Of a DNA stretch of 64,000 nucleotides, positions 1 to 64,000 are shown piece by piece. The position numbers and the translations under genes were made by a program. Below the pieces are notes generated by a model. That model worked only from the letters and a program-made list of their open reading frames with translations. It was not told the origin of the DNA and made no database searches. Position 1 is the stretch's first letter, and each line of letters begins with the position of its first letter. Source of the DNA: an uncultured Acidobacteriota bacterium (GTDB taxonomy: Bacteria; Acidobacteriota; Terriglobia; Terriglobales; Acidobacteriaceae); contig CAILAC010000013.1 in the NCBI GenBank assembly GCA_903832055.1, positions 1-64,000 of the forward strand, written 5' to 3'.

Positions 1-210
1 CCCAACGATGGCCCTGTAGCTCAGCTGGCCACTGCCCTGGGAAGGGCAGCAACGAGAGAGCCCAGCGGTTTCCTGAAACCGCTGCGACGCACCCAACGAT
101 GGCCCTGTAGCTCAGCTGGCCACTGCCCTGGGAAGGGCAGCAACGAGAGAGCCCAGCGGTTTCCTGAAACCGCTGCGACGCACCCAACGATGGCCCTGTA
201 GCTCAGCTGG
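1..210 (+). repeat. 91-bp tandem repeat carrying tRNA 5'-end copies
   Basis: Two identical 91-bp units (1-91 and 92-182) are followed by a truncated third copy (183-210) that runs into the real tRNA. Each unit holds a 19-nt copy of the first bases of the downstream tRNA-Arg (10-28, 101-119; true tRNA 192-210). Each also has two perfect hairpins, in the first unit at 32-38/43-49 (7 bp, GGGA loop) and 64-71/76-83 (8 bp, CCTG loop). The second hairpin resembles the tRNA anticodon arm with one extra G. The array reaches the window edge, so more copies may lie upstream. The identity of the units points to recent duplication. Confidence 0.9.
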
Positions 211-268
211 ATAGAGCAGCGGTTTCCTAAACCGGAGGTCGGAAGTTCGAATCTTCCCAGGGTCACCA
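192..268 (+). tRNA. tRNA-Arg (anticodon CCU)
   Basis: A full cloverleaf can be drawn: 7-bp acceptor stem (GGCCCTG with CAGGGTC, one G-U pair), D stem GCTC/GAGC, anticodon loop TTCCTAA giving anticodon CCT, T stem GGAAG/CTTCC with TTCGAAT loop, discriminator A and an encoded CCA end. The outermost anticodon-stem pair is G-G. It decodes the rare AGG arginine codon. The first 19 bases are repeated twice upstream. Confidence 0.95.
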
Positions 269-305
269 TCCTTCCTAAAATACTGCTCCATGTAATCCCC
301 ATATT

Positions 306-334
306 TTGACTTCCCCAACCGCCCCCGCTATAAA
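306..334 (+). promoter_or_regulatory. Sigma70-type promoter of the riboswitch/receptor transcript
   Basis: TTGACT (306-311) and TATAAA (329-334) are separated by 17 bp, a near-consensus promoter. Transcription would start near 341, about 75 nt before the cobalamin riboswitch, and would read through it into the receptor gene at 643. Confidence 0.65.
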
Positions 335-414
335 CGTTGATGAGACGGAAGTTTTCCCGTCCCGCCCATTCTCGTCCTGGCCTCGCACCCGCTGCGCCGC
401 CCCAACCCATCACC

Positions 415-600
415 GAGACTCACCAGGATGTTCGGGAAGACGGTGTGAATCCGTCGCTGCCCCGCAACTGTGAGCGCACCTGCTGCGTTTCCCGTCTTTT
501 ACCCAGGGAACCGTCGCAGGAATCCGGCCAGAAGCCACTGGAGAATCTCTCCGGGAAGGCGGTTCGGAAAGGCGCAAGTCAGGAGACCGGTCCTAAGGTG
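415..600 (+). ncRNA. Cobalamin (B12) riboswitch
   Basis: The leader contains the conserved blocks of the cobalamin riboswitch in the right order: GGTGTGAATCC followed by GCTGCCCCGC and AACTGTGAGC (441-475), then GAAGCCACTGG (531-541), GGGAAGGC (553-560), and the B12 box GCAAGTCAGGAGACC (574-588). The element ends about 40 nt before the receptor start codon. It would reduce expression of the receptor when adenosylcobalamin is plentiful. The exact outer boundaries are approximate. Confidence 0.93.
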
Positions 601-642
601 CCAATCCCCAGCTTCCAGTCCCGAGGGGGACGGAGGAGATAT

Positions 643-3141
643 ATGCTTTTCTGTTCTGGCCGTTCAGGCCTGTTTCGCCTATGCGCGCGAGCATTCTGCA
701 CCGCGCTGCTTCTGCTCATCCCAACTCTGGCCCACGCCGGCATCATTCGCGGCACCGTGACTGACACCTCTGGCGCCACCGTCAAGGGTGCAACCATCGT
801 GCTCACCAACGACGCCAAGTACGTTGGAACAACTGTCTCCGGCGCCGACGGCAGCTTTCAGTTCGTCACCGGCCAGAGCGGTCGCTTTGCACTGCTCATC
901 ACTGCCCAGACCTTTCGCCAGCTTGAGCCGCCCGCCTTCTACGCCGACGCAACGGCAAATATTGAGCGTACTCTGGTTCTCGAGCCGGAATGGGTGCGCC
1001 AGGCCATCGTGGTCACCGCCACTGGCAGCCCCACGCCCCAGCCTCAGACCAGCGAATCCACAGCCGTCCTCGCCCAACTCGATCTCGGTGAACTCACTGA
1101 CTTCACCAGTGCCTTGCAGATGATGCCCGGTACCGCTGTCATCCAGGCAGGCCAGCGCGGAGCCCAGACCTCGCTCTTCGTGCGCGGTGGCCCCTCCGAT
1201 GCGAACAAAGTGCTCATCGACGGGGTCAGCGCAGGCGACCTCGGTGGCCGCTTCGATTTTGGCCCGGTCTCCACCCTCGGTGTGCAGAGCGCAGAAGTCT
1301 ATCGCGGCACCAACTCAAGCCTCTACGGGGCAGACGCCGACAGCGGTGTTGTGGCCTTGCGCACCGAGCGCGGAACCACCAGCTTTCCTACCCTCCGCCT
1401 CGCCGGGGACTACGGCAACTTCTTCACCTCGCAGGAGCGCGCCGAACTCGCCGGAGCCCGCAACAAGCTGGATTACTTCGGCGGCTTTTCCTGGCTGCAA
1501 ACCTCTAACTCGCTGCCCAACAGCCAGTTCCACGCCGCCACCGCCACCGGCAACTTCGGCTGGCAGCCGCGCACCAGCACCCAGCTTCGCGGCACCGTTC
1601 ACTACGGCGTCGATGCCACCGGAGTCCCCAACGCCTGGCAGTTCTACCACGTCGCGGCCGATGAAAAAGAAGGTGACCAGGACCTCTTCCTCAGCGGCTC
1701 CATCGACCACCAGACCACGCTCGACTGGCACAACAGCCTCCGCTACGGAGCCACCCGCAAGCGCGAACATCTCACCACCTTCGCCCCCTCTGGTCAGCTC
1801 ATTGAATACAATACTGACTTTGGCCTTTCAGCCTATTTCGGTAATGCGGTCACCTTTACCGGGGCCAACGGCTACACCGCCAGCGGCCGCGCCATGCTCA
1901 GCTTTCCTGGCAAGTACCCTTCGCACACCCAGCTGGTCTCAAACCGCGACCAACTTGTCTACCAGGGCGACTATCGCTTTACCCCGCACATCACCGGCCT
2001 GATCGGCTTCCAATATGAAGACGAGCGCGGCTCTGAGCCCGGCAGCACCTACTACCCGCCCGTCCAGCGCAACAACTACGACTACCATGCTGCTGTCCAC
2101 GGAGACTTCAAAAACCGCTTCTTCTACACCCTCGGCGGGAATCTCGCCCACTACTCGCTCTTTGGCACCCAGACATCGCCCCACGCCGGCATCTCCTATT
2201 ACCTGCTTCGCCCTAAGCCCGGTGTTTTCAACGGCACACGTCTCACCTTCAACTTTGGCGACGCGGTCCGCGAACCCACCCTCACCGACCAGGACGACTC
2301 GCTCTACACCTTCCTCAAAAACAATGGCGGCGAGTCCTCCATCACCCAGCTCCACATCGCACCCATCGGCGCACCCACCACGCGCAGCTACGAGGGTGGC
2401 CTGGAACAGGCCTTTCTCGGCGACCACATCCTCTTCCATGCCAACTATTTCCATAATCAGTTCGGCCGCCAGATTGAATACGTCGGCCTCAACCTGGTCC
2501 CGGCACTGCTGCCCAACCTCACCCCCACTCAGCAGCAGCAACTTGAGGCCTTCCTCCAAAACAACTACGCCTATGAATTGACTCTCAACTCAGAGGCCTA
2601 CCGCGCCCAAGGCATCGAAACCACCGTCGAAGGCGGCATCGGTCGCAGCATCTTCCTCCGCGGCGGCTACACTTATCTCGATGCTGTCGTGCAGCGCTCC
2701 TTCACCAATGACGACGCCGCCCTGCTCGGGCCCGTCCCCACCTACAACGGCATTCCGCTCGGCCCCTACTCCCCGCTCAAGGGGGCGCGCCCCTTCCGCC
2801 GCCCACCGCACAACGGCTTCATCTCGGCAAGCTATGCCGGCCACAAATGGACCGTGCTCTCGACCACTGCCTTCAGCAGCCGCAGTGATGACTCCACCTA
2901 TCTCGCAAGTGAAGATCTCTCCGGTGGCAACACGCTTTTGCTGCCCAACCGCAACCTCGACCACGGCTTTGCCAAACTCGATCTCGGTGGCAGCTACCAG
3001 TTCTACAAACGTCTTGGCGTCTACGGACAGGTTGAAAACCTCCTCAGCGACCAGCACCTCGCCCCCATCGGCTACCTGAGTCTGCCTTTCAATTTCCGAG
3101 CTGGACTGCGCATCAGGCTGAGCAAATCTGCAGGAGAGTAG
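643..3141 (+). CDS. TonB-dependent receptor, BtuB-like (probable cobalamin/corrinoid uptake)
   Basis: An 832-residue outer-membrane receptor. A signal peptide (about 1-32, ending LAHA) is followed by a carboxypeptidase-regulatory-like beta-sandwich (about 33-115), a TonB-box-like IVVTATG (about 122-128), a plug domain with the typical VRGG, LIDGV and RGTNSSLYGAD segments, and a long beta-barrel. The reading frame stays open back to 337, but that stretch is the riboswitch. ATG 643 has GGAGG six bases upstream and begins the signal peptide. The B12 riboswitch makes corrinoid uptake the likely role; this is inferred from regulation, since the barrel sequence alone does not identify the substrate. 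A hairpin follows the stop. Confidence 0.88.
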   Translation: MLFCSGRSGLFRLCARAFCTALLLLIPTLAHAGIIRGTVTDTSGATVKGATIVLTNDAKYVGTTVSGADGSFQFVTGQSGRFALLITAQTFRQLEPPAFYADATANIERTLVLEPEWVRQAIVVTATGSPTPQPQTSESTAVLAQLDLGELTDFTSALQMMPGTAVIQAGQRGAQTSLFVRGGPSDANKVLIDGVSAGDLGGRFDFGPVSTLGVQSAEVYRGTNSSLYGADADSGVVALRTERGTTSFPTLRLAGDYGNFFTSQERAELAGARNKLDYFGGFSWLQTSNSLPNSQFHAATATGNFGWQPRTSTQLRGTVHYGVDATGVPNAWQFYHVAADEKEGDQDLFLSGSIDHQTTLDWHNSLRYGATRKREHLTTFAPSGQLIEYNTDFGLSAYFGNAVTFTGANGYTASGRAMLSFPGKYPSHTQLVSNRDQLVYQGDYRFTPHITGLIGFQYEDERGSEPGSTYYPPVQRNNYDYHAAVHGDFKNRFFYTLGGNLAHYSLFGTQTSPHAGISYYLLRPKPGVFNGTRLTFNFGDAVREPTLTDQDDSLYTFLKNNGGESSITQLHIAPIGAPTTRSYEGGLEQAFLGDHILFHANYFHNQFGRQIEYVGLNLVPALLPNLTPTQQQQLEAFLQNNYAYELTLNSEAYRAQGIETTVEGGIGRSIFLRGGYTYLDAVVQRSFTNDDAALLGPVPTYNGIPLGPYSPLKGARPFRRPPHNGFISASYAGHKWTVLSTTAFSSRSDDSTYLASEDLSGGNTLLLPNRNLDHGFAKLDLGGSYQFYKRLGVYGQVENLLSDQHLAPIGYLSLPFNFRAGLRIRLSKSAGE

Positions 3142-3178
3142 CTGCAGGAAGCGCCAGGATATTTCTCTCGAGACCACT

Positions 3179-3208
3179 CCAGCACGCCCGGAATCAAGGG
3201 CGTGTTGG
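3179..3208 (+). terminator. Strong hairpin after the BtuB-like gene
   Basis: Arms 3179-3189 and 3198-3208 form 11 bp (one G-U pair) with an 8-nt loop, 38 nt after the stop codon. No T tract follows, so it may stabilise the 3' end or act as a weak terminator rather than a classical intrinsic one. Confidence 0.4.
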
Positions 3209-3342
3209 CGTCTATTACGACCTGATTTTCCACAATCTAAAAGATTTAACTCGCAATTTTACAAAAATGCACACAAATGCGTGTGTTAATAGATATTCAA
3301 GACCTCTTTTCTATCTTTCATACACGTCGGGTTCAGCTGGCC

Positions 3343-3360
3343 CAATTTAAAGAAAAATTG
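3343..3360. promoter_or_regulatory. Inverted repeat in the AT-rich leader of the Oar-like receptor
   Basis: CAATTT (3343-3348) and AAATTG (3355-3360) flank six bases, 64 nt before the start codon at 3424. The whole stretch 3220-3360 is markedly AT-richer than the flanking genes and also contains CACAC/GTGTG arms (3270-3274, 3281-3285). It probably carries the promoter and an operator, but no clear -35/-10 pair could be assigned. Confidence 0.35.
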
Positions 3361-3423
3361 CAGCATTCAACCTGCCGCCGGTAATCAAATGAATCGTTCC
3401 GGAACGGCATTTTGGGGGAGACT

Positions 3424-6400
3424 ATGATCAACAATCGTTGCAGTCGCATCTACGCTCACGCCTTTTTGGCATTGGTAGTGGTCGTGGCAAGTTCCTTATC
3501 GGCCTTTGCCCAGCAAACTCTGGGCTCGATCAACGGCACCGTCCTCGACACCTCTGGAGCAGCTATTCCTGATGCGACCGTGACATTGACCAATAGTCGC
3601 ATTGACCTGACGCGCGTCACCAAATCGCAGGACAACGGCTTCTTCCAGGTCTTCAACCTCCCCATCGGCGAATACAAGGTCAAGTTCAGCCGCGACGGCT
3701 TTGAATCGACGGTCCTCACTGGAATCGCCGTGCAGGAAGCGCGCACGACCACCGTCAACGGCAGCCTCAAGGTTGGCCAGGTATCAGAATCAGTTGAAGT
3801 TGTGGCAAATCCCCTGCTCAACGCCACCGACTCCACCAACGGCTATACCCTCGACACATCGCAGATTGAGCTCACGCCCCTGGCCACCGGCAGCTTTACG
3901 CAGCTCGCCGTGCTTTCGCCGGGCGTCAATGCCGAACTTCTTTCCAATCTCGACTCCAACTCTGGCCTCGGCAATCAGCCCATCTGGGCCAACGGTCAGC
4001 GCGATACCTCGAACACATTCCAGGTCAACGGCGTCGACGCCACCAATCTCTTCAATGGCAAAAGCTCCAGCGGTTCAACGTCGCAGCGCTACAACTTCAA
4101 CATCGGCAGCTCGCCCACTGCAGGCGGCTCCTTCTCGGTTGGCACCTCGGTCTATGGTTCCAACGGCAACAGCCTGCCCTCGCCTCCGCCTGAGTTCCTT
4201 CAGGAATTGCGCGTAAACGCCTCCATGTACGACGCCCAACAAGGTGCCACCAGCGGCGCGCAGATTGACGCGAATACTGCCACCGGCTCCAATCACTGGC
4301 ACGGCTCCGGCTACGCAAGCTACGCAAACAATGCCCTCAATGCTTCACCTTTCTTCTACAACCAGTCCTACCGGCTCGCCCAGCAGGGAAGCGGTGTCTT
4401 CCCCAAATCCATGGTCAACCCCTTTGTACGCCGCTGGACAGCTGGATTGACGGTTGGCGGACCGGTGAACAAAGACAAAATGTACTTCTTCTTTGCCTAT
4501 CAGCGCCGCTCAAACTCCGATCAGGGCACAGGCCTGTCGCAGCTGACCGTTCCAACGGCACTCACCGATGACCGATCCAATGCCGGTCTTGCCGCCGCCG
4601 ATGCCGTCTGGGGTGGTTCAACGACTGCCGATCAAATCAATCCCATCGCTGCAGCCCTGCTCAATGCAAAGCTGCCCAACGGCCAGTACCTTATTCCATC
4701 GGCTCAGACCAATGCTCAATACCAGTACGGCGTGCCCAATGTGAACCTGATTGGCACCTCGGTTCTGACATCCAATCAATCGACACTCTCCCTCGACTAC
4801 GATGTCAACAAGGTTGACCGCCTCTCGGCCAAGTACTTCTACCAGGACGCGCCGGTCTCCAAGCCCTACGGCTTCTCTCAGACGGGCGGTTTTCCTGTCA
4901 CGCAGAAGAACGGATCGCAGGTCGCAGCGATCGACAACACCATCTCACTTGGCTCACATCTCAACTGGGAGCAGCGCCTCGGTTTCGTTCGCATGGGCTC
5001 CTACAGCGGCTTTCAACAGACCGTAGACGGCGGCAACTTCGGCATCAACTCCGGTTACAGCGCCGACAACCCGAACGATCCGGCGTACTTTGCACCCGGA
5101 TTGCCCGGTTTGATCATCAACAACTTCGGCGACAGCAACCAGTTTTCGCCCAGCGTTCAGGTTGGCCCCTACAGCGCCTTCCCCAACATGGGCTACTATC
5201 AAAATCGCCTCAATCCCTCGACAAACGTTATCTTCACGGCGGGCAAACATACCATCGTCGCGGGCGGCGGCTACAGCTATACCCAGCTCAATATCACCAA
5301 CGACCGCAGCGGCATCGGCCAGATCAAGGTCAACGGTTTCGATGACCTCCTGCAAGGCAAGGTGCACGGCGCAAGCATCGTGGAGAGCATTGACCCCGTC
5401 AGCCACCGCAACAACTCTGACCGCTACTATCGCTCCAATGAAATCTCCGCCTATGTTCAGGACAAGTGGCAAGCCGCCTCAAACCTGAGCGTCACTGCTG
5501 GTCTCCGTTACGATCTCCACGGCGGCCTCACCGAAAAATACGGCAACATGTTCAACTTTGATCCCTCGCGCTACAACGTCACTGGCGATACCACGCAAGG
5601 GTTCAACGTCGTCGACGCAGGATTTGTCGTCGCAGGCAACAACAAGCAGAACCCCACGGCAGGCGTCAGCGATTCCACATTGAAGGGTCGCCAGTGGGGC
5701 ATCTCTCCCCGCGTCGGTTTTGCCTGGTCGCCCAAGGCCGGTCACGGCAATCTCGTCATCAGCGGCGGCGCCGGCATTTACTATGACCGCGGCGAACTCT
5801 TCAGCTACCTCTCGCAGCCCGCAGGCGGCTCCATCGGCGGGCCCTTCGGTGTCACCGAGTCTGCGCCTCTCGTCAGCTATGCCAACGGCAATGGCGGCTC
5901 GCTCGCCGACCCCTGGGGCAGCGGCTTCCACACCATGAACTCAACCCCCTCCGGCACTTACGTTCCGCCCACAGCCAACCCCGGCACCGTCAAAGCTGCT
6001 CTGCAAAATCAGCTGAATATCATGACAGGTCCAGCAGCCGACCCGCAGTACGGCAAGGCCTGCGGAGCCATCGACAGTCAGACTTACCCCGGCTACCTCG
6101 ATTGCACCGGCACGTTGAACTTCGGCACATACGACAAGAACAACACTCTGCCCTACACCATGAACTACACCCTCAATCTGCAGTGGCAGCCCACCAACTC
6201 CATTGCCATCACCCTTGGCTACTCCGGCAACCGCGGCCGCCACTCGGTGATTCCGCTGCCGCTCAATGAGCCCGGCATTGCAACGCCGAGCCATCCAATC
6301 TGGGGTGAAACAGCCACTTACGGTTTCAGCGTACTCAACCAGAACTCCCTCTTCACCGATTCGAACGGCTATCAGGATTACAACCCCATTGCCGGCGAAC

Positions 6401-7572
6401 CATGGAACACCCTCGACGGCGGCAATACTGACTTCCGTGCGCCCTACGTCGGCTACAGCCCCAACGCCGCCAACTTCAAGGCTGTTGGTATCTCGGCCTA
6501 TGATGCCCTCGAAGCCCACGTGGAAAAGCGGCTTTCGCATCACTTCCAGGCCGGCGCAAGCTACACCTGGAGCCACTCCCTCGACGAACAAAGCGACATC
6601 GGCCTGTTCTTCACCGGAAACGACCCCAATCACCTGCGCGATTCCTGGTCTTCTTCGGATTTTGACCGCACCCACGTCTTCAGCGCCAACTTCCAGGTGC
6701 AACTACCCAATGTAGCCAAGGCCCACTCAGCCCTCTCCTACGTCGCTAACGACTGGCACCTGACCGGTACCGGCATCCTCCAGAGCGGCGAACCGTACTC
6801 GCTTTATGAGTTCTACGGCGCAGTCGGCAGCGTCAACTTTGGCAACTACCCAACCCTGATGAATCCAGTTCTCGGCATCAAAGACCCCAAGCACCCGAAG
6901 CGCGCATTCACCGGCAACAAAGGCGCCTTGCGTGGGCCTGGCGGTAGCTACATTCCCCAGATTGATCCCACCCAGATCGCAATTAACTACGTAAAGCCCG
7001 GCGATCTCGGTGTTCCCATTTCCACAGGAAACGACCCCCAGGACATCTACGAAACCGCCTTCAACAAGGGCCAGCGCAACATCTTCCGTCAAGCCATGCA
7101 AAAACGCGCTGACATCTCCATCCGCAAGATGATCCATGTCGGTGAAAAGGTCACGTTGCAGTATGAGCTGAACATCTTCAACATCACCAATACCACCAGC
7201 CTTGACGTTCCCCAGGATCAGGCCCAGATTCGCCAGAACAACGCCTGCTCCAACTCCGCAGTCACCGCGTCCATCAACAACTACCTCAACTGCACCCCAG
7301 GATCCGTCTATATCAACTACGGGCAGATCGCAACCAGCCCTGACCCAGTCGATCAACAGTCGGCCCTTGCGCGCCTCGATCAGCTGCCCTACTCCACCGG
7401 CACCGGTAAAGGCACCATCTTGCCGACGCTCATCCCGCTCAATACGGGCACCTGCGTCGATGCCTACGCCATCACCGGCGGCTGCCCCAACAACGCCGCC
7501 AACTTCGGCTCAGTCACTGGCACCATCGGCGGCTCCCGGGCCGTCACCATGGCTCTCCACGTAACCTTCTAA
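3424..7572 (+). CDS. Oar-like TonB-dependent receptor with carboxypeptidase-regulatory-like domain
   Basis: A 1382-residue outer-membrane protein. The signal peptide (1-29, ending SAFA) is followed by QQTLGSINGTV, the start of a carboxypeptidase-D regulatory-like domain (about 30-120). A degenerate plug and a very long barrel follow, ending in the hydrophobic-aromatic MALHVTF typical of outer-membrane beta-barrel signals. This architecture is that of Oar-like receptors, abundant in Acidobacteriota and thought to import glycans or large oligomers; the substrate is unknown. ATG 3424 is preferred to the in-frame TTG at 3412, because the GGGGGAG ribosome-binding sequence (3414-3420) overlaps that TTG. 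An intrinsic terminator follows. Confidence 0.9.
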   Translation: MINNRCSRIYAHAFLALVVVVASSLSAFAQQTLGSINGTVLDTSGAAIPDATVTLTNSRIDLTRVTKSQDNGFFQVFNLPIGEYKVKFSRDGFESTVLTGIAVQEARTTTVNGSLKVGQVSESVEVVANPLLNATDSTNGYTLDTSQIELTPLATGSFTQLAVLSPGVNAELLSNLDSNSGLGNQPIWANGQRDTSNTFQVNGVDATNLFNGKSSSGSTSQRYNFNIGSSPTAGGSFSVGTSVYGSNGNSLPSPPPEFLQELRVNASMYDAQQGATSGAQIDANTATGSNHWHGSGYASYANNALNASPFFYNQSYRLAQQGSGVFPKSMVNPFVRRWTAGLTVGGPVNKDKMYFFFAYQRRSNSDQGTGLSQLTVPTALTDDRSNAGLAAADAVWGGSTTADQINPIAAALLNAKLPNGQYLIPSAQTNAQYQYGVPNVNLIGTSVLTSNQSTLSLDYDVNKVDRLSAKYFYQDAPVSKPYGFSQTGGFPVTQKNGSQVAAIDNTISLGSHLNWEQRLGFVRMGSYSGFQQTVDGGNFGINSGYSADNPNDPAYFAPGLPGLIINNFGDSNQFSPSVQVGPYSAFPNMGYYQNRLNPSTNVIFTAGKHTIVAGGGYSYTQLNITNDRSGIGQIKVNGFDDLLQGKVHGASIVESIDPVSHRNNSDRYYRSNEISAYVQDKWQAASNLSVTAGLRYDLHGGLTEKYGNMFNFDPSRYNVTGDTTQGFNVVDAGFVVAGNNKQNPTAGVSDSTLKGRQWGISPRVGFAWSPKAGHGNLVISGGAGIYYDRGELFSYLSQPAGGSIGGPFGVTESAPLVSYANGNGGSLADPWGSGFHTMNSTPSGTYVPPTANPGTVKAALQNQLNIMTGPAADPQYGKACGAIDSQTYPGYLDCTGTLNFGTYDKNNTLPYTMNYTLNLQWQPTNSIAITLGYSGNRGRHSVIPLPLNEPGIATPSHPIWGETATYGFSVLNQNSLFTDSNGYQDYNPIAGEPWNTLDGGNTDFRAPYVGYSPNAANFKAVGISAYDALEAHVEKRLSHHFQAGASYTWSHSLDEQSDIGLFFTGNDPNHLRDSWSSSDFDRTHVFSANFQVQLPNVAKAHSALSYVANDWHLTGTGILQSGEPYSLYEFYGAVGSVNFGNYPTLMNPVLGIKDPKHPKRAFTGNKGALRGPGGSYIPQIDPTQIAINYVKPGDLGVPISTGNDPQDIYETAFNKGQRNIFRQAMQKRADISIRKMIHVGEKVTLQYELNIFNITNTTSLDVPQDQAQIRQNNACSNSAVTASINNYLNCTPGSVYINYGQIATSPDPVDQQSALARLDQLPYSTGTGKGTILPTLIPLNTGTCVDAYAITGGCPNNAANFGSVTGTIGGSRAVTMALHVTF

Positions 7573-7592
7573 TTCTTCATTTGGCTGAACGC

Positions 7593-7633
7593 AAAACGAG
7601 GTTCCCCACCCAGGGGAACCTCGCTTTGTTTCA
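7593..7633 (+). terminator. Intrinsic terminator after the Oar-like receptor
   Basis: An 11-bp GC-rich stem (7597-7607 with 7613-7623), a 5-nt loop ACCCA, then CTTTGTTTC. The A-rich left flank means it could also serve the convergent GH2 gene that ends at 7670. Confidence 0.85.
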
Positions 7634-7669
7634 TCGCCGGTTATTCCTTCTCCGGCTTGGCGCTTTGCT

Positions 7670-10255
7670 TTACTGAATCGTCGCCACCGCCGCAGCAGCC
7701 TTGGCCTCAATCGTCACAGCAGCGTCTTTCAATCCAGCCGCCGATGCCCCGAGCTGAATCGCCCCGGCACCGCTTCCCGCGCGAACCACTACCTGCGCCC
7801 GCCCCTGAAAGAGATGTCGGTGATTCCCCTGGTACGCCTCGGCGCTCATCCCGTCGCCATTGCCCACGGCTGCGATTGTTCCCGCGCCGCTGCTGGTAAA
7901 CGTAACGTCCTGGTCCGCATCCTGCACCACTCGTCCGTCCGCATCCACTGCCTCCACCTCGACAAACGAGAGGTCCTGCCCGTCCGCCGACACCACCGCA
8001 CGATCCGGAGTGAGCCGCAAAGCCACCCCAGCACCCGCAGTTGTGATGACGCTCTCGGCAACTTCCTTGCCGCCGCGTACACCCACCGCTTTCAGCGTTC
8101 CTGCGGCATACGGCACATCAAACGTCGCTTTGAACTGTTCGGCCCGCGTCGTCGGCTTCTCGCCAATCAGCTTGCCATTCAGAAAGAGCCTAACACTCTC
8201 GGCACCTGAATAAACCTCCACCTGCAGCGTCTTGCCCTCCTGTCCAGCCCAGTTCCACGAGGGTAGCGTCGGATACGTCGCCCAGCCCACCGCAATAATC
8301 TTCTTCCCCTCGGGCTCGGGCAGACGCACAGTCGCATACACCCGGTCGCCACCGTTCCAGATGATGTCGCGGTAGTAGGATTGCGGCTTCCGGAATCCCG
8401 TCAAATCCAGATCGCCGCACGCTGCCGCATGCCACGGAAAACCGTGAAACATCACTGCCATTGCAGCCTTCATCGCCGGGTCATTTCCACCGGCACCCTT
8501 GGCCATCTCTGCCATCACATCCACGCCATTGGCCATGCCTGTGAACATCTGGTCGATGACCGCCGGATTGACAAACCCGCCCATCATCTGTTCGGCAAAC
8601 TTCGCATCTTCCGGAGTGCCATACGACCACGCGCCAATACCCGACTCGCCCAGGTAGTCCATCGCCGTCCAGGTCAGATCCCCAAGCACATACGCGTTGT
8701 CATGCGAAATCTCCCACAGAGGAAATACCTTCGCCGGATACGACTCCGTCGTCAGCATCATGCGCTTGGGCAGAGCTGCATGGTCCGCGGCGTAGCTCGG
8801 CAAAATGTTGTAGTTGTACCCCGTAATGTCCAGTTGCGAAAACACCGCCGCCGCGTTCGGCTTCGTCGTCGTGCCGGGGAATGCCAGCGTCAGTGGCCGC
8901 GTCGTATCCAGAGAACGAACCTCGTCGGCCAACGCCTTGCCCATTGCAGGGCCTCGGTCCACCTCCAGCTCGGGAATCTCGTTGCCGATACCCCAGATCA
9001 CAATCGCCGGGTGATTGCGGTCGCGCAGCATCATCGATGAAATATCCCGCTTCCACCACGCGTCAAAGTCCAGGCCGTAGTCGTACTTCACCTTGGTCGC
9101 CTTCCAGGTATCAAAAGGCTCATCCAGCACCAGCATCCCCAGCCGGTCGCACGCATCAAGAAATGCCGGCGACGGCGGGTTATGGGCCGTTCGTACCGCG
9201 TTGTAGCCAGCAGCCTTCATAATCTCGACGCGGCGCTCTTCAGCGCGGTCAAAGGCCATCGCTCCGAGTGGTCCGTTGTCGTGATGCACACTACCGCCCG
9301 TCAGCTTGATGGGCTTTCCATTCAGCAGCAAACCCGTCTCCGCCGACCACGACAATGAGCGGATGCCGAACTTCGTCACAACCTCATCGACAACCTTGCC
9401 GCCCTTGCGAATCCGCGAAACCGCCCGATACAGCGTCGGAGTCGCGCCAGACCACAGCGCGGGGCTCGTAACATTAACGGTCTGTGACGCGTCCTGCTCT
9501 TGACCGGCAGCGATCGTCAGCGGAGATTCAGCTTTGCCGGCTTCATGTCCTGTGCCGTCATACAACGTCGTTTCAACCGTAACTTCGCTCGAATTCGTTG
9601 ACTCGTTTGCCACCTTCGTCTGAATCGTTACCGTCGCTGACGCCTCAGAAACCTTGGGCGTCGTCACAAAAACACCCCAGTGGGCCACATGCGTCGCATC
9701 GGTGACAACAAAGCGCACATGCCGGTAGATGCCAGCACCGCTGTACCATCGGCTATTCGGCAGCTCAGAGTCATCCGCACGCACCGCCAGCACATTCGCG
9801 CCCGCCTCGTGCAGGTCTGCCGTCAGATCAAACGTAAAGCTCGTGTATCCATAGGGATGCATGCCAAGCTTGTGTCCGTTCAGGTACACCGTGGCATTTT
9901 TGTACACCCCGTCAAACTCCACGCTGACTCGCTTACCTTTCCAATCTGCAGGAGCAGTGAACGTTTTGCGGTACCAGCCCACGCCGCCAGGGAAAAAGCC
10001 TCCGCCCGCGCCGCTCAGATTCTTTCCGTCTGGCGCGCTTTCGATGCTCCAGTCATGCGGCACATTGACCGTCCGCCAGCCCGCGTCGGCAAACGCCGGC
10101 GCCTCTGCACCCGCCTGTTCGCCAAGCGAAAATTTCCAGCCAAAATCCGCAGAGAGTTGCTGCCGCCCCCCGCTCGTTGCAGCCGCGCCCATCGCCGTCA
10201 AACAGCAGGGAAGTGCCGCCAGCCCAATTACCAGTACCCGTCGAAAACTCCACAT
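7670..10255 (-). CDS. Glycoside hydrolase family 2 protein (beta-galactosidase-like), exported
   Basis: An 861-residue enzyme. A signal peptide (about 1-26, ending MGAAA) is followed by the GH2 jelly-roll sugar-binding domain (VPHDWSIE, WYRKTF), an Ig-like domain, and the TIM barrel with acid/base glutamate in IGNEIPE (about 425) and nucleophile glutamate in TTESYP (about 504). After the barrel come a DUF4982-like domain and a C-terminal Ig-like domain. This layout is that of extended bacterial GH2 beta-galactosidases acting in the periplasm or outside the cell. The frame is open to 10300, but AAGGAGG lies eight bases before ATG 10255, which also starts the signal peptide. The gene follows tetR by 54 bp on the same strand and is probably controlled by it. 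Confidence 0.88.
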   Translation of the reverse strand: MWSFRRVLVIGLAALPCCLTAMGAAATSGGRQQLSADFGWKFSLGEQAGAEAPAFADAGWRTVNVPHDWSIESAPDGKNLSGAGGGFFPGGVGWYRKTFTAPADWKGKRVSVEFDGVYKNATVYLNGHKLGMHPYGYTSFTFDLTADLHEAGANVLAVRADDSELPNSRWYSGAGIYRHVRFVVTDATHVAHWGVFVTTPKVSEASATVTIQTKVANESTNSSEVTVETTLYDGTGHEAGKAESPLTIAAGQEQDASQTVNVTSPALWSGATPTLYRAVSRIRKGGKVVDEVVTKFGIRSLSWSAETGLLLNGKPIKLTGGSVHHDNGPLGAMAFDRAEERRVEIMKAAGYNAVRTAHNPPSPAFLDACDRLGMLVLDEPFDTWKATKVKYDYGLDFDAWWKRDISSMMLRDRNHPAIVIWGIGNEIPELEVDRGPAMGKALADEVRSLDTTRPLTLAFPGTTTKPNAAAVFSQLDITGYNYNILPSYAADHAALPKRMMLTTESYPAKVFPLWEISHDNAYVLGDLTWTAMDYLGESGIGAWSYGTPEDAKFAEQMMGGFVNPAVIDQMFTGMANGVDVMAEMAKGAGGNDPAMKAAMAVMFHGFPWHAAACGDLDLTGFRKPQSYYRDIIWNGGDRVYATVRLPEPEGKKIIAVGWATYPTLPSWNWAGQEGKTLQVEVYSGAESVRLFLNGKLIGEKPTTRAEQFKATFDVPYAAGTLKAVGVRGGKEVAESVITTAGAGVALRLTPDRAVVSADGQDLSFVEVEAVDADGRVVQDADQDVTFTSSGAGTIAAVGNGDGMSAEAYQGNHRHLFQGRAQVVVRAGSGAGAIQLGASAAGLKDAAVTIEAKAAAAVATIQ

Positions 10256-10309
10256 CACAAAAACCTCCTTCGTCGATCTCATAGAATCAAATTCCTTCAA
10301 AATGCCAAC

Positions 10310-10969
10310 TTATTGCGCGCTCAAACCCTGCAAAATCACCCGCGTCGCCTCACGAAATAGCCGTTCTACCGGCTGCCCATACTCCGCCTCAACCCGGCTG
10401 CCCAGCGATGCCAACCGCCGCTGGGTTGCAACCGCAGCGTTCAACGCCGCGTGCATCGAAATCTGCGGGTCGAGATCTGCCCGCAGCGAACCATCTGCAA
10501 TACCCTCATGAATCAATGTGGTCAGGTGCGTAAATCCATCAGGAAATAGCTCCGCCTCCGGGCTCAGCAGCCGCTCCGCGCTCCAGTCGCGCGCATACAG
10601 CGCGTCAAACTGCGCCATGAACCGGACCTCCTCGGGCCACTTCACCAATTGCTCGGTCAACCCCTCCATCAAAGCGGAAATCCTGTCGAGCGCAAGCCCA
10701 TGCGCCTTCTCAACCGTGCTCTGAATGCGCAGTGCCGAGCGCTCCATCGTCTGCCGCACGAGCGCCCAGACAATATCGTCCTTGCTTGAGAAGTACTGAT
10801 ACAGCGTTGACGGGCGGAGTCCGGCAGCAGAAACGATCTCTGCCATCGTCACCCGGTCAATCCCGCGCTCATCAAAAAGCCTCTCAGCCGACTCCAGAAT
10901 CCGGCAAAGCTGCTTCTCCCGGTGCACCCGGTACACCTTGCGCTCCGGCAAAACCTCAGCAGTTGCCAT
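10310..10969 (-). CDS. TetR/AcrR-family transcriptional regulator
   Basis: A 219-residue repressor. The N-terminal helix-turn-helix contains the family hallmarks AERLFDERGIDRVTMAEI and GLRPSTLYQYFSSKDD (about 20-70). The variable helical C-terminal domain presumably binds a ligand. ATG 10969 is preferred because GGAG lies six bases upstream; the ATG at 10981 would place that site inside the coding region. It precedes the GH2 gene on the same strand and likely controls it and itself: an inverted repeat overlaps its promoter. The inducer is unknown. Confidence 0.85.
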   Translation of the reverse strand: MATAEVLPERKVYRVHREKQLCRILESAERLFDERGIDRVTMAEIVSAAGLRPSTLYQYFSSKDDIVWALVRQTMERSALRIQSTVEKAHGLALDRISALMEGLTEQLVKWPEEVRFMAQFDALYARDWSAERLLSPEAELFPDGFTHLTTLIHEGIADGSLRADLDPQISMHAALNAAVATQRRLASLGSRVEAEYGQPVERLFREATRVILQGLSAQ

Positions 10970-11006
10970 CGTGATCTCCATTGGGCACAAAACAAACACA
11001 CAATTC

Positions 11007-11048
11007 AAATTCGAATGAATAGTACGAATTTCAAGCGATCGCTGTCAA
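11007..11048 (-). promoter_or_regulatory. tetR promoter overlapping an inverted-repeat operator candidate
   Basis: On the minus strand, TTGACA (11043-11048) and TACTAT (11019-11024) are separated by 18 bp. Perfect 7-bp arms AAATTCG (11007-11013) and CGAATTT (11025-11031) flank the -10 hexamer, a classic position for an autorepressing TetR-family protein. Confidence 0.65.
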
Positions 11049-11268
11049 CCCCAAGGGCCAATAAGGGTACTTCGCACTCATTTTTCTCTGGCAGCTTCTC
11101 TATCCGTTTAACTATCCCCGACCACTGCGCGTCACGCACCACCATTATGATCAAAAATCCCATTCGCTGTAGCAAGGCACAAAAGCCCATAATGATCGGC
11201 AACGCCAAATCCAACAAAACAGGCAACATACAACAAAGCCAAATCGCCCCATCGCCATTCGCTGAACG

Positions 11269-11286
11269 ATGTCACACGTGTGACAT
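11269..11286. promoter_or_regulatory. Perfect 18-bp palindrome, CRP/FNR-like geometry
   Basis: ATGTCACAC (11269-11277) is followed directly by GTGTGACAT (11278-11286). The TGTCA-N6-TGACA layout resembles sites of CRP/FNR-superfamily dimers. It lies 220 bp upstream of the tetR promoter and 14 bp beyond the groEL terminator. The stretch 11049-11268 between it and the promoter holds no convincing gene. Confidence 0.45.
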
Positions 11287-11299
11287 TTTCCAGCCAGAC

Positions 11300-11331
11300 A
11301 AAAAAGCCCCCAGACGAAGCTGGAGGCCTTT
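11300..11331 (-). terminator. Intrinsic terminator of groESL
   Basis: Read on the minus strand, an 8-bp stem GCCTCCAG/CTGGGGGC (11320-11327 with 11306-11313), a 6-nt loop, then TTTTTT. It lies 24 bp after the groEL stop codon. Confidence 0.85.
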
Positions 11332-11354
11332 TGTTGGTGATAATGGAGTGATTC

Positions 11355-13046
<1,692 letters not shown>

Positions 13047-13100
13047 TCAGTGGTTAGTGACGAGGGAACAGGGAAGAGCCGGTTCCGATGCCTCAGGTGC

Positions 13101-13412
13101 TTACTTGCTCAGAATGCCGAGGACTTCTTCTTCGCGCATAATCAGCAGCTCTTCGCCGTCAATCTTGATTTCGGTGCCGGAGTACTTGCCGAAAAGGACG
13201 CGGTCGCCAGCTTTGACGTCGAGTGGGAAAACCTTGCCTTCATCGTTGGACTTGCCTTTGCCGACGGAGAGGACTTCGCCTTCCTGGGGCTTTTCTTTGG
13301 CGCTATCGGGGATGATGATGCCGCCACGAACGGTTTCGCCCTCAGTAATGCGGCGAACCAGGATGCGGTCATGGAGCGGAGTAAACGTGGTTACTACGGA
13401 TGATGTAGCCAT
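13101..13412 (-). CDS. groES: Co-chaperonin GroES (10 kDa)
   Basis: A 103-residue co-chaperonin forming the heptameric lid on Gro[13 protein letters not shown] starts the fold, the mobile-loop region [13 protein letters not shown] follows, and [20 protein letters not shown] completes the barrel. The frame is open back to 13556, but that extension covers the CIRCE element and lacks a ribosome-binding site; ATG 13412 has AAGGAG ten bases upstream. First gene of the groESL operon. Confidence 0.97.
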
Positions 13413-13536
13413 ACAGTTGCTTCTCCTTGGCGCTCGAGGGCTCAGGCCCTGTCGCGTTTTGAAATTCAAATGGGTTCCGAACGGAGAATCCGTCCGTAAT
13501 CGGGTGGCAAGTCGGTGCGTACCCTGGAACACGGCC

Positions 13537-13563
13537 TTAGCACTCTCGCCATCCAAGTGCTAG
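13537..13563 (-). promoter_or_regulatory. CIRCE element (HrcA operator)
   Basis: TTAGCACTC, nine bases, AAGTGCTAG on the plus strand: the CIRCE inverted repeat (TTAGCACTC-N9-GAGTGCTAA) with two changes in one arm. It lies 125 bp before groES and touches the -10 hexamer, so HrcA binding would block groESL transcription until heat stress. Confidence 0.88.
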
Positions 13564-13591
13564 AGTAGGGAAGTCGCCTTAATGTTGTCAA
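13562..13591 (-). promoter_or_regulatory. groESL promoter
   Basis: TTGACA (13586-13591) and TACTCT (13562-13567) on the minus strand with an 18-bp spacer; the -10 abuts CIRCE. Beyond it a 15-nt hairpin (GAGTGT-CAC-ACACTC, 13611-13625) lies in the intergenic space before the rightward gene at 13845; its role is unknown. Confidence 0.65.
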
Positions 13592-13844
13592 GCGGCTTAC
13601 GCCGATTTATGAGTGTCACACACTCAAATAATATGAAAATTGTGTAATAGTCTCTGGATTATTCAACGCTTCTTCCCGTTGGTACGCGTTTTAGCCCCAC
13701 CATAGCCCCAACCTGCTTCGATACCTGCACCCGCGGCAGGGTCGCGTTCAATTCCAGGCGGAATCCGATTTCCGATGAGGTTCACCGGCGTCAAATGTAG
13801 AAGAATTGCGCGGAAGACGGAGTCTCTGCGGGAAAAGATACAAT

Positions 13845-14378
13845 ATGAATATGTCTGGTTTGCGGTCTTCGTCTCGTCGTGTTGTCGCCGTTGTGCTGGC
13901 GCTGTTTACGCTGGTTGTCATTGCGTCGGTTTTGTCTTCTGCTCAGGATGCACCCACGGTCAAGCGCGGCCGCAAGTACAAGATGCCTCCGCCTACTGGT
14001 CGTTTTGAGGTGGTTGTGACCCGTGCCTCCAACGGCAAGCCGGTTGAGAATGCGTCTGTGATTTTCCATCCTTTGAACAACGGACGCGACAGTGGCAACA
14101 TGGAACTGAAGACCAACGATGAAGGCAAGGCGATGATTGACCTGCTCGAAATCGGGTCAAGCGTGCGGCTGCAGATCATTGCTCCCGGCTTTCAGACCTT
14201 TGGCGAAGATTACAAAGTCGACAAGGACTCCATGTCGGTCGAGATCAAACTGAAGCGGCCGACCGAGCAGTATTCGATCTACAAAAAGGGTGAGGGCGTT
14301 ACGCCCGCGAAGCCGGATGCTAATTCCGACACCAAGCCGAAAGAAGACAAGCCGAAGGATACTGCTCCGCCAAAATAG
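13845..14378 (+). CDS. Secreted protein with carboxypeptidase-regulatory-like domain
   Basis: A 177-residue exported protein of unknown role. Residues 1-33 are a signal peptide with an Arg-rich start and hydrophobic core ending in SAQ. Residues about 49-140 (GRFEVVVTRASNGKPVENASV and on) look like a transthyretin-like, carboxypeptidase-regulatory beta-sandwich, the same kind of domain as at the N-terminus of the two TonB receptors. The last 35 residues are a Lys/Pro/Asp-rich disordered tail. ATG 13845 was chosen over an upstream TTG (13806), which would add a charged stretch before the signal peptide. The ribosome-binding site is weak, and ATG 13851 is also possible. Confidence 0.7.
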   Translation: MNMSGLRSSSRRVVAVVLALFTLVVIASVLSSAQDAPTVKRGRKYKMPPPTGRFEVVVTRASNGKPVENASVIFHPLNNGRDSGNMELKTNDEGKAMIDLLEIGSSVRLQIIAPGFQTFGEDYKVDKDSMSVEIKLKRPTEQYSIYKKGEGVTPAKPDANSDTKPKEDKPKDTAPPK

Positions 14379-14422
14379 CGCGCCTGTCTTTTACGAATTC
14401 CCCTTGCAGCATTTGGACTGTC

Positions 14423-15178
14423 ATGACGCCTGCCATCGTTGAACTTTATTCCGGCCAGCCTGACCGTACCCGCAAGACTGCGCTGGTAACGGGCGGCGCG
14501 AGGCGGATTGGCAGGGAGATTGCGCTTACACTGGCCCGCTCCGGCATGGACGTTGCAATCACCTTTCGCGAGTCAGAGGCTGCGGCCGAGGGCGTCGTTC
14601 GAGAGATTGAGTCTTTTGGAGTGCGTTCTGCCGCGGTGCGGATGGATGTTCGCAGTGAGGCCAGTGTTCGCGAATCGGTGGCGGCGGCGGTTGGGATCTT
14701 GGGCGGGCTTGACCTGCTGGTGAACAATGCGGCGGTTTTTGAATCTGCGCCTCTTGGCGAAATCACACTTGAACAGTGGGACCGGGTGTTTGAATCGAAC
14801 ACGCGGGGGCCTTTCTTGGTAGCGCGCGAGGCGCTGCCGCATTTGAAGGCTGCGCGGGGGCGCATCGTGAATCTCGGCTCACTTGGGGCGGATCATGTTT
14901 GGCCGCTTCATGGGCACTACTGCGCTTCAAAGGCGGCGTTGCAGATGCTTTCGCAGGTGATGGCGAAGTCGTTTGCGCCGGAGGTGAGCGTGAACTGCGT
15001 TGCGCCTGGCTACATTGAGATGGAGCCACTGGAGGCGGCTGACCGGTTTCGCGCGCGGACCCCGATGGGCCGCAATGGCACTCCAGAAGATGTAGCGGTG
15101 GCGGTGCTTTTCTTTGCGACCGGGCCGCATTTCATTACAGGGCAGACACTAGCTGTGGATGGCGGCATGGGTTTGTGA
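14423..15178 (+). CDS. Short-chain dehydrogenase/reductase (FabG/pteridine-reductase-like)
   Basis: A 251-residue SDR oxidoreductase. It has the NAD(P)-binding motif TGGARRIGRE (about 24-33), NNAAVF, a catalytic Ser in NLGSLGADH, and the catalytic YCASK (about 168-172). An Arg right after the glycine motif favours NADPH. The GGARRIG form of the motif is common in pteridine reductase (FolM-like) members, so dihydropteridine or ketoacyl substrates are both possible. It stands 44 bp after the secreted protein on the same strand. No neighbour specifies the substrate. Confidence 0.8.
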   Translation: MTPAIVELYSGQPDRTRKTALVTGGARRIGREIALTLARSGMDVAITFRESEAAAEGVVREIESFGVRSAAVRMDVRSEASVRESVAAAVGILGGLDLLVNNAAVFESAPLGEITLEQWDRVFESNTRGPFLVAREALPHLKAARGRIVNLGSLGADHVWPLHGHYCASKAALQMLSQVMAKSFAPEVSVNCVAPGYIEMEPLEAADRFRARTPMGRNGTPEDVAVAVLFFATGPHFITGQTLAVDGGMGL

Positions 15179-15299
15179 AGAGCAGGCGCGTTTCGCGTGC
15201 TCAGGTCGTCTTTCTTCGAGCTTTTGAATCTTTAAAGGGTACAATCCGACCAGACTAGACGCAAATTTGAGAGGCGAGCTGCCGTAAGGTGAGGGACCG

Positions 15300-16511
15300 A
15301 TGCTGGTGGAGAAGGCTCAGATCGCGAGCGAGTTCCATAGTGATGGACGGGTAAACCCGTGGAAAACGACACCGCGCAAGGCTTCCATCATATTTTTCCT
15401 CGCGGTATTTTTCACGTTTACAACGATTGCCATCGCTAACGACATCATGGCTCTGGGGCGAAAGTCACCACTCCATTTTGTGATCGATATCCTGCTGTCA
15501 GGTACTTTTGCCATGGGGTATGCCCAGGGTGCTTTTGTGCTTCGTCAAAGGTTCTGGAAGTTACTCATTCCACTGGTGTTCCTGCAGTTTGGCTTGAACT
15601 ATCTGCTGGCGACCATGTTTCCTGGAGCGGGGGAGCCATTTGCTATGAACGCGGCGGGGCTGCAACGCCTGCAGGTTCGGCTTACGTTTGATGGATTAGC
15701 GGCCATCACGGCGATGGCGCTGGGGTATGCGGGGTTTGTGTACGTCCTGGTCAGCGAGGGTAGACGATTTGCGCAGGCCCAGGCAGAGATGGGGCGGCAG
15801 CAGGCAGTTTTGGAAGGCGAATTAGCGGCTGCGCGAGAGGTGCAACAGCTTATTTTGCCCGAGGCTCGGACCATTCTGCCTGGTTTCCTGATTGAAAGTG
15901 AATATGTTCCGGCGCGTGAGGTTGGCGGGGACTTCTTCCAGATCATTCGGCACGCTGACGGGAGTGTGCTTATCGTTGCGGGAGACGTGAGCGGCAAAGG
16001 GTTGAAGGCCGGGATGCTGGTGGCGCTTTTGATTGGTGCAATACGGACCGTGGCGCGATTCAATCCCGACCCGGTTGTGGTGCTTGAGGAGCTGAACCTG
16101 AGGCTGCTCGGTCGCAGCGACGCCCAGGCCACCTGCCTGGCGCTGACGATTGATCTCGATGGGCAGGTGATGCTGGCCAACGCAGGGCACACAACGCCGT
16201 TTGTGAACGGAGAATCGCTGGAGCTGGAAGGCGCGCTGCCGCTTGGCATCTTTGCCGGGGCTGAGTTTTCTCAGATGCGATTTGAGCTGAAGGAAGGCGA
16301 TCGTCTTGCGCTGCTTTCGGATGGCGTTGCCGAGGCGACGAATGCCGATGGCCAGCTTTTTGGATTTGAAGCAGTAGAAGGGCTGATGCGGCGTGCCGGT
16401 TCAGCAAAAGAGGTGGCGGATGCAGCCCGTGCCTTTGGACAGGAAGACGATATCAGCGTGATCTTCGTTACCCGGACGGCAGTGCCGGAAGCCATCGGGT
16501 TAATTGCATAG
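15300..16511 (+). CDS. Membrane-anchored SpoIIE/RsbU-type PP2C phosphatase
   Basis: A 403-residue protein with four predicted membrane segments in the first 155 residues, a short coiled-coil linker (about 158-185, EGRRFAQAQAEM and on) and a C-terminal SpoIIE-type PP2C domain. Metal-binding and catalytic motifs are intact: REVGGDFF, AGDVSGKG, ANAGH, LSDGVAEA and EDDISV. Such proteins dephosphorylate anti-anti-sigma factors of the SpoIIAA/RsbV class in partner-switching stress pathways. No kinase or STAS partner is adjacent, so the target is unknown. A -10-like TACAAT lies at 15240-15245, upstream of a GGTGAGGG ribosome-binding site. Confidence 0.88.
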   Translation: MLVEKAQIASEFHSDGRVNPWKTTPRKASIIFFLAVFFTFTTIAIANDIMALGRKSPLHFVIDILLSGTFAMGYAQGAFVLRQRFWKLLIPLVFLQFGLNYLLATMFPGAGEPFAMNAAGLQRLQVRLTFDGLAAITAMALGYAGFVYVLVSEGRRFAQAQAEMGRQQAVLEGELAAAREVQQLILPEARTILPGFLIESEYVPAREVGGDFFQIIRHADGSVLIVAGDVSGKGLKAGMLVALLIGAIRTVARFNPDPVVVLEELNLRLLGRSDAQATCLALTIDLDGQVMLANAGHTTPFVNGESLELEGALPLGIFAGAEFSQMRFELKEGDRLALLSDGVAEATNADGQLFGFEAVEGLMRRAGSAKEVADAARAFGQEDDISVIFVTRTAVPEAIGLIA

Positions 16512-16685
16512 AGCGGCCCGAGCACCGACGATACCTTTTGCCTTCGAGTCTGGACTCTGTTCTGGATCACACCCGGTCCGGGTTCTGTCGGCCAGGTCTT
16601 TCGATCCCGAGTCGTCCCCCTATGCCTGGATTCAACGGATTGGTCAGACCAGTAGGATCATTTCAACTCGTTATGTAAAAAATAC

Positions 16686-16700
16686 TAGACATAGAGTCTA
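16686..16700. promoter_or_regulatory. Inverted repeat upstream of the membrane protein/XRE pair
   Basis: TAGAC and GTCTA arms flank ATAGA in an AT-rich intergenic stretch (16512-16750), 50 bp before the membrane protein gene. It is a candidate operator for the XRE regulator encoded by the second gene of the pair; this is inference from position only. Confidence 0.35.
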
Positions 16701-16750
16701 ATGGAAAGTACATTATGTAAAGAAAAGTGTACGTAGAGAGGAAGTGCTTT

Positions 16751-17164
16751 GTGTCGTTTCGAGAAAAATGTGCCTGGATTTCGATGTTGTCTATGGTTGG
16801 GATTTATGGATTCTACTTTGTGATGCTGTTTCGTGAGGGGCAGCACATGTGGGGAGCTCACTATGGGGGGCTGTTTGGGACTGTTGTTGCGCTGATTGTG
16901 GTGCAGGTGGTGCTGATTACAACGGTGGCCATCATTGCGCCCAAGGAAGCGAAGGTGCCGCGTGACGAGCGCGACCGACTTATCGAGTTGCGTTCGATGC
17001 GGGTGGCGTATTCGGGACTGGCGACGAGCGTGGCGATGGCCTGCATGTTTGGAGCGCTTGACCCTCCGATTGTGTTCAACGCCAACTCGTTGCTTTTCTT
17101 GCTGGTGACGTCAGAGGTGCTGCGTCGGGCCTGCGAGATCATTCAGTACCGGAAGGGCGCGTAG
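16751..17164 (+). CDS. Four-helix integral membrane protein paired with an XRE regulator
   Basis: A 137-residue protein (GTG start) with about four membrane segments (residues about 10-28, 38-60, 82-98, 105-122) and a charged cytoplasmic loop PKEAKVPRDERDRL in the middle. GAGAGGAAG lies six bases before GTG 16751; an upstream GTG at 16727 has no such signal. Small membrane proteins of this type are often encoded directly before a small XRE-family regulator, as here, where the next start codon follows the stop codon at once. The function of such pairs is not known to me. Confidence 0.7.
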   Translation: MSFREKCAWISMLSMVGIYGFYFVMLFREGQHMWGAHYGGLFGTVVALIVVQVVLITTVAIIAPKEAKVPRDERDRLIELRSMRVAYSGLATSVAMACMFGALDPPIVFNANSLLFLLVTSEVLRRACEIIQYRKGA

Positions 17165-17389
17165 ATGGGCGTGATGGGGAAGACGATTCGGAACGAGATA
17201 CGGCGGCTGCGCTTTGAGCATGGAGAGATGACGCAGCAGGCGTTGGCAGAGAAGATTGGCGTGACGCGGCAGACGGTGAACGCGATTGAGCAGGGAAAGT
17301 ATTCGCCGTCGCTCGAGGCTGCTTTTCGGATCGCAGAAGTTTTTGGATTGCCGCTGGAGAGTGTGTTTCGCTACACCGACAATTCGTGA
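17165..17389 (+). CDS. Small XRE-family helix-turn-helix regulator
   Basis: A 74-residue protein made almost entirely of one Cro/C1-type helix-turn-helix (about 7-65). The recognition region QALAEKIGVTRQTVNAIEQ and the trailing PSLEAAFRIAEVF are textbook for the family. The ATG directly follows the TAG of the upstream membrane protein gene, so translation is coupled. It probably represses its own operon through the upstream inverted repeat. An internal ATG three codons in is also possible. Confidence 0.9.
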   Translation: MGVMGKTIRNEIRRLRFEHGEMTQQALAEKIGVTRQTVNAIEQGKYSPSLEAAFRIAEVFGLPLESVFRYTDNS

Positions 17390-17407
17390 ATAGCTCAGTC
17401 TTGGCCC

Positions 17408-18274
17408 TTACTTGCCAAAGAGTCTGCCAAAGATGCCGGGTTTCTTTTCTGCGTTTGCAGCCGGGTTTGCGCCTGAGCTGGCTGAGGGTCGCTTCGGGGC
17501 AGACCTTACGACTTCCTGGAACTTGATGGGGGCGCTGTCCCAGATGCCGATGGCTTCGGGCTGCTTGGGCATTTTGGTACCGAAGTAGGCGGCGCGGGGG
17601 TTTTCGAAGCAGAGGCGACGGGCGGTTTCTTCGCCGGCGCGATTGGCGACGTATTCATAGCCCTTTTTGAGATGCGGCGGACGCCATTCGAGATTGTGAG
17701 CGTCGGTGGCAAGGAAGTGGATCCAGTTGCGGTCGAGGAGTTCATTGGCAAAGGCCTCGGCAGAGTTGCCGAAGCGGCCATAGAGCGAGGACGCTGTGAC
17801 CTGGACGACGCAACCCATGCGAATCCAGTCGGCGAGCATCTGGGGGTGCTTGACGATGATGGGATTGCGCTCGGGGTGGGTGATGATGTTGGTGTAGCCG
17901 ACGGCCTGGAGGCGGTTGAGTGCGTCGGTGAGCTGCGGCGGGATGGCCATTTCGGAGAATTCTACAAGCAAATAACCCTTGCCGCCGATTGAGTATTTGA
18001 GCGGATTTTTGAGGGCGTCCTGAATATTATCGGCGTTGAGGTGGAAATCGCAGGCAAGGGAAAGCTCAAGGCGGCCCTCGACTTTGGCCTGAATTTCAGC
18101 CATGCGCTCAATATTGGTATCGAGCTGGTAGGGATGGCTGTCGCTGGAGTGGGGTGTGCAGGCGATGTGGGTGACGCCCTCGGCGATGGCAACCTCGGCC
18201 ATTTGCACTGCGTGTTCAAAGCTGGGCGCGCCGTCGTCAACGCCATAGATGAGGTGGTGATGGATGTCGATCAT
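17408..18274 (-). CDS. CpsB/YwqE-type PHP-domain tyrosine phosphatase
   Basis: A 288-residue metal-dependent hydrolase of the PHP superfamily. Motifs for the metal centre are visible: [14 protein letters not shown] at the N-terminus, CTPHS, THPERN and ATDAHN. In the family, CpsB/YwqE/Wzb-like enzymes dephosphorylate tyrosine kinases that control capsule and exopolysaccharide synthesis. A Ser/Ala-rich linker and an extra C-terminal GIFGRLFGK segment follow the domain; that amphipathic end may touch the membrane. Its start overlaps the purQ stop by four bases, which couples an exopolysaccharide regulator to a purine gene. No capsule kinase lies next to it. Confidence 0.87.
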
Positions 18275-18975
18275 TTCGCCAGCGCCTCGATACCGCTGGT
18301 GAGAATGGACTGGAAGATTTTGAGGCCGTCGGCTGAGCCGAGCAGCGATTCGCTGGACCGGTCGGGATGGGGCATCATGCCGAGGACGTTGCGACCGCCG
18401 TTGAGTACGCCAGCGATATTTTCGAGCGACCCGTTGGGGTTGGCTTCGGGCGTAATGAGGCCCTCGGGGGTGGAGTAGCGGAAGGCGATGCGGTCCTCAG
18501 CCTGGAGCTGGCGGAGGGTTTCGGCGTCGCAGTAGTAGTTGCCTTCCATATGGCCGATGGGGATTTGGAGGACTTCGCCGGGGGCAAGCAGGTTGGTGAA
18601 GGGGCTGTTGGTGGTCTCGGTGCGCAAGTGGACCTGCTTGCAGATGTATTTGAGGCCGGCGTTGCGCATGAGTGCGCCGGGGAGCAGGCCTGATTCGGCG
18701 AGGATCTGAAAGCCGTTGCAGATGCCGAGGACCAGACCGCCAGCGTCGGCGAATCGCTTGACTGACTGCATGACGGGGGAGAATCGGGCAATGGCGCCGG
18801 TGCGGAGGTAATCACCGTAGGCAAATCCGCCGGGAACGAGGATGGCATCGACGCCCTTGAGGTCTTCAGAATCGTGCCAGAGGAAGGTGACTGGCTGGTG
18901 GGCAATTTCGGCGATCACGTTGTAGGTGTCGTGGTCGCAGTTGGAGCCTGGAAAGACTAGGACGCCGAATTTCAT
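18271..18975 (-). CDS. purQ: Phosphoribosylformylglycinamidine synthase, glutaminase subunit PurQ
   Basis: A 234-residue class I glutamine amidotransferase. It releases ammonia from glutamine for PurL in the fourth step of purine synthesis (FGAR to FGAM), working with PurS and PurL, which are not in this window. The catalytic triad is clear: Cys86 in GICNG, His203 and Glu209 in MPHPDRSSE. No ribosome-binding sequence precedes the ATG, and a GATAAT box lies only nine bases upstream, so the mRNA may be leaderless. It overlaps cpsB by four bases. Confidence 0.95.
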
Positions 18976-19022
18976 GTATTCAGATTATCAGTGTTTTGAA
19001 GTCGAGTCAGTTGCCGGCAGAG

Positions 19023-19409
19023 TTACCACAAGCGGGTTACGAGCATGGTGTCGAAGACTGCGTCTTTGCTGACGAGCGTCAAACCTTCGAGGATGGCCTG
19101 GGCGGCGAGCATGCGGTCGAAGGGGTCTTTGTGTGGATTGACGAGCGAACCTGCGAATCGGGCATGTTCCAATTCGAGCGGAAGCGTCTTGAAGTTGAGG
19201 GTGGAAAGAATGCGTTTGGGATCATGTACCAGCGGCGCGGCTTCAGGAAGGCGGCCACTGCGAAACTTGACGGCCACCTCCCAGATACTTATGACGGAGA
19301 CAAAGCATTGATTACGCGAATCTGAGACCGCAACTGCCGCCCTCTGGCTCAGGTTAGGGTTATTGCTCATTGACCAAAGCAAGGTATGGGTATCGAGCAG
19401 AAGTATCAC
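19023..19409 (-). CDS. PIN-domain toxin, VapC-type
   Basis: A 128-residue PIN-domain ribonuclease. The acidic active-site residues are present: Asp6 in LLLDTHTLLW, Glu44 in SIWEV, and Asp95 and Asp98 in KDPFDRML. VapC toxins cut tRNA or rRNA when freed from their antitoxin. The ATG overlaps the stop of the upstream antitoxin by four bases, the usual arrangement. The gene looks intact. Confidence 0.92.
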   Translation of the reverse strand: MILLLDTHTLLWSMSNNPNLSQRAAVAVSDSRNQCFVSVISIWEVAVKFRSGRLPEAAPLVHDPKRILSTLNFKTLPLELEHARFAGSLVNPHKDPFDRMLAAQAILEGLTLVSKDAVFDTMLVTRLW

Positions 19410-19711
19410 TCTGGGTCCTTTGGATCGCCTTGATTATTCTTCCAGGTGGAGACGATGGGAGCTTCCCAGAGAGCCAGTTCTTCTTCGGACGTGGGTTCGG
19501 ACCAATCGTAATCGGAATCTGGCCCCATTTCGTCGGCGAAGATGCCGAGAGGCCGGAGCTTTGGAGCAATTGCTTCTGCCGGATCGATGACCGTGAACCG
19601 GATGACCGGGGTGCGGGCCTTGCCGGTGGTGAGGATGACCTCTTCCCCGGCGCGGGCGCGGGCGACGAGCTTGGAGAGGTTGGTTTTAGCTTCGTGCATC
19701 GTGGCTTCCAT
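19406..19711 (-). CDS. Antitoxin of the Phd/YefM type
   Basis: A 101-residue protein whose first 40 residues (MHEAKTNLSKLVARARAGEE, then a short strand) match the Phd/YefM DNA-binding fold. The acidic, Trp-containing C-terminal half probably wraps around the toxin. It binds the toxin encoded next and represses the operon. AAGGAG lies seven bases before the ATG. A perfect palindrome sits 24 bp upstream. Confidence 0.9.
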   Translation of the reverse strand: MEATMHEAKTNLSKLVARARAGEEVILTTGKARTPVIRFTVIDPAEAIAPKLRPLGIFADEMGPDSDYDWSEPTSEEELALWEAPIVSTWKNNQGDPKDPE

Positions 19712-19734
19712 TGCTGCGCTCCTTGACTAATAAA

Positions 19735-19748
19735 ATCTTAGCTAAGAT
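19735..19748. promoter_or_regulatory. Palindromic operator of the toxin-antitoxin operon
   Basis: ATCTTAGCTAAGAT is a perfect 14-bp palindrome 24 bp upstream of the antitoxin start, the expected position for autoregulation by the antitoxin or the complex. It fits in the 48-bp gap before the next gene. Confidence 0.7.
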
Positions 19749-19759
19749 AAATGCAAAAA

Positions 19760-20344
19760 TCAATGGGAAGACTGAGCTATGACCTGTTTCATCCGTGCGT
19801 GGGATTCGCGGGCGAAGCGGTGCTGCTGGCTGCGGGTGAAGGGGTAGGCGAGGCGGGCGAGCCAGTGGGCGGGGCGGGAAATGGCGAGCAGGTCATAGAA
19901 GACGAGCCCGGAGACTGGGTAGAACTCAAGGAGGAAGCGCTCTTCGCCGCTCTCGACATGTTGCTGGATGGTGCCGTAGGCGAAGCCGAAGCGGTCTTCT
20001 TCATCGATGGTGTAGAGGATGCGGCTGATGTTGACTGACCACAGGCCGAAGGTGTGTGCTTCGACGGTGACCTGGTTGTCAATCTCCATTTTTACTTCAG
20101 AGTTGGCGACGCGGACCCAGCCGAGGTCGAACTGCTGCCATTTGCGGAAGGCGGCTTTGGCGGCAGCAAAGTCGGCCTCGCCGTGGCCGATTTCAGTGCG
20201 CAGATGGTCGCGGACGTAGCCGGTGGGGAGGTGTTCGCGCTCGCGCTCGGTGACAAAGGCCATGCCGTAGTTCAGCGGCAGGTGCTGGGCTGCATCGAGC
20301 TGGTGGCGAATGGCTTCATCGGTTGGTTTGTGCAGTGTAAACAC
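19760..20344 (-). CDS. UPF0548 (DUF1990) family protein
   Basis: A 194-residue protein of a family without known activity. Recognisable segments are LNYG near the N-terminus, GWVRV, and the block FAYGTIQQHVESGEERFLLE in the second half, with a hydrophobic stretch after it. No signal peptide is seen. The start is only four bases after the end of the GH31 gene on the same strand, so the two are probably co-transcribed; this does not by itself define a role. Confidence 0.75.
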   Translation of the reverse strand: MFTLHKPTDEAIRHQLDAAQHLPLNYGMAFVTEREREHLPTGYVRDHLRTEIGHGEADFAAAKAAFRKWQQFDLGWVRVANSEVKMEIDNQVTVEAHTFGLWSVNISRILYTIDEEDRFGFAYGTIQQHVESGEERFLLEFYPVSGLVFYDLLAISRPAHWLARLAYPFTRSQQHRFARESHARMKQVIAQSSH

Positions 20345-20348
20345 CGAA

Positions 20349-22949
20349 TCAGTATGTCACGGTTAGTTCCATCCCCTTTGTATCGTCTGGCACTAGGGCA
20401 GTGAAGTGATGGTGTTCGCTGTCAAAACTGGTTGTAACTGAGTTGCTTGCGGCTGGCTTGGTGGCGCCATAGATTTCGATTTGGAACTGGTTCCACCAGG
20501 GGGAGAAGGTTCCTTCGCGGGGGCTGACCTTGACGGTGATGCCGGTGGGGGTGAGTTCGCAGGTGAATTTGAGGCGGAGGTAGTCGCCTTTCTGGAAGGC
20601 GTAGCTTAGGCCGTCGTCGAGGTAGAGTGAGCCCTCGCAGGAGTCGCCGGGGTGGCGGGGCGGGTAGACGCGCAGGGTGAGCGGGCCGGAGGGTTTATCC
20701 ATAGTGCTCTGGACGAGCGGTTGGATGGGGATGATGGAGCCGCCGCGGGCAAAGACAGGCAGGGAATCGACGCTGGGGTGCAGATTGATCTGGAGGTCGG
20801 TGTCGGGCACGTTGTCATTGCCGACGCGGATGCCTTCGACGCCGGTGGCGAGGCGTTCGCCGGTCCAGTAGTTGTACCAGCCGACGGGGGGCAGCACGGC
20901 CTGATAGTCGTCGAGTTGGTCAGGATAGGGCGAGGGAGCGACGAGGATGTCGGGGCCGAAGAGGAATTCGTTATTGGTATTGAGGTCGAGCGGGTGGCCG
21001 TCTTTGCTTGCGTTGGGGAACTCGACGAAGAGGGGGCGCATGATGGGGATGCCGGTGCGGCTCATCTCTTCGGCAGTGGTGTATAGGTAGCTCATGAGGC
21101 GGTAGCGCTCTTCAATGAACTTGCGGCGGAGGTTCAGGTCCTGGGTGGTTCCGTTCTCCCATGGCTCCTGGGGAAAGGTACCCATGGAGGTGTGGTCGCG
21201 GTCGATGGGGTGAAAGGCGGCGATTTCGAGCCACTTGGTGAGGAGTTCGGGCTGGGGCGAGCCGGCAAATCCGCCCGCGTCTGCGCCGACCATGCCAAAG
21301 CCGCTTAGGCCGAGGTTGATGAGCTGCGGGGTGGTCTGGCGGAGATGGTTCCAGGTGGCGGAGTTGTCGCCGGTCCACGTGGCGGAGTAACGCTGGCCCC
21401 CGGCGTAACTGGCGCGGGTGAGAACAAAGGGGCGCTGGTCGGGGGCGATTTTACGTAGCCCCTCGTAGGTGCCGCGCGTGTTCTGCATGCCAAAGACGTT
21501 GTGAATTTCGAGATGGTTGGCGGTGCGTTTGGCGAAGCCGGGTTCGTCGATTCGATGCTTGGTCTGGTCGGGCATGGTTTTGGAGCTGACTTTGAAGAGC
21601 GCGGGCTCGTTCATGTCATTCCAGAAGCCGGCGATGCCGCGTTTGGCGAAGTCTTCGTAGAGCGTGCCCCACCAGTCGCGGCTGGCCTTCTGAGTGAAGT
21701 CGGGGAAGACTGCGGGGCCGGGCCAGACTTCGCCGGTGTAGACGGTGCCGTCGGGATTGTGGACGAAGTGGTCGCCTGCGGTGCCCTCGTCGTAGGGTTT
21801 GTAGCCCTGATTCGGAAGATTTGCGATGTGCAGGTCGGTAATCAGGATGGTGTGCAGATGCTGCGCCTTTAGGTCGTCAATCATCTGGTCAAAGTGGGGG
21901 AACTTGGCGGGATCTACGGTGAATGGGCGATTTTTGAGCTGGTAATCGATATCGAGATAGATGGCGTCAGCGGGAATGTGTTCGCTGCGGAGGCGGCTGG
22001 CGACGCGGCGGACTTCTGCTTCAGGGTAGTAGCTGTAGCGGGATTGCTGGTAGCCGAGGGTCCACATGGGGGGCAGGGGCGTGGTGCCGGTGAGCCAGGC
22101 CCAGGCTTTGATGACGTCTTTGGGGGTGGGGCCGTAGAGGATGTAGTACTCCAACGGGCCGCCCTCGGAGCCGAAACTGTAGCCGTCGCGCAGCTCTTTA
22201 TTGAAGTCGAAGCTGGAGCGCCAGGTGTTATCCATGAAGACCCCGGCAGCGATGCCCTTGCGGAAAGTCAGCACGAAGGGAATCGATTTGTAGATGGGGT
22301 CGGTGGATTCCTGCCAGCCAAAGGCGTCGGTATTCCAGTTAGTGAAGGCCTGGTTGCGGCGATCGAGTGGGCCGGGCTTGTCGCCGAGGCCAAAGTAGTG
22401 CTCGTCTTCAGGGGAGTGCTTGTAGACGCGAAAGCCAATTGTCTTCGCGTCAGCCCCGTGAAATTCGACAGGATGCTCAGGGATGTCCTGCGAGATCACG
22501 TTTCCGGCGAGGTCGGTGACGGTCATCGCCAGCGGGTTGCGCTGGATCGTCAGGTGCAGCTTTGTGGTGGAGAAGCCGATGGTGGTGGGGCTGGATTCAG
22601 CTTTCACGGCGACCTTTGCCGTGCGGGCTGATTCGAGGACTGCCCATGATGCGTCTTCCGGGAGGATGCCGATAGCGCCGACACGTACGCGGAGCAGGTC
22701 GTCGCGCAGGGCGGTCACCTGCATGATGGCAGCGTTGGCTCCTATGGCTGTGCGGATTTCGATGCCGTTGGGCAGAGGCCTGGAGGTGGTTACCTTTTCG
22801 AGTGATACGTGCACCAGCGCGGGGGCCTTTTCGGCCTGAGCGTGCGCTTTGGTGGCCGGCAGGCCGGAACCAAAGGCTGCCAACAGGATGCCTGCGACAA
22901 AATATCCGACGAATCGGGTACGGGCCAATCCGGAAATGACCATAGTCAT
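20349..22949 (-). CDS. Glycoside hydrolase family 31 (alpha-glucosidase-type), exported
   Basis: An 866-residue enzyme with a signal peptide (about 1-37, ending TKAHA). The order is an N-terminal beta-sandwich, a TIM barrel with the nucleophile Asp in WNDMNEP (about 445) and acid/base Asp in TGDNSATW (about 528), then C-terminal beta domains including a DUF5110-like end. GH31 enzymes of this layout release glucose or xylose from alpha-linked oligosaccharides. The frame is open to 23033; ATG 22949 was chosen because it begins the signal peptide and has GCGAGG about 11 bases upstream. It lies upstream of the UPF0548 gene and diverges from the 7TM-GGDEF gene. Confidence 0.88.
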   Translation of the reverse strand: MTMVISGLARTRFVGYFVAGILLAAFGSGLPATKAHAQAEKAPALVHVSLEKVTTSRPLPNGIEIRTAIGANAAIMQVTALRDDLLRVRVGAIGILPEDASWAVLESARTAKVAVKAESSPTTIGFSTTKLHLTIQRNPLAMTVTDLAGNVISQDIPEHPVEFHGADAKTIGFRVYKHSPEDEHYFGLGDKPGPLDRRNQAFTNWNTDAFGWQESTDPIYKSIPFVLTFRKGIAAGVFMDNTWRSSFDFNKELRDGYSFGSEGGPLEYYILYGPTPKDVIKAWAWLTGTTPLPPMWTLGYQQSRYSYYPEAEVRRVASRLRSEHIPADAIYLDIDYQLKNRPFTVDPAKFPHFDQMIDDLKAQHLHTILITDLHIANLPNQGYKPYDEGTAGDHFVHNPDGTVYTGEVWPGPAVFPDFTQKASRDWWGTLYEDFAKRGIAGFWNDMNEPALFKVSSKTMPDQTKHRIDEPGFAKRTANHLEIHNVFGMQNTRGTYEGLRKIAPDQRPFVLTRASYAGGQRYSATWTGDNSATWNHLRQTTPQLINLGLSGFGMVGADAGGFAGSPQPELLTKWLEIAAFHPIDRDHTSMGTFPQEPWENGTTQDLNLRRKFIEERYRLMSYLYTTAEEMSRTGIPIMRPLFVEFPNASKDGHPLDLNTNNEFLFGPDILVAPSPYPDQLDDYQAVLPPVGWYNYWTGERLATGVEGIRVGNDNVPDTDLQINLHPSVDSLPVFARGGSIIPIQPLVQSTMDKPSGPLTLRVYPPRHPGDSCEGSLYLDDGLSYAFQKGDYLRLKFTCELTPTGITVKVSPREGTFSPWWNQFQIEIYGATKPAASNSVTTSFDSEHHHFTALVPDDTKGMELTVTY

Positions 22950-23194
22950 CACAACGTCAACCTCGCGGGAAAATTCCAACGTATTGCCGAAGGATACTCC
23001 TTCGCACAAAATGGTGCCTATAATCAGAATCACCGACCCGGACAGTTCTTTGTTGGCAGGCTTGATGTATTCTGCCTGTACGTTTCAGCTGGCAATGGAC
23101 AAAGGCGGGTCCGCAAGAATTCATCGATATCGATGTCGTAGCTCTCGCTCGATTTCTACTGATCGGAATCTCAGTCCTGCTTGCAGTTCTGGCG

Positions 23195-23593
23195 GTGATC
23201 ACGTGGACTCGCCGTGCTCAGGTTTCCGCGTCGCGTGAATTCTCCGTCCTGATACTTGCCATGGCGATGTACGCCTTTGGCTATTCAGGAGAGATTGCCC
23301 AAACCACGGTCTCAGCGGCGCGGGCTTGGCTCGATTTTGAATACCTTGCTTTGCCTTGGGTTCCAGGCCTGTGGCTGTTGGCAGCCTGTCGGCACAATCG
23401 TGTTCAAGTGCGCGCGCCGTTGCTGTTTATCATTCCGCTGATCACCTTTGCCGGTCACTATACCAACTTTCTTAATGCTTTTTATGCGGGGCCGATGTTC
23501 ATCGTGCAGCACGGGCCTTTTTGGTGCTTAGCGTGCAGAGTGGCCCACTCTCCATGCTGGACAATGCCTACTTGCTGGTCTCGTACCTGGTAG
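23195..23593 (+). pseudogene. N-terminal half of a frame-disrupted 7TM-GGDEF gene
   Basis: This frame, open from 23066, encodes the first membrane helices of a 'histidine-kinase N-terminal 7TM' sensor domain, including VITWTRRAQVSASREF and FAGHYTN, up to QHGPF at a run of five Ts (23518-23522). From there the family-like sequence continues in the next frame (VLSVQSGPL), and this frame runs into unrelated residues and a stop. One extra T would join the two parts. The frame has no ATG; GTG 23195 lies inside the first helix, and the only nearby ATG (23095) is in another frame, so a second lesion may exist upstream. Confidence 0.65.
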
Positions 23594-24699
23594 GGACGTG
23601 GATTTATTTGTCGAAACTGCGGCATACGTCTGCGCTTTTTCGCAGGCAGACCTGGGTGATTGTCATTGCGACGCTGCTGCCTGGAATTGCCTATTTCAGC
23701 TACCTCGGCGGGCTCAGTCCTTGGGGACTGGACATTTCTCCGATTGCCCTGGGCATTACCTGCATTCTGCTCTTCTATGGCATCTTTGAGCTGGGCATCT
23801 TTGAACTCGCTCCGATGGCGCGGTCGCTTATTTTCAACTCCATGCGCGACGCGGTTCTGATTCTCGACTCAGAAGATCGCCTTCTGGACTTCAACCCGGC
23901 TGCTCGCGCGATGCTTCCCGTGCTCAGCGAACGATGGCTCGGAGATCCGATTGCCCCCATGCTGACGGGTTCGCCGGAAATTGCCGAGGCGGTGAACCGT
24001 GCCCAGGATCTGGAGGAGATCACGGTTGGCGAATCGGCCGCAAGCCGCTCCTACGAACTGCACACCTGGCCACTGCATTCCGGTTCAAAACACCTCGGTC
24101 GCGCTGTGATCATCGCCGATATTACGGCGCAGGTAGCGATTCGCGAGGAACTTCGAAGGGGCTCTGAAACGGATGCTCTGACCGGCGTCGCCAATCGTCG
24201 CCGGTTTCTCCAGGCTCTGGAAATGGAGTGCCTGCGCTTTGGCCGCAGCTTCGCACCTGTCACAGTGCTCATGATCGACCTCGACTTTTTCAAGAAGATC
24301 AACGACCAGTTTGGACACCATGCGGGCGATGAAGCGCTGCGCCGGGTTGCAGGCCGTCTGCTCGCCTGCACACGCAAAACTGACCTGGTTGCGCGCTACG
24401 GCGGTGAGGAATTCGCGGCACTACTGCCCGAAACTGCTGCTGAGGGGGCCGCCATCATCGCTGAGCGCCTGCGGCAGGCAATCTGCCAGAAGCCGTTTGA
24501 GATTGATGGAAACACTTTGACGCTGACCGTGAGCATCGGCATTGCCAGCCATTCAATACAGCAGGAGTTGGTAGACCGGCGATTGAAAGATCAGGAGATC
24601 GATCCTCTGGTTCTGCTGAAGAAGGCGGATCTGGCGCTCTACCGGGCAAAGGCTCTGGGGCGCAACCGGGTCGAGATGATGAAGCCTGACCAGCTATGA
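23521..24699 (+). CDS. GGDEF diguanylate cyclase, C-terminal part of the disrupted gene
   Basis: The open frame (392 codons from a TTG) contains the last three or four helices of a 7TM sensor, a PAS-like domain (about 100-205, MRDAVLILDSEDRLLDFNPAA) and a GGDEF domain (about 220-385). The active site GGEEF is intact, with an inhibitory-site RxxD (RKTD) five residues before it, so the cyclase could make cyclic-di-GMP and be feedback-inhibited. No ribosome-binding site fits a start here, and the fragment begins in mid-domain. The natural product is therefore the fused 23095-24699 protein, disrupted by mutation or by a sequencing error in the T run. Confidence 0.8.
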   Translation: MVLSVQSGPLSMLDNAYLLVSYLVGTWIYLSKLRHTSALFRRQTWVIVIATLLPGIAYFSYLGGLSPWGLDISPIALGITCILLFYGIFELGIFELAPMARSLIFNSMRDAVLILDSEDRLLDFNPAARAMLPVLSERWLGDPIAPMLTGSPEIAEAVNRAQDLEEITVGESAASRSYELHTWPLHSGSKHLGRAVIIADITAQVAIREELRRGSETDALTGVANRRRFLQALEMECLRFGRSFAPVTVLMIDLDFFKKINDQFGHHAGDEALRRVAGRLLACTRKTDLVARYGGEEFAALLPETAAEGAAIIAERLRQAICQKPFEIDGNTLTLTVSIGIASHSIQQELVDRRLKDQEIDPLVLLKKADLALYRAKALGRNRVEMMKPDQL

Positions 24700-24766
24700 C
24701 CACCCCCGACGGGGTTGCAAGTGCGGTGCCGCAAGAGCTGTAAGTGGCTCGGATGTACCCGTCCGG

Positions 24767-24775
24767 TGCTATACT
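24767..24775 (+). promoter_or_regulatory. Extended -10 promoter of yebC
   Basis: TGC-TATACT (24767-24775) is an extended -10 element 86 bp before the yebC start; no good -35 is visible, as is usual for this class. Confidence 0.5.
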
Positions 24776-24861
24776 CGTTTGGGTCACGACTCGTTCGGTC
24801 AGGTGCAAATCGCTCCTCCTGAGTACGCGTCGAAATACTCTTATCTGCTCTGAGGTTTCAC

Positions 24862-25611
24862 ATGTCCGGCCATTCAAAATGGGCCACAATCAAGCACAAA
24901 AAGGGCGCGCTCGATGCCAAGCGCGGCAAGATATTCACTCGCCTCATCAAGGAAATTACCGTAGCCGCCAAGGCTGGCGGTGGTGATCCGGATGGCAACC
25001 CTCGTCTACGCTCGGCCATTTTGGCTGCGAAGGCCGAGAACATGCCCCAGGACAACATCAAGCGCGCCATTCAGCGCGGTACTGGTGAGCTTGAAGGCGC
25101 AAACTACGAGGAGATCTCCTTTGAGGGCTACGGCCCCGGCGGAGTGGCGGTGATCGTCGATACGCTTACTGACAATCGCAATCGGACGGTCAGCGAAGTG
25201 CGATTCGCCTTCTCGAAAAATGGCGGCAACCTGGGCGAATCTGGCTCGGTGCGCTTCATGTTCTCGAAAAAGGGTGTCCTGGCAATCGAAAAGGAAGCCG
25301 CATCGGAAGAGCAGTTGATGGATATCGTGCTCGAGCACGGCGGCGAAGATCTGAACGATCAAGGCGAAACATGGGAGATTTTGACTGACCCGGCTTCATT
25401 TGAGGCGGTGCAGAATGGGCTCAAGGCTACCAAAATTCCCACCGTGATGAGCGAAGTGACGATGGTCGCCTCGACCTACACCAAGCTGGAAGGATCAGCA
25501 GCCAACCAGATGATTCGTCTGCTGGACACGCTTGAAGATCTGGACGACGTGCAGAATGTCTATTCGAACTTTGACATGGACGCAGAACATATGGAAGCTG
25601 CCGCTGGCTAA
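24862..25611 (+). CDS. yebC: YebC/PmpR (TACO1) family regulator or translation factor
   Basis: A 249-residue protein of normal family length, opening with the signature [15 protein letters not shown] followed by [15 protein letters not shown]. YebC-type proteins have been described both as DNA-binding regulators and, for the TACO1-like branch, as factors that relieve ribosome stalling on proline-rich sequence. Further family segments are [19 protein letters not shown] and an acidic C-terminus. GAGG lies six bases before the ATG. It is a single-gene unit with its own promoter and terminator. Confidence 0.95.
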
Positions 25612-25635
25612 GGCAGGAATTTGAATGGTTTGCTG

Positions 25636-25662
25636 AGGCCGCCTCACTGAGGCGGCCTTTTC
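25636..25662 (+). terminator. Intrinsic terminator of yebC
   Basis: A 10-bp GC-rich stem (25636-25645 with 25649-25658), a 3-nt loop ACT and a TTTTCT tail, 25 bp after the stop codon. Confidence 0.9.
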
Positions 25663-25763
25663 TGCGAAACTGGATTGAACACGCCCGTGGGCCAACAACA
25701 GAATCTACCGGTTCCGCTGCATTTGAACCTCGCTGAGAATTTGCGTCAGGAAGGGAACTCCCT

Positions 25764-26462
25764 TTGTATCAATTTCGATCTCGCTCTCTGGGCCTCAGTC
25801 TCGTATTCATCCTTTTGCTGGCCGCTGCTGCAGTTGTGTCAGCCCAGGTGAGGCCAGCGGCTTCATCGGCTCCCCGTACCTGGGAGATGGGTCCCATTGC
25901 CAATTTTGGAGTCGGTGTTGGTGACCGTTCCAATTACAAATTCTCATTTGTGGGCTTTCAGGCGGGGCGCAGCCTGACGCCGGTGATTCATGCTGGTCCG
26001 CTCACGGGGCGCTTTGAACTGGCGGCCAATGTGATTCCGTTCTGGCAGGCGTACACGCCAGCCAAGCACACGATCTATTCGACAGTTGACGGAGTCGTGT
26101 ACTCGGCGGTGGTCGATGGCGGCACATATACCGGTTTCAGCATGACGCCGGTGATCTTTCGCTGGAACTTTGCTCCTGAGTCGCGGAAGTTTTCGCCCTG
26201 GTTTCAGGCTGCGGGTGGCTTCATCTACACGACGCGCAAGTTTCCTGGTACGGTCATCGTGCCGCAGGGGACTCCTGGCGAGACTTCAAAATACAACTTC
26301 TCGCCACAGGGCGGCATTGGTTTTCACTACTTTTCGCAGTCCAACCGATCCATTGATTTTGGTTTGAACGCGGTTCACATCTCCTCTGCTTCTCTCGGCG
26401 ACAAGAATCCCGGCGTCAATGCAAGTCTGCAATTCCAGTTGGGATACTCATGGTGGAAGTAG
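25764..26462 (+). CDS. PagL-like lipid A 3-O-deacylase (acyloxyacyl hydrolase family)
   Basis: A 232-residue outer-membrane protein with a signal peptide (about 1-27, ending VSAQ) and alternating beta-barrel strands ending in the aromatic LGYSWWK. The PagL active-site pattern His-x-Ser is present at His205 and Ser207 (NAVHISSASLG), followed by NPGVN as in the family. PagL removes the 3-position acyl chain of lipid A. Members in this phylum are divergent, so activity on lipid A is likely but unproven. Translation starts at TTG, with AGGAAGGGA just upstream. Confidence 0.72.
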   Translation: MYQFRSRSLGLSLVFILLLAAAAVVSAQVRPAASSAPRTWEMGPIANFGVGVGDRSNYKFSFVGFQAGRSLTPVIHAGPLTGRFELAANVIPFWQAYTPAKHTIYSTVDGVVYSAVVDGGTYTGFSMTPVIFRWNFAPESRKFSPWFQAAGGFIYTTRKFPGTVIVPQGTPGETSKYNFSPQGGIGFHYFSQSNRSIDFGLNAVHISSASLGDKNPGVNASLQFQLGYSWWK

Positions 26463-26541
26463 ATCCGTCTAACGTTCAGGGCCGCAGGTCTTGGTTGCTG
26501 CATCCGAGCTCGTTCAGGAAAGTCTTTTAAGGCGCTAATTT

Positions 26542-27459
26542 ATGGATGGACCCGTCGTTACATGCGTGCCGAACTTCTCAGAAGGCGTTGACCAGGCCTG
26601 CGTGCGGGCGATTGTCTGCGCGATGCATGTCGAGGGAGTGCGACTGCTGGATTGGTCGATGGATTCTGACCACAATCGCTCGGTGGTTACGATTGCCGGC
26701 TCTCCCACAGCGGTGGTGGAGGCAGCGGTGCGTGGCGTCGGCAAGGCTGCGGAACTGATCGACCTGACGCGGCAGACCGGTGTGCATCCGCGCATTGGAG
26801 CTGCGGATGTGATTCCTTTTGTGCCGGTTTCGAAGATTTCACTTGACCAGTGCGCATTGCTGGCGCGCCAGGCAGGGGCTGAAATCTGGCGTCGCTTCGG
26901 GATTCCTGTGTATTTTTACGAGGCTGCGGCTGCCCGCCCTGACCGCGCCAATCTTGAAGATGTGCGTCGCGGCCAGTTTGAAGAGCTGCGCGAGGCTGCA
27001 CGGCGAGAGCCGCGCCGCCGTCCGGATATCGGCGGGCCGGGGCTGCATCCCACCGCAGGGGCCTGCGCTGTCGGAGCGCGGAAGTTCCTGGTGGCGTACA
27101 ACCTGTACCTGGATACGGCCGATGTTTCTGTGGTTCGCGCTATTGCCAAGGAACTTCGTGCTTCCTCAGGAGGGCTCAAGGGAGTCAAAGCAATGGGAGT
27201 GCTGGCGCATGGTCGAGCACAGCTTTCCATGAACATCACGGATTTGCAGGCGACGCCGGTGTCGATGGTGTATGCACACGTTTGCCGCCTCTCCGAGCGC
27301 CATCACGCAGAGCCGGTCGAAGCGGAAGTGATTGGACTGCTGCCTCAGATCGCCTATGAGCAGGAAAGCCCCTGGATGCGTCTCTTACATGAGTTCGATC
27401 CAGCAACAAAAGTTTTGGAGCGACGGCTGGAATCTCCTCAGGCCTGGCCCGAGCCCTAG
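26542..27459 (+). CDS. ftcD: Glutamate formimidoyltransferase
   Basis: A 305-residue enzyme matching the N-terminal half of FTCD. It transfers the formimino group of N-formimino-L-glutamate to tetrahydrofolate. The signature CVPNFSEG opens the protein, and GVHPRIGAADVIPFVP carries the catalytic His. Further conserved blocks are GPGLHPTAGACAVGAR, FLVAYN and MNITD. The cyclodeaminase half of eukaryotic FTCD is absent, as in many bacteria. It would consume the product of HutI, encoded with hutU and hutF 25 kb downstream. It is followed by an unrelated-looking secreted protein at a 37-bp gap. Confidence 0.9.
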   Translation: MDGPVVTCVPNFSEGVDQACVRAIVCAMHVEGVRLLDWSMDSDHNRSVVTIAGSPTAVVEAAVRGVGKAAELIDLTRQTGVHPRIGAADVIPFVPVSKISLDQCALLARQAGAEIWRRFGIPVYFYEAAAARPDRANLEDVRRGQFEELREAARREPRRRPDIGGPGLHPTAGACAVGARKFLVAYNLYLDTADVSVVRAIAKELRASSGGLKGVKAMGVLAHGRAQLSMNITDLQATPVSMVYAHVCRLSERHHAEPVEAEVIGLLPQIAYEQESPWMRLLHEFDPATKVLERRLESPQAWPEP

Positions 27460-27496
27460 GCAAAAGTAATCTGCCCGGTTTGAAAGGAATGTATTG

Positions 27497-28462
27497 ATGA
27501 AGCTTTTTTCTTCTCGTCACGCGTCGGTTGCACTTGTACTGGCTGCTTCGGTCCACTTCGGTTTATCAGGGAACGCCGCTCAATTGTCTTCAGATGCGCG
27601 CTCTGCAGTGCCGCACGACGTGCAGCAGTTAGTGGTGATTGACTATCGCGTCATGCAGAATTCCTCGGCGGCCATGGGGCTGCGTGGCCAGGTAATGCCG
27701 CCTGAGCTTAAAGAACTGGAAGACGCACTGCGCAAATCCGGCCTGAATGACAATCACGATCTGGAACAGCTAGCGTTTGTGCTGTACCGCAACGGGGGCA
27801 GTTCAGACGATCTGCGTACGGTTGGAATTGCCCAGGGGCAGTTTCCCGTCCAGGATGTACTGGCGAGCTTTCGCAAGCAGAAGGTCAAGGCCAAGCTGCT
27901 GCGCACCAACAAGATTTTCCCGCTGGGCAATACCGGCATGAGCGTGGTGTTTCTCGATGAATCAACGATGATTTTCGGCGGCCTTTCTGCGGTGCGGCAG
28001 GCACTTGATGCCCGCGACGGCATTGCGCCAAGCCTGCTGACAAATGCCTCTGTGATGGACTCCATGCGCACCGTGGACAGCGAACCGCTGTGGAGCGTAC
28101 TCGACCAGAAGGGGACACAAACCATGTTGAAGCAGGTGCTGGGTGAAGCGGGCTCCGTTGCCGACTTCGATTCTGTTAAGAAGCGCCTGGTTGCCAGCTA
28201 TTACTCGATGAACTTCCAGCACGGGGTCAAGTTTGATATGTCGGTTGTTACCGGCGACAACTTTGCTGCCGCGACTGTGTCTTCTCTGCTCAACGCTGCA
28301 GTGCTGTACAAGAAAATGAGCGGAACGGACGTCGACAAGCAGGCATTGGAAGAGACTGTCATTCGTTCTAACTCTGGCCGCCTGGATGTCCATTTTGCCA
28401 GCTCAGATGCCCAGTTCAACACACTGCTCAAGTCGCCGATGTTCCAGAGCATGGTGCACTAG
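27497..28462 (+). CDS. Secreted protein of unknown function
   Basis: A 321-residue protein with a signal peptide (about 1-28, hydrophobic core ASVALVLAASVHFGL). The mature part alternates strands and helices with no motif I recognise. Segments such as HDVQQLVVIDYRVMQNS and LDESTMIFGGLSAVRQALDAR suggest a globular alpha/beta fold repeated roughly twice. It has no cysteines and no membrane segment. AAAGGAA lies about nine bases before ATG 27497; the TTG one codon earlier was rejected. Co-directional with ftcD; convergent with the GGDEF gene that ends 29 bp away. Confidence 0.75.
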   Translation: MKLFSSRHASVALVLAASVHFGLSGNAAQLSSDARSAVPHDVQQLVVIDYRVMQNSSAAMGLRGQVMPPELKELEDALRKSGLNDNHDLEQLAFVLYRNGGSSDDLRTVGIAQGQFPVQDVLASFRKQKVKAKLLRTNKIFPLGNTGMSVVFLDESTMIFGGLSAVRQALDARDGIAPSLLTNASVMDSMRTVDSEPLWSVLDQKGTQTMLKQVLGEAGSVADFDSVKKRLVASYYSMNFQHGVKFDMSVVTGDNFAAATVSSLLNAAVLYKKMSGTDVDKQALEETVIRSNSGRLDVHFASSDAQFNTLLKSPMFQSMVH

Positions 28463-28491
28463 AGCTTTTGCGGTGCGGGGAATGGGAGTGG

Positions 28492-30396
28492 CTACTCCGA
28501 TTCCCCTCCTGTTCGAACTTTGGACATCTCAAGCAGGCTGGTTGCCGAAAGAGACTCTTCGAGTCGCGGCATCGTGGACAATCCGGCGACAACGACGCGA
28601 TTGCGTCCTCTGCCTTTTGCACGGTAGAGCGCCTGATCAGCCGACTCGATCAAATCCTGCAGAGCCTTGCCTCGTTGCGGAATCATGGTCGCGCAGCCAA
28701 CTGAAACCGTGACGATGCCGGGGGCGTTGCCTTCGTGCGGAAGTTGCCGGCTGCGCACCGCCTGACAAATGTCTTCGGCAACTGCCTTGGCCCCAAGTTC
28801 ATCCGTTCCGGGCAAAATAATCGCAAACTCCTCGCCGCCATAGCGGGCAACCAGGTCACTCGGCCGCAGGACCACATCGAGCGCCGCCTCGGCAATCTGC
28901 TTGAGGCAGCTATCGCCGCGAACGTGGCCATAGGTATCGTTGTAGCGCTTGAAGTGGTCTGCGTCGATCAGCAGCAGCGACAGCTTGCGGCTTTCGCGCA
29001 GTGCACGCCGCCATTCAGCGGAAAGGACCTCGTCAAAACGCCGGCGGTTGGCGATTCCGGTCAGCGCATCGACTACGACCAGTGTTTCCATAGCCCGGTA
29101 GGCGGATTGGAGATGCTCCTCTGCGCGCTTGCGGTCGGTGATATCGCGCACCTGGTTCAGGAACCCTACGGGGCGGCCGGTTGCCGGGTCCCGATACACG
29201 CGCAGACTGCCCTCAACCCAGATATATTCACCATCGCGCTTGCGCTCGCGATATTCGAGCGTTCCTCCGTCGGAACCAGCACGCAGGGCGCGCATCGCCA
29301 TCTCGACCTCGGCCAGATCAGAGGGGTGAATCATCTCGCGAAAGACTTTTCCGAGCAAGTCCTGCGGCTCCCATCCTGTGAGTGCTTTCACGCCGGGGGA
29401 AACGTAAGTTCGAGTACCATCCAGGTCACCGAGCACAATCACGTCCCGGGAATTATCCACGACAAGTTTATGAAGAGATGCAATCTGGCGTAGTTGATTT
29501 TGGGTTCTTTTCAGGCTTCCGAACACCACAGAAATCGAGTTGAGCGTAAACATCCCGCAGGCGACATAAAGCTGCAGAATGGCCTTTTTCCATTCCGAAG
29601 GAACACCGGTTGCCAGTGCCAGAGGCCCTGAATGGTGCACGGTAAACCAGCCGCCGATTACTGCTACAGTTAGCGTAGAAAGCGCTGCCCAGCCCAGATC
29701 AACCTGGGTGAGCACCAGGATGAGAAATGGATAAATCAGAAACAGCAGCGGAGCGCGGGTCTGGCTGAACACCGCAATCGTGACCACCACCACCATGACA
29801 AGGTAGATCCAGCGCCGGCGTAAAAGGTGGAAGTTGCGCATGCGTGAGCGCAGAATTGCAGTAAAGGTCGGCGTTACAACCGCTATGCCGAGTCCGTCGC
29901 CGATCACCCAGTCAAACATTACATTCACGAAATCGTCGTGGCGCCTGACATGCTGGAAGATACCAAACAACGCGCCAGAGACAGCGGGTCCCATCAGGCA
30001 GGCGAATCCGATAAAACGCAGAAGGTATTTGCCGTCGGCAAACTCTGGCAATTCAGTTGATCGCCGCTTCAACAGGAACGCGCCAATCAAGAGTTCAATG
30101 AGATTGAGGCAATTGAAGAGTAGGCTCATCCCGGGAGTCTCGCCAATCAACAGGCTCCCGGTGACCATGCCCACAAAGGCGACGGAGACATACAGTGGCC
30201 ACCGCCATCGAGGAACCAGAAGCAGAACAGACAAAACCAGCCCGTTTGCCAGCCAGATGATATTGTTTCCACCCTCGGTACGGTCAAACGTTCCTACGCA
30301 GAGAATCGACAGTGTCACGCTCAGGAAGACGCCAGCCAGCCGCAAGGCACTGCCATGTCCGCGCGTCCATCGAGTCGGTGCTGCGTGGATTTGCAA
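28492..30396 (-). CDS. MASE1-PAS-GGDEF diguanylate cyclase
   Basis: A 634-residue membrane sensor. Residues about 20-300 form a MASE1-like region with eight or so hydrophobic helices (WLANGLVLSVLLL, FDWVIGDGLGI). A PAS domain with a PAC tail follows (about 315-440, VRDITDRKRAEEHL). The C-terminal GGDEF domain (about 455-615) has an intact GGEEF and an RxxD inhibitory site (RPSD) just before it, so cyclic-di-GMP synthesis with product inhibition is expected. TTG 30396 was chosen because GGGAGGGGGAAG directly precedes it; the frame remains open to another TTG at 30426 without such a signal. Confidence 0.9.
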   Translation of the reverse strand: MQIHAAPTRWTRGHGSALRLAGVFLSVTLSILCVGTFDRTEGGNNIIWLANGLVLSVLLLVPRWRWPLYVSVAFVGMVTGSLLIGETPGMSLLFNCLNLIELLIGAFLLKRRSTELPEFADGKYLLRFIGFACLMGPAVSGALFGIFQHVRRHDDFVNVMFDWVIGDGLGIAVVTPTFTAILRSRMRNFHLLRRRWIYLVMVVVVTIAVFSQTRAPLLFLIYPFLILVLTQVDLGWAALSTLTVAVIGGWFTVHHSGPLALATGVPSEWKKAILQLYVACGMFTLNSISVVFGSLKRTQNQLRQIASLHKLVVDNSRDVIVLGDLDGTRTYVSPGVKALTGWEPQDLLGKVFREMIHPSDLAEVEMAMRALRAGSDGGTLEYRERKRDGEYIWVEGSLRVYRDPATGRPVGFLNQVRDITDRKRAEEHLQSAYRAMETLVVVDALTGIANRRRFDEVLSAEWRRALRESRKLSLLLIDADHFKRYNDTYGHVRGDSCLKQIAEAALDVVLRPSDLVARYGGEEFAIILPGTDELGAKAVAEDICQAVRSRQLPHEGNAPGIVTVSVGCATMIPQRGKALQDLIESADQALYRAKGRGRNRVVVAGLSTMPRLEESLSATSLLEMSKVRTGGESE

Positions 30397-30596
30397 AACT
30401 TCCCCCTCCCATGGTCTATCGGTCAAAAATCAGGAACTGTGACGTACATATCGCTCAAACAGGCAAACTAATTTCCACAACGACTTCTGCTGGTCCGGCG
30501 ACGGTTGAGATCAAACAGGAGAACCGCTCAACTGTTGTGTACGCAATCAGGAAAATGCATATCAGGATTCTTTGCAGGAGCAAAAGTCAGACTCTA

Positions 30597-30974
30597 TTAT
30601 GAGGCAGGTTGAAGTTGCGGGATGAACTCAATTTTGCCCTCTGGTTGCAGACGGATCGTCAGTTGACCCTGCTGGTGCTCGACGAGCGTTAATCCCTGTA
30701 CCTTGACCGTCTTTCCGTTGTCAGTCGAATATTCCACCTTGACGGGCCCGCTGTTGCGAATCTGGAATCGATAGTGCATCGAGGCGCCAACATCGAGGCT
30801 GTTGGCTCCAAAGCTGGCGCTGGGATAGGCCACCTCCAACTGCTTGATGCGCTGCCCGGTCTGGTTTTCAACGCTGGCATCGATCCAGTGGCTTTCATAG
30901 CTCCTGCATCCGCACATTGACAGCAGGATTGCCCAAGCCGAAAAGCCGAGCGTCAATCTGGTCAAAATCTTCAA
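30597..30974 (-). CDS. Small lipoprotein of unknown function
   Basis: A 125-residue protein with a hydrophobic N-terminus and a lipobox-like MCG-C, so it is probably a lipid-anchored periplasmic or outer-membrane protein. The mature domain is all-beta in pattern (DASVENQTGQRIKQLEVAYPS, HYRFQIRNSGPVKVEY), similar to an Ig-like or C2-like sandwich. Its start overlaps the lpxD stop by four bases, so it is translated with lpxD. That suggests an envelope role, but no function is known. Confidence 0.75.
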   Translation of the reverse strand: MKILTRLTLGFSAWAILLSMCGCRSYESHWIDASVENQTGQRIKQLEVAYPSASFGANSLDVGASMHYRFQIRNSGPVKVEYSTDNGKTVKVQGLTLVEHQQGQLTIRLQPEGKIEFIPQLQPAS

Positions 30975-32008
30975 CGACTGCCTTCTTTCCCGTCTGCGTC
31001 TGATGAGCGCAGTGATTTCTCCAGTGAATTCAGCCGCCGCACCATCTCTGGCAGGCGCTGAAATGCCGCAACCGCTCGCAGCCAGCTGCGATTTTCAAAA
31101 GCGGGTGAACCTGACAGCATCCTGCCCGCAGGTACGTCGTGCGAAACACCAGACTGCGCTGTCAAAATCACTCCATCGCCCAGGGTGCAATGCCCGGCAA
31201 CGCCCGCCTGTCCAGCGAGGATTGCGTTGGCGCCGACCACCGAGGACCCCGCCAGACCCGCCTGCGCACAAACCAGCGTATTTCTGCCAATACTTGATCC
31301 ATGACCTACCTGAACCAAGTTATCAATTTTTGCGCCGTCTGCGATCACAGTCGCTCCCACTGTTGCGCGGTCGATGCAGGCATTGGCCTGAATGTCGACG
31401 TGATTCCCAATTTGGACCGGTCCTGACTGCGGGATCTTCTGCCAGTTTCCAGCACTGTCTTTGGCAAATCCAAAGCCGTCCGAACCGACGATGGCTCCGT
31501 TTTCGAGTGTGACATGGTTGCCAAGCACGCAGCCTTCACGCACAACTGCGTGGGCATGAGCAAAAAAGTAGTCGCCGATCTGTGCGCCCGCGTAGAGCAC
31601 AACATGAGACAGGATGGTGGCGAAGTTGCCGACCCGTACTTCGGGCCCGATGACGGCGTAGGCGCCTATATGTGCATCTTGTCCAATGGTTGCGGTGGGG
31701 TCAATCACCGCTGTCGGATGCACGCCGGGCGCATAACGCGGCGGCTGATAAAAAATACCAAGCGCTTGGGCAAATGCCAGGTAGGGATTGGCGAGCCGCA
31801 GTGTCGCAGTTTCAATTGCTGGAAAATCCGGAGTGACCAGCACCGCAGCTGCGCGGGTGGTCCGCGCCAGAGCAGCGTATTTAGGATTGGCGACAAACGT
31901 CAGCTCGGTTGGGCTCGCTTCTTCAATGCCCCGCACACCAGTTACTTCAAGGGCTCCGTCTCCTTGCAACTCCGCGCCCAGTTGCTTCGCCAATTCCGCC
32001 AGATTCAT
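30971..32008 (-). CDS. lpxD: UDP-3-O-(3-hydroxyacyl)glucosamine N-acyltransferase LpxD
   Basis: A 345-residue acyltransferase of the third step of lipid A synthesis. The N-terminal uridine-binding domain (about 1-95) contains GIEEASPTELTFVANPKY. The rest is a left-handed beta-helix of hexapeptide repeats, with the catalytic His in LVQVGHGSSIG and the conserved GSDGFGFA. The C-terminal helix (RLPEMVRRLNSLEKSL) is where acyl carrier protein binds in the family. Length is normal. It stands alone here without lpxA, fabZ or bamA, and is coupled to a small lipoprotein gene. Confidence 0.95.
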   Translation of the reverse strand: MNLAELAKQLGAELQGDGALEVTGVRGIEEASPTELTFVANPKYAALARTTRAAAVLVTPDFPAIETATLRLANPYLAFAQALGIFYQPPRYAPGVHPTAVIDPTATIGQDAHIGAYAVIGPEVRVGNFATILSHVVLYAGAQIGDYFFAHAHAVVREGCVLGNHVTLENGAIVGSDGFGFAKDSAGNWQKIPQSGPVQIGNHVDIQANACIDRATVGATVIADGAKIDNLVQVGHGSSIGRNTLVCAQAGLAGSSVVGANAILAGQAGVAGHCTLGDGVILTAQSGVSHDVPAGRMLSGSPAFENRSWLRAVAAFQRLPEMVRRLNSLEKSLRSSDADGKEGSR

Positions 32009-32034
32009 GCAAGCGATTGTAACGGAAACCGCGA

Positions 32035-32607
32035 TCAGGAATCGGTCTTGCGCACGAACTGCAGCGGCGGATTGCGGACTTCGGAGGCAAGAGTGCGCGG
32101 CTCAAAGAGTCCAGGCTGAGGCATTTTCGGCGTTCGCGCAGGAGCGCTCTGCGCAACAACGCCCAGTACGGTCAGCTCTTGAATTGCGCTGCGCGGTACA
32201 AGAACTCGTTGCGTATGAGAGCGGGTGTCGGGTGGCGTCAACATCAATCCGGCTCCTTCGATCAAAGTGCGGTCATTCGATGTCACGCCCTCCAGTTCAT
32301 CTCCGTCGCTGAGGGCAAGGCGCAGCCAGACACCGCTGATCCGGGGGCGGCCCGCAAAGCGGCGGCGCAACAGTCGCTCCGGTGCCTGGCTGTCTGCTCT
32401 TGAAGCAGCAGCCGACCATGCCTCCAGATCAAGTTCGCGCACATAACAAACCCATTTGACGCTGTTCCAGGGAATTTGCAGTAATTTGCCTGTAGTATGC
32501 AGTAGTTCCAGGTCCACACCATCTTCAGGGCCGTTGGGGGCGGCGTAGCCGGCGTACCATTCCCGGGTCAACTTGCGGACGATAACGGGTTTACGCGCGG
32601 CACTCAC
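32035..32607 (-). CDS. Conserved-looking cytoplasmic protein of unknown function
   Basis: A 190-residue protein starting with GTG, without signal peptide or membrane segment. Two regions have a similar beta-rich pattern: about 31-60 (VDLELLHTTGKLLQIPWNSV) and about 93-150 (WLRLALSDGDELEG, RVLVPRSAIQELTVLG). They may be two small barrel-like domains. I do not recognise a family with confidence. It is the next gene upstream of lpxD (26-bp gap) and diverges from the CCA-enzyme homologue. Confidence 0.65.
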   Translation of the reverse strand: MSAARKPVIVRKLTREWYAGYAAPNGPEDGVDLELLHTTGKLLQIPWNSVKWVCYVRELDLEAWSAAASRADSQAPERLLRRRFAGRPRISGVWLRLALSDGDELEGVTSNDRTLIEGAGLMLTPPDTRSHTQRVLVPRSAIQELTVLGVVAQSAPARTPKMPQPGLFEPRTLASEVRNPPLQFVRKTDS

Positions 32608-32782
32608 AGGCTGGATTGTCGCACGAAATGGGACAGCTTGCCCGAAGTGGCCGTATGTCTGTAGCCATTCTGGTTACGGTGTGTTAACGTACTTTGGTTG
32701 CACGATGGCTTATGGTTCTTTCTGGGGATTGAAGCATCAGATAGTTAAGCGGGCAGTGGTCCGCAGGAGTTGTGAAAGAAGA

Positions 32783-34660
32783 ATGCCAGACTATATTTAT
32801 TTGCTGGAGAATCGGCTGTCCGCCGTCCAGCAACATGCTTTGCGGACAGTCCGGGATCTCGCGCGTGAAGCGCAGATGACCGTTTTCCTTGCCGGCGACG
32901 CCGTGCGGGACCTTACCTGTGGCAGTCCAGTTCGTGAGCTTGAAGTTGTCGTTCATGGCAACGCGCTTGATTTGAAGGACGCAGTTGTGGCGGCTGGCGG
33001 CAGCGTCTGGGGCGAGCATGAGGCATCGCGGACGCTGTTTCTCTGCTTTCCTGGCAATGTGCGCCTTGACCTGAGCAGTGCGTGTCGCCCTGAATATTCC
33101 AAACCCGGTCAGCCTGTCTATCACTGGGCCAGTATCCAGGAAGATTTGCGTGCTCGCGACTTTACCGTAAATGCGATGGCGATTTCACTGAACGAGGGTT
33201 CGTACGGCCTCTTGATGGATCCTTCCAACGGTGTCGCGGACATTGAGGCCCGCCACCTGCGGCTGGTGTCCAATTACGGGTTCCTCGACAATCCGGCGCT
33301 GCTGATTCGAGCCACTCGCCTCAAGGCGCGGCTGGGATTTGAATTTGACGACCGCACCCAGACCCGCTACGAAAATGCAAAGGGTGATGAGGTCATTGAA
33401 CACCTCTCGGCCTTTGAACGTTCCCGGGAACTTGAGCAGATCGGTCACGAAGAAGAGCCCCTCAAGATTCTGGCTGCCCACGAGGCTGAAGGCTGGTCGC
33501 AACATCTATTTCCAGCTTGGACTGCGGCCAAGGCTGATGTGGAGAAACTGGAATCACTGCACGCGCTCTCGATTGAATTGCAGGTTCTCGGTGTACATCC
33601 CGATGTCTCTGCAGCGCAAATGCAGCTGCTGACAGCCAAGCTCTCGGCAAAGGAACTTGGCGAACTCAAGGCTCTGCTGCTGCGTCCCGGATTCGTGGAA
33701 GAGTGGAACAATCTGGACGCGAATGCCGCGACGTTTGCCAAAGTACTGCTCTCCAAAGAGAACGCTGCACCATCGGCAACCTACACGCTCTTTACGACCT
33801 ATCCCTCAGAAGCGGTGCTCTGGCTGGGCTTTACCAGCAAGCAGGCAGCAGTCAAAGAGAAGTTCCAGAACTTCCTCAAGGTTTGGCCGCTGATGCGCCA
33901 GAAGATTCCCTATGCGCTGATGCTCGAAATGCGCATTACGCCGGAGCTGCCCGGTTACCTGGACCTGGTCAAGACGATCTTCCTGCAGCTGATCGACGGT
34001 GGCCTCACCACCACCGAAGAGATCAAGGCGCTGCTTGAACCGCATTCGCCACCTGCGCCTCCACCGCCCGTGACCATCAAACGCACACGTGCCAAGAAGG
34101 GCGCAGAAGCGAAAGCGAAGGAGCGCCTCGTCGACGAAGATGACGAGGATGCAGACGATCTTGACGATGAAGACGAGGAAGAGGACGACGATCTTGACGG
34201 CCTTGATCTCGGCGGCGACGATCTGGACCTCGGTTTGGATGACGGGCGGGTGGTTGGTCCCGTCGTTGAAGGCGAAGAAGACGACGTTTTTGCCCGTAAT
34301 TCAGTTGGCGCAGAGGACCTGGATACCGAGCTTGATCCGGATGTGGAAGACGACGCACTGGGCGATTCGGACGATGAGTCGGATTTAGACTCCCTCGATG
34401 ACGAAGATGCTCCACGCAGAGGCAAAACAGCCAAGAAACGAATCGCTTCGCGTCGGCTAGCCTCGACGTTTGAGTCTGAATCGGACGACTTGACTGCTGC
34501 CGGCGCAGGTCTGCACGCACTTGCACGCGAGCTCGATCTGACTGAGCCCTCTGACCCCGCTGATCTCGACGAAGCCGATCCTATCTTTGAGACGGAAGAA
34601 CCCGCTGAGACCAAGGCACGACCGGCAAAAGCCAAGGCCGCGCCGAAGAAGAAGCGCTAA
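32783..34660 (+). CDS. CCA-adding enzyme/poly(A) polymerase homologue with altered active site and acidic tail
   Basis: A 625-residue protein. Residues about 1-240 match the class II CCA-adding/poly(A) polymerase head and neck: AGDAVRD in place of GGxVRD, ARDFTVNAMAI well conserved, and NPALLIRATRLKARLGFEF. The catalytic DxD that follows the VRD motif by about 14 residues is ExE here (RELEVVV), the second Gly of the GG motif is Asp, and the neck Arg of DPxR is missing. Residues about 440-550 are an extreme Asp/Glu tract and the end is Lys/Arg-rich. ATG 32783 begins the homologous part; the open frame upstream is not protein-like. It may bind RNA without adding nucleotides. Confidence 0.82.
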   Translation: MPDYIYLLENRLSAVQQHALRTVRDLAREAQMTVFLAGDAVRDLTCGSPVRELEVVVHGNALDLKDAVVAAGGSVWGEHEASRTLFLCFPGNVRLDLSSACRPEYSKPGQPVYHWASIQEDLRARDFTVNAMAISLNEGSYGLLMDPSNGVADIEARHLRLVSNYGFLDNPALLIRATRLKARLGFEFDDRTQTRYENAKGDEVIEHLSAFERSRELEQIGHEEEPLKILAAHEAEGWSQHLFPAWTAAKADVEKLESLHALSIELQVLGVHPDVSAAQMQLLTAKLSAKELGELKALLLRPGFVEEWNNLDANAATFAKVLLSKENAAPSATYTLFTTYPSEAVLWLGFTSKQAAVKEKFQNFLKVWPLMRQKIPYALMLEMRITPELPGYLDLVKTIFLQLIDGGLTTTEEIKALLEPHSPPAPPPPVTIKRTRAKKGAEAKAKERLVDEDDEDADDLDDEDEEEDDDLDGLDLGGDDLDLGLDDGRVVGPVVEGEEDDVFARNSVGAEDLDTELDPDVEDDALGDSDDESDLDSLDDEDAPRRGKTAKKRIASRRLASTFESESDDLTAAGAGLHALARELDLTEPSDPADLDEADPIFETEEPAETKARPAKAKAAPKKKR

Positions 34661-34689
34661 ACACGACTTGCATCACCAAAACACTTGAA

Positions 34690-34720
34690 AGGGGGCCGGG
34701 TGAAAGCCGGGCCCTTTTTT
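34690..34720 (+). terminator. Intrinsic terminator of the CCA-enzyme homologue
   Basis: A GC-rich hairpin with a one-base bulge (34693-34699 with 34707-34714) followed by TTTTTT, about 30 bp after the stop codon. Confidence 0.85.
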
Positions 34721-34826
34721 AGTTGACTGTCGCGCATACTCGTTACCGTTCTTACCCCGCCCAGTCCATCCACGGCGGGGTCCATGTTAGATTCAGAAAA
34801 TCCGGTCAACTCTGGAGGGTTTTCGT

Positions 34827-36284
34827 TTGAATCGAGCCGCTTACACACTTCTGACATTTCTCCGCGCCACTGGCTTTGCCGCCGTAACCGCCTGTCTGCT
34901 CGTAATTCCGGCCTGCGCCGCGGCTGAATCTCCAGCGCAAACTCCTTCGGCAACCTACGGGGCCGGCTATCGCTATGAAAGGGGCGGCTGGACATATCTT
35001 CATCTCCAGGGCACTCCGGCTGAGATTGGCTACCAGCACGGCTATCTGCTCGCTGCTGAAATTGAAGACACCTACCAGGTGCTCAAGCTTGAGAACACGC
35101 ACTCGACTCGCCGCAACTGGGCATTCTTCCGTCAGGCCAGCCAGAAAATGCTCTGGCCGCACATCGACCCTGAGTATCAGCAGGAACTTGAAGGCATCGC
35201 CAAAGGTGTGCAGGCCAAAGGCATCAAGCTGGACGTATGGGACATTGTCGCCATGAATGCTGGCATCGAACTGCCCGAGTACTACGTTCCCTGGCTCAAC
35301 AAGCGTGAACACGCCCTGAATGCCCCGCATCTTTCCGCACCAGGCAACTGCTCTGCCTTCATCGCCAATGGAAGCTACACCAAGGGCGGCAAGATCGTGA
35401 TTGCACACAACAACTGGTCAAGCTACGCCGACGGGGCTCGCTGGACCGTAATCTTCGATATCCAACCCGCCAAGGGCCATCACATGCTCATGGACGGGCT
35501 CCCTGGCGTGATTACCAGCCAGGACGATTTTGGCGTGACCGATACCGGCCTCATGGTCACGGAAACTACCATTACGCAATTCGTCGGCTGGAATCCTGAC
35601 GGCAAGCCTGAGTTTGTCCGTTCGCGCAAGGCTATGCAGTATGCCAGCAGCATCGATGAATTCGCGGCCATCATCAAGGAAGGCAACAACGGTGGCTACG
35701 CCAACGACTGGCTCATCGGCGACCGTAAAACGGGCGAAATCGGCTACCTGGAACTCGGCCTCAAAAACACTCCACTGTGGAAGGCGAGGGACGGCTACTT
35801 CGTCAGCTCAAACTTTGCCCGCGACCCCAAACTAATCGCCGACGAGACCGAGGGCTTTAACCCCAAGGATCTCTCCAGCTCACCCAATGCCCGCCGGGTC
35901 ACGGCAGAAAAAAGGATTGAGCAGGGCAAAGGACGCATCGACATCGAGATGGCTGAGCAGTTCCTCGCGGACCACGAAGACAGCTACACCGGCAAGGTTC
36001 AGGCAGATGAGCGCTCATTGTGTGGGCACATCGATGCAGATCCGCGCGGAGTCCCGGTCTGGGACCTGGAACCATACAACCCGTTTGGGGCGGTTACCGG
36101 GAAAGTTGCTGACTCTGATACGGCAGGGAAGCTGGCGCTGGTTGCCCACGCTGGGCACCCCTGCGGAGAAGACTTCCTGGCTGCACCCTTCCTGAAAGCG
36201 CATCCGGAATACGAGTACTTGAAACCGATTCTGAAGGATATGAAATCTGGCCCCTGGACAAAGTTTGAGTCCGGAGGGAAATAG
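34827..36284 (+). CDS. C45-family autoproteolytic acyltransferase/hydrolase (Ntn fold), exported
   Basis: A 485-residue protein with a signal peptide (about 1-35, ending PACAAAE). The mature part begins with GTPAEIGYQHGYLLA, typical of the phospholipase-B-like/C45 branch of Ntn hydrolases. Cys175 in GNCSAF is the expected autoprocessing site and new N-terminal nucleophile. AHNNWSSY and the following DIQP, GLPGVI and TDTGLMVTETT segments fit the family. Substrates are probably amides or acyl groups of lipids or peptides; the exact one is unknown. Translation starts at TTG with GGAGGG ten bases upstream. Confidence 0.82.
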   Translation: MNRAAYTLLTFLRATGFAAVTACLLVIPACAAAESPAQTPSATYGAGYRYERGGWTYLHLQGTPAEIGYQHGYLLAAEIEDTYQVLKLENTHSTRRNWAFFRQASQKMLWPHIDPEYQQELEGIAKGVQAKGIKLDVWDIVAMNAGIELPEYYVPWLNKREHALNAPHLSAPGNCSAFIANGSYTKGGKIVIAHNNWSSYADGARWTVIFDIQPAKGHHMLMDGLPGVITSQDDFGVTDTGLMVTETTITQFVGWNPDGKPEFVRSRKAMQYASSIDEFAAIIKEGNNGGYANDWLIGDRKTGEIGYLELGLKNTPLWKARDGYFVSSNFARDPKLIADETEGFNPKDLSSSPNARRVTAEKRIEQGKGRIDIEMAEQFLADHEDSYTGKVQADERSLCGHIDADPRGVPVWDLEPYNPFGAVTGKVADSDTAGKLALVAHAGHPCGEDFLAAPFLKAHPEYEYLKPILKDMKSGPWTKFESGGK

Positions 36285-36314
36285 ACGGCCGAAACGATTG
36301 GGAAGAGAAACTCT

Positions 36315-36563
36315 CTAATCCGATGAGCGATTTCCCTTGAGCGGCTTCGCTGAAGGTGCGGCAGGGGTATCGCCCGTGTAGATTTCGCCGGCTGCGTGCC
36401 TTTTAGCACGCGAATACCGTTTGCTGCTGAAGAAGCGCTTCTGGCAGTCAACGCATTCCCATGGATACAAGCCAAAAAAGTACATTAACTTGTGCCCCAT
36501 GGACTTATCTCTGCTCCTGCGTCGGGTTGAAGCTGACTCGCACCGCGGACATTCAGGGTTCAT
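36315..36563 (-). CDS. Small zinc-ribbon protein
   Basis: An 82-residue basic protein with two CxxC knuckles, CPRC at residues 5-8 and CVDC at 37-40, which together form a probable zinc ribbon. MYFFGLYPWEC lies between them and many Arg/Lys residues flank them. The C-terminus is low in complexity. The function is unknown; nucleic-acid or ribosome binding is possible. It is convergent with the C45 hydrolase. Confidence 0.6.
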   Translation of the reverse strand: MNPECPRCESASTRRRSRDKSMGHKLMYFFGLYPWECVDCQKRFFSSKRYSRAKRHAAGEIYTGDTPAAPSAKPLKGNRSSD

Positions 36564-36764
36564 GAAGAATAATCCTTTTCGCGTTACCAGGAATCACCCC
36601 GCTCTATAGGGCGGCAGGTTTAGGCTCCAGATGACCAGGTTTTAGGCAACTACAAAACAACAGACGTTGAGCTGTTCCAGTACGTCTCATCAATTCGGCA
36701 GAATGTTTTTTAGACTGAGTTTTGATTCATGTCTTGCGAAGATCATTGCACAATTCTTAAAGCA

Positions 36765-36950
36765 TTAGGGACGTTTTCGACTTGCCCAAATTACCAATCC
36801 CAATCCGAGGACTGCACTCATACCGCCCCGATAAGCCCACTGGATTTGCCCGGTCATAAAACTACCGGGGAGGATGTTGATGCCTTGCAGAATCCAGACT
36901 ACGCCCATTCCCATCATGAGGATGCCTAAAATTCTCAGAGTTATTCGCAT
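36765..36950 (-). CDS. Small two-helix membrane protein
   Basis: A 61-residue protein with two membrane helices (about 4-24 and 38-57) joined by a short loop ILPGSFMTGQIQWAYRGG and ending in RKRP. AAAGGA lies five bases before ATG 36950, which is preferred to the ATG at 36989. No family function is known to me. Confidence 0.6.
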   Translation of the reverse strand: MRITLRILGILMMGMGVVWILQGINILPGSFMTGQIQWAYRGGMSAVLGLGLVIWASRKRP

Positions 36951-37193
36951 CACTGTCCTTTGTTGAAATTCATCTAAATCATATCCCATTTCTGGAAAGT
37001 GGAAGCTTCAAATCCTTGCGATGTCAGTCACTTGTCTGAGATTTGCTCATATTGAGGAGCCGGCGAGGCCTCGAATCGGTGGAGCAGACCCAGTTCCGCT
37101 TGGGGAGCGGTTATTTGGTCCCGAGTTTTCCTCAGACCTCCGAATGCATCGGCCCGCCGCTCTCCCCTGAAGCGCCTAAACTAGTGGGAGACC

Positions 37194-40100
37194 ATGGCCG
37201 AGTTTACCCACCTTCATCTGCACACGGATTACTCCCTCCTCGATGGCGCCTGCGACGTAGACAAACTCGTCGATCGCGTCGCGTCTATCGGCCAGAAGTC
37301 GGTCGCGATGACCGATCACGGCAACATTTACGGGGCCGTACATTTCTTTGACGCTGCCAAAAAGAAAGGCATCAAGCCGATCCTTGGTTGCGAACTCTAC
37401 GTATGCAAAAAGGAAGACCACCGAGGCGACCCGAGCGGCGATAAATATAACCATTTATTGGTGTTGGCTGAAAACGAAGAGGGTTACCGCAACCTGATTC
37501 GCATTACATCCGAGGCTTCAGTACATGGCTTCTACAAGAAGCCGCGCATCAGCAAGCAGTACCTCGCCAGCCATGCTAAGGGTCTCATCGGATTCTCCGG
37601 CTGCCTCTCTGGCGAGTTCAGCGAGCATCTGCTCAAGGGCGACTATGCGGCGGCACGCGCCTCGGCTCTCCAGTATCAGGATATTTTTGGCCGTGGGAAC
37701 TTCTTCCTCGAGATTCAGGATCAGGGCTTGGAGATGGAGAAGCGCATCCACTCCGACATGTTCAAGATCGAGCGGGAACTGGACATTCCGCTGGTTGTCA
37801 CAAACGATTCCCACTACCTCTGTGAAGACGACCACAGCGCTCACGACACGATGCTCTGTGTGCAGACGGGGTCAAAGGTCCAGGACAAGGATCGTTTTCG
37901 CTTTGACGGCGACCAGTTCTTCGTCAAGAGCGCCGACCAGATGGCGCAGCTATTCCCTGACCGGCTCGACATGCTGCAGCGCACACAGGCGATCGCCGAG
38001 CGTTGCAATCTCAAGCTGAACAAGGTCGATAACCCCTTTCCGGAGTTTCCTATCCCGGACGGACATACCCTCGACAGCTACTTTGAAGAGATTTGCCGCG
38101 AAGGCTACAAGAAGCGTCTGGCGACCGGCATCCAGCACCTGCAATCCCGGGGGCAGTTGCGCTACCCGCTCCATGAGTACGAAGCCCGCCTCGAACGCGA
38201 AATCGGCATCATCAAGCAGATGAAGTACGTTGGCTACTTCCTCATTGTCTGGGACTTCATCCGCTATGCGCGCGAAAAAAGCATTCCGGTCGGGCCCGGC
38301 CGTGGCTCTGCCGCCGGCTCCATGGTTGCTTATGTCATGGAGATTACCAACGTTGACCCGATTCAGAACGCGCTGCTCTTTGAACGCTTCCTGAATCCTG
38401 AGCGTGTGTCCATGCCCGATATCGACGTTGATTTCTGCATGAACCGCCGCAGTGAAGTGATCGACTACGTCACGCGCAAGTACGGCCGCGAGCAGGTGGC
38501 CCAGATCATCACGTTCAACACCATGGCGGCCAAGGCGGCAATCAAAGACTGCGGTCGGGCTATGGACATGCCCTACGGCGATGTGGACCGCATCGCCAAG
38601 CTCATCCCGGCCACCATCGGCATCACCATCGACGCCGCTCTTGAAGAGCAGCCGGAGCTGCGCAAGGTCTATGACTCCGACCCGACGATCCGTGAGCTGA
38701 TCGACACGGCGAAAAAGCTGGAAGGCCTCGTTCGCGGCTCTGGCGTGCATGCCGCCGGCGTAGTCATTGCGCCGCGTGCGCTCACCGAACTGGTGCCCAT
38801 CGTCAAGACGAAAAACAATGAAATCGTCACCGCCTATGACATGAAAGCCATTGAGAAGATGGGCCTGCTCAAGATGGACTTCCTTGGCTTGACGACGCTG
38901 ACCGTCATCAGCGACGCGTTGAAACTGATTAAGAAGAATCGTGGCGTTGTCCTTGATATCGAAACCATCGAGCTGGATGACAAGGCCACCTACGAAAAGA
39001 TCTTCCACCGGGCATTCACTTCCGGCGTATTCCAGTTTGAATCGGGTGGCATGCGCGACGTGCTGCGCCGTTACAAGCCTGAGACCATTGAAGACCTGAC
39101 GGCGCTCAACGCCCTTTACCGGCCCGGTCCGATTCAGGGTGGAATGATCGACGACTTTATCGAACGCAAGTGGGGCCGCCGGAAGGTTGAATACACACTG
39201 CCCCAGCTCGAAGGCCTGCTCAAGGAGACTCTCGGCGTCATCGTCTATCAAGAACAAGTGATGCAGATCGCCAACGGGCTGGCGAGCTATTCGCTGGGCG
39301 AAGCCGATATGCTGCGCCGTGCCATGGGTAAAAAAGACCCCGCTGAGATGGCCAAGCAACGGAATCGATTCATGGAGGGTGCGGCTGGCCTTGGGCTGCC
39401 GAAAGATCCTGCCGGGGAAATCTTTGACCAGATGGAGAAGTTCGCCGGCTACGGCTTTAACAAGTCGCACTCTGCCGCCTACGCCCTGCTTGCCTATCAG
39501 ACCGCCTACCTTAAGGCCCATTATCCTGTTGAGTTTATGGCGGCGCTGCTGTCTTCGGAAATCTCAAAGCCCGAGAATGTTGTCAAGTACATTCAGGAAT
39601 GCAAGGAAATGGACATCAGTGTTGAGCCACCCGATGTCCGGCTTTCCGGGGCGCACTTTACCCCCTCCGGCGAAGTTATCCGTTTTGGGCTGACAGCGAT
39701 CAAAAATGTCGGCGACAACGCCATTGAATCCATTCTGGCCGCCCGCACAGCCCTTGAGGCCGAGGGCAAGGCCCTCACGACTTTCTGGGATTTCTGCGAA
39801 AAAGTCGACCTGCGCCAGATGAACAAGCGCGTGCTTGAGTCGCTCATCAAGGCCGGCGCGCTTGATTCGATGGGTACACGCGCGCAGCTCGTAGCAGCAA
39901 TCGACAAGGCCATTGAGCGCGCGCAAAAGGCCCAGAAGGACTCAGAACTCGGCCAGCACGGACTTTTTGGCCTCTTCAACGAGGCGCCTGCCAAAGGCAG
40001 CAACCCTGACGCTCTGCCCAATATTCCAGACTGGGAAGAGAAGGACCGGCTCGCCGCCGAAAAGGAAGTGCTTGGCTTCTACGTCAGCGGGCATCCGCTC

Positions 40101-40715
40101 GACAAATACAAGGAGAAGCTGCGCAACCTGTCCAATGTGGTGACGACAGCGGCTGCACTCGAAATGAAACCGCCTGCAGCACCGCGCTGGGGCCAGCAAC
40201 GCGATCCCGGCGACGAAATCTCGATTGCTGGAGTCTTCGTTGGCATGCGCGCGGCCAAGAGCAAGCGCAACGACAAGATGTATGCCCAGGGCCATATTGA
40301 AGACTCCTACGGCAAGATCGAAGTAATCTGCTTTGCCAAGGACTACGAAAAGCTCTCTGAACAGCTCAAGACCGAGGCCGCAGTACTGGTGCGCGGTACG
40401 CTGATTGGCGAGGAGGAATCCTCACCGAAGCTAGCGATCAGCGGCCTGCAACCTCTTGACGACGTGCAGGTGCGCCTGCCCACGGCGATTCGCCTGCGGT
40501 TGAATCTCGACATTGCCAGCGAAGAGATGTTGGCCACGCTCAAAGACAAGATCGAAGCCGCCCCCGGCCCCGGCAAACTCATGATGCACCTGCAAAAGAA
40601 AGGCAGCTATGAAGTCATCCTAGAACCCGCCGGGATGAAAGTCGCTGCCGACCGCGGGTGGGTTGAGTCAGTCGAAGAGCTGCTGGGGCGTGGGGCTGTG
40701 CAAGTGCTGAGTTAG
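37194..40715 (+). CDS. dnaE: DNA polymerase III alpha subunit DnaE
   Basis: An 1173-residue replicative polymerase of the C-family, DnaE1 type. The N-terminal PHP domain begins HLHLHTDYSLLDGA and holds MTDHGN and other metal-site motifs. The palm carries the catalytic aspartates in PDIDVDF (about 406-412), preceded by GPGRGSAAGS. The helix-hairpin-helix region, an OB-fold (about 1000-1075, ISIAGVFVGMRAAKSK) and the C-terminal domain follow. Length is normal. It is the only gene in a possible unit with its own leader; no terminator was seen after it. Confidence 0.98.
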   Translation: MAEFTHLHLHTDYSLLDGACDVDKLVDRVASIGQKSVAMTDHGNIYGAVHFFDAAKKKGIKPILGCELYVCKKEDHRGDPSGDKYNHLLVLAENEEGYRNLIRITSEASVHGFYKKPRISKQYLASHAKGLIGFSGCLSGEFSEHLLKGDYAAARASALQYQDIFGRGNFFLEIQDQGLEMEKRIHSDMFKIERELDIPLVVTNDSHYLCEDDHSAHDTMLCVQTGSKVQDKDRFRFDGDQFFVKSADQMAQLFPDRLDMLQRTQAIAERCNLKLNKVDNPFPEFPIPDGHTLDSYFEEICREGYKKRLATGIQHLQSRGQLRYPLHEYEARLEREIGIIKQMKYVGYFLIVWDFIRYAREKSIPVGPGRGSAAGSMVAYVMEITNVDPIQNALLFERFLNPERVSMPDIDVDFCMNRRSEVIDYVTRKYGREQVAQIITFNTMAAKAAIKDCGRAMDMPYGDVDRIAKLIPATIGITIDAALEEQPELRKVYDSDPTIRELIDTAKKLEGLVRGSGVHAAGVVIAPRALTELVPIVKTKNNEIVTAYDMKAIEKMGLLKMDFLGLTTLTVISDALKLIKKNRGVVLDIETIELDDKATYEKIFHRAFTSGVFQFESGGMRDVLRRYKPETIEDLTALNALYRPGPIQGGMIDDFIERKWGRRKVEYTLPQLEGLLKETLGVIVYQEQVMQIANGLASYSLGEADMLRRAMGKKDPAEMAKQRNRFMEGAAGLGLPKDPAGEIFDQMEKFAGYGFNKSHSAAYALLAYQTAYLKAHYPVEFMAALLSSEISKPENVVKYIQECKEMDISVEPPDVRLSGAHFTPSGEVIRFGLTAIKNVGDNAIESILAARTALEAEGKALTTFWDFCEKVDLRQMNKRVLESLIKAGALDSMGTRAQLVAAIDKAIERAQKAQKDSELGQHGLFGLFNEAPAKGSNPDALPNIPDWEEKDRLAAEKEVLGFYVSGHPLDKYKEKLRNLSNVVTTAAALEMKPPAAPRWGQQRDPGDEISIAGVFVGMRAAKSKRNDKMYAQGHIEDSYGKIEVICFAKDYEKLSEQLKTEAAVLVRGTLIGEEESSPKLAISGLQPLDDVQVRLPTAIRLRLNLDIASEEMLATLKDKIEAAPGPGKLMMHLQKKGSYEVILEPAGMKVAADRGWVESVEELLGRGAVQVLS

Positions 40716-40770
40716 GCTGGTCAAGTCAGGTAGCTTTCTCATGAAGTCACGTTTTCGTTCAGGAGCTTGA

Positions 40771-41748
40771 ATGAACTACCGCCAGCTCGGCCAGGGTCCG
40801 CTCACGGTTTCAGAAATCAGCTTTGGCTCGTGGCTCACCTTGGCTGGCGGGGTTGAGCGGACACAGGCGATTGCCTGCGTTCACGCCGCGTTGGACCTGG
40901 GGATAACCCTCTTTGACACCGCCAACCAGTACGGCGCCGGCGAGGCCGAGCGCTGCCTGGGCGACGCCCTGCGCACTTCGTCGAAATCCCGTGACCAGTA
41001 CCTCATCGCCACCAAGCTCTTCAACCAGGTAGGCGACGAGCCGGACAAGGGCTGCTCAGCCGCCCAGGTCGCAAAACAGCTTGACCGCTCGCTGCAGCGC
41101 CTCGGCACCGACTACATTGATCTCTACCAGTGTCACCGCTACGACAAGGAGACTCCGCTGGAGGAGACTCTGGAGGCCCTCGACCGCGCCGTCCATTCCG
41201 GCAAGGTTCGTGCGATCGGTGTTAGCGAGTGGCCGGCTGACAAGATCATTGCCGCCGCTGAAATTTCGGCTGCTCGAGGCTGGACACCCGTGACCAGCAG
41301 CCAGCCGCAGTATTCGCTGCTTTGGCGCAAGCCTGAGGCTGCCGTGTTTGCTGCCTGCGCCCAGCATGGCATCGGCAATATTGTCTATTCGCCGCTGGCC
41401 CAGGGCGTGCTTACCGGCAAGTACAAACCCGGTGAACCGCCACCGGAGGGCAGCCGTGCCGCTAATCCTGCGATGAATATCACCATGGAGACCAAGGGCC
41501 GCCAGTTCCGTTCAGACCATCTGCTGGCCACCGTCGCCCAGCTCGCGCCCATCGCCGCTGACCTCGGCCTCACGATGAGCCAACTGGCCCTGGCTTGGGT
41601 GCTCCGCCGCAATGAGGTCTCCTCAGCCATCGTCGGAGCCTCGCGGCCTGAGCAATTGGCTCCCAGCGTCGCTACCTGTGGTATCACGCTTCCCGATGAA
41701 GCTCTGACTCAAATCGACATCATCTTGAGGGATGTTGTGCTGACATAA
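40771..41748 (+). CDS. Aldo/keto reductase (voltage-gated-K-channel-beta-like group)
   Basis: A 325-residue (alpha/beta)8 NADPH-dependent reductase. The catalytic tetrad can be placed: Asp and Tyr in FDTANQYGAGE, Lys in IATKLF and His in YQCHRYD. The cofactor-binding stretch includes YSPLAQGVLTGKY and a C-terminal GASRPEQL. The order of motifs fits the AKR branch that includes potassium-channel beta subunits and YghZ-like aldehyde reductases. The substrate is unknown. AGGAG lies seven bases before the ATG. Confidence 0.9.
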   Translation: MNYRQLGQGPLTVSEISFGSWLTLAGGVERTQAIACVHAALDLGITLFDTANQYGAGEAERCLGDALRTSSKSRDQYLIATKLFNQVGDEPDKGCSAAQVAKQLDRSLQRLGTDYIDLYQCHRYDKETPLEETLEALDRAVHSGKVRAIGVSEWPADKIIAAAEISAARGWTPVTSSQPQYSLLWRKPEAAVFAACAQHGIGNIVYSPLAQGVLTGKYKPGEPPPEGSRAANPAMNITMETKGRQFRSDHLLATVAQLAPIAADLGLTMSQLALAWVLRRNEVSSAIVGASRPEQLAPSVATCGITLPDEALTQIDIILRDVVLT

Positions 41749-41846
41749 ATCCAATCTGGAGTGAAAGATTTGTCGCTTTCGCCCCCTGCCCGTAGAATCG
41801 TCTAGGACCGGGTTCCAGTCTGACCCGGATGTGTGCCTGACCCCTC

Positions 41847-42713
41847 ATGAGCGAAACCTACCCAAGCACCGCGCCCGCCACCGCAGCAGTTAGTATTGAG
41901 ACGCAGGCGACTTCTACCGCATGGACCAAAGTCGAGCGCGCGCGGCACCCAAAGCGCCCCTATCCCATGGACTTCATCGAACGGCTTTTTACCGATTTCA
42001 GCGAGATTCACGGCGACCGTGCCTTCGGCGACGATGAAGCAATCGCCTGTGGAATGGCTCGTTTTCATGGTCAGGAAGTTCTCGTCATCGGCAACCGCAA
42101 GGGCGGCTCAACCAAAGAGCGTGTAAGGCGCAATTTTGGCATGCCCAACCCTGAGGGATACCGCAAAGCCCTGCGCGCCATGAAGATCGCCGAAAAATTC
42201 AATCGGCCCATCATCACATTCATTGACCTCCCCGGCGCCTTTCCCGGCCTCGGTGCGGAAGAGCGTGGCCAGGCTGAGGCCATTGCCCGCAACCTGATCG
42301 AGATGGCAAAACTCAAGGTCCCGACGATTTCAATCATCTCGGGCGAGGGCGGCTCGGGAGGTGCGCTGGCGCTTGCCGTCACCGACCGGGTTCTCATCCT
42401 TGAAAACGCGCTGTACTTTGTCATCACTCCCGAGGCCTGCGCCGCCATCATGTGGCGCGACGCGGCAAACAAGGAGCGGGCAGCCGAGGCAATGCGCATC
42501 ACCGCCCAGGAAGTAAAGGAATTGGGCTGCGTCGACGACATCATCCCAGAGCCTCAAGGTGGCGCGCACGATAACCGTGAAGAAGCGTTTGCATTGCTCG
42601 ATTCCTGTCTGCTGTTTCATTTAAAGCAACTGAATGCGCTGTCGACGGCAAAGCGCCTGGCTCAGCGACAAGCCAAATTTCGCAATATCGCCCAGTTCTA
42701 CACGGAGGGTTGA
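41847..42713 (+). CDS. accA: Acetyl-CoA carboxylase carboxyltransferase subunit alpha
   Basis: A 288-residue carboxyltransferase subunit that, with AccD, transfers carboxyl from biotin to acetyl-CoA to give malonyl-CoA, the first step of fatty acid synthesis. Family blocks are ARHPKRPYPMDFIE, FHGDRAFGDD-like IHGDRAFGDD, GMPNPEGYRKALR, FIDLPGAFPG and GEGGSGGALALAV. The zinc ribbon sits on AccD in other bacteria, and none is seen here. The next gene starts three bases after the stop. Confidence 0.97.
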   Translation: MSETYPSTAPATAAVSIETQATSTAWTKVERARHPKRPYPMDFIERLFTDFSEIHGDRAFGDDEAIACGMARFHGQEVLVIGNRKGGSTKERVRRNFGMPNPEGYRKALRAMKIAEKFNRPIITFIDLPGAFPGLGAEERGQAEAIARNLIEMAKLKVPTISIISGEGGSGGALALAVTDRVLILENALYFVITPEACAAIMWRDAANKERAAEAMRITAQEVKELGCVDDIIPEPQGGAHDNREEAFALLDSCLLFHLKQLNALSTAKRLAQRQAKFRNIAQFYTEG

Positions 42714-42716
42714 GCC

Positions 42717-43757
42717 ATGTCCTCCTCACCTTTACCCACCCGGAAGCCGGCTGGCCCCATTGGGCCTGTCCGCTTCTTCGGGCGCGTGATGCTCGCTGCG
42801 CTTTACTTCTTCTTCGCCCGACTGCTGGCTGAGCATGGTGCCCGCGGCCTGGTTTCAGAGGACTGGACGCCGCTGGTTGAGCAGGCCATGTTCGCTTTTC
42901 TGTTGCTGTCTGGCTATGCCGGCTTTGGCTTTATCCTCGACCATCAGTTGCATCCGGTCAGTGGGCAGGGGCTTCCGCTGCGCACGGGCTGGCTGGGCGA
43001 GGCAGGCCTCGGCGTAGCCTTCGGTTGGGCGGTGGCCGTGGCGTGTGTTTTGCCGCTGATGGTCTTTGGCGGCATCGCTCTTCACTTCTCCTGGAGCCTT
43101 GGCTCTTTCGGATGGCTTTTCGTTGAGGCCGCCTACTTCGCGCTGGCTACCCTGGCGATGCAGGTGGCATTTCGCGGATACCCATTTCAGGCTGCCATTC
43201 GTTCCATCGGCGAGTTGCCGGCCTCGCTCATGTTCGCCGTTCTCTATGGAATCCTGCATGCCGGTCTTCCCGGCGCCAGCAGAGCCAGCATGGGTGTCAG
43301 CATCGCTCTGGGCCTGCTGCTTGCAACAGCGTATCTGCGTACCCGCGCTCTCTGGCTACCCTGGGGATTGCATTTCGGCTGGGTCGCTTCCCGCGCACTT
43401 CTGTTTGGCCTGCCTGTTTATGGCGTAACCAGCCATTCGCCGGTGGTACAGGGCGAGGCGCTGGGTTCGTTTACATTCACAGGAGCAGGCTTTGGACTCG
43501 ACGGAAGCTGGTTCACCTTCGTCGTGCTGCTGATAGCCATACCTTTCCTCTATCCGGTTACGCGCGAACTGGACTTCATCTACAACGCTCCGGTGCTTGA
43601 GCCGGGCGGCATCCCCGTTGACATGGATGCAGCGGCCCGCCGCCAGCATGAGGCGGCAACAAGGCCCGAGACCCCGGAGATCAAACCGCTCGTCCAGATT
43701 CTGCCCGTCGCGCCGCCGAATCCGCCATCTGTCATCGTTGACCAGCATCGGGAATAG
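42717..43757 (+). CDS. CPBP-family membrane protein lacking the catalytic glutamates
   Basis: A 346-residue polytopic membrane protein with about seven or eight helices. It has the three motif positions of CPBP (Abi/Rce1-like) intramembrane proteases, but they are altered. The first, normally EExxFRG, is MQVAFRG with Met148 and Gln149 in place of the two glutamates. The second is FAVLYGILH, and the third LHFGW has Trp where the family usually has Asn or Asp. It is therefore probably not a protease. A Pro/Ala-rich cytoplasmic tail of about 55 residues follows. It begins three bases after accA and is likely co-transcribed. Confidence 0.78.
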   Translation: MSSSPLPTRKPAGPIGPVRFFGRVMLAALYFFFARLLAEHGARGLVSEDWTPLVEQAMFAFLLLSGYAGFGFILDHQLHPVSGQGLPLRTGWLGEAGLGVAFGWAVAVACVLPLMVFGGIALHFSWSLGSFGWLFVEAAYFALATLAMQVAFRGYPFQAAIRSIGELPASLMFAVLYGILHAGLPGASRASMGVSIALGLLLATAYLRTRALWLPWGLHFGWVASRALLFGLPVYGVTSHSPVVQGEALGSFTFTGAGFGLDGSWFTFVVLLIAIPFLYPVTRELDFIYNAPVLEPGGIPVDMDAAARRQHEAATRPETPEIKPLVQILPVAPPNPPSVIVDQHRE

Positions 43758-43874
43758 ACTCCTGAGCCAGGCTTGATTGATTTGCCAACATGGAAGCCAA
43801 CTTACCCCATCTTGCACAATTCACTTGAAGAGAGCTAAGCTTTGGCGCAAGGTGATTGCAGCGGAGTTCCCCCG

Positions 43875-45152
43875 ATGGCGTGGCTGATTTCCAATTCAAA
43901 GCGAGGTAGTTGGTCTTCCGGCACAGTCGGAATTCTGTGCTTTACGGCTCTCGTGTGCGGATTTAGCCACCGGGTCGCTGCGCAGGCCATCACCATCAAT
44001 GCGAATAATCCCAGCGGCGTGACCATTGATCGCCGCTACGCGCAGATTCAACCAACAAATGTATCTCTTCCGGCCAACCAGATTGATGCGCGCGGCCATC
44101 AGGAGATCCTGCGAACCCTGGTAGCGGAGCAGGGTTTTGCCATGCGCCCCATGCCCAAAGGCAAGAAAGGGCTGGCACTCGCCGCCAATGGCAAACTCAC
44201 GCCATCCGGCGAGGGGTACCTTTCCGAGGTGACTGAAAAGGGCCTCTCGGTTAAACCCGGCGACCGCGTTGTGCTCTCAAATATCAAGATCGAGCGCGAC
44301 CGGATTGTGTTTGACATCAATGGCGGGCCCGAACACCGCCATGAATTCCTGCGGCATATTCAGATCGGTTCCGGTCGGCAGATGAATGACGTAGTCCAGG
44401 AAGATGGCCAGGAACCTACCGGCGCGCGAATTACACTGACTTTTCAGAAAATTGTGCCCGACGTAACGCCCGCCCAGATCAAGGCTCTTCTCGGGCCGCT
44501 TATTTCCTTTGACATGAAGACGCCGGTACAAGCGTATACCGATACCTTGCCGCCAAGGCTGAAGGAAGCAATTCTGAACCATCACGTGATGGTGGGCATG
44601 ACCACAGACATGGTGCTGTTTGCCCTTGGACCGCCTGAATCCAAGTCCCGTGAAATGGAAGGGCAGATGCCATTTGAAGAATGGATTTACGGGCATCCGC
44701 CGCAGGATGTGGATTTTGTGCGCGTCAATGGCAACCGCGTCATTCGCGTGGAAATCGCCAAACTTGGCCAACCCCTGGAGATTTTCACCAAGGATGAAGT
44801 CGAGGGTATGATGACGACCGATGGCAGGCCAGTGATGGCTGACGCCGCGGCTCATGAAACTCGTACGATTCAACTCGGTGACGTGCATCGCGACACCGAC
44901 ACCCAATCTCCAGACGCCCCACCAACCTTGCGCGGCCAGGGCGAGACGCTGCCCCAGGACAAGGACTCCAGCGGTAGTGTTTCCCAATCAGGAAATCGCG
45001 AACGGACGATGAAGCCTGTGATCTTTCCCAAGGACACGACCCGCGATCCAGCGGTCAATACCGTGCCGCCACACCCCGCGCCTGCTGCGCCACCACCCGA
45101 CGATGCTCAGCCCGAGCCCGCCAATCCCGCAGCTGACAGTACCCCCAAGTAG
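43875..45152 (+). CDS. Secreted protein with a BamE/SmpA-like segment
   Basis: A 425-residue exported protein. The signal peptide is about 1-37 (core GTVGILCFTALVCGF, ending VAAQ). The first half of the mature protein has beta-rich segments (PSGEGYLSEVTEKGLSVKPG). Residues about 235-295 contain VGMTTDMVLFALGPPESK, EEWIYG and VNGNRVIRVE, an order that resembles the SmpA/BamE lipoprotein fold. The last 90 residues are Pro/Asp-rich and probably disordered. ATG 43875 (GGAG eight bases upstream) was chosen; TTG 43842 is an alternative. Function unknown; an envelope role is a guess. Confidence 0.7.
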   Translation: MAWLISNSKRGSWSSGTVGILCFTALVCGFSHRVAAQAITINANNPSGVTIDRRYAQIQPTNVSLPANQIDARGHQEILRTLVAEQGFAMRPMPKGKKGLALAANGKLTPSGEGYLSEVTEKGLSVKPGDRVVLSNIKIERDRIVFDINGGPEHRHEFLRHIQIGSGRQMNDVVQEDGQEPTGARITLTFQKIVPDVTPAQIKALLGPLISFDMKTPVQAYTDTLPPRLKEAILNHHVMVGMTTDMVLFALGPPESKSREMEGQMPFEEWIYGHPPQDVDFVRVNGNRVIRVEIAKLGQPLEIFTKDEVEGMMTTDGRPVMADAAAHETRTIQLGDVHRDTDTQSPDAPPTLRGQGETLPQDKDSSGSVSQSGNRERTMKPVIFPKDTTRDPAVNTVPPHPAPAAPPPDDAQPEPANPAADSTPK

Positions 45153-45274
45153 TCCCGAGCCCCCCACTCGACCCCGACCGGCCGCTGTTGTAAACTAACA
45201 GGAGCGAGTCGACAAGTTCCTTCCGCCAGCGCGAATCCCGGTGCACCCCACCTGTGAATCAGACCTGATGTGAA

Positions 45275-45293
45275 TTCCGGGCGAACCCCGGAA
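45275..45293 (+). other. Perfect hairpin in the leader of a zinc-ribbon gene
   Basis: TTCCGGG (45275-45281), loop CGAAC, CCCGGAA (45287-45293), 85 bp before the zinc-ribbon gene at 45378. The region 45153-45377 holds no gene. It is unusually long and rich in short GC arms for such a small downstream gene; TAAACT at about 45195 could be a -10 box. Confidence 0.4.
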
Positions 45294-45377
45294 CGTGAGC
45301 CTTGGCCGCGACGTTGAAGCCGCGCACTCAAACAGCGTGTGAGCAGAGACAATCTTCAAGGAGAGAAATCAGGATCC

Positions 45378-45557
45378 ATGGCCAAAATTGCTAAAACAGG
45401 CGACCGCAAGAAAGCGATGGACACGTCGAAGTCAACCGACTGTCCCAAATGTGCAAAACCCACCCGCATCGTGAAGCGGGTCAAAGACCGTGAGCGCGGT
45501 ATTCCCGGCGGAGTTTATATCTCCTGCTCGGCCTGCGAATTTTACGAAAAGCTGTAG
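45378..45557 (+). CDS. Small basic zinc-ribbon protein
   Basis: A 59-residue Lys/Arg-rich protein with CPKC (21-24) and CSAC (49-52), a single treble-clef or zinc-ribbon finger, ending ACEFYEKL. ATG 45378 has AGGA three bases upstream and a second AAGGAG farther up; an in-frame start at 45339 was rejected for lacking protein-like sequence. Its small size and charge suggest RNA or ribosome association, but the function is unknown. A terminator follows. Confidence 0.75.
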   Translation: MAKIAKTGDRKKAMDTSKSTDCPKCAKPTRIVKRVKDRERGIPGGVYISCSACEFYEKL

Positions 45558-45580
45558 AGCAAGCGTCAGTGTGAAGTGTG

Positions 45581-45607
45581 AAAAGCCCGGCGCCAAGCTG
45601 GGCTTTT
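45581..45607. terminator. Bidirectional intrinsic terminator
   Basis: AAAAGCCCGGC (45581-45591) pairs with GCTGGGCTTTT (45597-45607), one G-U pair, loop GCCAA. It has T runs on both strands and lies between convergent genes, so it can end both the zinc-ribbon and the DinB-like transcripts. Confidence 0.88.
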
Positions 45608-45613
45608 CTGCGT

Positions 45614-46174
45614 TCAGTCCGCGCTGTGGCCGTTGCAGTGCATCACGCCGAGGAACTTGCTCCAGGGGCCAACAGTTTCGCGGTATTGGAAGGCCATGAT
45701 ACGGGTAAGTTGGTGCAGATGGGTCATGTCGTGCATCGCCCATGTCGCGAGAAGTTGCCCCAGCGTCACCGTGCCAAACGAAGGATGGCGGCCGCATCGG
45801 TTGAGCTGGTCCGGTTGCAGACGCATCGAGCTCAGTTCGACCAGATTCTGCGTGCGCAGGCGATTGAACTCTTCGAGAAGGCCGTCCATTGATTTTTCCT
45901 GAACGACTTTTCCCTGATTCTGCCGGGCGTGGGCAAAACGGTCAAAGGGCTTGAATGTCTCGCTTTCGCCCGATTCGAGGATCATTCGCGCCCGCGGAAT
46001 CCAGTCAGTTCGTTCGCCCTCAATGAGGTGGCCGACTACGTCAAAGGCGCTCCAGCTGCTTTCCCCTTCATTGCGCCTCGTCCAGATATCAGGTTGACCG
46101 CGCAACAGGGCATCGAGGGTAGCTGGAGTGCGCGAGAGAAGGGCGACTGTTTCCTGAAGTTTGTGTTCAGCCAT
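45614..46174 (-). CDS. DinB-like protein (DinB/YfiT superfamily)
   Basis: A 186-residue four-helix protein. The three metal-binding His positions of the fold can be placed: VVGHLIEGE near residue 48 and the pair in WAMHDMTHLHQL near 155. Members include metal-dependent thiol S-transferases (bacillithiol or mycothiol related) and others without known activity. ATG 46174 is preferred because AAGGGA lies eight bases upstream; a TTG two codons earlier is in frame. Confidence 0.8.
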   Translation of the reverse strand: MAEHKLQETVALLSRTPATLDALLRGQPDIWTRRNEGESSWSAFDVVGHLIEGERTDWIPRARMILESGESETFKPFDRFAHARQNQGKVVQEKSMDGLLEEFNRLRTQNLVELSSMRLQPDQLNRCGRHPSFGTVTLGQLLATWAMHDMTHLHQLTRIMAFQYRETVGPWSKFLGVMHCNGHSAD

Positions 46175-46225
46175 ACACAATTTCCCTTCAATGCGATCTG
46201 GGATTTATCCGACGGTCAGACTCCA

Positions 46226-47047
46226 CTATTCGCCCAGGGACAGGCGCTGAATCTTGTAGGCTTTGCCGGTCATGTGGTCGCAGCTGATGATGACCGCGCA
46301 CATCTTCGGGTTGCCGGTTGCCGCCTCAAATTTGCCCGGCATGCCAGTCAAAAAGCGGTTGAGCACCAGTTCTTTTTCCACCCCGATTACCGAGTCATAC
46401 GGCCCGCTCATGCCTACGTCGGTCTGGTAGGCGGTACCGGCAGGCAGCACCCGTTCGTCCGCTGTGGGTATGTGCGTATGTGTACCAATCACGGCAGTTA
46501 CGCGCCCATCGAGGTGCCAGCCCATGGCCACTTTTTCGCTGGTTGCCTCGGCATGAAAGTCGACAAAGATGATCTTGGCCGCGCTGGATTTGGCGATCTC
46601 TGCCAGCATCTGGTCGACTTTATGGAACGGGTCATTGGTGCCGTTCATGAATACGCGGCCCATCAGATCAATCACGGCGTAGGCCTGGCCCTTGTTGGGG
46701 CCACTCTGCAACTGGCCCTCGTACACTCCGTAGCCGGGCAGTCCGTGCTGCATATTTGCGGGCCGCAATACGCGTCGGGGCCGTTCGTGGCTGTCGGCCG
46801 GGACGGACTTCATGTACTCGATAAGCTCGCGCTTGTCCCACACATGGTTGCCGGTGGTTATCACGTCTGCGCCGAGGTCAAAGATCTCTTCCGCCAGACC
46901 GGGGGTGATGCCAAAGCCGCCGGCGGCGTTTTCGCCATTGATGACGGTGAGGTCGATCTCGTGGCTCTTGCGCACGTGTGCCAGATGTTCGCGAACGATG
47001 CGACGGCCAGCCGAGCCGAAGATGTCTCCAACGAAAAGTATCTTCAA
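46226..47047 (-). CDS. ymdB: YmdB-family metallophosphoesterase (TIGR00282 type)
   Basis: A 273-residue calcineurin-like phosphoesterase. Metal-site motifs are all present: [36 protein letters not shown] and [10 protein letters not shown]. The Bacillus member hydrolyses 2',3'-cyclic nucleotides and influences biofilm and mRNA turnover. Its ATG overlaps the lysS stop by four bases, so it is translated with the lysyl-tRNA synthetase. Confidence 0.93.
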
Positions 47048-48684
47048 GCTTCATCCTCAGAGCTCTGTTGTTGCGGGCGCATGAGCGGGAACAGGATGAC
47101 GTCGCGAATGGATCGGCTGCCGGTGAGCAGCATGGTGAGGCGGTCGATGCCGATGCCTTCGCCAGCGGTGGGAGGCAGACCGTAACAGAGCGCCTGGACG
47201 TAATCTTCATCCATCTGGTGCGCTTCGTCGTCGCCGCCTTCGCGCTGGGTCAACTGGTCTTCAAAGCGCAACCGTTGCTCGACGGGGTCATTCAACTCGC
47301 TGAAGGCATTGCCGACTTCGAATCCTCCGATGAAGAACTCAAAACGCTCTACGTGTGCCGGATCATCAGGCTTGGCCTTCGAAAGCGGTGAAACTTCGGT
47401 CGGGTAGTCGTAAATGATCGTCGGCTGGACGATTTTGGGTTCGGCGACCAACTCGAAAAGCTCATAGACATTCTTGCCAATGGCCAGGCCACCGAGGAGG
47501 TTATTTCGGAAGCGCGTGATGACGTCGTCGAGGTGGGCAATGAATCGGGCGTTGCTCGGTGCGCCATCCGAAGAAACGGTCGCAGGCACTTCGAGGATTT
47601 CGATGGTCCGCTCAAGCCAGCGGAGCAGGGAAGCCTCATCGGCGAAGTCGGTTGCAGTGGGCTGGCCGCCAATCTCAATGGGCCAGAACTGCATGATTGC
47701 CTCGTTCATCGTCAAACGCTGCCACTTGGCAAGATCGATGGTGTGCCCGTTGAATTCGACGACCGTTGTGCCATTGACCTGCTGCGCCACAAAGGCGATC
47801 AGCTCTTCCGTGAGCTGCATCAGGTCGTGATAGTTCGCGTAGGCCTGGTAAAACTCCAGCATGGTGAATTCAGGATTGTGCTGGGTGCTGACGCCTTCAT
47901 TGCGGAAGTTGCGATTGATCTCGTAGACGCGGTCAAGGCCGCCGACCACGAGGCGCTTCAGATAAAGCTCAGGCGCGATGCGGAGGTATAGATCGACGTC
48001 CAGCGCGTTGTGATGGGTTTTGAAGGGGCGCGCTGCGGCTCCGCCTGCGATGGGCTGCATCATGGGCGTTTCGACTTCGAGGTATTCGCGGGCATCAAAA
48101 AAGCTGCGGATAGCCTTGAGAATTTTGGCGCGCTTGACGAAGACTTCGCGGGCGTCGAGGTTGGCGAAGAGGTCTACGTAACGCTGGCGGTAGCGAAGTT
48201 CGACATCAGAGAGCCCGTGGAACTTCTCGGGCATGGCTAGCATCGCCTTGGCGAGGAAGGTCAGCGTCTCGACGTGGACTGATAGCTCGCCAGTCCGGGT
48301 GCGGAAAAGGTAGCCGGTGACGCCGATGTGGTCGCCCATGTCGAGCAGCTTGTAAAGCGCATAGCCCTGTTCGCCAACAGCGTCGAGGCGCACGTAAATT
48401 TGCAGGCGCTGGCCACCCTGTTGCAGCGTGGCAAAGCCTGCCTTGCCCTGGGCGCGGATAGCCATGATGCGTCCGGCGACTGAGACCTGGATATGCGGCG
48501 CCGGAGCTTCCGGGGTTCCGTTGAGCACTTCGGCGGTTGTCTCGCCCCATTCACTGCGTACAGCGGGAATGGTGTGCGTGGCCAGGTATTGATTGGGATA
48601 GGCCGACTGACCTAGTTCAGTTATATCCCTCAGCTTTTGCTGGCGCAGTTCAAATAGATTGCGCTCAAATTCGGAATCGAACAC
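47044..48684 (-). CDS. lysS: Lysyl-tRNA synthetase, class II
   Basis: A 546-residue synthetase that charges tRNA-Lys in the cytoplasm. The N-terminal anticodon-binding OB fold (about 55-160, [18 protein letters not shown]) is followed by the catalytic domain with motif 1 near [13 protein letters not shown], motif 2 [14 protein letters not shown] and motif 3 [12 protein letters not shown]. Length is slightly above the usual 500, owing to an inserted segment after motif 2. It overlaps ymdB by four bases downstream and diverges from the ATP synthase genes. Confidence 0.97.
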
Positions 48685-48793
48685 GGGGTTTCCTTGAGTT
48701 GCTTATTCGTTGATCTACAAGGGTCAGTATAACGTTGTTGAGATTGAGACGGGGCACGAGAAGGCTTGGCGCGGACTGTATAGAATCGAAGAG

Positions 48794-49084
48794 ATGCCGT
48801 TTCATAACCCAATTCCAGATGACAAGAACCAGGTTGGAGGCAGCCGCGCCGACAAGGGCGGCCTGGCAACCCTGGTGCAGGCAGAGCGGCTGATGCAGAT
48901 TGCGTTTGTGTTGCCGTGTGCGCTGCTGATTGGCTGGGGTGCCGGGTGGTGGGTGGATAACCACTTCCACTGGCACTGGGCGACGATTGCGGGTCTGATT
49001 CTGGGCATGGCGGCTGGCATGGTGAGCGTAGTGCGGATGGCGCTGGCCGCTGGCGCACCCCCGCCGAAACGGAGCAGCAAGTGA
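48794..49084 (+). CDS. AtpZ/AtpI-family ATP synthase-associated membrane protein
   Basis: A 96-residue protein with two membrane helices (about 38-58 and 64-84). The segment GWGAGWWVDNHFHWHW followed by TIAGLILGMAAGMVSV fits the small AtpZ-type protein found first in many ATP synthase operons, thought to help with Mg2+ or c-ring assembly. The frame is open to 48710, but the protein-like part begins at ATG 48794. Its stop overlaps the next start (TGATG). Confidence 0.72.
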   Translation: MPFHNPIPDDKNQVGGSRADKGGLATLVQAERLMQIAFVLPCALLIGWGAGWWVDNHFHWHWATIAGLILGMAAGMVSVVRMALAAGAPPPKRSSK

Positions 49085-49524
49085 TGGAAAGTCCTGAAAA
49101 TCCGGTTCCACCAGCGCCGCCGGTGCACCCGATTGTCGAGATGACGGATGCTGATCTCGCTGCCCTCTTCGGGCGGGCGATTCAGGTGACGGCAGTTCTG
49201 GGCCTGGTGATTGCGATCTTTTTGTGGCTTGCGCTCGGGTGGGGTAGCGGAGCGCTGTTTGCTGTCGGCGCGGGGATTTCGGCAGCGAGTATCTGGGAGT
49301 GGGGCCGGCTGATTCGCCTCTTCAACGCCAAACTGGATCAGCAGAAGACTCCAGGCGGCGCTGTGATGGTCGTAGGGCTGTTTCTGGTACGGCTGATTCT
49401 CTTTGCCGGGGTGATTTATGGTAGCCTGAAGTGTTTCCAGGGCTCGCCGATTGTCTTGGTTTGCGGACTTGGCCTGGCTGTGGTCGGGCTGGTCTGGGAG
49501 GCGCTGCGGTTGCTGCGCGCTTGA
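49084..49524 (+). CDS. atpI: ATP synthase subunit I (AtpI-type)
   Basis: A 146-residue four-helix membrane protein (about 34-52, 56-74, 99-120, 124-142) with a Pro-rich N-terminus. Hydrophobic pattern, length and position between the AtpZ-like gene and atpB match the ATP-synt_I family, which helps c-ring assembly. ATG 49084 overlaps the upstream stop codon; the GTG one codon earlier is in frame but less likely. Confidence 0.75.
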   Translation: MESPENPVPPAPPVHPIVEMTDADLAALFGRAIQVTAVLGLVIAIFLWLALGWGSGALFAVGAGISAASIWEWGRLIRLFNAKLDQQKTPGGAVMVVGLFLVRLILFAGVIYGSLKCFQGSPIVLVCGLGLAVVGLVWEALRLLRA

Positions 49525-49563
49525 GCTGGAACAAATTTTCTGCAGTGGAAAGATTAGACACAG

Positions 49564-50298
49564 ATGGTTGAATCGCTTGGACTTACGCGGGTTCTGAATG
49601 GGGTATTGGGCGGGCCGGTCTCGGCACTGCTCGGTGCTGTGGGCGTACACCCGGCCGATGCCGCCGCGCCTATTTCCGATGCCTTTGCGCTGGAATTGCT
49701 GGTCGCTGTCATCCTGATCGGTTTTTTCCTGATTGTGCGCGCCTCACTGAGCGTAGAAAAGCCGGCGCCCGTGCAACAGTTTGCCGAGATGATTCACGAG
49801 TTTACCGGCGGCCAGGCTGAGCAGATCATCGGGCACGGGTATCAGCGCTTCCAGGCGTTTGTCACCGTAATTTTCCTCTTCGTGCTTTCGTGCAACCTCA
49901 TCGGCCTGATTCCGGGTATTCCGGCGCCGACCGAGTCGCCCGTTGTGCCACTGGGCATTGCGCTGCTGACCTTTGCCTATTACAACTTCCACGGCTTTCG
50001 CGAGCAGGGTGTCATTGGCTATCTGGGGCACTTTGCAGGGCCGATCTGGTGGATTTCCTGGCTGCTCTTTCCGATCGAGATCATTTCGCACTGCGCACGC
50101 GTCATGTCGCTGACGATTCGTCTTTACGCAAACATGTTTGCCGGCGGGTTGGTGACGCTGGTGTTCTTCTCGCTGGTTCCGCTGGGCGTTCCGGTCATCT
50201 TTTTGGGATTGCATTTGATGGTTTCGGTGATTCAGGCGTTTGTGTTCATGCTGCTGGCGATGATTTATCTCTCCCAGGCTGTGGCGCACGAGCACTAG
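49564..50298 (+). CDS. atpB: F-type ATP synthase subunit a
   Basis: A 244-residue membrane subunit that forms the proton or sodium half-channels next to the c ring. The essential Arg is in MSLTIRLYANMFAG, and the last helices contain HLMVSVIQAFVFMLLAMIYL. The N-terminal part with DAFALELLVAVILIGF and the KPAPVQQFAE stretch is typical. It is followed by a structured 193-bp gap before atpE. Confidence 0.95.
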   Translation: MVESLGLTRVLNGVLGGPVSALLGAVGVHPADAAAPISDAFALELLVAVILIGFFLIVRASLSVEKPAPVQQFAEMIHEFTGGQAEQIIGHGYQRFQAFVTVIFLFVLSCNLIGLIPGIPAPTESPVVPLGIALLTFAYYNFHGFREQGVIGYLGHFAGPIWWISWLLFPIEIISHCARVMSLTIRLYANMFAGGLVTLVFFSLVPLGVPVIFLGLHLMVSVIQAFVFMLLAMIYLSQAVAHEH

Positions 50299-50319
50299 AA
50301 ATTCGAGTGTGAGTGTGAG

Positions 50320-50366
50320 GTGTGAGTGTGGAGGGCAAAAGCGTCTTCCACACTTCGTACTCACAC
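50320..50366 (+). other. Long hairpin between atpB and atpE
   Basis: GTGTGAGT (50320-50327) pairs with ACTCACAC (50359-50366), and GTGGA (50328-50332) with TCCAC (50347-50351), with a 7-nt bulge. A degenerate GAGTGTGAG direct repeat precedes it (50305-50330). It could adjust translation or stability of the atpE part of the transcript. It is not followed by a T tract. Confidence 0.55.
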
Positions 50367-50491
50367 TGTACTCAAGATTCCGCCGGGGAGGCTTCTGCCC
50401 TGGAGCGACGGATGACCGTGAGCGTGAGGGGGCCAGCACGGTGAGCCTCAACCACCCACTGGCGGTCAATTTTGTGAAGCAGGAGAAACAC

Positions 50492-50791
50492 ATGAAGAAG
50501 CTTCAATTTGTTCTGATGGCGCTTTCAGTTCTGTGCTTTGCCGTTCCGGCATTTGCGCAGAGCGGCACAGGCGTTGTGGATCTGGCTCCAATTGGCGCCG
50601 GTCTGGGCATCGCTCTCGCAGCCGGTCTTTGCGGACTCGGCCAGGGCAAGGCAACCGGCAGCGCCGTCGAAGCGCTGGCACGGAATCCTGGAGCGCGCGC
50701 CGGCATTCAGCTGCTGCTCGTTCTTGGTCTGGCCTTTATCGAATCGCTCACCCTGTTCACACTGGTCATCATCTTCGCCAAGATCAAGTAA
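50492..50791 (+). CDS. atpE: F-type ATP synthase subunit c with N-terminal signal-like extension
   Basis: A 99-residue subunit, longer than the usual 75-85. Residues 1-22 (ending VPAFA, then Q) look like a cleavable signal peptide before the two-helix hairpin. The polar loop is ARNPGA (63-68). The ion-binding carboxylate is Glu84, followed by Ser85, with Gln51 in the first helix at the spacing seen in sodium-binding c subunits; other ligand positions differ (Phe82, Leu86, Phe89). AGGAG lies seven or eight bases before ATG 50492. No atpF, H, A, G, D or C follows. Confidence 0.95.
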   Translation: MKKLQFVLMALSVLCFAVPAFAQSGTGVVDLAPIGAGLGIALAAGLCGLGQGKATGSAVEALARNPGARAGIQLLLVLGLAFIESLTLFTLVIIFAKIK

Positions 50792-50818
50792 TTCTGGCTG
50801 AATTTGTAGCTGGTTCAG

Positions 50819-50857
50819 ACGACCCTTCCGCTTTCAAGCTGAGGGTCGTTTTCATTT
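50819..50857 (+). terminator. Intrinsic terminator after atpE
   Basis: ACGACCCT (50819-50826) pairs with AGGGTCGT (50842-50849); an inner GCTT/AAGC stem extends it, and TTTTCATTTTT follows. It ends the atp unit and separates it from the sugar transferase. Confidence 0.88.
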
Positions 50858-51200
50858 TTGGTGGAGTTTCAACGCTGGCATCGAGGTCATTCTTCTCCGA
50901 TAGCTCTGGCCGCGATTCATTATTCTTAGTTATTCAAAATTACCGCTTGACAAAGAAAGTCTATGGGTGTTTCCTAAGCCTACTGATTCATGTACCCCAA
51001 AATAAACCGCTGTACGGGTTTGATGCGTTGACATCAAAGCGGACGGATTTTCTGGCTTGCGGAGTTTCAGCCAAGAGAGATTGAAAGCTTAATCTGGCTG
51101 AGGAAAAGATTGCCCGGATGGATAAAACCGGGTGCCGCAATGGTCGGTGGCCACGTCTTTGACGGGTTCGGACGGTAGGATCTGAGCCTGGCAGTCCCAA
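50858..51200. other. Intergenic stretch without recognised gene
   Basis: A moderately AT-rich stretch (50880-51030) and no protein-like frame. TTGACA-like words occur at about 50947 and 51028, but neither has a good -10 partner at 16-18 bp. The promoter of the sugar transferase is probably here. Confidence 0.5.
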
Positions 51201-52073
51201 TTGCTGTTCGTTGCTGGGGGGACCGTGGTCAAGCGTGGTGTGGATCTGGCGGTTGCGGCCGCTTTGTTGCTGATTTTCTTGCCTTTGATGCTGCTCGTGG
51301 CGGCAATCATTCGAATCACTTCTCCGGGCCCGGCACTCTTTCGCCAGGAACGCATGGGGCGTGGTTTCAAAACATTCCAGATATTCAAGTTCAGAACAAT
51401 GGCGCATGCTCAGGCGGGCTTGCGCTACACGCTCGGTCCTGATCCCAGGATCACGCGCGTCGGCAAATGGCTCCGCCGCAGCAAGATTGATGAGTTGCCG
51501 CAGTTGCTGAATGTGCTTCGGGGCGAGATGAGCATGGTTGGCCCCCGGCCAGTGATTCCTGAACTGACTGAAGAATTCAAGTTGTATTACATTTTGCTCC
51601 TGCGGGCCAGGCCGGGACTGACGGACCCTGCATCGCTGAAGTACAGCCATGAGGTCAAACTCATGCAAATGGCGCAGGACCCTATGCGTTACTTCAAAAA
51701 CGTGGTGACGCCGGACAAGATTCGTATTTCGCTGGAGTACATGGAGCGCGCGACCCTCTGGACCGACTTGCAGACGATGGGAATGACGGCGGCTGTTTGC
51801 TGCATTCCTCGCTTGAGCGAGTTGTATGGAAAGTTGCCGAACGCCCGCCAGCATATGCCCGTTCTGCGCCCCCATCCTTCGCCGTTGTTCGCACGGGCCG
51901 AGACAGCCGGAGTTCAGGGCGGGACCGAAAGCTTGTTCACCACAGAACCTGTAAGCGCTGCTTCGACGGTTGATGAGGTTCCCCGATTTGAACAACTGCC
52001 GTGGATTCTGCTGCATAATACGGGCATGCAGATGCAATCCACGGTGGTCGGCGCTCAGGAACGTGCATCCTGA
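51201..52073 (+). CDS. Polyprenyl-phosphate sugar-1-phosphate transferase (bacterial sugar transferase)
   Basis: A 290-residue initiating glycosyltransferase of the WcaJ/EpsL type, without the large N-terminal membrane domain of WcaJ. One membrane helix (about 15-40) is followed by FRQERMGRG, KFRTM, DELPQL and GPRP, the catalytic core that links a sugar phosphate to undecaprenyl phosphate. The C-terminal 75 residues are an extension of no known family. The start is uncertain: TTG 51201 is the first in frame after a stop; GTG 51225 is directly after a GGGGGGA stretch. No other exopolysaccharide gene lies here. Confidence 0.85.
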   Translation: MLFVAGGTVVKRGVDLAVAAALLLIFLPLMLLVAAIIRITSPGPALFRQERMGRGFKTFQIFKFRTMAHAQAGLRYTLGPDPRITRVGKWLRRSKIDELPQLLNVLRGEMSMVGPRPVIPELTEEFKLYYILLLRARPGLTDPASLKYSHEVKLMQMAQDPMRYFKNVVTPDKIRISLEYMERATLWTDLQTMGMTAAVCCIPRLSELYGKLPNARQHMPVLRPHPSPLFARAETAGVQGGTESLFTTEPVSAASTVDEVPRFEQLPWILLHNTGMQMQSTVVGAQERAS

Positions 52074-52129
52074 CTTTAGATTCGCGGCAGGTGGGGCTAG
52101 GATGAATGGCAGAGTGAGGAGCGATTCCT

Positions 52130-53545
52130 TTGCCGGTCTTGTATTTGCCCGAAATGTTGATTGCCGATGGCCAGCCTTATATGGGTGCGGGCCTGTTGGT
52201 AGATGAGCAAGGTCTTGTCGCCGGCGTGACGACGCGGGATAAGGTGCCGCTTGCTACGGAGATTGTTGCACTCCCAGGGCGGGCGCTACTTCCGGGTCTG
52301 GCAAACGCACATTCGCACACATTTCAAAGGCTGTTTCGCGGACGGGCAGAATCCAGAGCGGGGAGCCGCACGGCAGGAGGAGACACTTTCTGGACATGGC
52401 GCGAACAGATGTACCGGGCCGCCGGGTTCTGCACTCCAGAAGATTTGTACGATGTGGCGCGGGCGACCTTTCTCGAGATGGTTGCGGCGGGGATTACTGT
52501 CGTAGGGGAGTTCCATTATTTACACCGTGATTTTGACGGACACGCCTACAGCGACCCCAACCTCTTGAGTCAACAGGTGATTGAAGCAGCGCGGTCTGTC
52601 GGGTTGCGAATTTGCCTGCTGCGAACGGCGTATTTCCGTGCCGGGTTTGAGCGTGATCCGCATCCGGGGCAGCGCCGCTTTTACGAGTCTCCGGCAGAGT
52701 ATCTGCGCAATCTTGATTCGCTCGCCACCATGTACGCGAATGTCGATGGAGTCACGATTGGGGCGGCTCCGCACAGCATTCGCGCGGTGCCGCTCGAAGA
52801 CTTGAAGCGAATTGCCAGGGTGGCCGAGGGACGCATGCCGCTGCATCTGCATATTTCAGAGCAGGTCGGGGAGAATGCGGCCTGCGTCGCAGAGTATGGC
52901 TCGACGCCGGTTTCGCTGTTGGCAGAGCATGGTGTTTTGTCGGGCGAGACGACCCTGGTGCACGCGATTCATCTGACGGATTTTGAGTATGCGCAGGTGG
53001 CTGCGGCGGGCGCGACGATTTGTTCATGTCCCACGACAGAGAGAAACCTCGGGGATGGGATTTTTGCGGCAGATGTGGCCGCGATGATGGGAATCCCGGT
53101 CGCGCTGGGCAGTGACAGCCAGGCGCAGATCGACATCCTTGAGGATGCGCGTCAGTTGGAGTACCACCTGAGGCTGCGGGACCAGCAGCGAGGCATTCTG
53201 GATGCGGTTGTTCGCGAGGGCTGGGCTTCCAACGATGCCATTGGGGCTGGGTTGTTTCGGGCGGCTTCGGCGAATGGCTACGCTGCGCTGGGACTTGCCG
53301 GGGGGCGGTTGGCGGTCGGTGATCCGGCAGACTTTTTTACTGTGGATCTGGGTGACCTGTCGGTGCTGGGGGTCGACGCAGAGACCCTGGAGGCGCAAGC
53401 GGTCTTTGCGATGGCGAAGTCAGCGGTCAGGGAAGTCGCGGTTCAGGGCCATCTGGTGTTGAGAGATGGTCGCCACCCTCACGAAGATGAAATCAAAGCT
53501 CGCTACAACGGTGTGCAGAGACGGTATCTGGAGAGCTCAAACTAG
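52130..53545 (+). CDS. hutF: Formimidoylglutamate deiminase HutF
   Basis: A 471-residue amidohydrolase-superfamily enzyme that turns N-formimino-L-glutamate into N-formylglutamate and ammonia. Metal-site motifs are AHSHTFQRLFRG, LHLHISEQ, VHAIHL and LGSDSQAQ. FWTWREQMY and the GEFHYLHRD segment are HutF-specific, setting it apart from guanine deaminases. Translation starts at TTG with GAGGAG eight bases upstream. It is the first gene of the hut operon; hutU begins nine bases after its stop. Confidence 0.93.
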   Translation: MPVLYLPEMLIADGQPYMGAGLLVDEQGLVAGVTTRDKVPLATEIVALPGRALLPGLANAHSHTFQRLFRGRAESRAGSRTAGGDTFWTWREQMYRAAGFCTPEDLYDVARATFLEMVAAGITVVGEFHYLHRDFDGHAYSDPNLLSQQVIEAARSVGLRICLLRTAYFRAGFERDPHPGQRRFYESPAEYLRNLDSLATMYANVDGVTIGAAPHSIRAVPLEDLKRIARVAEGRMPLHLHISEQVGENAACVAEYGSTPVSLLAEHGVLSGETTLVHAIHLTDFEYAQVAAAGATICSCPTTERNLGDGIFAADVAAMMGIPVALGSDSQAQIDILEDARQLEYHLRLRDQQRGILDAVVREGWASNDAIGAGLFRAASANGYAALGLAGGRLAVGDPADFFTVDLGDLSVLGVDAETLEAQAVFAMAKSAVREVAVQGHLVLRDGRHPHEDEIKARYNGVQRRYLESSN

Positions 53546-53554
53546 GAGATTGGA

Positions 53555-55225
53555 ATGACGATTGTGGCAGAAAAGGCTGGGGCGATTCATGCGCCGCGTG
53601 GCAGCAAGTTGAACTGCAAAGGCTGGCAGCAGGAGGGCGCGCTGCGTTGCCTGATGAACAATCTCGACCCGGAAGTCGCCGAGCGGCCTGAGGATCTGGT
53701 GGTCTACGGGGGCATCGGCAAGGCGGCGCGCAACTGGGAAAGCTACCACGCTATTGTGCGCGAACTCAAAACTCTCGGCAATGAGGAGACGCTTCTGGTG
53801 CAGTCAGGCAAGCCGGTCGCGGTGTTCCCGACGCATGACATGGCACCGCGGGTGATTTTGGCGAATTCAAACCTGGTGGGTAAGTGGGCAAACTGGGAGC
53901 ATTTTCACGAGCTGGACCGCAAGGGCCTGATGATGTACGGGCAGATGACGGCCGGCAGTTGGATCTACATTGGCACGCAGGGAATCGTGCAGGGAACTTT
54001 CCAGACGTTCGCGTCGCTGGCGGATATTCATTTTGGCGGGACCCTGCGCGGGCGGTTGGTTGTTACAGGTGGCGTGGGTGGAATGGGCGGAGCGCAGCCG
54101 CTGGCCGTGACGCTGAATGATGGGGTTGTACTTGCGATTGACGTGGACCGCACACGCATCGAGAGGCGCGTGGCTGACCGCTACTGCGATGTGCTGAGCG
54201 AATCTCTCGACGAAGCGCTGACGATTTGCGAGGCCGCAAAGCGGGAGGGCAGGGCGCTCTCTGTTGGGTTGGTAGGCAACTGCGCTGAAGTGCTGCCGGA
54301 ACTGGTGCGCCGCGGTGTAGTGGTTGATGTGGTTACCGACCAGACCAGCGCGCACGACCCGCTGAATGGCTACGTGCCCGTGGGGTACACGATGGCGCAG
54401 GCGGCAGATTTGCGAGCGCGTGATCAGGCTGAGTACACGCGGCTATCGACGGCATCGATGGCGATTCACGTCAATGCGATGCTTGATCTGCAGATGGCGG
54501 GAGCGGTTGCGTTCGATTACGGCAATAACATCCGGCGGTTTGCGGCGGACGCCGGGTGTATCGACGCTTTCAAGATACCGGGCTTTGTGCCGGAGTATAT
54601 TCGGCCGCTGTTTTGCGAGGGGAATGGGCCGTTTCGTTGGGTGGCGTTGTCGGGAGACCCGGCGGATATTGAGCGTACTGACCGGCTGGCGCTCGATTTG
54701 TTTCCAAAGAATGAAATTCTGACGCGTTGGATGCGCCTGGCGCGGGGGCGGTTTGCATTTCAGGGGTTGCCCGCGCGGATCTGCTGGCTGAGCTATGGCG
54801 AGCGGGCTGAGATGGGCCTTGCGCTGAACGAGCTTGTTCGCAAAGGCGAATTGTCTGCGCCCGTCGCGATTGGCCGCGACCACCTTGATACTGGTTCAGT
54901 CGCCAGCCCTTATCGCGAAACCGAGCGGATGCTTGACGGCTCAGATGCTGTGGCGGATTGGCCGATACTGAATGCCCTGCTGAATACGGCAAGTGGGGCA
55001 AGCTGGGTAAGCTTTCATCACGGCGGTGGTGTAGGGATGGGCTATTCGTTGCATGCCGGGCAGGTGACGGTGGCTGACGGCACTGAGAATTCGCGATTGA
55101 GGCTGAGCCGCGTACTGAATAATGATCCCGGATTGGGTGTTGTGCGCCACGCAGATGCAGGTTATGAAATTGCGCAGCGGACCGCGCGGGAAAAGGGAAT
55201 TCAGATGCCCATGTTGGGTCAGTAG
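53555..55225 (+). CDS. hutU: Urocanate hydratase HutU
   Basis: A 556-residue NAD-dependent enzyme that converts urocanate to imidazolonepropionate. Clear family features are the [13 protein letters not shown] start region, [17 protein letters not shown], the NAD-binding [12 protein letters not shown] and [12 protein letters not shown], and the loop [14 protein letters not shown] with the reactive Cys. Length is normal. Second gene of the hut operon; its stop codon shares one base with the GTG start of hutI. Confidence 0.97.
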
Positions 55226-56487
55226 TGCGGGAGGGTGTACTGAGCAAGGTCGCGGTTGTAAATATAGACCAGTTGGTCACATTGGCGGGCCCGGCCCGGG
55301 CGCGCGTGGCCGAGGAGATGCGCGAGCTGGGCCTGCTGTCGGATGCGGCTCTGCTGCTGGAAAATGGGCGAATCGTGTCGGTTGGAGCTTACGCAGATTT
55401 GCGTTCACGTATCGACGCTGATACGCAGGTCATCGATGCGGCTGGACGGTTGGTGACGCCAGGGTTTGTGGATGCTCACACGCATCTGATTTTTGCAGGA
55501 AATCGTGCAGCGGAGTTTGAGCAGCGGATTGGCGGGGCAACCTATCAGGAAATTGCCGCGGCTGGCGGCGGCATTCAGTCCACCGTGGCGCTGACCAGAG
55601 CAGCGACCGAAGACGAATTGCTCGCTCAGGCGCGCAAGCACCGCGATTGGATGCTGCGCGGCGGTACGACGACGCTTGAATCAAAGTCCGGCTACGGGCT
55701 GAACCGCGAAACCGAACTGGCGCAGCTGCGCGTGATGGCGCGGTTGGAGGACGAGGGACCGGTGCGAATTGTGCCAACTCTGCTGGCTGCGCATACAGTT
55801 CCCAAGGAGATGGCGGACCGCCGCGGCGAGTATCTGGAGTGGATTGCCAGAGAGCTGATTCCGGAAGTGAAAGCGTTGGGGCTGGCGCGCTATTGCGATG
55901 CGTTCTGCGATGATCACGCTTTTACGGTGGCTGAATTGCGGCCGGTCTTGGAGGCGGCGCGGCGGCATGGGTTGGGGTTGCGGATTCACGCGGAGCAGTT
56001 TCGACCCGGGACGGGTGCAGCCCTGGGGGCCGAGCTTGGCGCGGCTACGGTGGACCATCTTGAGATGGTGACCGGAGAGTCGCTGCGTCTGATGAAAGCA
56101 GCCAATGTGCAGCCTGTTCTGTTGCCCGCCTCGGTCTTTTGCCTGGGCAGGGAGCACTATCCGCCAGCGCGGCAGATGATCGAGCTTGGGCTGCCTGTGG
56201 TGGTGGCGACGGACTTCAATCCGGGGTCTTCGCCTGCGCCTTCCATGCTGTTTACGATGGCACTGAGCTGCATCCAGATGCGGATGTTGCCGTCAGAGGC
56301 GCTTGTGGCGGCTACGGTGAATGCGGCCTACAGCCTGGGCCTCGGTGCCGAGGTTGGATCGCTGGAGATTGGCAAGGCTGCAGACTTTGTGATTCACGAG
56401 TGCGCAGACTATCGGGAACTGGCCTATTACGTCGCAGCTCCGGCGCGGCCGCGCGTATTCGTGGCTGGAGTTGAGGTTTCGCAATGA
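55225..56487 (+). CDS. hutI: Imidazolonepropionase HutI
   Basis: A 420-residue amidohydrolase that opens imidazolonepropionate to N-formimino-L-glutamate. Metal-site and substrate motifs are DAHTHLIFAGNRAAEFEQR, ESKSGYGL, HAEQF and ATDFNPGS. The GTG start overlaps the hutU stop by one base; a better ribosome-binding sequence (GGAGGG) lies inside the first codons, so the real start may be slightly downstream. Third gene of the hut operon; overlaps the M20 gene by four bases. Confidence 0.95.
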   Translation: MREGVLSKVAVVNIDQLVTLAGPARARVAEEMRELGLLSDAALLLENGRIVSVGAYADLRSRIDADTQVIDAAGRLVTPGFVDAHTHLIFAGNRAAEFEQRIGGATYQEIAAAGGGIQSTVALTRAATEDELLAQARKHRDWMLRGGTTTLESKSGYGLNRETELAQLRVMARLEDEGPVRIVPTLLAAHTVPKEMADRRGEYLEWIARELIPEVKALGLARYCDAFCDDHAFTVAELRPVLEAARRHGLGLRIHAEQFRPGTGAALGAELGAATVDHLEMVTGESLRLMKAANVQPVLLPASVFCLGREHYPPARQMIELGLPVVVATDFNPGSSPAPSMLFTMALSCIQMRMLPSEALVAATVNAAYSLGLGAEVGSLEIGKAADFVIHECADYRELAYYVAAPARPRVFVAGVEVSQ

Positions 56488-57614
56488 CCCCGGCTGAGAT
56501 ACTGCGCAAACTGGTTGCCATTTCTACGCCGTCGAGAGTTTCTAATCTTCCCCTGCTGCATTGGGTGAGGGAATTTCTTGAGGCCCTGGGCTGGCACGTC
56601 GAATTCCTGAGCTATCTGGATGAATCCGCAGTCGAAAAGGCAAACCTGATTGCGAGACCGCCTTCGCACGTTCCGAATTCGAGTATCGATCTTGCCTTTG
56701 TCTGCCATACGGATACGGTTCCTTATGCCGAGGATTGGGCCTCTGCGCTCGTTCTCACGGAGCGGGACGGAATGCTGCACGGGTGTGGTTCATGCGACGT
56801 GAAGGGGGCGCTGGCTTGCTTTCTCGCCGCAGTCGCAGCTGTACATTCCGATGGTCTTCTGCCCGGGATTGCATTGATTCTGACCGCCGACGAGGAGATT
56901 GGCTGCAAGGGAATGGAGCAACTGCTGGCGAAGCAAAAACTGAAGATTGGTTCTGCGATCATCAGCGAACCCACTTCACTTCGCCCCGGCGTGGCAGGCA
57001 AAGGCTATGGTCTGGCCCGCATCGTCATCGCGGGCAGGGAAGCCCATTCTGCGTTTCCAGAGCAGGGAATCTCTGCAATCTCCATCGCCGCTCGATTGAT
57101 CGCACAGATCGAGCAGGCTCTCGGAGAGGGCCGTCCAGATGCCGCAATGGACCCACTGTTCAGCCCTCCGCGAACAACGGTCAATATTGGAATCATTGAG
57201 GGTGGTACGGCTAAAAACATCATTCCAGGCCGATGCTCGTTCCTTGTTGAATGGAGGCCGGTTCCGCAGGAGCCACCTTCTGAGGTACTGAAGGTTTTGG
57301 AGGCTCTGACTGCCCAGGCGCAGGCATCATCTCCGCGGGCAAAGCTCTGGATTGAAAAGCCTCGATTGGACCCAGGTTTTTCTCCCAAGCCAGACGGCAA
57401 CCTGGCTGGGCGATTGCAGGAGCTTATCGGGAATCAACCAACCGGAATCAGCTTTGGTTCGGAGGCCAGCCGAGTGGCGCGGATTGCCGATGAGGTAATT
57501 GTGATTGGGCCGGGCGACATGCGGACCGCGCACAGTGAGCGCGAGTGTGTGCCGGTGGCAGAGCTTGAAGCGTGGACGCGAGTGCTCGCGCAACTGCTGG
57601 CAACTGGCTGTTAG
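56484..57614 (+). CDS. M20-family amidohydrolase in the hut operon (candidate formylglutamate deformylase)
   Basis: A 376-residue ArgE/DapE-like metallohydrolase. Two-zinc-site motifs are present: VCHTDTVP, CGSCDVKGALACF (Asp), TADEEIG (catalytic and metal Glu), SEPT and the C-terminal GPGDMRTAHSEREC. A dimerisation/lid domain sits in the middle (about 175-290). Four-base overlap with hutI puts it in the hut operon. HutG is the classical enzyme for the last step (N-formylglutamate to glutamate and formate) but is missing here. By context this protein could replace it; this is inference. Alternatives are ArgE-type deacetylation or general peptidase action. Confidence 0.85.
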   Translation: MTPAEILRKLVAISTPSRVSNLPLLHWVREFLEALGWHVEFLSYLDESAVEKANLIARPPSHVPNSSIDLAFVCHTDTVPYAEDWASALVLTERDGMLHGCGSCDVKGALACFLAAVAAVHSDGLLPGIALILTADEEIGCKGMEQLLAKQKLKIGSAIISEPTSLRPGVAGKGYGLARIVIAGREAHSAFPEQGISAISIAARLIAQIEQALGEGRPDAAMDPLFSPPRTTVNIGIIEGGTAKNIIPGRCSFLVEWRPVPQEPPSEVLKVLEALTAQAQASSPRAKLWIEKPRLDPGFSPKPDGNLAGRLQELIGNQPTGISFGSEASRVARIADEVIVIGPGDMRTAHSERECVPVAELEAWTRVLAQLLATGC

Positions 57615-57697
57615 CTCTCATGCCGCGCAGTGCGATGATGACTATTCCACGAAAAAGCAGCATCCACCGGACCCAATGCCTCACAGCTTTGCTTTGG

Positions 57698-60600
57698 CTA
57701 TGCCGGATCCGGGTGGTGCTTGCGGCGACTGGTAAGCAGGTAATAGACCACCGGAGTGACAATAAGTGACAGGCCGACAGAGAGGAAGATGCCCCCGATG
57801 ACGGCGATAGCCAGGGGCTGCAGCATCTGCGAGCCGGCTCCGAGGGCAAAGGCCAGCGGCAACATACCGCAAACGGCTGCAATTGCTGTCATCAGAATCG
57901 GCCTCAGCCGGCGCTGAGCCGCCTGAAGCATCGCGTCAATCGGAGACAGACCGCTGGAGCGGAGGCGTTCATCCGCGTCGAGCAGCAGGATGCCATTCTT
58001 GGCGACGATGCCGATCACCATGATGAGACCCATAAAACTGGCCACATTGAAACTGGTTTTGGTGACCAGCAAGGCCAGCACAACACCCGCAATCGACAGA
58101 ACGGAACTGGTGAGGATTGCGACAGGGGCAGAGAAGTTACGGAACTCCGCCAGCAGCACGCCAAAGACAAGCACCAGGGCCATGATCAGTACGCGCAGCA
58201 GATCATGGAAGGATTTCTGCTGCTCCTCGTAGGTGCCGCCGTATTCAACGCGAACGTTGGAGGGCAGATGCAGGCCCTCGACGGTAGCGCGTACCTTGGT
58301 CATGGCCGTGCCCAGGTCAGAGCCCTCAAGGCGACCGGTGACCACGATCAGCTGCTGCAGGTTTTCCCGGCGAATTTCATTTTGCGGCGGCAACTGGGTG
58401 ATCTGGGCGAGCGAGCCGAGGGTTGCGGTATGGCCGGCGGAGGAATTGAAGACGGTATTTTGAATCGCAGAAAGCGAGGCGCGATTGGTTTCTGGAAGCC
58501 GCACACGGATAGTATAGGGGCGACCGTTCACAATGAGGGGGTCCGCTGTCGGCAGGCCGTCGAGAATGGCCGTGGCGTCCTGCGCAATTTCCGCAGGAGT
58601 AAATCCGTAACTATCGGCCAGCGGACTGACGTTGAAGATCGTAGCGGGACCGCTGATCGTGTTGTCGATTCCATTTTGAGTGTCGACAACGCCTGGAATC
58701 TTGCCAATGGCATCCTGCACCCTGGGTCCGAGTTCATTGAGCAGTGACTGGTTGTCGCAAAAAAGCTTGATCTGGATGGGTTCAGGCGCATTGGAGAGAT
58801 CGCCAATCATGTCCTGCAAAACCTGGGTAAACTCGATGTCCAGTTCAGGTTCGGTCTTCTTGATCTCATCGCGCACGTCGGCGATGATGTCATCGATTGG
58901 GCGAGAGCGTTTGGTCTTGAGGTGAACAGTGAAGTCGCCGTAGTTCGCCTCGGTAACTGCCGCCAGACCCATTTGCAGGCCGGTGCGCCGCGATGTGACA
59001 TCAACTTCGGGGGTATCGCGGAGTATCTTCTCCACATGCTGAAGCACCCGCTCAGTCTCGGTCAGAGAGCTGCCCGCGGGCATGATGTAATCGAGGATGA
59101 ACGCGCCCTCATCCATTGCCGGCAGCAAGTCAGAGCCCAGCGCCGAGTAGCCAAAGTATGCCCCTGCGACGATTCCGAGGCAGAGAAGACCGACAATCGC
59201 GGGTCGAGCCAGCGCCCACTGCAGGATTCCGGCATGAATCGACAGCACCTTGGCCATGAATTTGCCGCTGTGGACTTCCTTTGGCTCCGGTTCAATTTCA
59301 TTTTCTGAATCGACCTGAGCAGTCCGGTGCTTTGACTTCAGCAGGAAGAGGGAGAGTGCCGGAGTCCAGCTCAGCGCCAGCATCAGCGATGTAAGAAGCG
59401 CGGCAGTCATGGTGATGGCCAGCGCCCGGAAGAAGCTGCCTGTGACCCCGGTGACGGCAATCAGCGGCAAAAATACGACGACTGGCGTGATCGTTGAACC
59501 GACCAGCGGCAAGGTGATTTCTCCAAGCGCCTTGCGAACGGCATGGATGCGATTTTCGCCTGCGTCGCGGTGGACAACGATGTTTTCGACCACAACGATT
59601 GCGTCGTCGATCACCAGACCGATGGCTGCGGCAAGACCGCCAAGGGTCATCAGGTTAAAGGACTCCCCGGTGAGCCATAGAAACAGTATGGTGATGGCTA
59701 CCGTAACCGGAATGACCAGGCCCGCTACCAGAGAAGAACGCCAGTCGTGCAGGAAGAGAAAAAGGATGACGCAGGCCAGGACGAGGCCGATGAAGATTGC
59801 GTCGCGCACACTGGCGATGGATTCACGAACCAGTTGCGACTGATCGTAGAAGGGCACCAGATGCACTCCGGCAGGAAGCTTCGATTGCAGGCTGGCGACC
59901 TTTTCTACGACGGCGTTGGCGACCTGAACAGTATTGGATGAGGGCTGCCGGGCGATATTCAGCAGGACAGACGGCTTGCCATTGGAGGTGACGGCCGTAT
60001 AGATGGGCTGGGAAGCCAGCTCGACCTTGGCGACGTCAGCGACGCTGATGGGGGCTCCTGCCGGCGTCGTTTTGATGACCAGCGCCGCGAGCTCTTCAGC
60101 TGAGTGGGCTTGCGAGCCAATGAGGCCGAGAATGAGCTGATGGTTCGCCTCATAGAGGCCCGGCGAATCGATGATGTTTGAAGATTGAATGCCGTTGACC
60201 AGGTCAGTGAGGGTGATGCCAGAGGCCTGGAGCCGCGACATGTTTGGGATTACGTGGTACTCAGGGACTTTGCCGCCTTGAACGGTGACCGTGCTGACGC
60301 CTTCAACGCGGTTGAGCGGAGGCTTGAGGTCGTAGGTGGCAATCTCCCAGAGGCGCATCTGCGAGGTCGTATTGGCTCCCCGGTCGTCTGCCGTCAGCGC
60401 ATACCCGAGGATGGGGAAAGTCGCAAAAGTGAGGCGATTGGTCGTGATGCGCGCGGTAGCAGGCAGCGTCTGCTGCACTTTGGAGAGTGCTGCATCCACG
60501 AGTTGCAGCGTGTGGAACATGTCCGCGTTCCAGTCAAAGAAGAGGCTCACTTCAGCCGAGCCGCGGCTGGTCGTGCTGCGGACTGTGCGCAGGCCCGGGA

Positions 60601-60847
60601 CCGAATTCACACCATCTTCGATTGGCTTGGTGATGGCCACCTGCATCTGTTCGACGGGCATGACGCCATTGTCCACACCGATGACGACGCGGGGAAAATT
60701 GGTATCCGGAAACACAGCGATGGGCACCTGAAAAGCGGCATACGCGCCACCCACAGTCAGGGCCACCAGAAAAAAGAAAATGGTATGTGAGATATGCTGC
60801 AGCCAAAAAGGCTTGTGCTTCTCAGAATTCGGCGTAGGCGGCGTCAT
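57698..60847 (-). CDS. RND-type efflux permease
   Basis: A 1049-residue inner-membrane transporter of the AcrB/MdtB/CusA superfamily: twelve helices, two large periplasmic loops, first helix near residue 20. TM4 holds VIDDAIVVVENI; the second half has the matching MVIGIVAKNGILLLDADE. Such pumps use the proton gradient to expel drugs, lipids or metals. The charged pattern of TM4 fits a hydrophobic-compound (HAE-type) pump better than a metal pump, but the substrate cannot be told. It overlaps the adaptor gene by four bases and is the last gene of the operon. Confidence 0.93.
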   Translation of the reverse strand: MTPPTPNSEKHKPFWLQHISHTIFFFLVALTVGGAYAAFQVPIAVFPDTNFPRVVIGVDNGVMPVEQMQVAITKPIEDGVNSVPGLRTVRSTTSRGSAEVSLFFDWNADMFHTLQLVDAALSKVQQTLPATARITTNRLTFATFPILGYALTADDRGANTTSQMRLWEIATYDLKPPLNRVEGVSTVTVQGGKVPEYHVIPNMSRLQASGITLTDLVNGIQSSNIIDSPGLYEANHQLILGLIGSQAHSAEELAALVIKTTPAGAPISVADVAKVELASQPIYTAVTSNGKPSVLLNIARQPSSNTVQVANAVVEKVASLQSKLPAGVHLVPFYDQSQLVRESIASVRDAIFIGLVLACVILFLFLHDWRSSLVAGLVIPVTVAITILFLWLTGESFNLMTLGGLAAAIGLVIDDAIVVVENIVVHRDAGENRIHAVRKALGEITLPLVGSTITPVVVFLPLIAVTGVTGSFFRALAITMTAALLTSLMLALSWTPALSLFLLKSKHRTAQVDSENEIEPEPKEVHSGKFMAKVLSIHAGILQWALARPAIVGLLCLGIVAGAYFGYSALGSDLLPAMDEGAFILDYIMPAGSSLTETERVLQHVEKILRDTPEVDVTSRRTGLQMGLAAVTEANYGDFTVHLKTKRSRPIDDIIADVRDEIKKTEPELDIEFTQVLQDMIGDLSNAPEPIQIKLFCDNQSLLNELGPRVQDAIGKIPGVVDTQNGIDNTISGPATIFNVSPLADSYGFTPAEIAQDATAILDGLPTADPLIVNGRPYTIRVRLPETNRASLSAIQNTVFNSSAGHTATLGSLAQITQLPPQNEIRRENLQQLIVVTGRLEGSDLGTAMTKVRATVEGLHLPSNVRVEYGGTYEEQQKSFHDLLRVLIMALVLVFGVLLAEFRNFSAPVAILTSSVLSIAGVVLALLVTKTSFNVASFMGLIMVIGIVAKNGILLLDADERLRSSGLSPIDAMLQAAQRRLRPILMTAIAAVCGMLPLAFALGAGSQMLQPLAIAVIGGIFLSVGLSLIVTPVVYYLLTSRRKHHPDPA

Positions 60848-62115
60848 TTGTCGTCTCCGCCCTTGCCAGCCTTGTCGTCGGCGGCTGCGATTTTCACTTT
60901 GGTGCCGTCATCGAGTGCATAGCCGCCAACCGTGATGACAGTGTCTGCGGCGGTGATGCCAGAGAGTACCTGCGCCTGCGTGTCGGTGACAATGCCCAGA
61001 GTCACGGGATGCTTGTGCGCGGTTGAGTCAGCAGCAATGACCATCACAAACTTGCTGTTGTCAGGAGCAGTGACCAGCGCCGATGCCGGTATCAGCAGCG
61101 CCTTCGCCGCCGAACGACCCGTAATCGTTGCGTGGATGGGGGTTCCGGCCTTGAGTATGGCCTTGGGATTCTCGGTGCGCAGCCAGACTTCGACGGTCGT
61201 GCTGCCGGGGTCAAGGGCAGGGCTGATGAGCGAGATTTTGGCGTCAATCGGATCATCGATGCCTGGTACTGTGATCGTTGCGGCAGCGCCAACCGAAAGC
61301 TGCTGGGCAAGTATCTGAGAAATGTGCAGTTTGGCGATCAGCGCCGAGGTGTCCATCACCGTGATGACCGGCGCTCCCGCAGCAGCGGTTTCCCCGGCAA
61401 ACAGTGGCCTGTCGGTCACGACGCCGTTGATGGGGCTTCGAATTTCGGTGTAGCTGAGTTGAGCCTGCGCGCCCTGCAGCTTGCCTTTTGCGGATTCAAG
61501 ATTGCCTTTGGCGGCTTCGAGGGCGGCCTGGTTTGAAGTTTTCTGCACGCCCTCAAAGTGGAGCTTTGCAATGTCATAGGCAGCCTGCGCCTGCACCAGC
61601 GAAGCGTTGGCAGTGTCGAGGTCGCGGCCCGGAATCGCGCCTTCCTTGAAAAGTTGGGCACGGGCTGTCGCGATGCTCTGGGCCAGTTCGAGATTTGTCT
61701 TGGCCTGGGTCAGGTCAAGCTGGGCCTTGGTGAAGTCCTCTGGAACCGAAGCGTGTGTCGCAGTTTCATACCCGGCCTTTGCCGCAGTATAGCTGCCCTG
61801 ATTGTCGAGAGCAGCCGCCGCCAGATCGGCGTTCTCAAGGGTAACCAGCAGTTGCCCCGCCTTGACTTTGGCGCCACGCTGCACCAGAACCTGCTTGACC
61901 GGCGCGGTCACCTTGGGAGCAATAGCGGCCTGTGCCAGAGGAGAAAGAGTGGCCTCGGCATCAATCTGTTCGGAGATTTCGCCGATATGCGGCTGCACGG
62001 CCTGCACGGAAACTTCGGGCGACGGTGCTGTTTCCTGCTTATGGCAACCGGCGGCAAAGAGCAGCACACATGCCGGCAAGGTGAGAAGAGAGGCTGGGCG
62101 GAGTCGTATCGACAT
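60844..62115 (-). CDS. RND periplasmic adaptor lipoprotein
   Basis: A 423-residue membrane-fusion protein. The N-terminus ends in a lipobox-like FAAGC, so it is probably lipid-anchored in the inner membrane. The biotinyl-lipoyl-like barrel halves (VTAPVKQVLVQRGAKVKAGQ and EIRSPINGVVTDRPLFAGE) flank a coiled-coil hairpin (about 110-215). A C-terminal membrane-proximal domain ends in a Lys/Asp-rich tail. It bridges the permease and the outer-membrane channel, whose genes lie on either side. Confidence 0.92.
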   Translation of the reverse strand: MSIRLRPASLLTLPACVLLFAAGCHKQETAPSPEVSVQAVQPHIGEISEQIDAEATLSPLAQAAIAPKVTAPVKQVLVQRGAKVKAGQLLVTLENADLAAAALDNQGSYTAAKAGYETATHASVPEDFTKAQLDLTQAKTNLELAQSIATARAQLFKEGAIPGRDLDTANASLVQAQAAYDIAKLHFEGVQKTSNQAALEAAKGNLESAKGKLQGAQAQLSYTEIRSPINGVVTDRPLFAGETAAAGAPVITVMDTSALIAKLHISQILAQQLSVGAAATITVPGIDDPIDAKISLISPALDPGSTTVEVWLRTENPKAILKAGTPIHATITGRSAAKALLIPASALVTAPDNSKFVMVIAADSTAHKHPVTLGIVTDTQAQVLSGITAADTVITVGGYALDDGTKVKIAAADDKAGKGGDDK

Positions 62116-62118
62116 GAG

Positions 62119-63516
62119 CTAAAGGTTTCCAGTCAGTGTTTGCAGGTTGGCCAGGGCAGTCTGATAGCGAACAATTCCATCTTCGTGCGCGATTTCTGCG
62201 GCAGTCAAAGAGGACTGTGCATCCACAACTTCGAGCACAGTGGCCTCACCCGACGTATATCGCAGACGAGTAAGGCGAAGGCTTTCACGCGCGGTAGCGG
62301 CGCTGTCAGCCAGAGATTGCAGCTGGTCATGCGCAACCGTCGATTCGTTGTATGCCTCATCAAATTGGGCGATCAGGCGTCGCTGTGTATTGGTCAGCGC
62401 CACGCGTGCTGCCTCGCGCATGCTGGTCTTCTGCTTGATACGGTCATGGATCGAGAACCAGTCCCAGACCGGGATATCAAGGGTCGCAGAGGCCGAATAG
62501 CCCAGGTTCCGCGAGCCATCCGGTGCATGAATTGCAAATTGCTGCGAATCGATTCCGTAATTGAAGTTGAGGCTCAGGTCGGGCAGATAGCCAGCCCGCG
62601 CGCCAATCACGTCGAGCGAAGCGGCATGCAGCGTGGCCAGGGCGCTTTCAAGGTCAGGGTTATTGCGAGCAGCTGCCGCCTCGGCGTCGTTCCGGGCCGG
62701 CGGCTCCACCGGGACCGCGGGGACCAGCGTATAAGGCGTGCGCGGGTCGTCAAATAGCAGGACTCCCAGATCGAGCCGCGCTTTTTCCGCAGCCAGTCGG
62801 GCATCCGACAGGTCGCGTTGACGCTGCTGGGCTGTCAGCTGCGCCTTGATGACATCTGCATGGGCTGCCTCGCGCGCGTTTTCCCGATGCAGGGTGAGGT
62901 TGGTAAAGTCAGTGGATTCATCAACAGCGCGCTGGGCGACGGCGAGCTTCTGGTCCCCGGCAAGCGCGCTGTAATACAGCGTCACCACGGCTGCGACCAG
63001 GCCCCGGCGGGCAACTTCAAGCCCAGCCCGCGCGATAGATGCAGCCGCCGATGCACGAGCGACCGCCGTAATTCCCTGTAGCCCGATGGTCTCTGAAGCG
63101 ACACCCTGACTCGTGTACTCATGTACCGCGTTGCCGCCGATGAAGCGCGGTGGTTGATTGGTGTCTACCCCAGCCGCGTGATGTGGCTCAATGTAAAGAA
63201 ACTGGTTGTGGTACACGACGCTTGGCAGCACCGCCGCCCGGGCGAGTGCAAGGTCGAGCTTTGCGACTCTGGCGGCAGACACGGCCGCCGCAAAGTTGGG
63301 CTCATTGGCCCGCGCGCGGCGAATTGCTTCTTCCAGCGTGATGGATTCGCCCGGCTTCGCAGACGCCGCCGTTACTTGCGCCGCCTGTGTTGCCGCGGAC
63401 GCGTCAATGCTCTGCGCCACAGAACTGACGCAGAGCAATGACGAAAGGACAACCGGGCAGGCGCCCATCAAAAGAGCGCCGGTCCGGACAATCGAATTGA
63501 TTCGAAAACTATTCAT
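62119..63516 (-). CDS. TolC-family outer-membrane efflux protein
   Basis: A 465-residue outer-membrane factor. The signal peptide (about 1-33) is followed by two repeats of the long-helix/beta pattern, e.g. EEAIRRARANEPNF and ALVTTLYYSAL-like VVTLYYSALAGDQKL in the first and TLHAASLDVIGARAGYLPDLSLN in the second. It would form the trimeric exit duct for the pump. ATG 63516 is the correct start; the frame is open to 63720, but that part is Arg-rich and not signal-like. It overlaps the upstream YncE-like gene by eight bases and is followed by the adaptor after three. Confidence 0.92.
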   Translation of the reverse strand: MNSFRINSIVRTGALLMGACPVVLSSLLCVSSVAQSIDASAATQAAQVTAASAKPGESITLEEAIRRARANEPNFAAAVSAARVAKLDLALARAAVLPSVVYHNQFLYIEPHHAAGVDTNQPPRFIGGNAVHEYTSQGVASETIGLQGITAVARASAAASIARAGLEVARRGLVAAVVTLYYSALAGDQKLAVAQRAVDESTDFTNLTLHRENAREAAHADVIKAQLTAQQRQRDLSDARLAAEKARLDLGVLLFDDPRTPYTLVPAVPVEPPARNDAEAAAARNNPDLESALATLHAASLDVIGARAGYLPDLSLNFNYGIDSQQFAIHAPDGSRNLGYSASATLDIPVWDWFSIHDRIKQKTSMREAARVALTNTQRRLIAQFDEAYNESTVAHDQLQSLADSAATARESLRLTRLRYTSGEATVLEVVDAQSSLTAAEIAHEDGIVRYQTALANLQTLTGNL

Positions 63517-64000
63517 GACCCGCGACGAGAACAACAAAGGTATTGGGCAGAACCGACGGCCAGGGCCGTGGATTCGCTGCCGTTGGGGCGGGCGGCGGGC
63601 CAAACTTGGCCGCAACCAGAAAGGCTCGGCCGGTAGCCTCGTCAAATGCCATCGTGCGTGCGCTCTTCTGCGTAGGCAAGGTCTGCACCGTTTTATAGCT
63701 GGTGTTGCTGGCATCGACAATGCTCATCGTGCCTTCACCATTTGAAGAGAAGACCAGCTTGTGTTTCGCGTCATAGCTGACGGCGTCCGGGCCATCTCCG
63801 ATTGCCGGGGTGGCGAGCAGTTTGCCAGTGTTGTAGTCCACAACTGCCATCTTTTTGCCATCGCAGACAGCAAAGAGGCGGTGCCCTTCAAGGTCGATCG
63901 CCAGACCCGATGGAGAATCGCAGGCGGGCCAGGTTGCTGTCACTTTCTGGGTCTTCGCATCGATGCGAACAATGGAGTTCTTGTCTTCGATATTGTCGTA
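63509..64000 (-). CDS. YncE-like beta-propeller protein (partial, C-terminal end)
   Basis: The last 163 codons of a protein whose 5' part lies beyond the window. Repeated blades such as PSGLAIDLEGHRLFAVCDG, AVVDYNTGKLL and GPDAVSYDAKHKLVFSSNGE are typical of YVTN/YncE-family seven-bladed propellers, which are usually periplasmic. It is upstream of the tolC gene, overlapping it by eight bases, so it belongs to the efflux operon. Its function in such operons is not known. Confidence 0.85.
   Translation of the reverse strand, partial: YDNIEDKNSIVRIDAKTQKVTATWPACDSPSGLAIDLEGHRLFAVCDGKKMAVVDYNTGKLLATPAIGDGPDAVSYDAKHKLVFSSNGEGTMSIVDASNTSYKTVQTLPTQKSARTMAFDEATGRAFLVAAKFGPPPAPTAANPRPWPSVLPNTFVVLVAGHE

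Follow-up and report, generated by a model that had tools for sequence, protein, structure and literature searches.

The closest described relatives of the protein considered here are the class II CCA-adding enzyme of T. maritima (structures 3h37-3h3a and 5hc9) and the A-adding enzyme of A. aeolicus (1vfg and the 4wby-4wc series). An excerpt of PMC3925840 gives D55, D57, and D99 as the catalytic carboxylates of the T. maritima CCA enzyme and E59, D61, and D110 as the site of the class I enzyme AFCCA; it also suggests a short loop between DxD and RRD as a hallmark of CC-adding enzymes. The EDxxR motif (motif D) is presented, in an excerpt of PMC7014341, as an amino-acid template for the incoming nucleotide. 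Among the Y-family DNA polymerases, ImuB is called catalytically dead in an excerpt of PMC6511836. Members of the tRNA nucleotidyltransferase fold are well known. A non-exhaustive search of the open-access literature returned nothing on the present protein, on Acidobacteriota orthologues of tRNA nucleotidyltransferases that have become catalytically dead, or on any orthologue group in which the catalytic site is lost repeatedly and fold, locus, and tail are retained.

The window, i.e., the whole stretch of 64,000 nucleotides that was analysed, comes from an uncultured Acidobacteriota bacterium (assembly GCA_903832055.1, contig CAILAC010000013.1, positions 1 to 64,000). Its forward strand carries an open reading frame that runs from an ATG at 32783 to a stop at 34660 (32783..34660) and encodes a 625-residue protein that resembles class II tRNA nucleotidyltransferases but whose active site is altered and whose tail is long and charged. 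Since the start MPDY is common to the homologues, M1 and D3 being invariant in all 27 aligned sequences, a longer start at a TTG (32573) is not supported by this comparison. A scan for promoters and terminators gave a result near the shuffled mean. PF01743, the PolyA_pol head, was the single Pfam domain in the 625 residues and scored 47.4 bits against a cut-off of 23.

Residues 1–430 were modelled by AlphaFold from 60 aligned sequences, and the mean pLDDT was 96.3. A Foldseek search with this model returned T. maritima 3h37 at near full length (E 6.1e-20). With VIA, the model matched 4wby (A. aeolicus) with a Z of 24.5 and an rmsd of 12.3 over 364 residues, and 3h38 (T. maritima), tied with it, with a Z of 24.2 and an rmsd of 16.1 over 403 residues. 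The whole-chain rmsd against most of the close structural relatives was large (10–17 Å), which would reflect different inter-domain angles. Because the model matched the T. maritima and A. aeolicus enzymes over nearly the whole chain, the class II tRNA nucleotidyltransferase fold is, as modelled, complete and more than the head alone: it comprises a head-neck-body-tail 'sea-horse' core of residues 1–425 (32783..34057). When solved structures were searched by sequence, the top matches were the T. maritima CCA-adding enzyme 3h37 (E 1.8e-31) and A. aeolicus 4wby/1vfg. The best NCBIfam model was that of the A-adding enzyme, NF041569, matched over model positions 453–711 of 880 only and with 96.6 bits against a cut-off of 1440. 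PF12627 (PolyA_pol_RNAbd) was not reported in the window protein or in the Terriglobia orthologues L159 and L038; it was reported in a second enzyme of the same genome, described below, and in relatives from other classes. With a Pfam score above the cut-off and the fold of the whole core, the protein is a member by descent of the class II tRNA nucleotidyltransferase/PolyA_pol superfamily.

The alignment to T. maritima 3h37 was ungapped around the active site and placed E52 and E54 on D55 and D57, and D96 on D99. Where the catalytic DxD is expected, the window protein has ELE (residues 52–54; 32936..32944, on the forward strand like every other feature of this gene), while the third catalytic carboxylate position, D96 (33068..33070), is still acidic. 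The GG of the GGxVRD motif is GD, in GDAVRD (residues 38–43; 32894..32911), G39 being replaced by Asp. The expected RRDF is ARDF (33152..33163), with R124 replaced by Ala and with R125 and D126 kept, and the nucleotide-selecting EDxxR is DNPAL (33287..33301), its Asp replaced by Asn and its Arg by Leu. Of the features expected of a competent enzyme, the protein has the third carboxylate and lacks both DxD and EDxxR. No DxD appeared on realignment to 3h37. A first-pass annotation of this DNA had read from the letters alone an ExE in place of the metal-binding DxD, a GD in place of GG and the loss of a neck arginine on a conserved family fold; the statements on DxD, GG and the neck arginine were all borne out.

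In a maximum-likelihood tree (quick search), the altered proteins formed one clade of 26 rows with an SH-aLRT of 100, lying among DxD-bearing Acidobacteriaceae. Residue 54 was Glu in 26/26. Residue 52 was Glu in 18, Asp in seven and Gly in one, so that ExE in the strict sense was present in 18/26; residue 96 was Asp in 18 and Glu in eight, and residue 39 was Asp in 24/26. R125 and D126 were kept in 26/26, and R124 and R173 (the Arg of EDxxR) were each kept in 9/26. Since the second residue of the motif is Glu in all 26 members and in two more sequences, the altered site is, by this alignment, neither a chance event nor a sequencing slip. One member (L007, from genome G001) has GxE, its first carboxylate gone; it represents one genome and may be a sequence error.

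For comparison we used the 48 Terriglobia rows outside two altered clades, leaving out L168 and also L054, whose N terminus is cut and which was left out of the trees and counts as well. G39, D52, and D54 were present in 48/48 of these rows (D52 and D54 partly by construction), and the third position was Glu in 39, Ser in eight and Gln in one. G39 was also present in 17/17 outgroup rows. Fifty-seven positions were conserved at 90% or more in the DxD rows, and six of these fell below 60% in the clade (39, 52, 54, 124, 173, and 226). Five of the six are motif residues, catalytic or nucleotide-binding, as are 13 of the 57 overall; the hypergeometric p was 0.0016 with a shorter motif list, drawn up after the lost positions had been seen, and 0.0036 with a longer and earlier list, both values being descriptive, for a test that treats positions as independent and ignores relatedness.

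By a simple Nei-Gojobori estimate, in which many pairs were saturated and comparisons between groups are rough, the median dN/dS of the core was 0.117 for the window's genus (12 of its 14 rows; 35 usable pairs, 31 of 66 saturated), 0.094 in 12 rows of the other subclade (48 usable, 18 saturated), 0.196 in 11 DxD sisters (29 usable, 26 saturated), and 0.398 in 11 rows of another family of the same order, f2 (52 usable, three saturated). The head was the most constrained segment in both altered subclades (medians 0.09 and 0.084) and in the DxD sisters too. On these estimates, the protein of the window's clade is maintained under purifying selection; together with the loss of catalytic residues, such selection is what a pseudoenzyme would show.

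In family f2, residues 52, 96, and 126 were all replaced in 15/15 rows (L038-L040, L042, L043, L046, L047, L049-L053, L056, L164, and L170), two of which duplicate other rows along most of the core. Residue 52 was Thr, His, Ser, Phe, Val, or Leu, residue 96 was Arg, and residue 126 was Gly; residue 54 was still Asp in 11/15. Constraint may be weaker in this family, with a dN/dS of about 0.4. The loss test gave four motif residues among eight lost (p 0.07, or 0.12 with the longer list), and the enrichment was not clear.

Among distinct Terriglobia rows, 50 of 183 had no DxD, against 11 of 100 further class-sample sequences taken from the listed matches; the latter is the fairer rate of loss, because the window's genus and f2 were oversampled in the former. 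In 49 of the 183, DxD was kept and the third position was non-acidic, most often Ser, so that many DxD-bearing copies may be impaired as well. When the DxD label was mapped on a tree of 193 rows (motif columns excluded, quick search, simple model), the fewest changes required were 10, and outgroup rooting gave 10 maximal clades without DxD on the assumption that DxD is never regained; family f2 is among these clades, and seven of them are single tips, so that sequence error is possible in some. Descriptions of tRNA nucleotidyltransferases present their catalytic motifs as highly conserved; in the present gene, by this count, DxD was lost in about ten lineages.

A PF01743 search of the window's own genome found two genes, the window gene and one on contig C9. 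The latter encodes an enzyme of 490 residues with PolyA_pol, RNA-binding, and HD domains and with all the motifs present, and its closest match was the CCA-adding enzyme 1miv of B. stearothermophilus (E 4.9e-48). A second, canonical CCA enzyme, the presence of which the first-pass annotation had left as a question, is thus encoded in the same genome. Within the genus, 13 of 15 genomes had both PF01743 genes; G002 and G014, both drafts, had one each. The canonical paralogue was read in 41 of the 53 genomes counted as having one, and it kept GG, DxD, RRD, and EDxxR in 41/41, with Glu at the third position in 38 and Ala in three. Because the canonical paralogue is intact in all 41, the erosion of the active site is special to the window-type gene, the paralogue being spared.

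The genome of the window gave 45 tRNA matches, and ARAGORN read 30 distinct tRNA genes in 30 loci. Since CCA is encoded in 30/30, the tRNA genes read would leave CCA addition no task beyond repair. In ten relatives, seven with DxD and three without, CCA was likewise encoded in 36/36 tRNA genes. The presence of the active site therefore does not track CCA encoding, and the idea that DxD is kept where tRNA genes lack CCA was ruled out. Also ruled out was a split pair of CC-adding and A-adding enzymes with the window protein as the needed A-adding partner. The C9 enzyme is not shortened relative to 1miv between DxD and RRD, an alignment that is suggestive, though no proof, as to its product, and there is no terminal A to add de novo, because all the tRNA genes read encode CCA.

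Matches of any kind were found in 58 of 61 genomes (the window's own included), some of them to the canonical paralogue only, and 54/61 had a strong orthologue, with an E of 2.4e-42 or lower and in a few cases partial. In a class sample of 200 Terriglobia genomes, searched at a threshold of E 1e-12, 168 gave a match and 32 gave none; among 20 listed of these 32 match-free genomes, 18 belong to families f4, f9, and f10. One copy (L150), from a contig titled Rhodanobacteraceae, groups with Granulicella, and the genome bin is probably mislabelled or mixed.

The gene order lpxD, DUF6982, window-type gene, dnaE, accA recurs in Terriglobia. Around 40 orthologues, several of them on loci cut by contig ends, the DUF6982 gene was found at 30, lpxD at 28, dnaE at 24, and accA at 16. 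In the window, the DUF6982 gene (PF22478) is the divergent neighbour, at 32035..32607 on the reverse strand, and dnaE (DNA polymerase III alpha) lies downstream at 37194..40715 on the forward strand. A tRNA scan of the 40 orthologue neighbourhoods found none. The DUF6982 gene, divergent at 30/40 loci, is perhaps linked to the window-type gene. Between the window gene and dnaE lies a C45-family acyltransferase/hydrolase gene (34827-36284, forward strand), which had no best match among 40 related loci and looks like a local insertion.

In other classes of Acidobacteriota, GG, DxD, the third Asp, RRD, and EDxxR were kept in 20/20 homologues, drawn from the better-scoring matches. Within the stretch around these homologues, accA (51% identity or more) was present in 5/20 and dnaE in 1/20, so that 6/20 had one or the other. 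Five of the other-class homologues were scanned for domains: DHH-type and CBS domains preceded the rest of the protein in three (872 to 912 residues) and were absent from two (449 and 513 residues). Two long other-class proteins (L213 and L229) matched NF041569 end to end, yet scored 575.5 and 590.2, below the cut-off of 1440. The DHH-CBS part of the longer relatives is absent from the Terriglobia protein. The simplest reading of these sequences would be one vertically inherited locus.

The tail of the window protein (residues 426–625) contains 67 Asp or Glu and 27 Lys or Arg. A Pro-rich hinge is followed by a short basic stretch (PPPPVTIKRTRAKK; 34058..34099), and then come an acidic tract (residues 450–542; 34130..34408) and a Lys-rich C-terminal end (34607..34657), much as the acidic tract and Lys-rich end of a 200-residue tail had been described. 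Tails of at least 50 residues were present in 72 of 84 rows: 58/58 of the window's family, 5/11 of f2, and 9/15 of other orders or families. These orthologue tails are mostly basic and rich in Lys, Ala, and Pro, with or without DxD. An acidic tract was found in 26/26 members of the clade (excess of at least 17 per 40 residues) and in 6/15 DxD sister rows (at least 18). Within the 14 rows of the window's subclade, the common tail segments were VFAR, inside the acidic tract (10 rows), and DPADLD (four rows). The tail as a mark of the altered clade was ruled out, basic tails being present on DxD proteins and an acidic excess in 6/15 DxD sisters. It had been asked of the homologues whether ExE and tail are conserved; the altered site proved common to the 26-row clade, and the tail proved not to be tied to ExE.

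We also scanned 1209 open reading frames of at least 150 residues from the window and the 40 loci, these being stop-to-stop frames on both strands, many of which are not genes. A tail rich in Lys, Ala, and Pro was found in 26, and 26/26 were the window-type gene; the window protein's own tail failed this filter. A general habit of such tails near the locus was thereby ruled out, and the basic tail is special to the window-type gene within its neighbourhood.

We suggest that the window protein is probably a pseudo-nucleotidyltransferase of a recurrent kind, which soil Acidobacteriota would retain as an RNA binder or scaffold, with the canonical enzyme doing the usual job. It belongs to a branch of the class II tRNA nucleotidyltransferases that is, on the simplest reading, vertically inherited and that lies nearest to the A-adding/T. 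maritima type. In Terriglobia the protein usually ends in a flexible charged tail. In the window's clade, sequence and model show that the residues which bind metal and select the nucleotide have been replaced on a retained fold; polymerisation would have been lost. The sea-horse body may still grip tRNA-like RNA ends, as the fold and the tRNA complexes of relatives (5hc9, 1vfg, and 4wc2) suggest, and the tail may engage RNA or protein partners through its charges, with the basic part of the tail perhaps shielded by the acidic tract. CCA repair would be left to the canonical paralogue. Since the paralogue would handle this repair, catalysis would be dispensable in the window-type gene, and the site could hence have decayed repeatedly in different lineages. 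Repeated and differently placed losses beside an intact paralogue suggest that the useful function of the family needs no catalysis. The pseudo-nucleotidyltransferase reading was already one of the two offered by the first-pass annotation, the other being an enzyme with changed metal use; it is strengthened by catalytic losses under purifying selection, by the second enzyme, and by the ten clades without DxD, and it loses the supposed link between tail and ExE.

The residues of the clade itself speak against a dead site. Residue 52 is Asp or Glu in 25/26, residue 54 is Glu in 26/26, and residue 96 is Asp or Glu in 26/26, whereas more drift, of the kind seen in f2, would be expected if the site were simply dead. 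The retention of R125 and D126 in 26/26 points the same way. Because the acidic carboxylate positions are kept, there is room for a changed metal site, and the protein might still be active, with its metal site rebuilt from acidic residues (E52, E54, D96, and perhaps D39) and its use of metal, nucleotide, or acceptor changed. The new Asp39 in 24/26 and the strong constraint on the head would fit such an enzyme, and it is not without parallel: class I CCA enzymes use Glu-x-Asp plus Asp, and kanamycin nucleotidyltransferase uses Asp-x-Glu. However, the Arg of EDxxR and R124 were each lost in 17/26, one member has GxE, and G39D alters the GG motif. Moreover, none of the 41 canonical copies, 17 outgroup rows, and 20 other-class members examined showed ExE. 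We regard a rebuilt, active site as unlikely. A bolder proposal, to which we give somewhat less credence, is that the site (E-x-E with D96 and D39, the template Arg mostly gone in the clade) was rebuilt to catalyse a different, metal-dependent reaction, steered by the charged tail, whose substrate would be RNA ends or protein; nucleotide transfer to protein and 3'-end hydrolysis are examples.

It is quite improbable that ExE works well enough here for the protein to be an ordinary A-adding or CCA-repair enzyme. The fold is the same, the third carboxylate is present, and the closest NCBIfam model is an A-adding enzyme, but the score on that model is 96.6 against 1440, GG, DxD, RRD, and EDxxR are changed together, and a canonical enzyme with all the motifs is present. 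A functionless, decaying remnant (a pseudogene in progress) is scarcely credible: catalytic residues were indeed lost in several lineages and dN/dS is higher in f2 (0.398), but the frames are long and without internal stops, dN/dS in the window's clade is about 0.1, and tail and gene order recur.

With DxD lost repeatedly from one orthologous gene whose fold, and often gene order, persist across the class, the intact paralogue in the same cells serves as a control, and the family offers a natural experiment on the non-catalytic roles of the fold. It is also a warning that a domain match alone should not label such genes CCA enzymes or poly(A) polymerases.

With ImuB, the window protein would share the condition of a catalytically dead member retained for a non-catalytic role; the likeness is one of analogy only, fold and role being different. 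It has the head domain family PF01743 in common with the canonical CCA/PcnB-type enzyme of the same genome (contig C9, 490 residues), which, unlike it, has DxD, EDxxR, PF12627, and an HD domain and belongs to a different subfamily. As regards the A-adding enzyme of A. aeolicus, NF041569 is the best family model and 4wby a structural match, but the window protein is without the DHH-CBS part, DxD, and EDxxR of that type and scores far under the model cut-off. Like the class II CCA-adding enzyme of T. maritima, it has the whole sea-horse fold (24% identity, residues 1–422 aligned to 3h38); unlike that enzyme, it has E52 and E54 for D55 and D57, has lost EDxxR, and has gained a charged tail of 200 residues.
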